Shown piece after piece: positions 1-29,276 of a stretch of 29,276 nt of DNA (position 1 is its first letter; every line of letters begins with the position of its first letter). Under the pieces are notes generated by a model. That model ran no database searches. It saw only the letters and a program-made list of their open reading frames with translations, and had not been told where the DNA came from. This DNA comes from a virus, in IMG/VR virus record IMGVR_UViG_3300010885_050313, positions 1-29,276 of that record, one strand, 5' to 3'. A program made the position numbers and the translations under genes.

Positions 1-7
1 ACAATAT

Positions 8-247
8 GCTTACAACACAGAGGACTTCTCATCCTTAAGACACATAAACTTCAGTTCCCGCACAGCAGTGAGATGGGCTAAGTTATATACAATTTCTCGG
101 AGCTGGAAGTAGAAAGCTGAAGAGTGTGTCTTTTATAGTCAGGTGGTGAAAATATAAGAAACACAAGGACAGCGTAATAGCTTATAAAAAGGTTTCCGAA
201 AAAGTTGCAGGGGTAGTTCCTGCCCTGACTACCATATTTATGTAAGC
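8..247 (+). ncRNA. Candidate structured non-coding RNA with a closed multi-arm fold
   Basis: No convincing gene lies here; the two minus-strand frames look like chance. Complementary segments nest without conflict. A 7-bp closing stem pairs 8-14 (GCTTACA) with 241-247 (TGTAAGC). Inside it are a small hairpin, 21-24 with 32-35, around the 7-nt loop CTTCTCA; a long arm with 37-45 pairing 124-132 (AAGACACA/TGTGTCTT plus one GU) and 49-56 pairing 115-122; and a third arm with 136-143 pairing 224-231 (TAGTCAGG/CCTGACTA). The third arm holds hairpins 153-158/181-186 and 207-211/219-223. GC is 96 of 240 bases by eye count against 45 of 180 over 361-540. A terminator-like hairpin follows at 301-329. 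I could not match it to tRNA, tmRNA, RNase P or intron cores. Pairing was found by eye with no folding energies. The plus strand is assumed from the terminator and the neighbouring genes. Confidence 0.45.
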
Positions 248-300
248 TTGGCCACAAGAATAAATATGACATAAATTCTTAAAGCAGAAAGGTAAGGCTT

Positions 301-329
301 GCCACACAGCGATGAAAGTGTGGCTCTTT
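301..329 (+). terminator. Terminator-like hairpin after the candidate RNA
   Basis: A perfect 7-bp stem GCCACAC (301-307) / GTGTGGC (318-324) has a 10-nt loop and is followed by TCTTTAAATTCTTT, a modest T-rich tail. It is the strongest hairpin between the structured region and the first gene. An ATG at 312 lies in its loop, which argues against that codon being the start of the next gene. A second copy of GCCACA at 251-256 could pair with the same 3' arm, so an alternative fold is possible. Confidence 0.45.
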
Positions 330-341
330 AAATTCTTTAAA

Positions 342-584
342 ATGAAAAAACTAGGAACATTATTTTTAAACAAAGAAGATAGTCAATGGACTGTTAAAGA
401 AAAAATAGGAGAACATGAAATGCTCCATTCACTATATTTTGAAGCTGAATCAGACACTTTTTTATCCTTACTTAAAGATAATTCTAAAGTAATTTTTGTT
501 TTAGTCGATGAATTTTCTAATCCTGAACTATTTAAAAATATTCCCTTTATGGAAGGGAATTACAAAGCTAAATTAATTTTTTAA
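342..584 (+). CDS. Small hypothetical protein (80 aa)
   Basis: Not recognised. A soluble, mixed alpha/beta-looking protein of 80 residues with no signal peptide or membrane segment; hydrophobic strands such as KVIFVLVDEF and AKLIF suggest a compact globular fold. An in-frame ATG at 312 would add ten residues but lies in the loop of the terminator-like hairpin, and its first residues (MKVWLFKFFK) look unlike the rest. The ATG at 342 has the A/T-rich upstream context used by other genes here and is preferred. It is the first gene of the co-directional block. Confidence 0.6.
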   Translation: MKKLGTLFLNKEDSQWTVKEKIGEHEMLHSLYFEAESDTFLSLLKDNSKVIFVLVDEFSNPELFKNIPFMEGNYKAKLIF

Positions 585-601
585 CCTTAAAAATTTACTG
601 T

Positions 602-820
602 ATGAAAGTAGAGATTATTATGAATGGAACTATTAAAATGGTTCACATTCCTGAAAATGAAATGGAAGAAATGGCACTATCAATGATGGCTAAAAACGAA
701 GTAGAAGTTACTTACGTAGATCGTGTTACTCAAATTCTTGATAAACAAGTAGAGAAACATTTAGTTCTTAAACCAAAAACAAGAATGACTGATGAAAAGT
801 ATGAAAAGAAAATTAATTAG
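602..820 (+). CDS. Small hypothetical protein (72 aa)
   Basis: Not recognised. A 72-residue charged protein whose N-terminus looks like a beta strand (MKVEIIMNGTIKMVHIP), followed by a Met-rich helix and a basic tail. The ATG follows an A/T-rich spacer without a Shine-Dalgarno sequence, like its neighbours. Its last 20 bases overlap the start of the TAG-interrupted reading frame at 801. Function unknown. Confidence 0.6.
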   Translation: MKVEIIMNGTIKMVHIPENEMEEMALSMMAKNEVEVTYVDRVTQILDKQVEKHLVLKPKTRMTDEKYEKKIN

Positions 821-953
821 TCATATTGGACATTGCCAATAGGGAATTAAAAATATTCTTCAACATAATCAAAAGTTTTACTACAAAAGAAAAACTTATT
901 ATTTCCGTAAACAGATTGAAATAGCTAACAGATTATTAAAAAAATTAAAATAG
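801..953 (+). pseudogene. Small reading frame interrupted by one in-frame TAG
   Basis: From the ATG at 801 the frame reads MKRKLISHIGHCQ, meets TAG at 840-842, then stays open for 36 more codons (starting GIKNILQHNQ, ending ANRLLKKLK) to a TAG at 951-953. The next gene starts at 955, one base after that stop. Without the internal TAG this is a basic 50-codon protein that exactly fills the gap between two genes, overlapping the previous one by 20 bases as is usual here. The part after the TAG has no ATG of its own. The simplest reading is a nonsense mutation in a small gene. TAG read as an amino acid is possible, since TAG-to-Gln recoding is known in some crAss-like phages, but other genes here end normally at TAG. 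Sequencing error is a third option. Confidence 0.5.
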
Positions 954-954
954 T

Positions 955-1125
955 ATGACACCAAAAGAAAAAGCAAAAGAGCTTGTGTTTAAGAAATTTG
1001 GATGCTCTAAAAGGTATGCATTACTAGCAGTTCATGAGATAATAGATAATTATGAAGAAAGATATAAATATTGTAATAGTAAAATTTATTGGCAAGAAGT
1101 TAAACAAGAAATAGAAAAATTATGA
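955..1125 (+). CDS. Small hypothetical protein (56 aa)
   Basis: A short gene starting at ATG 955 directly after the TAG at 951-953 and ending in a TGA (1123-1125) that overlaps the next ATG (ATGA). The product begins MTPKEKAKELVFKKFGCSKR and ends KQEIEKL. It looks largely helical, with KAKELVFKKF and an aromatic central stretch. This resembles a common short type in phages of Bacteroidetes, beginning 'TPKEKAKELV..F' with a 'YW..VK.EIEKL' ending; function unknown. The start/stop coupling and tight packing support it being real. Confidence 0.7.
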   Translation: MTPKEKAKELVFKKFGCSKRYALLAVHEIIDNYEERYKYCNSKIYWQEVKQEIEKL

Positions 1126-1595
1126 AAGCAAAACTGATTAAGAAAGGAAATGAATACATTCTCAATCCGTCAATAGTTGGTCATAAACTATCCAAACAAA
1201 ACTGTGATGAGATATTCGGAGTATTTGATGTTGAGAAGTTGGCTGAGGAATATTGTATTCATGAACCTAAAAATGTAATAGAATTAAGAGATGTTAATCT
1301 TATTAAGCTAGGTTTTAGAGATGGCTTCAACAAAGCAATGGAGTTGAATAAAGACAAGGTGTTTACTTTGGAGGATATGAGAAAGGCTTATTTTCAAGGA
1401 GATTATGATGCTTTTTTAGAGGGGGGTTATACTAAAAAGGAAAATGATTTTATCCAATCCCTCCAACAACCAACAGAAATTGAAGTTAAGATTGAGATGG
1501 AAGAAGTACAAGAAATATACAGAGATGGAACAGTTAAATGGGAGAGATGCCCAAAACTTGACTCATCAGGGTGTTTAATACTTAAAAAGATTTGA
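1122..1595 (+). CDS. Phage hypothetical protein (157 aa)
   Basis: Uncharacterised. The first part suggests a small beta-rich domain (MKAKLIKKGNEYILN). The middle has a helical segment of the form GFRDGFNKAMELNKDKVFTL (residues 65-84), then a run of helices (DMRKAYFQGDYDAF). The C-terminus has EIEVKIEMEEVQEI and a final strand around LILKKI. From memory, this arrangement (a stretch F..GF..A followed by FTLEDM and a 'QQPTEIEV' region) recurs in uncharacterised phage proteins from Bacteroidetes phages. It overlaps the upstream stop by four bases, and the next ATG follows one base after its stop codon. Function unknown. Confidence 0.75.
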   Translation: MKAKLIKKGNEYILNPSIVGHKLSKQNCDEIFGVFDVEKLAEEYCIHEPKNVIELRDVNLIKLGFRDGFNKAMELNKDKVFTLEDMRKAYFQGDYDAFLEGGYTKKENDFIQSLQQPTEIEVKIEMEEVQEIYRDGTVKWERCPKLDSSGCLILKKI

Positions 1596-1596
1596 T

Positions 1597-2370
1597 ATGA
1601 AAAACATACATTTAATACCAACAGAGAAAGCAAGTAGGTTAGGGTATCTAACTAAAAAAGGAAAAGAAGTCTTTAAAGATTTAAGGTTATTTGACAGATT
1701 TATGCCTAATATATTGGATAGTGAAAATCAAAACATCTACATCACTTCTGATGAAGAAATTAAAGTGGGAGATTGGTATTATTTACCAAGAACAAATTCA
1801 GTTCATGAATGTGTTGAAGACCCAACAGAATTAAATTTAGAAAGAAGATTGGGTATTGCTAAAATTGTTCTAACAACAGACCAAGACTTAATAAAAGATG
1901 GTGTACAAGCTATTGATGATGAGTTTTTAACATGGTTTGTTAAGAATAGTGAGTGTGAAGAAGTTGAAACATATTCTTTAGGTATTCAAAATGTTGAAAC
2001 AGGAGAAAGTGGTCATTATAAATATGAAATCATCATTCCACAAGAAGAACCTAAACAAGAAACACTTGAAGAAGCAGCTGAAAATAATTATCCATTAGAA
2101 ATTTGGTCAGAAGAGCAATCTTTAATAAGAAAGTTAGCTTTTATAAAAGGTGCTAAATGGATGCAGGAACAAATGTATAGTGAGGAAGAGCCTGATTATG
2201 AAAAAATTAAACAAGCCTTGATTGAATTTAAAAAAACGCCAATGACATTTGTTCCTGATGAAAGAATGTATAGTGAGGAAGAAGTTTGGAATATGTGTAA
2301 TGAATTAGCATCTTATTTTATTGATGGAGATACTTTTGATTTACAAGAATGGTTTAACCAATTTAAATAA
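1597..2370 (+). CDS. Phage hypothetical protein (257 aa)
   Basis: Uncharacterised acidic protein. The N-terminal ~130 residues form a mixed domain with motifs typical of small phage proteins (DEEIKVGDWYYLPRTNSVHE near residues 51-70). A charged middle section follows, then a helical region (LAFIKGAKWMQEQ). The tail carries two copies of MYSEEE (in MYSEEEPDYEKIKQAL and MYSEEEVWNMCN), an internal repeat. From memory, 'I..DEEI..GDWYY' modules are common in unassigned genes of Bacteroidetes phages. Its start follows the preceding stop by one base. No catalytic motif is apparent. Confidence 0.75.
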   Translation: MKNIHLIPTEKASRLGYLTKKGKEVFKDLRLFDRFMPNILDSENQNIYITSDEEIKVGDWYYLPRTNSVHECVEDPTELNLERRLGIAKIVLTTDQDLIKDGVQAIDDEFLTWFVKNSECEEVETYSLGIQNVETGESGHYKYEIIIPQEEPKQETLEEAAENNYPLEIWSEEQSLIRKLAFIKGAKWMQEQMYSEEEPDYEKIKQALIEFKKTPMTFVPDERMYSEEEVWNMCNELASYFIDGDTFDLQEWFNQFK

Positions 2371-2377
2371 GAATAAT

Positions 2378-2590
2378 ATGAAAACAGCAGTAGAATGGTT
2401 AGAAAATGAGTTGTCAAGAATTGGTTTAACTCATTCGGTAATTGGTGATAAAATAAGCCAAGCCAAAGAAATGGAGAAGCAACAAATGAATTGTACATGG
2501 GATGATAGTAGAATCAATAAATGGGGTGATGATGATTTAGGTAAAAAAACATCATTCAATGATTACTACAACGAAACCTTTAAATCATAA
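2378..2590 (+). CDS. Small hypothetical protein, KEMEK/NETFKS family, copy 1 (70 aa)
   Basis: A 70-residue acidic protein with AVEWLENELSRI near the start, AKEMEKQQ in the middle and NDYYNETFKS at the end. It shares this architecture with the gene at 2803, so the two are paralogues separated by one unrelated gene. This type is widespread and unassigned in phages of Bacteroidetes. A longer frame reaches back to 2321 inside the previous gene, but ATG 2378 in the local GAATAATATG context and its match to copy 2 favour this start. Confidence 0.75.
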   Translation: MKTAVEWLENELSRIGLTHSVIGDKISQAKEMEKQQMNCTWDDSRINKWGDDDLGKKTSFNDYYNETFKS

Positions 2591-2594
2591 TAAT

Positions 2595-2777
2595 ATGAGC
2601 AAAATATTAGAATTATCAACACCAAAAGGTAGATTAAAAGAAGGTCAATTTGTCACTTACAAAGGTGATGAAAATGTAAATGTTTATACTATTGTAGATA
2701 CTGAAACAATACAAGCATTTTACCCTTCTGAAGATGGGAGTCTAATTGAAATTAAGATTGAAGACTTATCTTATTAA
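2595..2777 (+). CDS. Small hypothetical protein (60 aa)
   Basis: A 60-residue protein starting MSKILELSTPKGRLKEGQ, mostly predicted strands (FVTYKGDENVNVYTIVD), like a small beta-barrel or SH3-like fold. Not recognised. A frame extension back to 2559 overlaps the previous gene and lacks the usual TAATATG context, so ATG 2595 is chosen. It sits between the two KEMEK paralogues. Confidence 0.65.
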   Translation: MSKILELSTPKGRLKEGQFVTYKGDENVNVYTIVDTETIQAFYPSEDGSLIEIKIEDLSY

Positions 2778-2802
2778 TAATTAAAATTTAAAATAGAATA
2801 AT

Positions 2803-3054
2803 ATGAAAAAACAAACACCTGTAGAGTTTTTAATAAAAGAATTTAGTGATCTTCTTGGCCCATTAGACACTAAACCAATGCAAGATTTATTAATGATGGA
2901 TTCAATAAAAAGAGCCAAAGAAATGGAGAAAATACAGATAATTGATGCTTATAATGAAGGTGATAATAATGGAGCTGATAGAATTTATTATCATAGTAAT
3001 AGAGATGATAAATCAGCAGAACAATACTACAACGAAACATTTAAATCAGAATAA
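2803..3054 (+). CDS. Small hypothetical protein, KEMEK/NETFKS family, copy 2 (83 aa)
   Basis: A paralogue of the gene at 2378. It has TPVEFLIKEFSDLLG at the start (compare AVEWLENELSRIG), AKEMEKIQIIDAYNEGD in the middle and QYYNETFKSE at the end. The central IIDAYNEGDNNG stretch is an insertion relative to copy 1. The product is acidic and helical with no membrane segment. The conserved tail may be a shared interaction element, but function is unknown. It starts in the GAATAATATG context. Confidence 0.75.
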   Translation: MKKQTPVEFLIKEFSDLLGPLDTKPMQDLLMMDSIKRAKEMEKIQIIDAYNEGDNNGADRIYYHSNRDDKSAEQYYNETFKSE

Positions 3055-3055
3055 T

Positions 3056-3158
3056 ATGAAAGAATACAGAAAAAATGTATAAAATAATATGCAAAAGCAT
3101 ATAAAACAGCCAAAAAGTACAATATAATATGCAAAAACGTATAATATGGGAAAGATAA
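3056..3158 (+). other. Three consecutive mini reading frames (8, 12 and 9 codons)
   Basis: Between the genes at 2803 and 3146 lie ATG 3056 (MKEYRKNV, stop), ATG 3089 (MQKHIKQPKSTI, stop) and ATG 3129 (MQKRIIWER, stop at 3156-3158, overlapping the next gene's start). Each ATG has the same ATAAT-type upstream context used by real genes here. They are too short to call genes and may be leader peptides, decaying starts or chance. The first two are in the same frame as the gene at 3146. Confidence 0.3.
3085..3143 (+). repeat. Two near-identical hairpin-forming repeats around ATG codons
   Basis: ATAATATGCAAAA occurs at about 3085 and again at about 3125. The first copy is a perfect 6-bp inverted repeat (ATATGC at 3087-3092, GCATAT at 3097-3102, loop AAAA). 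The second is a slightly degenerate version (TATGC at 3128-3132, GTATA at 3139-3143). Both place an ATG in a stem just upstream of the gene at 3146, so they could affect its translation. Simple low-complexity duplication is also possible. Confidence 0.45.
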
Positions 3159-3367
3159 TATTAGAGTTTGACTCTGTAGAAGAAGCAGATGAAGCTAAAA
3201 CAGCAGTACAAGCTGGAGATTGGAAACAAGCTATGTGGACTCTTGATCAAAAACTTAGAAGCATAGTAAAATATGGTGGATACAGTGATGAAGAAAGAGA
3301 ATTTGCTGAAAAGTTAAGAGAAGAAATAAGAGAAATATTGAATGATGATGGTTTAAAACTAGATTAA
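3146..3367 (+). CDS. Conserved small phage protein (73 aa)
   Basis: An acidic helical protein: IILEFDSVEEADEAKTAVQA then WKQAMWTLDQKLRSIVKYG and SDEEREFAEKLREEIREIL. The pattern 'alpha-helix with W.LDQ.LR...KY' is, from memory, a widespread unassigned phage family often found near replication genes. The Leu/Arg/Trp pattern suggests a helical bundle. The ATG follows the mini-frame region with only a few bases of A/T. Function unknown. Confidence 0.75.
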   Translation: MGKIILEFDSVEEADEAKTAVQAGDWKQAMWTLDQKLRSIVKYGGYSDEEREFAEKLREEIREILNDDGLKLD

Positions 3368-3368
3368 T

Positions 3369-3572
3369 ATGGCAGAAAAGAAAAAGAATTATCCAAAATT
3401 TAAGATTGTAGAAGATATAATGACAGGTTTTCATGTGATGAAGAAAACATCATGGTGGACACGTTGGAAATACGTTAGACGTAAGACTGCGCCTTTTTTA
3501 ATTTGGAGATGGGATACTCGTAAAGGAGCTCAAGCTTACATTAATTTAAAAGGTCATGGCAAAAATAAATAA
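3369..3572 (+). CDS. Small basic Trp-rich protein (67 aa)
   Basis: A 67-residue, strongly basic protein with a Trp-rich centre (SWWTRWKYVRRKTAPFLIWRW). The charge could suit nucleic-acid binding, but that is only inference. It starts one base after the upstream stop and overlaps the next gene by 17 bases. No known domain is seen. Confidence 0.65.
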   Translation: MAEKKKNYPKFKIVEDIMTGFHVMKKTSWWTRWKYVRRKTAPFLIWRWDTRKGAQAYINLKGHGKNK

Positions 3573-3720
3573 ATTATCTGAAAAGCTTGAAAAGCGTGGA
3601 AGAAAAGAAATAATCTACATGAAAAATATGTGGAAAATAATGACTAGCAGCAGAATAATTCCTCGATATGTAGGAAAAAGAGTTAATAACGAATTTTTAG
3701 AAGATAAATGGGATCAATAA
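3556..3720 (+). CDS. Small basic hypothetical protein (54 aa)
   Basis: A 54-residue frame from ATG 3556 (MAKINKLSEKLEKRGRKEII at the start, NNEFLEDKWDQ at the end) to the TAA at 3718-3720. It overlaps the neighbouring genes by 17 bases upstream and 13 downstream, like other gene junctions here. The product is basic and probably helical. Without it, 3573-3707 would be the only long gap in this cluster, which supports it. Not recognised. Confidence 0.65.
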   Translation: MAKINKLSEKLEKRGRKEIIYMKNMWKIMTSSRIIPRYVGKRVNNEFLEDKWDQ

Positions 3721-4265
3721 ATTTTATAAAAGATGGCCGTGGATGGTCAATGAGAGAAGTTTTTAAAGACTTACAAGAAGAAGCTAGAATAGAATATGGA
3801 GATGATTCTTATAATGGCAAAATTAATAATTGCCCAGGAGTTCATGATTGTACTAGAGAGTTTTTAGAATCTAAGTTAGACCTTGATGAATTTATAGAAA
3901 AGAAACTGGAAAATATGACCAAGTTTGAACCAGGTTTAAGCGTATGTGTTAGAAAGCCTGTACTAAATTCTAATAAAGTAAAGTCAAAGGTTGACCATAT
4001 TGTAACTCCTGGCACTAAGAAATGGATTCTTAAGTATCAAGTAGAGTCTCTTTCAAGTGATGATTATAGAACTCCTAGTTTTTTAACAAAAGGAGAAGCT
4101 GTTAATTATGCTAGAGAAATGTCCGAATTACATCGAGCTACTTACAAAGTTTCTATGATAAAAGAACTTGAAAAAGGAGTCAATAAGGTAGCAGAAATAT
4201 CGTATAAACCGTCTAAAACCGAAAAAGAGGGCCAATTTGTTTTCTTTGGAGTTGTTCCTGATTAA
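3708..4265 (+). CDS. Hypothetical protein upstream of the DNA polymerase (185 aa)
   Basis: Uncharacterised. Residues 1-70 are acidic and helical (MREVFKDLQEEARIEYGDDS) and contain a short Cys/His-bearing stretch NCPGVHDCT (residues 41-49) that could bind metal but is not a recognised finger. The C-terminal half (KKWILKYQVES, FLTKGEAVNYAREMS) resembles a small alpha/beta domain. It ends two bases before the polymerase ATG, so probably belongs to the same transcript. Function unknown. Confidence 0.7.
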   Translation: MGSINFIKDGRGWSMREVFKDLQEEARIEYGDDSYNGKINNCPGVHDCTREFLESKLDLDEFIEKKLENMTKFEPGLSVCVRKPVLNSNKVKSKVDHIVTPGTKKWILKYQVESLSSDDYRTPSFLTKGEAVNYAREMSELHRATYKVSMIKELEKGVNKVAEISYKPSKTEKEGQFVFFGVVPD

Positions 4266-4267
4266 TT

Positions 4268-6277
4268 ATGATTTATTTGGTAACTAACCAACAGGAAATG
4301 TTTACTCCTGTTGGTTATTCTATGGCAACTGTAGAAGATTCTATTAATTATCTAAAAAATTTAGATGTTTTAGGCTTTGATACAGAAACTATGGGATTCG
4401 ACCCTTATACTAAACAATTGTTGTCTATGCAGATAGGTGATGCTGAGCGTCAATATGTAATTGATTGTATAACTGTAGACCCAAAACGTTATAAAAAGCT
4501 GTTAGAGAAGAAAGAATTGATAATGCATAATGCAAAGTTCGATTTAAGATTTCTCTATTATCAAGGAATTGTTCCTACTAAAGTCTTTGATACTTTCCTT
4601 GCAGAAAGAATCTTAACTACAGGTATTGATACAGCTAGAAGAAGTTTGGATGCAGTAGTATATAAATATTGCAAAATTGAGCTAGATAAAACTGTTCGTG
4701 GAAGTATTCATAGAGAAGGCCTAAGCACTAGAGTAATTAAATATGCTGCGGATGATGTAAGATATTTACATCAAGTAAAACGTAAACAAGAAGTTGCTCT
4801 AGAAGAAAAGCAATTGCAAAGAACTATGTCTTTGGATAATAAGTTTGTGCGTGTATTGGCTTATATCGAGCATTGTGGTATGTATATGAATCCTACAGAT
4901 TGGAGAAATAAATGCAATGATGATTTATTAAATCTAAATGCTGTTACAGAGAAACTTGATGAATTTATTCTTGATAACAGTGATGTGTATTCTAAGTATA
5001 TTGATAATCAATTATCTCTGTTTTCTGAAGGAATCAAATGTAAACTTAATTGGGCTTCTTCTAAGCAAGTTATTCCTTTTATGCAATCTTTAGGAGTAGA
5101 TACTTTAGTGAAAGACAAAGAAACTGGCTTAATGAAACATTCTGTTGATAAGAAAGTTTTGGGACCACAAAAGAAAAAGCATCCTATTATTAGCACTTAC
5201 ATTGAGTATACTGAATGTCAAAAAGTTGTGAGTACTTATGGTGAAAATTGGTTTGATTATATTAATTCTGCAACAGGAAGAATACATACCAATTACACTC
5301 AAATTATGAACACTGGTAGATTATCTAGTGGCCAAAAAGGTAGACCTAAACAAGGAATAGCTCAATTGCCTAATATGCAAAATGTTCCGTCTGATTCTAC
5401 AACTCGTTCTTGTTTTCAAGCTGAAAAAGGTAATATGCTAATTGTTAGTGATTACAGTGGTCAAGAGCAAATTGTCTTAGCCAATAAATCTTTAGATTCT
5501 GACCTATTGGAATTCTATTCTAAAGGGTTGGGAGATATGCACTCATTTATTGCATCTAAGATATTTCCTGATTTAAGCAATCTTTCATTAGATGAAATTA
5601 AAGATAATCATAAAGGAAAAAGACAGATTGCAAAAAGTGCTGGTTTTGCCATAAATTATGGCGGTACAGGCATTACTATTGCTCAAAACCTATCTATCTC
5701 TATTGAAGAGGGCGATGAAGTCTACAAGGCTTATTTTAAGGCATTTCCTGGATTAGCTAATTACTTTAAACAAGAAAAAGCCCGCGCATTAAAGTTGGGG
5801 TATATTCAGTTTAATAATGTAAGTGGTAGAAAATGCTTTATTCCATTCTTTGAAGATTATGAAAATTTGCATAAAGAAATTTACGAAACTGAAGGATTTT
5901 GGGATGAATATAAGTTGGAAAAGTCAGAAAATTCTCCTACTTTTATAAGCTATTACAAGCCCAAAGTTCGTGAGTATTTTATGAAGCGTGGAGATATTGA
6001 AAGAATGTCTTTGAACTATCCTATTCAGGGCACTAGTGCTGACATTACTAAATTAGCAGGTGTTTATTTCTTTGAATATTTAGAGCAAAATGATTTAATT
6101 TTTAAAATCTTAATGCCTAATGTAGTTCATGATGAGTGGTTAGTAGAAGCACCTGAAGATATGGCTTCAGATATTAGTAAAATCTTGCAAGACTGTATGG
6201 AGAAAGCAGGTTTAGTATTTTGTAAAACTGTTAAATTAAAAGCAGAACCTCTTATCACTCGTATTTGGACACATTGA
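4268..6277 (+). CDS. polA: Family A DNA polymerase with 3'-5' exonuclease domain
   Basis: The replicative polymerase of the phage, 669 aa. The N-terminal DnaQ-like exonuclease shows D38-T-E40 (motif I), N88/D92 in HNAKFD (motif II) and Y159..D163 in YAADD (motif III). The palm and fingers carry T349-G-R-L, motif A D395-YSGQE, motif B R452-x3-K456-x3-F460-x3-Y464-G, and motif C H621-D-E. All catalytic acids are present, so it should be active. There is no 5'-3' nuclease domain, as usual for T7-like and crAss-like family A enzymes. A perfect 9-bp hairpin lies immediately after the TGA stop. The ATG sits two bases after the upstream stop. Confidence 0.97.
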   Translation: MIYLVTNQQEMFTPVGYSMATVEDSINYLKNLDVLGFDTETMGFDPYTKQLLSMQIGDAERQYVIDCITVDPKRYKKLLEKKELIMHNAKFDLRFLYYQGIVPTKVFDTFLAERILTTGIDTARRSLDAVVYKYCKIELDKTVRGSIHREGLSTRVIKYAADDVRYLHQVKRKQEVALEEKQLQRTMSLDNKFVRVLAYIEHCGMYMNPTDWRNKCNDDLLNLNAVTEKLDEFILDNSDVYSKYIDNQLSLFSEGIKCKLNWASSKQVIPFMQSLGVDTLVKDKETGLMKHSVDKKVLGPQKKKHPIISTYIEYTECQKVVSTYGENWFDYINSATGRIHTNYTQIMNTGRLSSGQKGRPKQGIAQLPNMQNVPSDSTTRSCFQAEKGNMLIVSDYSGQEQIVLANKSLDSDLLEFYSKGLGDMHSFIASKIFPDLSNLSLDEIKDNHKGKRQIAKSAGFAINYGGTGITIAQNLSISIEEGDEVYKAYFKAFPGLANYFKQEKARALKLGYIQFNNVSGRKCFIPFFEDYENLHKEIYETEGFWDEYKLEKSENSPTFISYYKPKVREYFMKRGDIERMSLNYPIQGTSADITKLAGVYFFEYLEQNDLIFKILMPNVVHDEWLVEAPEDMASDISKILQDCMEKAGLVFCKTVKLKAEPLITRIWTH

Positions 6278-6315
6278 GGACAGTATATTTTAATACTGTC
6301 CTTATTAATTTTATT
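6278..6315 (+). terminator. Rho-independent-type terminator after the polymerase
   Basis: GGACAGTAT (6278-6286) pairs perfectly with ATACTGTCC (6293-6301) around the 6-nt loop ATTTTA, followed by TTATTAATTTTATTT. It begins on the base after the polymerase stop codon. The stem is strong for this AT-rich genome, and the T-rich tail lies on the plus strand. It separates the polymerase from the inserted HNH gene. Confidence 0.7.
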
Positions 6316-6342
6316 TATACATTTACAAGAAAATATGAAAAA

Positions 6343-6873
6343 ATGAATAATAAAATTTGTAGTCAATGTAAAAAAGAAAAATCTTTAGAGGAATTTCATT
6401 CTGGTACAGGTAAAATGAGAAAACGTTCTCAATGTAAAACTTGTTGTAAGCTTTTATATGATACTCCAGAAAGATTAGAAAAAAATACTAAAAAACGAGC
6501 TGAAAAAAGAAAAAATGACCCTACTTATAGAAAAAGAGAACAAGAATTAATGAAAATTAATAATAGAAAAAATCCACTAAAATATTTAATTAAAATTGCT
6601 AAAATTAGAGCAAGAAATAAAAATTTAGAATTTTCTATTACAGAAGAAGACTTAATACTTCCCACAATATGTCCTTTACTAAAAATACCTTTACAGATAA
6701 ATGAAGGTAAAAAAGAATATAATTCTTTTTCTATAGATAGAATTAATAACAATAAAGGATACATTCGAGGAAATGTTTGGATTATTTCTGTTAGAGCTAA
6801 TTGGCTTAAAAATAATGCCAGCATAGAAGAATTAGAATTACTAGTAAACAACTTAAAAAAATGGCAGCATTAG
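6343..6873 (+). CDS. HNH endonuclease with N-terminal zinc finger, probably free-standing homing type
   Basis: A 176-residue basic protein. The N-terminus has CSQC (C6, C9) and CKTC (C31, C34), a zinc ribbon seen in many phage HNH proteins. Then comes a long charged helix (Lys-rich, 40-100) and an HNH core: C110-P-L near CPLLKIPL, S130-I-D132-R-I, N137-K-G-Y, G143-N-V-W and N153 in RANWLKN. The usual first His of the H-N-H triad appears as Ser in SIDRI, so activity is uncertain. The frame extends to 6265 inside the polymerase gene, but ATG 6343 just before the finger is preferred. It lies between the polymerase terminator and the DnaA-like gene, overlapping the latter by 13 bases, typical of a mobile insertion. 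Confidence 0.88.
   Translation: MNNKICSQCKKEKSLEEFHSGTGKMRKRSQCKTCCKLLYDTPERLEKNTKKRAEKRKNDPTYRKREQELMKINNRKNPLKYLIKIAKIRARNKNLEFSITEEDLILPTICPLLKIPLQINEGKKEYNSFSIDRINNNKGYIRGNVWIISVRANWLKNNASIEELELLVNNLKKWQH
6842..6859 (+). repeat. Partial third copy of the TAGTAAACAA motif
   Basis: TAGTAAACAACTTAAAAA lies inside the last codons of the HNH gene and ends one base before the ATG at 6861. It matches the first 18 bases of the copy at 10959 with one difference. Its position just upstream of a gene start is like the two fuller copies, but here it also encodes LVNNLKK, so chance is possible. Confidence 0.3.
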
Positions 6874-7319
6874 AAAAAAAAGAAAGACGTAGAAAAGTAA
6901 TTGGAGCTAAATATTTAAGCCTAGAATTTGATGCTAGAATACAAGAGCTTAAAGATGAAATTGAGCTTTTAGAATCAGTTCGTCCTTTATATGAATACTT
7001 TTTAGCAATTAGAAGACAGCAAAATAGTTACATAGTTCAAATGAGAAAAATAGTTGCAAAGCAATTAATTAGTGAAGGATTTTCTAATTCTGAAGTATCT
7101 AGAATTGTTTGTCGAGATCATGCAACGGTAATTCATTTAAGACGAAAGCAAAAAAGTGCTGACCTTGTTGTAGAAGAAGTAGCTAATAATTACAAAAATT
7201 GGATAGAAAACAGAGAATATCCTGTAACTTATACAAAAGTTGTTCCAAATTATTTAGCATCTACTGGATTTACTACAGTAACTAAGTATAAACTAAAAAA
7301 AATTGAGGAATGTCCTTAG
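6861..7319 (+). CDS. DNA-binding protein with a DnaA domain IV-like helix-turn-helix
   Basis: A 152-residue protein with no ATPase motifs. Residues 25-60 form a charged helix that may be coiled coil. Residues 62-97 read like the C-terminal DNA-binding domain of DnaA: R62-KIVAKQL, a turn at EGFSNSEV, then C84-R-D-H87-A-T-V90-I-H. The RDHxTV-x-H stretch is the DnaA signature that contacts the DnaA box. The C-terminal 55 residues are unrecognised. In bacteria this domain is attached to an AAA+ module, but here it stands alone, between the polymerase and a helicase. It may mark the phage origin or read host DnaA boxes; that role is inference. Confidence 0.7.
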   Translation: MAALEKKERRRKVIGAKYLSLEFDARIQELKDEIELLESVRPLYEYFLAIRRQQNSYIVQMRKIVAKQLISEGFSNSEVSRIVCRDHATVIHLRRKQKSADLVVEEVANNYKNWIENREYPVTYTKVVPNYLASTGFTTVTKYKLKKIEECP

Positions 7320-8389
7320 AGAAAAGAATAAGTATTCAAACAGAAGCTACTCAAAAGATTATTGAAAATAAGTTTAAAGGTATTGTAGACGTATCATTTC
7401 GTGTTGGTAAAACCAAACTAACTATTGATGCATTAAATACCGTTACTAAGGATATAAATGTGTTGATATTAGCTCCAGGAATACCTATCCTTTCTTCTTG
7501 GAAAGAGGAGATTATAAAGTGGAAGCTTAATGCAAATGTTAATGTAACTTATCTTTGGAGTAATAGCATTAAAAAAGACAACAATCTGTATCATTTAATT
7601 ATTGCTGACGAATGTCATGCATATAATAAAATGGTATTACTGCACTTAAGAAAACATCAATTAAGAGGTACTAGAATTTTAGGATTAACTGGTACTTTAG
7701 ACCAAGCAGCTGAGTTTAATTTGCATAACATTTTATCTATTAAACCAATTTATCAATATACTTTTGAAGAAGCAGTTGAAGATAAAATTATTGCTGATTA
7801 TTCAGTTACTTGTATTGGTGTAGACTTAGATGATGAATTAGAAGTTCATGTAATTGACTCTACAAGACCTGCTGTAAGCGAGAAAAAAGCCTATGAACAT
7901 TGGGATAGACTTTACAATGATGCTGTAAAGAAAGGAAAATATAAAAACCTTCGTTTCTATATGTCTAAACGTAAAGACATTATCTATACTTCACAGACTA
8001 AACTCTTGACTACTTTAGATGTTGTAGATAAGCATAATAGATGCTTGATTTTTTCAGCAAGACAAGAAATTGCAGACAAAATAGGAGATGGACAATTCCA
8101 TAGTAAATCCAAAAAAACGCTAGAGAAATTTACGAAAGAAAAGTTAAATAAACTTTCCGTAATTAGTATGATTTCTATGGGAATTACTCTACCTAAATTA
8201 AAAGTAGCAATTTTTAATCAAATGAAAAGTGTGGAAGCTCTAGCTCTTCAACAAGCTGCTCGTATTCTAAATTTAGAGGATGGAACAAATGCACAAATCT
8301 TTATAGTGTATTTGAAAAATACTCAGGACGAAGTGTGGATGAGAGATGCTATTAAAGGCTTTCAAAAAACTAAAATTAATTGGGTATGA
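7310..8389 (+). CDS. Compact superfamily 2 helicase (DECH box)
   Basis: A 359-residue SF2 DNA helicase or translocase. Motif I is F30-R-V-G-K34-T35, a variant of the usual GxGKT. Motif Ia-like LILAPGIP (51-59) follows, motif II is D100-E-C-H103 and motif III is LTGT (126-129). The second RecA-like domain has CLIFSARQE (motif IV-like), SMGITLP (motif V-like) and QQAARILN (motif VI, with one R). It is shorter than typical SF2 enzymes, as in several phage helicases. It probably unwinds DNA at forks or remodels recombination intermediates. Start ATG 7310 has a purine-rich GAGGA upstream, unusual here, and overlaps the upstream stop. Its stop overlaps the next ATG. Confidence 0.9.
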   Translation: MSLEKRISIQTEATQKIIENKFKGIVDVSFRVGKTKLTIDALNTVTKDINVLILAPGIPILSSWKEEIIKWKLNANVNVTYLWSNSIKKDNNLYHLIIADECHAYNKMVLLHLRKHQLRGTRILGLTGTLDQAAEFNLHNILSIKPIYQYTFEEAVEDKIIADYSVTCIGVDLDDELEVHVIDSTRPAVSEKKAYEHWDRLYNDAVKKGKYKNLRFYMSKRKDIIYTSQTKLLTTLDVVDKHNRCLIFSARQEIADKIGDGQFHSKSKKTLEKFTKEKLNKLSVISMISMGITLPKLKVAIFNQMKSVEALALQQAARILNLEDGTNAQIFIVYLKNTQDEVWMRDAIKGFQKTKINWV

Positions 8390-8949
8390 AACTAAATGTC
8401 ACAGTAGATGAAATGGTAAAACATAAGCTTTTACCTAATCAAGTAATGCTACTATTATTTCTTTATCATAAAGATTTTGTTTCTTGTAAAGATTTATTTA
8501 GTAAAGAACTTTCTCTAGAACTACGCAATAGTCTAGTAAATACAGATTTTTTACTATCAGATGAAAGTACTTTATTTAAAGATACTATCATTAGTAAAAA
8601 GCATGTAGAAAAACTATTAGGCATTCGTGGAGACCAAGTTAATTTTTGGGAATTTTATAATTGTTATCCTGTTAAAGTAGGAGCAAGAGTCCTTCGTGCT
8701 GCTGGTCCTGATACTCAGATTGCTCAAAAGCATGAGAAAAAGTATTTAGCTCGTGTTAAAACTTTTGCTGCTCATGAACAAGCTATAAAGGCTATTACAA
8801 TTTTTGTAGCTAAGCAAAAACAAGCAGGAAAGCTATCTTTTTTACCTAATATGGAAACAGTAATGAATAATTCTATGTGGGAACAATGGGATGCTTTAGT
8901 CGAAGATGTAGGCACAGAAAGTAGTAATTGGACAGAAGATTTTATTTAA
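8386..8949 (+). CDS. Hypothetical protein in the replication cluster (187 aa)
   Basis: Not recognised. A mostly helical protein: MLLLFLYHKDF (residues 19-29) near the start suggests an amphipathic or hydrophobic helix, with a central region FWEFYNCYPVKVGARVLRAAGPD and a basic stretch QKHEKKYLARVK. The ATG at 8386 overlaps the upstream TGA by four bases. A TTG two codons earlier in the same frame is less likely. The position between two helicases suggests a replication accessory role (loader, structural factor), but no motif supports a specific one. Confidence 0.7.
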   Translation: MKLNVTVDEMVKHKLLPNQVMLLLFLYHKDFVSCKDLFSKELSLELRNSLVNTDFLLSDESTLFKDTIISKKHVEKLLGIRGDQVNFWEFYNCYPVKVGARVLRAAGPDTQIAQKHEKKYLARVKTFAAHEQAIKAITIFVAKQKQAGKLSFLPNMETVMNNSMWEQWDALVEDVGTESSNWTEDFI

Positions 8950-8950
8950 T

Positions 8951-9139
8951 ATGGAAGAAGTACAAAAATTAGCATGGTCTGTAATTTGGTTATTAGGTTT
9001 ATCATTAATATTAGCAGGATTTGCAGGAATTTATAAATATCAAGTTTTTAAAGTAGATATTTTAATAGAATCTATTAGCTCTCTTATTATAGGAATTGTA
9101 GCTTTTATATTAGGAGCTTGTTTACATGATAAAGATTAG
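8951..9139 (+). CDS. Small membrane protein with two predicted transmembrane helices (62 aa)
   Basis: A 62-residue protein with two hydrophobic stretches: about residues 8-27 (LAWSVIWLLGLSLILAGFAG) and about 43-58 (SSLIIGIVAFILGACL), separated by a short polar segment with KYQVFKVD. This is a helical hairpin in the membrane, with short N- and C-termini. The product is not recognised. Holins and superinfection or host-modification proteins can be this size, but it lies inside the replication genes, so I do not assign it as a holin. Start and stop are packed against the neighbouring genes. Confidence 0.7.
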   Translation: MEEVQKLAWSVIWLLGLSLILAGFAGIYKYQVFKVDILIESISSLIIGIVAFILGACLHDKD

Positions 9140-9142
9140 TAT

Positions 9143-10222
9143 ATGACTAAAATTAATTACTGGGAAAAGCTTAAAGAACAAATTGAAAGAGGTAAAAAAG
9201 GTTTAAATACAGGAATTCCTTTTCAAAATTTTGATACTTTAAGTGACCAAATTGACAACATTCAGCAACGTCGTTATGATACAATTTTTGCTGGCACAGG
9301 TGTAGGTAAATCAGGTTTTCTTGATTCAACTTATGTTTATGGAGGTATTGATTTTCTTGAGAATAATCCTGGTTATGTACACTCTTTGAAGATTATTTAT
9401 TATTCTTTAGAAATTCCACCTGAAGACCAAATGGCTAAGTATATTGCTACGCTTATTTGGAAAGAACATGGAATATTAACTTCTACAAAAGAAATTAAAT
9501 CTCGTGGGAATAGTAATTTAAGACCTGAAGTAGCCAAATTAATTGACTCTTACGATGAACGTTGTGGAGAAATTCAAAACAAGTACATTAAGTATCGAAG
9601 CAGTTTGAATCCTGATTTCTTGTATAAGGATGTTATGACTTATGCAGAAAAACATGGTACTATTATTCGAAATCCTGATGGTATTATTATGAATTATATA
9701 CCCAACGACCCTGGACTCATAACTTTGATTGTTGTTGACCATATTGGTCTTATCGACGAGGGAAAGTATGAAAGTAAAAAAGCTGCTATTGACCAAGCTT
9801 CTAAATATCTTGTATTTTTTAGAAATATGTTCAATTTTAGCCCTGTAGTAGTGACTCAGATTAATCGTAGTTCTGAACAAATGGACAGAAGAGAAAACGA
9901 GAATTGGATGCCAATGCTAAGTGATATCAAGAATACTGGTAATATCTCTGAAGATTCAAATACTGTAATTGGTCTAGCAAGTCCTTTTAATTACAGTATA
10001 GATAATTTCCGTGGATATGATATTACTAAGTACAAAGATAGATTTAGAATTGCTAAAATTTGTAAAAATCGTGACGGTGCAACAGGCTTAGTAGCATCAT
10101 TTTTATTTATTGGAGAATATGGTGGCTATTATCAGTTACCATCTCAGAATCCTTATGGAACTGAGCAACCTCCTGAATTAAAGAAAATCAATAAATATTA
10201 TGCCAATAGTAAAACAAGTTAA
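9143..10222 (+). CDS. DnaB-like replicative helicase (RecA-fold domain)
   Basis: A 359-residue member of the DnaB/gp4-type RecA-fold helicase family. Walker A is G51-T-G-V-G-K56-S57. The DnaB SLE motif is S88-L-E90 in IIYYSLEIPP, and Walker B-like IVVDHIG has D199. The C-terminal DnaB signature is Q239-I-N-R242 followed by LSDIKNTGNISEDSN (residues 259-273), which matches the family's lsDl.esG.ieqdaD pattern. It lacks the N-terminal primase-binding domain of full DnaB. It should be the replicative helicase working with the primase at 13065. Its end overlaps the next start by 23 bases. Confidence 0.93.
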   Translation: MTKINYWEKLKEQIERGKKGLNTGIPFQNFDTLSDQIDNIQQRRYDTIFAGTGVGKSGFLDSTYVYGGIDFLENNPGYVHSLKIIYYSLEIPPEDQMAKYIATLIWKEHGILTSTKEIKSRGNSNLRPEVAKLIDSYDERCGEIQNKYIKYRSSLNPDFLYKDVMTYAEKHGTIIRNPDGIIMNYIPNDPGLITLIVVDHIGLIDEGKYESKKAAIDQASKYLVFFRNMFNFSPVVVTQINRSSEQMDRRENENWMPMLSDIKNTGNISEDSNTVIGLASPFNYSIDNFRGYDITKYKDRFRIAKICKNRDGATGLVASFLFIGEYGGYYQLPSQNPYGTEQPPELKKINKYYANSKTS

Positions 10223-10700
10223 AGGAGACCTTTTAGCCTTATTTAAACAAGGTCATTTCCCTACAATTGCTCATGGATGTAATTGTGTACAAGTAATGGG
10301 AGCAGGTATTGCTAAACAAGTTGCTGAACAGTTTCCTGAAGCATTTGAAGCAGATAAAGAGTTTACATTGCCTGCTTTATACAGACTAGGAGAATATTCA
10401 GTAGTTCCTACTCAATACGGAGTTATTTTAAACTTTTATACTCAATTACAGCCAGGTGCTAATTTTGAGTATTGTGCTCTAAAAAATTGTTTAAAAAGAC
10501 TTTCTATGGAAGCTATTAAACAAGGTACTTACCTAGAATTGGCTGTTCCTTTTATTGGAGCAGGAATTGGAGGAGGAGATTGGAATACTATTAAAAAGAT
10601 TTTAAATTCTCAAGAGTATTTATTAATTACTGTCGTAGAATATGATCAAGGAACGTTACTTGTGGGTGAAGAAAAAGCTAACGAATCATCCGAATCTTAG
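10200..10700 (+). CDS. Macro-domain protein (ADP-ribose binding or processing)
   Basis: A 166-residue single macro domain. Early G9-D10-L-L is followed by the ADP-ribose pocket H25-G-C-N28 and M33-G-A-G36-I-A, and the phosphate loop P117-FIGAGIGGGDW128. The region N78-F-Y-T-Q is like Appr-1''-phosphate phosphatases (Poa1p type: NxYTQ), so that activity is the best guess. De-ADP-ribosylase activity is also possible. It could remove ADP-ribose marks left by host defences, or clean up a nucleotide by-product; both are inference. It overlaps the helicase stop by 23 bases and the next gene by 59 bases. Confidence 0.88.
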   Translation: MPIVKQVKGDLLALFKQGHFPTIAHGCNCVQVMGAGIAKQVAEQFPEAFEADKEFTLPALYRLGEYSVVPTQYGVILNFYTQLQPGANFEYCALKNCLKRLSMEAIKQGTYLELAVPFIGAGIGGGDWNTIKKILNSQEYLLITVVEYDQGTLLVGEEKANESSES

Positions 10701-10938
10701 AGATTCTAATGAACAGTTGTATTTTGTATATCTTACTGAAATAGGTTACGATTGTGATAAACCTATTAAAGAATTTCTAAAAGATATGAGCAATAGAACA
10801 ATTCCTTACATTGATGTATTTGGTAGAGCTTCTAGAAAAGTGCAAGAAGAACATCCTCATCTAAGAGGTAAAACTTGGCAGAAAAGAAAAAATAAAAAAG
10901 AGCCAGAAATACGTCAAGAAATTAGGGATTTATCCTAA
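10642..10938 (+). CDS. Conserved small phage protein (98 aa)
   Basis: A 98-residue basic protein. Residues 8-34 (WVKKKLTNHPNLRDSNEQL) match a widespread but uncharacterised phage type with the pattern 'V...L...P.LRDsd..L'. The middle and end, I57-F-G-R-A-S-R-K then EEHPHLRG (residues 69-76) and a basic tail, match its usual 'RasRkiQee.P.LRG' end. The first ten residues overlap the macro gene; a downstream start inside the overlap is possible. It may bind nucleic acid, given the charge, but this is not shown. Confidence 0.75.
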   Translation: MIKERYLWVKKKLTNHPNLRDSNEQLYFVYLTEIGYDCDKPIKEFLKDMSNRTIPYIDVFGRASRKVQEEHPHLRGKTWQKRKNKKEPEIRQEIRDLS

Positions 10939-10958
10939 GATTTTGTATCTTTATTATC

Positions 10959-10982
10959 TAGTAAACAATTTAAAAATCAATA
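10959..10982 (+). repeat. 24-bp direct repeat, copy 1, upstream of the RecA-fold ATPase gene
   Basis: A 24-base element starting TAGTAAACAATTTAA lies five bases... more exactly it ends four bases before the ATG at 10987. It recurs at 11659-11682 with one difference in 24 positions, again just upstream of a gene. Such a match between short leaders is unlikely by chance. It could be a binding site, a 5' leader motif controlling translation, or a recent duplication. Confidence 0.55.
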
Positions 10983-10986
10983 CTTT

Positions 10987-11661
10987 ATGGGACAATTAGT
11001 GTTCGTGGTTGGAAAATCAGGTATGGGGAAATCTACCTCTCTGAGAAATCTAAATCCAGATGAAACTGTTATTATTAATACGGATCAAAAAGCGCTTCCG
11101 TTTAAGCAGTTTAATCAAAAATACAGTGAAGAAAAACGCAATTACAAAAAGACTTCTGATGTAAATGCAGTTATTACTACACTGAAAAAAGTAAATGCGT
11201 TGGAGAACGTAAAAACAATTATTGTTGATACATGGTCTCGTATTATGACTGATGCTATCATGAATCCTAATTTTAGAGCAGAAAAAGGCTTTGACAAATG
11301 GACAAAAATGGCATCTGCTCAGTATGACCTAATTAACTTCATTAATGATGGAATGAGAGACGATATCATCGTATATCTATTTGCTCATCCAGAAACTCAT
11401 TATGATGAATCAGGATTCCCTTCTGAGCGTATCGGTGTTCAAGGTAAAATGTTGGAGCGTTTTGTTCCTGAGTCATTTAGTACTATTGTACTTTATGCAG
11501 AAATCATTAAGACTCCTGGACAACCTAACAAACATGTATTCAGAACTATATCATCAGGCTCTGATACTTGTAAAACTCCTTTAGAAATGTTTGAAGAGAA
11601 CACTATCAACAATGATTTGATAGAAGTAAATCAAGCAATTCGTGAGTATTACTCAATTTAG
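10987..11661 (+). CDS. RecA-fold ATPase (Sak4-like / AAA_24-type)
   Basis: A 224-residue P-loop protein. Walker A is G9-K-S-G-M-G-K15-S16-T17, and Walker B is IIVD81-T-W-S. Later GRG-like stretches include GVQGKML (residues 148-154). Size and layout suit the phage RecA-fold recombination ATPases of the Sak4/AAA_24 type, which promote strand annealing together with a single-strand-binding protein. The gene is next to two acidic-tail proteins, one a likely SSB, which fits. Other P-loop roles cannot be excluded. It has its own 48-base leader containing the direct repeat, and ends TAG TAA, a tandem stop. Confidence 0.8.
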   Translation: MGQLVFVVGKSGMGKSTSLRNLNPDETVIINTDQKALPFKQFNQKYSEEKRNYKKTSDVNAVITTLKKVNALENVKTIIVDTWSRIMTDAIMNPNFRAEKGFDKWTKMASAQYDLINFINDGMRDDIIVYLFAHPETHYDESGFPSERIGVQGKMLERFVPESFSTIVLYAEIIKTPGQPNKHVFRTISSGSDTCKTPLEMFEENTINNDLIEVNQAIREYYSI

Positions 11662-11682
11662 TAAACAATTTAATAATCAATA
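11659..11682 (+). repeat. 24-bp direct repeat, copy 2, upstream of the acidic-tail protein gene
   Basis: The second copy starts at the TAG stop of the ATPase gene and ends 12 bases before the ATG at 11695. It matches copy 1 (10959-10982) at 23 of 24 positions. The two copies therefore flank the ATPase gene exactly, at its leader and at the leader of the next gene. Confidence 0.55.
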
Positions 11683-11694
11683 AAGACAGCAAAA

Positions 11695-12333
11695 ATGCAA
11701 GATTTAAACTGGGGAGAACTCCCTACACAAAGAAAAAGAAAAGAGGAAAAGTATTCATTTCCTGTAGTTACAATGTCAGCAATTGAAAAAGTTGGTGCTG
11801 GTAGAAAATTTAGTTTTAACAAAGCTGCTCAAGAGGCTTTAGGCATCAAAGGTGGAGACAAAATTGCTTTTGCTTTTCCTGCAAATGGTATCTTTGTTCG
11901 TAAGTTTGAGAGTGATCGTTCACTTACTTTGACTCAAACTTGTAGCATTAGTGATAAAAAAACTTACGAGTTTATCGCTAAACAGCTTAATCTTAACATT
12001 GAAAAAGAAAACGAATTGTTGTTGACTTCTTCAACTATGGGAGAAGGAATTTTCGAATTGACAGTTTTGCTTCAGCCAATGACATTTACTACAACAGATT
12101 TAGGAGAAATTTCTGATGAAGCAGATTTAAGTGCTGATTTATCTTCTATTCCTGCAACTCCTGAAGGAGGAACTTTGTATGAAATGGTAGACGAATCTAC
12201 AGAGCCTTCTGATGAAATGGTTACAGAAGTTATTGGAGAAGAAGTAGCAGAAATGCCTGAGCCTGAAGATGCAGTAATGGGAGAACCTACAAAAGAAGAA
12301 TCTGACGAAGACGACGAAGAAGAAGAGTGGTAA
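11695..12333 (+). CDS. Acidic-tailed protein with an AbrB-like N-terminal stretch (212 aa)
   Basis: A 212-residue protein in two parts. The N-terminal ~115 residues are a folded domain. Residues 34-55 (AGRKFSFNKAAQEALGIKGG) resemble the swapped-hairpin AbrB/SpoVT DNA-binding fold, where 'lGikpGDkv' is characteristic, followed by DKIAFAF. From about residue 130 it becomes a long acidic low-complexity tail that ends SDEDDEEEEW. Acidic tips on phage replication proteins usually compete with or recruit partners, as in SSB. The next gene product also ends in an acidic DDEEW tip. The codon choice is richer in CGT and TTC-type codons than in the small genes. A strong terminator follows. Role: DNA-binding accessory protein, inferred. 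Confidence 0.6.
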   Translation: MQDLNWGELPTQRKRKEEKYSFPVVTMSAIEKVGAGRKFSFNKAAQEALGIKGGDKIAFAFPANGIFVRKFESDRSLTLTQTCSISDKKTYEFIAKQLNLNIEKENELLLTSSTMGEGIFELTVLLQPMTFTTTDLGEISDEADLSADLSSIPATPEGGTLYEMVDESTEPSDEMVTEVIGEEVAEMPEPEDAVMGEPTKEESDEDDEEEEW

Positions 12334-12355
12334 TCAATTCTTAATTAAATACAAG

Positions 12356-12386
12356 TGCGAGATTCTCTAAGTTTCTCGCATTTTTT
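12356..12386 (+). terminator. Terminator after the acidic-tail protein gene
   Basis: TGCGAGA (12356-12362) pairs with TCTCGCA (12374-12380) around an 11-nt loop that includes TCTAAGTT, followed by TTTTTT (12381-12386). This is a standard intrinsic terminator, strong for this genome. The next gene at 12416 would need its own promoter or read-through. Confidence 0.8.
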
Positions 12387-12415
12387 ATCAATAATTTTAA
12401 TCAAATACAAATCAA

Positions 12416-13012
12416 ATGATCAATTTAAATGACGCATCTTATGATGCAAAAGAAGGAGCAGTAATTTTCAACGGAGGAGTTGCTGGAGTAGTAGAAAACT
12501 TAGTAGCGTCTGTTACTAAAAAGACTAAAGAGGATAAAGAAAATTCTCCTGAGTACAAATTGAATTTCACAGATGAAAATGGTGGAGTTTGTAGTACTTC
12601 TTTTTGGTATGTTACAGAAGCTACTGCTTACAATACTGTTGACGAGCAGATTCAAAAACAAGGTAAAGTGTTGAAACATATTCTTCACGCTATCTATGGA
12701 GCTACTTTTGAAATTCCATCTTTTCAAACTGCTCAAGCAATGCTAGACGGTTGTATGAAATTAATCCGTGAAGGTCTTGCTTCAGGAATTAAATTTCGTA
12801 TTTTTGCTAACTACGGAACTAAAGATTCTCGTAAAAAATACATCCAACCTCGTTCTTGGGTTCCTTTCGTAGAAGCTATGTCTGTAGATATTGCTGCTAC
12901 AAGATTAAGAGCAGGAGACTTAGACGGAATGACACGCTTGTCTGAAGATTCTCTTGTTCAACCTACTGGTCCTGCTAATGCAGACTCTTTGGTTGATGAC
13001 GAAGAGTGGTAA
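12416..13012 (+). CDS. Candidate single-stranded-DNA-binding protein with acidic EEW tip (198 aa)
   Basis: A 198-residue protein with a largely beta N-terminal region (AVIFNGGVAGVVENLVAS, YKLNFTDENGGVCSTSFWYV) that would suit an OB-like barrel, a helical middle, and a basic patch (DSRKKYIQPRSWVPF). The tail is acidic and ends SLVDDEEW, the same kind of tip as the protein encoded just upstream and functionally like the DDDIPF tip of bacterial SSB, though with Trp instead of Phe. It sits between replication genes and has its own terminators on both sides, which implies separate strong expression. Assignment as SSB is inference from tail, size and place; no OB-fold signature is certain. Confidence 0.6.
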   Translation: MINLNDASYDAKEGAVIFNGGVAGVVENLVASVTKKTKEDKENSPEYKLNFTDENGGVCSTSFWYVTEATAYNTVDEQIQKQGKVLKHILHAIYGATFEIPSFQTAQAMLDGCMKLIREGLASGIKFRIFANYGTKDSRKKYIQPRSWVPFVEAMSVDIAATRLRAGDLDGMTRLSEDSLVQPTGPANADSLVDDEEW

Positions 13013-13026
13013 TTAAAATAACCTCG

Positions 13027-13060
13027 AGAAGTAGTCTAAGTTAGGCTACTTCTATTTTTT
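13027..13060 (+). terminator. Terminator after the candidate SSB gene
   Basis: AGAAGTAG (13027-13034) pairs with CTACTTCT (13046-13053), and the stem extends inward by TCT with AGG (one GU pair) to about 11 bp with the loop AAGTT. It is followed by ATTTTTT (13054-13060). It is one of the clearest intrinsic terminators in the window and ends five bases before the primase ATG. Confidence 0.85.
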
Positions 13061-13064
13061 ACTT

Positions 13065-14081
13065 ATGGAAGGAGAAATTAACCTAAATTCGATAGTTTAT
13101 AATAGAATTATAACTAAAGAAGACATTCTAAAACATGTTACTCAAGAGGAAATCTATTCTCTTTATTTAGGAGAAGATATTTCTCAGTTAGGTGTATATC
13201 ATAGTCCATTAAGAGATGATAATATTCCTTCTTTTGGTCTTTATTTCCACAAAGTTGAGAGAAACACTCTAATGTTTTATGATTTTGCAACCAGAGATTC
13301 TGGTGATTTCGTGGTTTTGGTTTGTAAATTGTTTAATTTACCTTATGTAGAAGCCCTAAAGAAAATAGCATTTGATTTAGGGCTTTCACATTTATCTGTG
13401 GAAGCAAATAAACAAAACATCCAATACACTAGAATCCTACAAAAAGAACAAGTAAAATTAGGGGTTAAATTAAGAAATTGGTCTGTCCAAGATAAAGCTT
13501 TTTGGTCTTCTTTTGGCATCAAAAAAGCAACATTAATTAAGTTTAATGTGTTTCCTATTAGTCACGTTTTTTATAATGATACAGGCGTTAAAACAAGCAG
13601 TTTAGCCTATGTATATGCAGAATTTAAAGATGGTATTACTTCTTACAAGATTTACCAACCTTTTGAGACTAAAATTAAAAAATGGATTAATAATGCTAAC
13701 TATAGTGTTCATCAAGGCTATAAACAATTACCTAATAAAGGTAAAATTCTTATAGTTACAAAGTCATTGAAAGATGTAATGAGTATTCACGACTGTCTAA
13801 ATATTCCTGCAATTGGTTTGCAATCAGAATCCGTAATGATGAAGGATTCAGTAATGGATGAATATAAAAATCGTTTTGAACACGTAATATGTCTATTTGA
13901 CAATGATGAAGCAGGTAAAAAGTTGACTGCAATGTTTTCTGAGGCATTTCAAATTCCTTTCTTTTTTGTACCCGAATTGCCTAAAGTTACTGACTTTTCT
14001 GATTTAGTAAAATCTGTAGGAGTAACTGAAGCTACTTCTATCACAAAAAAATTAATCAAGAATGAAATTAGAAACCGATAA
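13065..14081 (+). CDS. DnaG-like primase with variant TOPRIM motif
   Basis: A 338-residue primase-type protein. Residues 44-85 (YHSPLRDDNIPSF, then FYDFATRDSGD) match the DnaG zinc-domain fold, but without the zinc cysteines. The TOPRIM domain is around 226-285: ILIVTKSLKDVM (228-239) replaces the usual catalytic Glu-Gly with Lys-Ser, and C276-L-F-D279-N-D281 gives the acidic pair. From memory, this KSLKD type is common in phages of Bacteroidetes. It should make primers for the polymerase with the DnaB-like helicase. The ATG follows a strong terminator with only a few bases of leader. Its end overlaps the next gene by 20 bases. Confidence 0.85.
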   Translation: MEGEINLNSIVYNRIITKEDILKHVTQEEIYSLYLGEDISQLGVYHSPLRDDNIPSFGLYFHKVERNTLMFYDFATRDSGDFVVLVCKLFNLPYVEALKKIAFDLGLSHLSVEANKQNIQYTRILQKEQVKLGVKLRNWSVQDKAFWSSFGIKKATLIKFNVFPISHVFYNDTGVKTSSLAYVYAEFKDGITSYKIYQPFETKIKKWINNANYSVHQGYKQLPNKGKILIVTKSLKDVMSIHDCLNIPAIGLQSESVMMKDSVMDEYKNRFEHVICLFDNDEAGKKLTAMFSEAFQIPFFFVPELPKVTDFSDLVKSVGVTEATSITKKLIKNEIRNR

Positions 14082-16500
14082 GAAAATTGGTTTTGATAGT
14101 AATATGGGTTTTGATGGAGTAGATGCTTCTATCAGTGCAGATGATATGCACAAATTGTGGGATATCTTACAAGACCCTTATAAGAATTCTATTGGAGCCG
14201 TAGTGCGAGAGTATGTTAGTAATAGTTTTGACTCACATGCTGAGGCAAACTTTATTAAACATAACGATTTAACTGCAATTCGTAATGAATATTCTGTGTA
14301 CAATACTGTACCAGATGAAGAAATTATTGAATTGAAAAAACATTTGCAAGTATTTAATGATGATGCCGTTGCAGTGTCTATTAATACTGATACTTCAGGA
14401 GTTTATTGGACAACTGAAGACTTTGGAGTAGGACTTTCTCCAAGTCGTGTAGTAAATGTTTTTGCAAACTATTTAAAGTCTACTAAAGAAAATTCTAATA
14501 ATGTAATCGGCGCCTTCGGAATTGGTTCTAAATCAGGTTTGTCTTATACAGACATTGTTTTCATACGAACTAGATATAATGGTAAAGAGTATGAGTATTG
14601 GCTTCGTAAAGGAGAAAAAGGTCCAAGATTAGAATTTGTATCTGAAATTCCTACTACGGAAAGAAATGGTACTCAGATTAAGATTTACATTAAGATTGTA
14701 TCAGGTCCGTATTCTTGGAGTAATCCTATGCCTGAAACACTTAGATTTGAGGAAGAATGTAAGAAACAGTTAGCTTATTTTGACAATGTGTATTTTAGTG
14801 GAATTTCTATTCAAAATGATTACAAGTTATTTGAAGGTACTCATTGGGTAAAAAATAGTAGTATTGCTCCTTTTTCTGGTCTCCATTTATGTTTAGGTAA
14901 GGTTGCTTACCCAATTGACTTTGGAGTTCTAGGAATTGATGCTATTACGTTTCCTGTAGCTTTAAAATTTGATATTGGAGAATTAGATGTTATTCAAACT
15001 CGTGAGGATGTTCGATATAATCCTAAAACAAAAGCAGCTATTCTTAATAAGATAGATTTGTTAAAGGAAGAATTTGAAACTCGCTGGAATAGTATTCAAT
15101 TAGAAACTGATGATTTACAGGTTTATCTAAAAAATAAAGATAAGATTCCTGCTATTGAATTAGATTCTCAAAATACATTACTATTAGAACAGCTATTTCC
15201 GCCAAAGTATTTAAAAGCATGGAAATTTATACCATTTGACAAAATTAATTTTAAGTGTCCAATTCTAGAAAATCTATTCTTTGAGTATAATGTATCTTAT
15301 AGAATGACTTCTCAAAGACTAGTTCCTAATAGTTTTGGAATGGGCTTTGGTAAATTTCTATTTGAAGGTACTTATACTTTTTATCGTATAAAAGAAAATA
15401 CTACTCCACTAGTAACTAAGTATATTGTTCAAGAACTAGAAGGAAGTAGAGACTGTTATTTAATTAGAAAAACTAAGCACATTTCTTTGTATGCGTACAA
15501 AAAGTTTTTAAAACTAGATGACTATCCTAAATCTGAATGGAGAACTATTATTACCACTTATCAAAAGGAAATTCAAAGACTTTTGATTAAAGTTAGTAAG
15601 TCTTATGATAAAGTCGTGGTTCCAAAAGAGTGGGGTGCAAAAGATAAAAATAGAGTAGCTATAGATAGAACGCTGTACAATGTAAATGTTCAACAATTAC
15701 ATCATGGTTATAATCTTTATTATACTCAATTGTCTTACAAATGGAATAAAGCTACAGTTTTACATAGTAAAAAACAATATTTAATAGATTCCGTTACAAA
15801 TAAAGAATCTTTAAATGATGTGACTACTTTGTATTATGCTGCTTTACAATACCGTTTTAAATTAGGAAAACTTCAAAGAAATCCTATTGAACGTGGCGGT
15901 CAAATTATGGCTGCTACAGTTGCACCAACTAACTTAAAGCATTTTGAAAATATGAAAAATGTAACTACGGTAGAATCTTTCTTGAATAAGAAAAATCTAA
16001 TTTTTAGACAAACAATGACTGCTATTAGATTATCTAAAAATGCTAAATTAATGCAACTTCTTAGAACTTCTCGTGACTTGTCTAATATTTGGGAAAATGT
16101 TTATTCACCTATAGCAAAAGAATTAATATTCTTGACTAAATATGTAGGAATGGCCTCAGATATTAATAAGAATAGCAAATTTGTAGAATCTTGTTATAGT
16201 ATAGCAGAAGAGCATAATTCGTGGGAATTTGATGTACTAAATAGAGCTGAAAATCTTCTTAAGTATTTTGAAGGATTAGATTTAATATTGTATTTAAATA
16301 ATTTAAGTGTTACTCCTGTGGAGCATATTGTACACTATATTCGAAATTACAATAAGTCTAATCGTGTTTCTTTGAGAAAGAAGTTAAATCCTAACTATTA
16401 TGTAAACTTTAATGCTCTGGAAGTAGAAGCTTTAGCTTCTTTTAAAGATGGTTCAATGGAAAAAATTACTAGTAATTATGTTAAATTATTGTCTAACTAA
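14062..16500 (+). CDS. rIIA: rIIA-like GHKL ATPase
   Basis: An 812-residue protein with an N-terminal GHKL ATPase (Hsp90/MutL type). The N-box is E50-Y-V-S-N54-S-F-D57, G1 is D120-F-G-V-G124, and G2 is G150-A-F-G153-I-G155. The rest has no recognised enzymatic motif. The gene is followed immediately by an rIIB-like gene, as in T4, and the length is near the ~725 aa of T4 rIIA. T4 rIIA and rIIB overcome the lambda RexAB exclusion system and are membrane-associated. A similar anti-defence role here is inference. The overlap with the primase stop is 20 bases, so translation may be coupled. Confidence 0.82.
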   Translation: MKLETDKKIGFDSNMGFDGVDASISADDMHKLWDILQDPYKNSIGAVVREYVSNSFDSHAEANFIKHNDLTAIRNEYSVYNTVPDEEIIELKKHLQVFNDDAVAVSINTDTSGVYWTTEDFGVGLSPSRVVNVFANYLKSTKENSNNVIGAFGIGSKSGLSYTDIVFIRTRYNGKEYEYWLRKGEKGPRLEFVSEIPTTERNGTQIKIYIKIVSGPYSWSNPMPETLRFEEECKKQLAYFDNVYFSGISIQNDYKLFEGTHWVKNSSIAPFSGLHLCLGKVAYPIDFGVLGIDAITFPVALKFDIGELDVIQTREDVRYNPKTKAAILNKIDLLKEEFETRWNSIQLETDDLQVYLKNKDKIPAIELDSQNTLLLEQLFPPKYLKAWKFIPFDKINFKCPILENLFFEYNVSYRMTSQRLVPNSFGMGFGKFLFEGTYTFYRIKENTTPLVTKYIVQELEGSRDCYLIRKTKHISLYAYKKFLKLDDYPKSEWRTIITTYQKEIQRLLIKVSKSYDKVVVPKEWGAKDKNRVAIDRTLYNVNVQQLHHGYNLYYTQLSYKWNKATVLHSKKQYLIDSVTNKESLNDVTTLYYAALQYRFKLGKLQRNPIERGGQIMAATVAPTNLKHFENMKNVTTVESFLNKKNLIFRQTMTAIRLSKNAKLMQLLRTSRDLSNIWENVYSPIAKELIFLTKYVGMASDINKNSKFVESCYSIAEEHNSWEFDVLNRAENLLKYFEGLDLILYLNNLSVTPVEHIVHYIRNYNKSNRVSLRKKLNPNYYVNFNALEVEALASFKDGSMEKITSNYVKLLSN

Positions 16501-16512
16501 AAAAATTAAATT

Positions 16513-17859
16513 ATGATAAAAGCAATGCGTGTAGATAAAACAGTTATCTGTTTTATTGGCTCAAAAATGTATCGAAAAGAATGTAGTTCTGATGAAGAAT
16601 TATTATTAGTTTTCGAGACTATTTCTAATACTAATGAAAACGATGCTGATGAAGTAAAAGCTCTATTGGAGTTGATGGCGGATACAGCAGTTTTACGCCA
16701 ACAAGAAAAGCAACAGGAAGAAATTGCTAAAGTTGAATTAGAAATAGCAGAACAACAATCTTTATTAGATTGGATGGAATCTATTAAAACTTTGGGAGAC
16801 GATCACTTCGAGGTAGTGGGAATTCGCCTTTACATGAAGAATATCAACATTACTATTCCTGAATTTTTGGCAAGAGAATTTGCACTTCGTAGAGAAAACA
16901 AAGAAGATTTATCAGCAATGATGAATTTTTGGAGACTATGTGCACTAAACTCTGATCCAAGATGTCGTGAGGATTTGTATAAATTCTTAATTAATAACAA
17001 ATTGAGTTTAACTCCTTCTGGTTATTTTGTTGCTTACAGAAATGTAAATATAAAAAATGAAGGAAATAGAGTAGTAAATGAGTTTGTTTCTGCGCAATGG
17101 TCTAAAGTCAAAGCTCAAAAGAAATCTCCTAAAAACTATATTGTAGCTAAAGATTTTGAAATAGACGGATTTGTTTGTATTACTGCAGATAAATGGGAAA
17201 CTGTTGAAGACACTATTTATGAAGTAGAACATGGAGAAGTAGACGATGATGATGATTATCAAGAGGCTTATATAGAAGAATATACTAAATATTCTTATGT
17301 AGGTAATCTTCAAGAATTGTATCAAGAGTTGACTAAAGATAACGAAGAAACTCAAACTGTTTATACTGATGGGTATACAGGTAGAATGCGTATTGTTATT
17401 GGAGAACCTGTAAGTATTCCAAGAAGCCAATGTAATGCTAATCCTGATGAAACTTGTTCAAGAGGTTTGCATGCTGCTAATAGTAGTTGGTTAACTAGCG
17501 GATATTTTGGCTCTGTAGGTTTAGCTGTTTTGGTAAATCCAATGAATGTTGTAGCAGTTCCTTATACGGATGGAGGTAAACTTCGTTGTTGTGAGTATCT
17601 TCCAATTTGTACTATTGAGTATGATGAAAATGGAAAAGTAATTCCTATTGACACTGCTACATTTGAACATGATTATGCTGAGTATACTCAAGCAGAATTA
17701 GAAAAAATGCTTTCTACAGTAGAATTGGAAGAACTAAAAGCTCACGATATTATTCCAAAAGAAATCAGTTTAACAGCTTTAAAAGGAATTATCACAGGCC
17801 TGGGAGATACTTTATCAGAAATGACTGAAGTTATTAAAAATCGTAAAGTAACCGTGTAA
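16513..17859 (+). CDS. rIIB: rIIB-like protein
   Basis: A 448-residue protein resembling T4 rIIB (~312 aa). A domain around residues 155-178 reads FLINNKLSLTPSGYFVAYRN. The C-terminal part has C315-S-R-G-L-H320 followed by VLVNPMNVVAVPYTDGGKLR, which matches the rIIB pattern of CS.GLH then a P.dVv.iP strand. A long acidic insertion at 238-262 (EHGEVDDDDDYQEAYIE) and a helical C-terminal extension explain the larger size. It pairs with the rIIA-like protein 12 bases upstream. Probably membrane-associated with rIIA; function in this phage unknown. Confidence 0.85.
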   Translation: MIKAMRVDKTVICFIGSKMYRKECSSDEELLLVFETISNTNENDADEVKALLELMADTAVLRQQEKQQEEIAKVELEIAEQQSLLDWMESIKTLGDDHFEVVGIRLYMKNINITIPEFLAREFALRRENKEDLSAMMNFWRLCALNSDPRCREDLYKFLINNKLSLTPSGYFVAYRNVNIKNEGNRVVNEFVSAQWSKVKAQKKSPKNYIVAKDFEIDGFVCITADKWETVEDTIYEVEHGEVDDDDDYQEAYIEEYTKYSYVGNLQELYQELTKDNEETQTVYTDGYTGRMRIVIGEPVSIPRSQCNANPDETCSRGLHAANSSWLTSGYFGSVGLAVLVNPMNVVAVPYTDGGKLRCCEYLPICTIEYDENGKVIPIDTATFEHDYAEYTQAELEKMLSTVELEELKAHDIIPKEISLTALKGIITGLGDTLSEMTEVIKNRKVTV

Positions 17860-17861
17860 AT

Positions 17862-18374
17862 ATGGCAAATACAGAGCTTAAATTAGAGTTTCCTGAATTT
17901 ATTACCCATATTCCTAAAAACAAAAAAGAGTGGATAAAAATTGGTTACAATAAAATTCATGCATCTGTGCACTATACTACTAGAGCTGCTTTAGTAGCAG
18001 CTATGCATGGGTATATTGAAAAACATATTCCTGAAAATTTAACTATAGAGGGACCTGTTGAAACCAAGTTAACCGTATTTGCTCCTATAAATTTTGGAAT
18101 AATGAAAATGGTAGTAGACAAAAAAACAGGAAAAAGAAAGGTGAGCTGGAATCTAGCGCCCCCTAATTACAAACCTAACTGGGATATTGGTAATCTAGCT
18201 TTAATTTGGCTTAAGTGTTTAGACGATGTACTAATTAAGAAAGGTATTTTACCTGACGATACTGTAGAGCATCTTCAAAGAACTACTTATGAGTTTATTC
18301 CTATTACAAATTTTAAAGATAGAAAATTGGTTTACAGTTTAAAAACAATTAAAAGAAGAAGAAATGGATTATAA
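17862..18374 (+). CDS. RusA-like Holliday junction resolvase, variant
   Basis: A 170-residue protein similar to RusA. Residues 100-134 read PPNYKPNWDIGNL then CLDDVLIKKGILPDD. This matches RusA's 'kpDlDNilK..lDaL...G...DD' pattern: D108, N111, D121 and D132-D133 are present. But the second Asp of the DxD pair is G110, and the Lys that follows (K76 in E. coli RusA) is Leu. The catalytic acids of RusA are partly lost, so resolvase activity is uncertain. It is encoded next to the PDDEXK exonuclease and downstream of rIIB, suiting DNA-recombination work. Its stop overlaps the next start. Confidence 0.6.
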   Translation: MANTELKLEFPEFITHIPKNKKEWIKIGYNKIHASVHYTTRAALVAAMHGYIEKHIPENLTIEGPVETKLTVFAPINFGIMKMVVDKKTGKRKVSWNLAPPNYKPNWDIGNLALIWLKCLDDVLIKKGILPDDTVEHLQRTTYEFIPITNFKDRKLVYSLKTIKRRRNGL

Positions 18375-19386
18375 ATCATTACCTGGTACTAATCAAAGTA
18401 TCCTAAAAAAGATTTTAGATCATCCTAAGGATTATCTAAAAGCAAAAGCACGTCAAGAAAGTCCAGAAGAATCTACAGAAGAACATTTTGTATTTGGCAG
18501 TATGGTAGATATGATGTTGCTATCTTCTAGAGTTGAATTTGATACTAAATTTGAAAGAATTCCTGATGATGTAAAATGTAGTGATACTATAAAAGCAATT
18601 GTTAATGGTATTTATAGTGAATTATCAGACAGTAATGTACCAGTAACAGATGCTGGTTTACGACCTATTATACTAAAGTATTGTAACGAGTTTGGTTATC
18701 AAGGTAATTGGAAAGACGATACTAGAGTTGATAAAATTATCAAAGATGGTAGTGAATATTATGATATTCTAGTTCGTGGAGTAAATAAAACCTTAGTTAC
18801 AGAAACTGAATATGCTAACGCAGTAAATTGTCTTATGGCCTTAAAATTTGATGCATTTACAAGACAGTATGTAGATAAGAAGTTTGAAAAGAACAATGTC
18901 GAATTCTTAGATAGATTTATTATTCAATTTGTTCATAATGGCAGAACTATAAAAGGCGAGTTAGATAGAGTTGTTATTAATCACACTAAAAAAACTATTA
19001 CACCTGTAGATTTTAAAACTACAGGGAAAACTGTTAAAGGATTCAAGTATGATTTCTGGAAATATCGTTATGATTTTCAAGCTGCTGTATATAAGTTAGG
19101 CTTGTTAGCTCATCCTGATATTATTGAACTATTGAATAAGGAATATTCTTTGGAAAACTTTGTTTATTGTGTAGTAGAAAAGAATTTGGTTTATAATCCT
19201 ATGAATTTTGTGGTTCCTTCTGCTGTTGATAACATCGGTTTACATGGTGGATTTCTAAGCAATGGCCAAGAAGTAGAAGGTTTCTTTGCTGCATGTGCTA
19301 GATTAGACTTTGCTGAGAATAATGATGCTTGGGAATATCCAATGGAGTATTATCAACTAGAGGGCGCAACTTATTTAGAAGTTTAA
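18364..19386 (+). CDS. RecE/Cas4-like PDDEXK exonuclease
   Basis: A 340-residue nuclease of the RecB/RecE-like PDDEXK superfamily. The core is G198-E199-L-D201 then P214-V-D216-F-K218-T with a downstream Y236/Q239..Y243 motif (YRYDFQAAVY), typical of the family's final helix. The N-terminal domain with the FGSMVD motif (residues 44-49) fits the GxxxH/D position of these exonucleases. It probably generates 3' single strands for recombination with the Sak4-like ATPase and SSB. It overlaps the RusA-like gene by 11 bases, a natural pair of recombination genes. Confidence 0.85.
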   Translation: MDYKSLPGTNQSILKKILDHPKDYLKAKARQESPEESTEEHFVFGSMVDMMLLSSRVEFDTKFERIPDDVKCSDTIKAIVNGIYSELSDSNVPVTDAGLRPIILKYCNEFGYQGNWKDDTRVDKIIKDGSEYYDILVRGVNKTLVTETEYANAVNCLMALKFDAFTRQYVDKKFEKNNVEFLDRFIIQFVHNGRTIKGELDRVVINHTKKTITPVDFKTTGKTVKGFKYDFWKYRYDFQAAVYKLGLLAHPDIIELLNKEYSLENFVYCVVEKNLVYNPMNFVVPSAVDNIGLHGGFLSNGQEVEGFFAACARLDFAENNDAWEYPMEYYQLEGATYLEV

Positions 19387-19388
19387 TT

Positions 19389-19997
19389 ATGGTAAAATAC
19401 AACAAAACTGCTACATTTTTATTTCCTTTATTGGAAATACCTAAAAAGTTATTTACTTGTGATGTAAGATTTCCTTGGGGTAGATTAAGATTTGACCAAA
19501 GATTTCTTAATGCATTTATGACTGATGCAGGTATTTCTAAATATAAAGAAAATCACATTTTTGTGGTTTGTAGAAATTTTAGAGATGTACATTTTGATGG
19601 ATTTTACAACACTTTGCAAAGTTTCCCTAATTATGTAGATGATTATGAAAAAAATGGTCTATTAATATTAGTCTATACTATTCCTGAACACAATATGGAG
19701 GATTATTTATTATTAGTAAATGGTAAATACTCTGAAATAACAGAAATTTCTAAACAACTTATTTTAGCTAATAATTTCTTTAGTGGTGCTCCTCACACAA
19801 TACCTTTGATTCTATATAAAACTGAGATGCTTAAAAAGCATTGGGAAGATGTTTTAAGTAGTGAAGGTTCTGAGGTAGATTTAGGAAATCAAGAAGTATG
19901 GCCTATTATAGACCAATCTTGTCAAGTGTTGACTGATGAAATCACATGCAGTCTAACAGGAGAACAAAAATTAATGCCTACGGGGGAGTTTGATTAA
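19389..19997 (+). CDS. Hypothetical protein (202 aa)
   Basis: Not recognised. It starts MVKYNKTATFLFPLLEIPKK at ATG 19389, two bases after the upstream stop. A longer frame back to 19329 overlaps the exonuclease and is less likely. The protein has mixed strand and helix patterns (HIFVVCRNFRD, LLILVYTIPEHN) and no membrane segment. Its stop lies inside a hairpin (19983-20003). Crassvirales genomes carry uncharacterised genes of about this size next to the exonuclease, but I do not know this one's function. Confidence 0.7.
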   Translation: MVKYNKTATFLFPLLEIPKKLFTCDVRFPWGRLRFDQRFLNAFMTDAGISKYKENHIFVVCRNFRDVHFDGFYNTLQSFPNYVDDYEKNGLLILVYTIPEHNMEDYLLLVNGKYSEITEISKQLILANNFFSGAPHTIPLILYKTEMLKKHWEDVLSSEGSEVDLGNQEVWPIIDQSCQVLTDEITCSLTGEQKLMPTGEFD

Positions 19998-20007
19998 CTC
20001 CCCTTAT
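19983..20007 (+). terminator. Weak terminator hairpin overlapping a stop codon
   Basis: GGGGAGTT (19983-19990) pairs with AACTCCCC (19996-20003) around TGATT, and is followed by TTAT. The stop TAA (19995-19997) is in the loop and 3' arm. The stem is strong but the T-tail is short, so it may act partly as mRNA protection rather than full termination. Confidence 0.45.
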
Positions 20008-20024
20008 GGGTTAAACTACAAATT

Positions 20025-20444
20025 ATGGAAAAGACAATTAATCCCTTTACATGTAGGGAAGACCAAATTATCAAACAATGTTTAGATACTAACATTGGAA
20101 GACCGTTTGATGCAATTAAAAAAGCTTCTACTCTTTTGGGTAGAAGCTATAATTCTGTTTATTCTCGTTATTATGCAAAGAATAAATTTAAACCAGAAAT
20201 CAAAGTAATTATGAGCCCTATACAAGAAATCTTTTTTAAAAGAGATATGTTATCAAAAAGAAAATTTGATGTGTGGATGGAGCTAAATCGTGAACGTTTA
20301 TTAAAAGAAGAAGATGAGAGGGAAAGACTATTGGACAGCAGAAATGGGACAAGGATGGGCCCTAACATTGAAGGAAACATTAAAAAGTCCTTACATGGAA
20401 AAATTGATGACATTCCTCAGCCTGCAATACGCAATGGGCAATAA
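20025..20444 (+). CDS. Myb/SANT-like DNA-binding protein (139 aa)
   Basis: A 139-residue protein with a Myb/SANT-like domain. The pattern F8-T-C-R-E-D-Q-I-I then FDAIKKASTLLGRSYNSVYSRYYAKN (residues 28-53) is the Bacteroidetes-type variant of 'FT.eEd..i....AF..aA..l.Rs..aV..RYY'. The rest is charged and helical. The last ~43 residues overlap the UDG gene (131 bases) in another frame and look compositionally unlike a domain. This could regulate phage transcription; no target is visible. The true end could be earlier if the overlap arose by stop loss. Confidence 0.65.
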   Translation: MEKTINPFTCREDQIIKQCLDTNIGRPFDAIKKASTLLGRSYNSVYSRYYAKNKFKPEIKVIMSPIQEIFFKRDMLSKRKFDVWMELNRERLLKEEDERERLLDSRNGTRMGPNIEGNIKKSLHGKIDDIPQPAIRNGQ

Positions 20445-21000
20445 TCATCCTCAAAATAAATCAGACATTTTTAAATGCTATCGTTTGACGCCATGGGAAA
20501 ATTTAAGAGTAGTAATTATAGGTGATGAGCCTCATTTTTCTTCAGGTTATCATGCATTAGCTTATTCTGATGAATATGTGCATGCTTACCACAATGGATC
20601 TATTACTTCTATTGCAAATTGCATAGAAAGAGATTATTATGAAGGTCTTAATTTAGACTTTGATTATTCTCTAGAATCCTGGGCAAAACAAGGAGTACTA
20701 ATGCTAAACAGAAGTATTACTGTGAAAGCTAATGCAATCCATTCTCATAGAAAACCGTGGAGTAAATTCTTCTTGGCTACTATTCAAGCAATAGTAGATT
20801 ACAAACCAGGGACGATTTTTATGCTATGGGGAGAAGGTTATGATGATATAATTCCTATGTTGAACAATCAGCATATCTTTACTTGGGAACATCCTCATAA
20901 AGCTCTTTTAGAATATCGAGAATGGAATTGTCCTAATTTTAAACAAGTAGACACACTTTTAGAATATTTAAATGGAAGAGACAATATCATTAAGTGGTAA
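20314..21000 (+). CDS. ung: Uracil-DNA glycosylase (family 1-like) with altered catalytic motif
   Basis: A 228-residue protein with a clear family 1 UDG layout: residues 14-42 (WALTLKETLKSPYMEKLMTF), V66-V-I-I-G70 then D71-E-P-H-F75, the Asn motif LMLN132-RSITV, I168-F-M-L-W172-G, and the His motif H193-P-H-K then Y201-R. But motif A, normally GQDPYH with the catalytic Asp, reads GDEPHF, so Gln-Asp become Asp-Glu and Tyr-His become His-Phe. The catalytic Asp is thus Glu, and the His of HPS is kept. Activity on uracil is uncertain. It overlaps the Myb-like gene by 131 bases and the next gene by 29 bases. Confidence 0.85.
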   Translation: MRGKDYWTAEMGQGWALTLKETLKSPYMEKLMTFLSLQYAMGNNHPQNKSDIFKCYRLTPWENLRVVIIGDEPHFSSGYHALAYSDEYVHAYHNGSITSIANCIERDYYEGLNLDFDYSLESWAKQGVLMLNRSITVKANAIHSHRKPWSKFFLATIQAIVDYKPGTIFMLWGEGYDDIIPMLNNQHIFTWEHPHKALLEYREWNCPNFKQVDTLLEYLNGRDNIIKW

Positions 21001-21445
21001 TTTTAAAACCAAAAAAAATTTTACTAAAACAGAGCTGTTAAGTATTCGTAATGATGTTATCTTAGGCAATCCTAAATTATGGATATGTCATAAACACGGA
21101 ATTACTGAAAATGTTTTTGATAAAATGTACGGAGAATTTTCAGAACTAATGGCTACTGTAACTGCAAAATACCCTAAATGTATTTTAGGAAGTAAACAAG
21201 AAGCTTATTGTTCAGAAGAAGAAATGCTTAAAGGTTTTCCTCAATATAAATGGAAAGATTTAAGTAGATTAGAAAAACAATTTTATTTTAATTATGGAAA
21301 AAAATTTAACAAAGTCCGTGCAGGAATTAGTAGAAGACTGGAGCCGCACCTTCGGACTGCCTATGAAAGAGGAGAAAGGATTTCCCTCGATGGAGAGAAT
21401 CCAACTATCCCTAAAATTGATAGACGAAGAGTTAGAAGAAACTAA
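20972..21445 (+). CDS. Hypothetical protein with deep 3' overlap (157 aa)
   Basis: Not recognised. It starts inside the UDG gene (29-base overlap) and ends 152 bases inside the MazG-like gene. The N-terminal 105 residues (KTELLSIRNDVILGNPKLWI, CSEEEMLKGFPQYKW) look like a real helical protein. The C-terminal ~50 residues, encoded within the MazG-like frame, are basic (RRLEPHLRTAYERG, RRRVRRN) and could be a DNA-binding tail or accidental extension. Function unknown. Confidence 0.6.
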   Translation: MEETISLSGNFKTKKNFTKTELLSIRNDVILGNPKLWICHKHGITENVFDKMYGEFSELMATVTAKYPKCILGSKQEAYCSEEEMLKGFPQYKWKDLSRLEKQFYFNYGKKFNKVRAGISRRLEPHLRTAYERGERISLDGENPTIPKIDRRRVRRN

Positions 21446-21746
21446 ACAAGCTATCTTGTCCAGAGATTTTCAAGAAACTGAAGATGGATTAGGAGATCTT
21501 CTATGGGTTACTATTCGAGCAATGTTCGAAATGGGTATTAATCCACAAAAAACTATCGAGGCAATCTACGAAAGTAATATGTCAAAAGCAGATAATACTT
21601 TAGACGATGCTATATTAACATACAAGCATTACATGGAGCAAGGTATTAATACCTATTCCAAAGAAGTGCGAGGTAAGTTTATAACTTACCGTTTTTCTGA
21701 CAATAAAGTATTAAAGTCTAGAAATTGGAAACCTCCTGTATTGTAA
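21294..21746 (+). CDS. MazG-like nucleotide pyrophosphohydrolase
   Basis: A 150-residue all-alpha NTP pyrophosphohydrolase-like protein. The N-terminus (QELVEDWSRTFGLPMKEE, residues 10-27) fits the usual start of this family. The metal site is L42-IDEELEET50 and E61-TEDGLGD68, the ExxE...ExxD arrangement, followed by YESNMSKAD (92-100), a typical ending of the active site. It hydrolyses (d)NTPs or related nucleotides, probably modulating host pools or alarmones during infection, as proposed for phage MazG proteins. The ATG at 21294 matches the family start, so the 152-base overlap with the previous gene is probably real. Confidence 0.8.
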   Translation: MEKNLTKSVQELVEDWSRTFGLPMKEEKGFPSMERIQLSLKLIDEELEETKQAILSRDFQETEDGLGDLLWVTIRAMFEMGINPQKTIEAIYESNMSKADNTLDDAILTYKHYMEQGINTYSKEVRGKFITYRFSDNKVLKSRNWKPPVL

Positions 21747-21770
21747 ATATTTAAAACTTTATTATCTTTA
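21740..21770 (+). promoter_or_regulatory. Candidate Bacteroidetes-type promoter before the LAGLIDADG gene
   Basis: ATTG (21740-21743), then 19 bases, then TATCTTTA (21763-21770). The Bacteroidetes sigma consensus is TTTG, 19-21 bases, TAnnTTTG, so this is one mismatch off in each box with the right spacing, ending 14 bases before the ATG at 21784/21785. It would allow the inserted endonuclease to be expressed on its own. AT-rich sequence makes chance hits common. Confidence 0.3.
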
Positions 21771-21784
21771 TAAAAAAATAAATA

Positions 21785-22585
21785 ATGCAAAATTTAATAC
21801 AAGATTATTTAAAGGGAGAAATGCTATCAGATCTTTCAAAAAAATATAATATCAATTATTCTACAGCCAAGCGAATATTAGTAAAACAAAAAATTAAATT
21901 AAGAACTAGAGCAGAAAGTTTAACTCTTCAAAGAAATTGTTCTTGTTTTAAATCTATAGATTCTGAAGAAAAAGCTTATTGGTTAGGATTTATTGCAGCA
22001 GATGGTTCTATTGATTTAAATAAAAATAAACTACAGATTACTTTAAAATCTGATGATTTAGAACATTTAATAAAATTTCAAAAATTTGTTAATACTAAAA
22101 TTTCTCCTAAAATCTATTCTATAAAACATAATAATATTTCTTATAATATATGCAGTATTCACGTTATATCTAAAGAATTAGTACAAGATTTAACTTTACA
22201 TAATATAGTGCCTAATAAGTCTTTAATTTATTCTCCTAATTTAAATTTAATTCCCAAGGAGTTGGAAAAACATTTTTGGCGAGGATATATAGATGGAGAT
22301 GGTTATATTGGAGTTATTCATGAAAATAGACCTAGTTTTTCTATTGTAGGTACGCAAGAAACTTTAACTCAGTTTCTAGAATTTACAGGATTGAATAAAA
22401 AATTGTATCAAAGAAATACTACTACTAATACTTTTCAAGTAAATTTTGTTTATAGAAAAGCTTTATTTATTTTGGAGTTGCTGTATAAAACTTCTTCTGT
22501 TTATTTAGATAGAAAATATTATAAAGCTAAAAAACTTTCTATAGAGTATAGAAAAATTATTAACATTAAAACTAATTTAAAATGA
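21785..22585 (+). CDS. LAGLIDADG homing endonuclease with N-terminal helix-turn-helix
   Basis: A 266-residue homing endonuclease. The two LAGLIDADG helices are W66-L-G-F-I-A-A-D73-G and W165-R-G-Y-I-D170-G-D-G173, each with the catalytic Asp. Residues 5-35 (IQDYLKGEMLSDLSKKYNIN then TAKRILVKQK) form a helix-turn-helix that would help target DNA. It is a single-chain two-motif enzyme. It lies between the MazG-like and dNMP kinase genes, free-standing rather than in a visible intron, and its TGA overlaps the kinase ATG. Its composition is more AT-rich, in keeping with a mobile origin. Confidence 0.92.
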   Translation: MQNLIQDYLKGEMLSDLSKKYNINYSTAKRILVKQKIKLRTRAESLTLQRNCSCFKSIDSEEKAYWLGFIAADGSIDLNKNKLQITLKSDDLEHLIKFQKFVNTKISPKIYSIKHNNISYNICSIHVISKELVQDLTLHNIVPNKSLIYSPNLNLIPKELEKHFWRGYIDGDGYIGVIHENRPSFSIVGTQETLTQFLEFTGLNKKLYQRNTTTNTFQVNFVYRKALFILELLYKTSSVYLDRKYYKAKKLSIEYRKIINIKTNLK

Positions 22586-23280
22586 TTATCTCAATATCAG
22601 GTCGTATGGGATCTGGAAAAGACACTGTAGGAAGTATTATTCAGTATTTAACAATGATGTCAATTAACAAAGAATGTAAAATTGATTATACAGAATGGTG
22701 TACACCAAGAGGAAAAGCTACTGAATTTTTAGGAAAAGATTATTGGCAAATCAAAAAATTTGCAGAAAAGTTAAAATCTATTGCATCACTACTTACAGGT
22801 ATTCCTATAGAGATGTTTGAAGATCAAGAGTTTAAGAAAACTTTTTTACCTCTTGAATGGGGCTATTTAAAAGATTCTACTACGTATCAATTAATGACTG
22901 TGAGAGAGCTTCTTCAAAAATTAGGAACTGAAGCTATGAGAAACGGTTTGCATGAAAACGTATGGGTTAATTCTCTTATGGCCGACTATAAGCCTGATAC
23001 GTATACAAGAGTAAATGTTACTTATATTGCATCTAACCTACCTAACTGGATTATAACTGATACTAGATTTCCTAATGAGTTAGATGCTGTTAAAGGTAAA
23101 GAAGGTGTTACTATTAAAGTAAAAAGAAATTGGGGTAGTACAGAAAATCTATTTAGTACTCATCCTAGTGAAACAGCTCTTGATGATGCAACATTTGATT
23201 ATGAAATTGTTAATGATGGAACTATCGAAGAATTGATAGAGAAAGTAAGAGCAATTTTAATTGAATTAAGTATTATCTAA
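22582..23280 (+). CDS. Deoxynucleoside monophosphate kinase
   Basis: A 232-residue P-loop kinase like T4 gp1. Walker A is G7-R-M-G-S-G-K13-D-T15. Residues around 59-66 (KFAEKLKS) and T106-V-R-E-LLQKLGTEAMR120 match the family's lid and substrate region, and I157-I-T-D160-T-R-F-P-N-E is the signature near the end. It converts dNMPs to dNDPs for phage DNA synthesis. Together with the MazG-like gene and UDG it forms a nucleotide-quality module. The ATG overlaps the preceding stop (ATGA). Confidence 0.88.
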   Translation: MIISISGRMGSGKDTVGSIIQYLTMMSINKECKIDYTEWCTPRGKATEFLGKDYWQIKKFAEKLKSIASLLTGIPIEMFEDQEFKKTFLPLEWGYLKDSTTYQLMTVRELLQKLGTEAMRNGLHENVWVNSLMADYKPDTYTRVNVTYIASNLPNWIITDTRFPNELDAVKGKEGVTIKVKRNWGSTENLFSTHPSETALDDATFDYEIVNDGTIEELIEKVRAILIELSII

Positions 23281-23519
23281 TGAGTAATGAGGAAATATTA
23301 CAAGCAGTTGATGATGTTTCTCATAATTTACATTGGAGAGATATAGAACGTTTATGTAGGTTTTACAATTGGAAAGTAGTAAATACTAGAAGAGGATATA
23401 AAGTCTACATAAACAGTTCTGTATGGTGTTTGCATTTAGAACATCGTACATCTAATCAACTTAAACATGGTATAATAAGGAATTTCAGGAAAGTTTTAAA
23501 AAAAGAAAACATATTATGA
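23280..23519 (+). CDS. Small protein, possibly HicA-like fold (79 aa)
   Basis: A 79-residue basic protein. WRDIERLCRFYNWKVVNTRR then GYKVYINSS and a final helix (IIRNFRKVLKKEN) follow the order of HicA-type dsRBD-like domains (helix, strand, strand, helix). The usual GSH catalytic histidine is not clear, though H52 and H55 in LHLEHR are candidates. No HicB partner lies next to it. The assignment is weak; it could simply be a small nucleic-acid-binding protein. Its start overlaps the kinase stop and its stop overlaps the next start. Confidence 0.55.
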   Translation: MSNEEILQAVDDVSHNLHWRDIERLCRFYNWKVVNTRRGYKVYINSSVWCLHLEHRTSNQLKHGIIRNFRKVLKKENIL

Positions 23520-23863
23520 GAATTGGTCAAAAAATTGTTTGTATAGATGATTCTATTAAACCTGGTAAAGAAGCTTTTGTAAGGAATGTTTATAAGCAAT
23601 GGATTAAAGAAAGAGAAATTTATACTATAAGGGATATTATCGACAATGATAATATAGTAACAGGAATTCTTTTAAAAGAAGTAGTCAATATGCCTATCTA
23701 TATTCATCTTATAGATGATATTCAAGAACCTGCTTTTAGAATGGAAAGGTTTAAAGAATTAGATGAGTTTGAAGAAGAGGAAGAAGAACAAGAATTAGAA
23801 TCAGTAAAAATTATTTTAGTAGATTATGGAACAGAAGAGAATGCCCAGCCAAGATACAATTAG
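23516..23863 (+). CDS. Hypothetical protein with acidic stretch (115 aa)
   Basis: A 115-residue protein. MRIGQKIVCIDDSIKPGKEA at the start, then WIKEREIYTIRDI, ILLKEVVNMP and EPAFRMERFKEL, matches from memory an unassigned family in Bacteroidetes phages ('G.kIvCID.s...y..WI..g.iYTIR...GillEE..N.....EPaF...RF'), likely a small beta-barrel. The C-terminal half has an acidic run (EFEEEEEEQELES). Function unknown. The end overlaps the next gene by 38 bases. Confidence 0.7.
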   Translation: MRIGQKIVCIDDSIKPGKEAFVRNVYKQWIKEREIYTIRDIIDNDNIVTGILLKEVVNMPIYIHLIDDIQEPAFRMERFKELDEFEEEEEEQELESVKIILVDYGTEENAQPRYN

Positions 23864-24209
23864 TTACATCACATTACTTTCTGCTCTACAAGTAGTTCAG
23901 AATTGTCAATTAGATTTAAAAGGTACTAACAAGTATAGAGCTCGAGAGGCAGAGGCTGTTCGTAAAGCAGTAGCTGTATTAAAATCTACAATGGCTCAAG
24001 ATAAGAAAAACATTTGGACCGTAGATGAGATGACTTCTGCAAATTTGATGATTACTATTGAAAAAGTTGCAGAGTTAATTGCTAAGAATGACGGGGTGGG
24101 TCTCCACACTATTATCTATTTATTGGATAGTGGGGTAGATTTAAATCGTTGTGTTGTTCAAGAACTTTCTGATGAAGAAATAGAAGAATTTAAAAAAGAC
24201 CAGCCTTAA
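23826..24209 (+). CDS. Hypothetical helical protein, last gene of the plus-strand block (127 aa)
   Basis: Not recognised. A helical protein of up to 127 residues: ITLLSALQVVQNCQLDL, YRAREAEAVRKAVAVLKS and IEKVAELIAKN. The ATG at 23841 (MPSQDTISYI) would shorten the overlap with the previous gene to 23 bases and is about as likely as 23826. It ends in the loop of a strong hairpin facing the minus-strand giant gene. Confidence 0.65.
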   Translation: MEQKRMPSQDTISYITLLSALQVVQNCQLDLKGTNKYRAREAEAVRKAVAVLKSTMAQDKKNIWTVDEMTSANLMITIEKVAELIAKNDGVGLHTIIYLLDSGVDLNRCVVQELSDEEIEEFKKDQP

Positions 24210-24221
24210 CAAGCTGGTCTT
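24190..24221 (-). terminator. Terminator between convergent genes, best oriented for the minus strand
   Basis: AAGACCAGC (24196-24204) pairs with GCTGGTCTT (24213-24221) around CTTAACAA, a perfect 9-bp stem. Read on the minus strand, the hairpin is followed by TTTTT, so it terminates the giant gene about 21 bases after its stop. On the plus strand the tail is A-rich, so plus-strand termination is weaker. The plus-strand stop codon at 24207-24209 lies in the loop. Confidence 0.75.
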
Positions 24222-24241
24222 AAAAAAATTTGGCGTCTGCC

Positions 24242-27200
24242 TTAATTAAAGCCGTTATCTGTCTCTTCGTCTTGAGATAATTCATCTACTGCTGCAGGAA
24301 TTGGGTCATAACCATCAGATGATAATCCATGGGGAATTGCCCAATTTTTAAGTGTTCCTAAAAGTCCTACATTAGCTTTTTGTCTTGGAGACATAAGTTC
24401 ATAGACTTTTGAATCTACCATTTCCTTGATGAATTTATTTTTCATTTCAGGATACTGCATTTCGTATAAGTTACGAATAGGTAATTTTTTAAACCACCAT
24501 TTTGCAGCATGTGAATCTCCTTCATACATACCACCTTCGTATACTTCTGTAACATTAAAGGCTTCTCCCATATCAAGTAAATCCTTAATCATTCTAGCTC
24601 CTACAACAGGCTCATCAATCATTTGTACAAGTTCTGCAGGAGACCAGGCAGCACCTTGTTCTAATAGTAATCTATTTAATTGATAAGCAGTGTATTGCAT
24701 AGTCCAATCTTCATCATCTGAGCCGTCTGCTGCAATGTTGGCCATAGCTGCTAATACTGATACAATGTTCAAATAAAGTAAGTCTAAAGCTGTTTTTTGA
24801 ACTCCTCTTTTTCGTGCAGGACTTAAATTTTTCCAACTAGCCATTGCTCCTTGAAGACCTGTTTTATCTACTAAAAGAGCTCCTGCTACATCATTCCACA
24901 AGAAACTTCCAGTAGCACGGTATGTACCAATTTCTTCTTCTTCAGTGATTCTATTTATCTTTTCTCTAGTAAAACGAGTATCTATCATTCCAATAAACCA
25001 TCCTCTATGCATTAATAAGTAATCTCCAAAAATTGTTCTTGATAGAGCTCCTTTATCTGTAGCAGAAAGAGTACCGTCGATTAAGTGTGTCAAATGGTCA
25101 ACTTTACCATTTACAGAATTTAATACTCCATCAGTAACATATTGCTCAAATTCAGGTTTAATTTGAAGTTTACCATTAACCACTTCGTAAGCATTATAAA
25201 GGCTGTCTTTTCTCATACCTTTCCATTGCTCTTTTACTGATTTCTGATGTTTTGAATCATTAGCAACATTACCTTCTTTTGCTGTGATTTCATAGAATTT
25301 AGCACGAGTGATAAATTTGCCTTTGTACAATCTATGATTATCATACATTGCCAAAGTGGTTCTTCCTTTTAAACCATAATCTCCAGTTGCATAAGTAGAA
25401 TACAAGATATCTTTATTTAGCAACATTCTACTTGCTCTATTTGAAGTAGTATTATAAAGCATTTTTTCTAAAGATGCAATTTGATTTTCTTGAAAAATCA
25501 AGTGCATTTTATTAGTTTGTCTTGCTCTACCTGCTTCTGAAACTACTTGAGGAATATTAGACATAAATTCCATACGTGCCCAGTTTTTACTATCATGAGT
25601 AGTATATAAACCTACGTGGTCGTCAATGATAGCATCTCCTGAACCTTTTAAGAAACCTGAGATAGCAGTAGTGATTCCAAAAGCTAAGTTATTGTCTTTG
25701 ATAAAGTTGCTGAATAGTTTAGATGCTTTTGCCCAAGAAAATTGTTTACCTGCTATACCTGTAGCTTTTGTCCATTTATTTTCTGGAATTGGTTTAGTAG
25801 CTAATGCAGATTTACTTTGAATACCAAATACATGTGTATCCATTAAAGTTTCTAAAGCTTTATACTCATTAGCCCCTTCACTACCTTTTTTACGTACATT
25901 ACCTTTAATATAATTTTTCTGAGCCATAGCAATATTAATGACTCCTAAATCACCTGAGATTTTATTCATCTCTTGGTAATTTTCTGCCATTTCCGAGAAT
26001 AGAGTAAATGTTCTAGCTAAATCATAAGATAAATCCTTACTACTTTTTAATGGCTTAATAAAGAATATTGGAACCATTTTATTATTTAAAACACTTACTT
26101 GTCCAAATTGTGTATCATCTGGGTCTAAGAACATAGAATCTCTAACTAGATTTCCAATTTTAGACATAAATCCTTCTTGCTTGCTACTTAAACGGTCTAC
26201 TGTAGATTTTAAAATAGATGGGAGCATGTAAACAGTGCTTTCTTTTCTATAATGAATAGGAAGTTTTTTTACAGCCTCTGTTTTTTTAGCTACTAATAAA
26301 TCGTAGTAAGCTTTTGTGGCAGGGTTACTAGTAATTTTTTTAAAATCAGTGTTTTTGTAGCTTTCATTAGGAACTTTGATTTTAAACGATGATACTTTAC
26401 CTGAAGCGTCTTCCTCTGTAACAGTTTTTTCTACACTATTATCCTTAAAAAAAGAGCTCCACATTTCACTATAAATTTTTCTATCTTCTTTGCTTAAATA
26501 AGCAGAATTAATATCCGCGTAGTTATCAAATTGTAATTTCTCTGCAATTTCTTTTTTAGTTTCTGCCAGCTTTTGATAATATCTATTCCAATAGTATTCT
26601 CTAGCTAAATAATTTGTAGGCTTATCGTCTGCATCGTACTCTATTAAATCTTCAATCTTACCTCCTGCTTTTAGCATAGCTTCTTGAGCTGCTAATAAAT
26701 CATTGGCAGTGCCTACAGTAAAGCGTTTTACTCTAGCAATACTATCAAAAATAATACGAGTAGCGGACTGAATTAATTTAGAATCTGAATACTTAAAATT
26801 ACCTACTTGAAGACGATACGCACTCATATCTTCTTTAGTATCATCAAATGCTTTTTCTTCATCAAAATTTGGGTCTATTTTGTTCCCAAATTGGTCAGTA
26901 TTAGCTTCTACTAATACTCTAACTCCTTCAATTTTTGCTAGTGCATTAACTTTTGGAAGAATTAAAGGAATTAAATTTGTAGCATTATGAATAGCAGATA
27001 TTAATTCATTTCTTTCTTCTCTAGGAATTCCCCATTCATGGATGTTTACTAAAAAAGTACGAAATAAATTAGAGTACATATCTACAAAATTTTGAGACAT
27101 ACTTACTACTCCTGTATTAGCTTTTTGATTCTTTACTGCCTTATCTAAAATATTATAAATAGAAGCTAATTCTTCTTGAGCAAGTTTAACAAAACTATTA

Positions 27201-29276
27201 ATAGCTATATCATACTCTCCCATAGTAATTTTAGCGTCTAGTAATTTAATTTCATATTCAATTTTAGATATAGTATCTTGGCTTTTAGCTCCTTTTTTGA
27301 GCATAGCCATACGTTCAATCAATTGATCACGGGCTTCTTTTAAAAAGGTTTCTTTTTGAGTAAGTAATTTATTCTTTTTTGCTTCATCAATTTCTTCTAT
27401 TTCTTCCTCTGGTTCTGCTTGTTCTGCTTCTTCACTCAGCTGATATAAAATTTCTGCTTCTTGTTTTTGCTGCGCAATTCTTGCGTTAGTCTTTTCTATT
27501 CTTTCATTGTTCAGAATAGAAGTAGCAATTGGATTAATAGTATTCTGTAAGTCAATTCTAGCTTTAGCGTTTTTGCTAAAAATACCTTTTACCCAATTAA
27601 TGAATTTAGTTTTGATAGCATTTACATAAGCAGCAATTCCTTTACTAGCATTATTGGCAGTTTCACTATTTTGGAATTGATTAACAATTTCTTTAGCTAA
27701 AACTTTACCTAATGCTTCTTCACGAAATTCTTCATCTGTAGTATAGACATCTTTGTATTCTTCTAGAACTTCTCCATACTCGCTTGTCAAATGAATATTT
27801 TGTATAGCTCGAAGTACAGAAATATCTCCTCTATCTTTTAAAATTCTAATAGCAAAGTGAGCTACCTCTTCAGGTAAAGTGTCGATATTTCTACCGTCAG
27901 CTAAACCTATAAGTTGATTCATGAAATCTACTACTCCTAAAATGTTATTTTCGTAGCGTCCTTCAAAGCGCACCATCAAATCTTCAACAGCTTCAATAGC
28001 AATATCATTATTTTTTGCCCAAACTCTAAGTTTGTCTTCTAGTTCTTTAACAGGAGCTTTAGTCTCTTGTGTAGTATTTTGCTGAGCTAAACTAGTTCCT
28101 GCTGGTACAATGTAATAACTTCCATTGGCAGCTTTTTTAAAACTTAAAGTCCCTGCACCGTTTACTTTATTGAAATCTCCTACTAATTGTAAAGCTTCTC
28201 CATATTTCATTGGATTAATGAAGCCTTCTTTATTAGCATTTACTTTTTTAAGAATTCTTGCTTTAGCTTGAATTGCAGTTTCTTTTTGGTATAAAATAGT
28301 AGCTCGATCTCTTAGAGGAATAATTTCTACTTCATTCCAAGTATTACCATTTTCGTCTGTAACTTGTTTTACACTGTTTTTACCAAATTGTTTATTAAGA
28401 ACATTAGTTACTACATTTTCGTAAAAGTTGTAAATAGGTTTAAGAGCACCAAATCCTTCTGGTCCTTCAACTCTTTCAAGTTCTTGTTTAAGTTGGTTTA
28501 TTTCATTATTATTTTTTTCTTTTTGTTCAGATAAATGTCTGTTATATGCATCAAGCAATACATTAGTAGCAGTAACAGGCTTAGTTTCATTTGTATCTAA
28601 ATATGTAGCAATAAAATTATAATTACCATTTTCATTTTTTAAATAATCAACTTGGACTTTTCTATTTCTTTGAGATGTGAATTTAAAACTTATTCTAGGA
28701 ACTTGATTAGCATCTGTTACTGGCTTATTAAAATGATTATTTTCTTCTAATTCTTTAATTCTATCTTCTTTCTCTTTTTTAAATTCTTCTAAAGTAGTAT
28801 GTCCTTCAACTTTACTAGCTGTATTACCACTAGGGAATAACACTTTCTCATAGCCTTTTTTAGCAGAGTCTTGAATAATTGATTTAACAAAGAATGTTAC
28901 CCAGTTAGAATCTTTATTTAGAAGTTGTAAAAAATCATTTTTTGATACTGGGTTTTTACCTATTTTATTTTTATAAGCAGTTATGAAAGTATCTCTATCT
29001 AAATATTGAGAAGTTCCAATAGTTAGATTTTTTATATTTATTGTTTGAGATCCTTCTAATATATCAGTTACTTCAATTAAGCCTTTATCTGTTTCAAAAG
29101 TATCTCCTACTTTTAAATCATAAGATGTTAAATCAAAACGTTTTCTACCTTTTTGAAACAAATCAGATTGCATCTCTAGTATTCTACGAGTAGTAGGATT
29201 TTTAACAAAATCATAATTTTGACTACCGTAATTATACATCTCTAAAATTTCATTTTCATCGGTTTCAATTTCATCA
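24242..29276 (-). CDS. Giant virion-associated multi-domain protein, C-terminal part (partial, cut by window edge)
   Basis: The minus-strand frame is open from the stop at 24242 to the window edge: 1665 residues from the ATG at 29239, plus 12 more codons (DEIETDENEILE) upstream, so the N-terminus is missing. Parts, numbered from that Met: residues 112-146 hold a stretch (WVTFFVKSIIQDSAKKGYEK then LFPSGNTASKVEG) typical of phage polyvalent proteins; L455-PEEVAHFAI resembles a metalloprotease-like EE..H region; about 585-700 is Glu/Lys-rich coiled coil; about 1200-1400 contains a block with SGFLKGSGDAIIDDHVGLYT and DYGLKGRTTLAMYD like those of crAss-like giant proteins; about 1484-1505 is a hydrophobic helix. 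No RNA-polymerase DxDxD motif is visible. Such proteins are virion cargo or ejection proteins in crAss-like phages; the exact role is inferred. Confidence 0.8.
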   Translation of the reverse strand, partial: DEIETDENEILEMYNYGSQNYDFVKNPTTRRILEMQSDLFQKGRKRFDLTSYDLKVGDTFETDKGLIEVTDILEGSQTINIKNLTIGTSQYLDRDTFITAYKNKIGKNPVSKNDFLQLLNKDSNWVTFFVKSIIQDSAKKGYEKVLFPSGNTASKVEGHTTLEEFKKEKEDRIKELEENNHFNKPVTDANQVPRISFKFTSQRNRKVQVDYLKNENGNYNFIATYLDTNETKPVTATNVLLDAYNRHLSEQKEKNNNEINQLKQELERVEGPEGFGALKPIYNFYENVVTNVLNKQFGKNSVKQVTDENGNTWNEVEIIPLRDRATILYQKETAIQAKARILKKVNANKEGFINPMKYGEALQLVGDFNKVNGAGTLSFKKAANGSYYIVPAGTSLAQQNTTQETKAPVKELEDKLRVWAKNNDIAIEAVEDLMVRFEGRYENNILGVVDFMNQLIGLADGRNIDTLPEEVAHFAIRILKDRGDISVLRAIQNIHLTSEYGEVLEEYKDVYTTDEEFREEALGKVLAKEIVNQFQNSETANNASKGIAAYVNAIKTKFINWVKGIFSKNAKARIDLQNTINPIATSILNNERIEKTNARIAQQKQEAEILYQLSEEAEQAEPEEEIEEIDEAKKNKLLTQKETFLKEARDQLIERMAMLKKGAKSQDTISKIEYEIKLLDAKITMGEYDIAINSFVKLAQEELASIYNILDKAVKNQKANTGVVSMSQNFVDMYSNLFRTFLVNIHEWGIPREERNELISAIHNATNLIPLILPKVNALAKIEGVRVLVEANTDQFGNKIDPNFDEEKAFDDTKEDMSAYRLQVGNFKYSDSKLIQSATRIIFDSIARVKRFTVGTANDLLAAQEAMLKAGGKIEDLIEYDADDKPTNYLAREYYWNRYYQKLAETKKEIAEKLQFDNYADINSAYLSKEDRKIYSEMWSSFFKDNSVEKTVTEEDASGKVSSFKIKVPNESYKNTDFKKITSNPATKAYYDLLVAKKTEAVKKLPIHYRKESTVYMLPSILKSTVDRLSSKQEGFMSKIGNLVRDSMFLDPDDTQFGQVSVLNNKMVPIFFIKPLKSSKDLSYDLARTFTLFSEMAENYQEMNKISGDLGVINIAMAQKNYIKGNVRKKGSEGANEYKALETLMDTHVFGIQSKSALATKPIPENKWTKATGIAGKQFSWAKASKLFSNFIKDNNLAFGITTAISGFLKGSGDAIIDDHVGLYTTHDSKNWARMEFMSNIPQVVSEAGRARQTNKMHLIFQENQIASLEKMLYNTTSNRASRMLLNKDILYSTYATGDYGLKGRTTLAMYDNHRLYKGKFITRAKFYEITAKEGNVANDSKHQKSVKEQWKGMRKDSLYNAYEVVNGKLQIKPEFEQYVTDGVLNSVNGKVDHLTHLIDGTLSATDKGALSRTIFGDYLLMHRGWFIGMIDTRFTREKINRITEEEEIGTYRATGSFLWNDVAGALLVDKTGLQGAMASWKNLSPARKRGVQKTALDLLYLNIVSVLAAMANIAADGSDDEDWTMQYTAYQLNRLLLEQGAAWSPAELVQMIDEPVVGARMIKDLLDMGEAFNVTEVYEGGMYEGDSHAAKWWFKKLPIRNLYEMQYPEMKNKFIKEMVDSKVYELMSPRQKANVGLLGTLKNWAIPHGLSSDGYDPIPAAVDELSQDEETDNGFN

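Follow-up and report, generated by a model that had tools for sequence, protein, structure and literature searches.

A conserved structured RNA of about 92 nt found between tRNA genes and after open reading frames in crAss-like and other large phages

Phage T4 makes two small RNAs from its tRNA region, RNAC and RNAD (species 1 and 2 RNAs), which are transcribed in infection and whose roles are unknown (PMC3014915, PMC9697503). They are 139 and 119 nt long and adjoin the phage tRNA genes. GOLLD and ROOL are structured RNAs of phages and prophages, also of unknown function, and they often lie near tRNA islands (PMC12286853). Here we analyzed a 29-kb fragment from IMG/VR (29,276 nucleotides; this whole stretch is called the window), in which positions 8-247 are a structured, non-coding phage RNA region made of three adjacent and separable modules. 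All of them lie on the plus strand: the 3′ tail of an RNA named module A (12-36), a complete structured RNA of about 92 nt named element B (39-130), and a tRNA-like RNA (137-234). The stretch 12-234 is part of an array of RNA genes of the tRNA-array type, and element B is a new and strongly conserved RNA family.

The window encodes a family A DNA polymerase and a 1,665-aa protein which match crAss-like phages, and it comes from a phage of that group. A contig of 91,083 bp (G001) includes the window start without a mismatch (100% identity) and has one more base in front of it. At 88407-88551 it carries a second copy of window 1-146 (99% identical), downstream of which the tRNA-like gene differs from that of the window. 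Versions of one array locus are present at both ends of this contig, as if two strain variants had been assembled; window 1-1370 is one version, and two genes present at the other end, a second tRNA-like gene and a lysozyme-like gene, are missing from it. The modules were delimited by the relatives G003, G004 and G005 along with viral contigs fetched with short core patterns. In G005 the tail of module A joins a tRNA-like gene directly and element B is absent; as the neighbouring modules are kept without it, element B is a separable unit. In two further loci (L154 and L156) the space between module A and a tRNA-like gene is occupied not by element B but by another conserved element, about 200 nt long and beginning CTATTAAAACCAATCCGGTTAAAGG.

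A sequence-only reading had taken 8-247 as a single closed cloverleaf-like molecule with a 7-bp closing stem. The match concerned (GCTTACA/TGTAAGC, 8-14/241-247) exists, but its predicted pair probability is 0.05-0.07, and in the sister copy of G001 (88407) the same 5′ arm precedes a different 3′ region. In that copy ACAACAC (12-18) pairs with an upstream GTGTTGT, which lies beyond the window edge. The closing stem is a spurious chance match, and since it is unsupported and the partner of ACAACAC is upstream, the region is three modules and not one closed cloverleaf. The other stems of that reading (37-45/124-132, 49-56/115-122 and 136-143/224-231) and its small hairpin (20-24/32-36) are present with predicted pair probabilities of about 0.7-1.0. 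Its proposal of an independent phage RNA holds in so far as this is real non-coding RNA with conserved stems, but the first arm (37-132) belongs to a stand-alone family and the second (136-231) to a separate tRNA-like RNA; similarly, a 3′ domain of a larger RNA starting outside the window is correct for 12-36 and not for the remainder. The supposed terminator is a real 7-bp hairpin with a 10-nt loop (301-324, plus strand; 301-307/318-324) lying outside element B, but its T run is poor, with only TCTTTAAATTCTTT after the hairpin, and it is missing from the output of the terminator scan, whose rule does not extend to a 10-nt loop. An ORF listed at 312-584 has its ATG at 312 within this hairpin, and the ATG at 342 may be its real start.

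The contrast in GC content was reproduced (39% in 1-200 vs 25% in 401-600), and the fold of 1-330 was modestly better than shuffled sequence (z -1.86, 3/100). There is no gene here: both antisense ORFs over the region are without a Pfam match, and the conservation sits in base pairing. A coding role was rejected on the lack of families for these ORFs, no conserved protein was found in place of the stems, and compensating changes were found in the relatives. The class had not been recognised from the letters, and Rfam 15 likewise gave no family at the gathering threshold for window 1-600; a permissive search of the same stretch gave only a chance match to SNORD57 (E 1.8) outside the element.

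Element B is, with little room for doubt, built of a two-part closing stem that carries two hairpins, and the loops of these hairpins kiss through 7 bp. The closing stem P1 has its 5′ strand at 39-56 and its 3′ strand at 115-130, with 39-45 paired to 124-130 and 49-56 to 115-122. Hairpin P2 (57-77) has an invariant stem, 57-59/75-77, and a loop with the kissing strands 63-66 and 70-72, while hairpin P3 (92-110) has the stem 92-95/107-110 and a loop with the strands 96-98 and 102-105; 96-98 pairs with 70-72, and 102-105 with 63-66. The junction J2/3 (78-91, 14 nt, CTAAGTTATATACA) and the strand 111-114 (AGAA, 4 nt) are largely invariant in both alignments (A1 and A2) and together form a candidate binding or active site, though the conservation of the core is overstated because the members were retrieved by core patterns and its invariance partly comes from that. 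Folded alone, 34-135 gave z = -2.95 (1/200 shuffles).

The pairing was analyzed in alignment A1, which holds 31 distinct element B sequences without gaps. Here 95.8% of cells are paired, vs 84% in shuffles and about 40-44% with the partners slid, and 107 cells are double-changed vs 34 in shuffles. Changes on both sides occur in 13 of the 15 pairs of P1. A covariance model (R1) recovers ten divergent members, with scores down to 45 bits, in which the kissing CAGC/GCUG is replaced by CCGC/GCGG or CUG/CAG and the kissing GAG/CUC by ACG/CGU; these compensatory changes indicate that the loops of P2 and P3 pair together. In alignment A2 the pair 33/75 (window 64/104) is A-U, C-G or U-A, the pairs 39/69 and 40/68 (window 70/98 and 71/97) change jointly, and double changes are found in one P3 pair and three kissing pairs. 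We consider this covariation decisive for the pairing of element B. P2 is its least certain helix, because it hardly varies. Wobble pairs give the strand: with two invariant wobbles excluded there are 41 G-U vs 3 A-C cells, and this excess points to the plus strand as the RNA, which is also favoured by the sense orientation of the element relative to its neighbours. The minus strand, which folds with a better z over 34-135 (-4.17 vs -2.95), was rejected because these statistics and the gene orientation favour the plus strand.

The distribution of element B was followed with a 16-mer of its core, which matched 53 viral contig stretches, 3 of them unrelated (L101, L114, L122). The element is present in about 50 viral contigs and in dozens of large phages, these being crAss-like phages and phage contigs up to 270 kb. 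Model R1 found it in 27/30 viral records, most of which had been picked for holding the core pattern. It is single-copy in 25 of these 27, and G001, with one copy at each contig end, is one of the two exceptions. The copies are placed in sense, either abutting tRNA genes on both sides or lying a few bases past a stop codon, with no constant neighbour, and about half of them sit after ORFs and not in tRNA arrays. Searching 84,980 prokaryote genomes with two patterns gave no element B, nor did BLAST of plasmids or of the cultured phages of INPHARED, and a host or prophage origin was rejected on the genome scans and the plasmid search. Word searches of the open literature, a scope with most subscription papers outside it, gave no description of these elements.

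Module A is a phage RNA of wide occurrence whose hairpin loops kiss. Its tail in the window was recognised from the sequence of relatives and from more than 100 copies of the module: ACAACAC (12-18) is the 3′ strand of its closing stem, the 5′ strand being outside the window, and the hairpin 20-24/32-36 has the loop CTTCTCA (25-31), complementary to a UUGAGAA loop beyond the window edge. As read from the sequences, the complete module runs from GTGTTGT through a hairpin with the loop UUGAGAA, a variable part and ACAACAC to a hairpin with the loop UUCUCA, the two loops being mutually complementary. A 21-mer scan found it in at least 120 viral stretches (L189-L303 and others), and Rfam gave no match for it. 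One class of the module is a stand-alone unit and another is embedded in a longer RNA. Such a long version is present in a phage of Crassvirales that has been cultured, Cellulophaga phage phi14:2, where an unannotated element of about 450 nt around the module (L304, about 2912-3362) is a probable structured RNA; its 3′ part recurs between genes in Cellulophaga phages phi4:1 and phi17:2. Genes resembling tmRNA were also seen near module A on phage contigs with the Rfam tmRNA model, at L250 180-505 (minus strand, 93 bits), L215 2254-2658 (plus strand, 81 bits) and L253 3380-3774 (minus strand, 38.5 bits, under the gathering score).

The tRNA-like RNA (137-234) was identified from its sequence, its fold and comparison with its family. 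It has a 7-bp acceptor (137-143/224-230) extended by the pair 136/231, a 3-bp D-stem (146-148/162-164) and a 5-bp T-stem (207-211/219-223) with the 7-nt loop GGTAGTT, and ends in the discriminator A231 and an encoded CCA (232-234). The T-arm abuts the acceptor, and acceptor, D-stem and T-stem stand in tRNA geometry, as on the scaffold of a phage tRNA similar to tRNA-Leu. Unlike a phage tRNA, the 137-231 element has no canonical anticodon arm, a T-loop of GGTAGTT and a D-loop without GG. The place of the anticodon and variable arms is taken by 165-206, in which inspection and folding gave no 5-bp anticodon stem with a 7-nt loop and U33, and neither ARAGORN nor Rfam reported the RNA. Two relatives have the same odd type of T-loop, GGCAGYT, and the D-stem compensates, with GUG/CAC in the window vs GCG/CGC. 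The acceptor is common to a large tRNA-like family with up to 8 members on one locus, whose constant scaffold AGTCAGGTGGCG...ACAGGTTCGAATCCTGTCCTGACTA was seen in L276, L272, L191, L270, L204 and about 75 other loci. Among distinct members having a D-arm and canonical T-loop, a perfect anticodon arm occurs in 2/99 (chance expectation 0.65), and in the other tRNA-shaped genes of the same loci in 347/544. The inserts of the family (20-119 nt) group into 84 clusters, of which 75 hold a single insert, and their predicted structure does not exceed that of shuffled inserts (mean z -0.10); they are hypervariable and apparently unstructured segments replacing the anticodon arm. BLAST of the inserts against all fetched loci mainly returned further tRNA-like relatives and no clear target. 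Many of the phage "tRNA genes" seen in these arrays are RNAs of tRNA shape which do not look able to decode, and this bears on the question why phages carry tRNA arrays. At one locus (L093, 8946-9035) ARAGORN called a tRNA-Pyl(cta); by eye the gene is shorter and its anticodon may be UUA, which makes it a candidate suppressor of stop codons.

For the role of element B our leading proposal, a tentative one to which we give somewhat under an even chance, is that of a small trans-acting RNA which is cut from the array transcript and binds a partner through its largely invariant junction. The array would be transcribed as one polycistronic RNA that includes the element, and the tRNA-trimming enzymes would free the element wherever its neighbours are tRNAs or tRNA-like RNAs. 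The released RNA may persist as a stable molecule in which the long closing stem, the two hairpins and the 7-bp loop kiss give a rigid fold presenting the 14-nt and 4-nt junctions, and during infection these would bind one conserved partner in the host, which is probably a member of Bacteroidota; the partner may be a protein or a component of the translation machinery. The copies placed after ORFs speak against an origin by tRNA processing alone, and they weigh against the excision step as well because tRNA enzymes cannot free both sides there. The range from crAss-like phages to contigs of up to 270 kb suggests that element B probably does something general.

Single copies with changing neighbours favour trans over cis action, and it is on this point that the proposal of a cis-acting processing or stability element in long phage transcripts, whose knotted fold would stop exonucleases or set the site of cleavage and in this way shield the RNA to one side of it, becomes unlikely. 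Its attraction is that the element is always in sense inside gene runs, often with the 3′ end of a tRNA or a stop codon immediately upstream, and that the kissing-loop fold is compact, but such an element would be expected in several copies, and nearly all phages hold one with no constant neighbour. An anti-defence RNA, acting during infection, with or without module A and the tRNA-like RNA, to decoy or inhibit a nuclease or an RNA-sensing defence of the host, would agree with the phage-only distribution and with the hypervariable tRNA-like RNAs alongside, which vary as decoys or guides might. We regard it as rather improbable, as element B stays highly conserved between phages that differ greatly, which is not typical of arms-race factors, and no defence gene or target was identified. 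There is a slim chance of a small self-cleaving ribozyme that separates the units of the array transcript: the compact interlocked fold, the conserved unpaired junctions, the variable outer stem and the intergenic position between transcript units fit this, but no ribozyme family of Rfam 15 matched, no cleavage site could be predicted for element B, and the flanking tRNAs already supply cleavage sites. The fold of the purine riboswitch is a closing stem with two hairpins whose loops kiss. A metabolite riboswitch of that layout is highly improbable in spite of the common topology and the invariant junction, since the sequence differs, P2 and P3 are very short and J2/3 long, no Rfam riboswitch matched, and the downstream gene varies with context or is a tRNA, so that element B has no regulated gene and no constant position upstream of functionally related genes.

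A wider reading is that element B, module A and the tRNA-like RNAs form one phage RNA system, in which the inserts would guide an attack on hosts or rival phages or act as decoys against them, while the invariant RNAs, module A and element B, would serve in processing or as effectors. We consider this a long shot; if true, it would mean a protein-independent RNA armoury hidden in phage tRNA arrays. As an RNA family element B is well supported and its kissing-loop fold is defined, and being short and compact it is suited to probing, pull-down and structure work.

Among described RNAs, GOLLD and ROOL are much larger than the modules found here, many GOLLD members exceeding 800 nt (PMC12286853), and their covariance models in Rfam matched none of the modules. 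The closest to element B by setting and size are RNAC and RNAD of T4, small structured RNAs placed beside tRNA genes as many copies of element B are, flush with theirs. Homology with element B was rejected, as model R1 gave only chance scores on the T4 tRNA region (at most 7.4 bits) and there is no sequence match. In the T4 region concerned (L307, 1409-1672, minus strand) a canonical T-arm closes RNAC, as in the tRNA-like RNAs of the array, and RNAD has a short resemblance to module A (UUCCCUGAGUAAGGAA vs UUCCCUUGAGAAAGGAA); RNAC and RNAD may thus be candidate relatives of the phage array RNAs. With T4 RNAC and RNAD, GOLLD and ROOL, element B enlarges the small and unexplained group of structured phage RNAs which neighbour tRNA genes.
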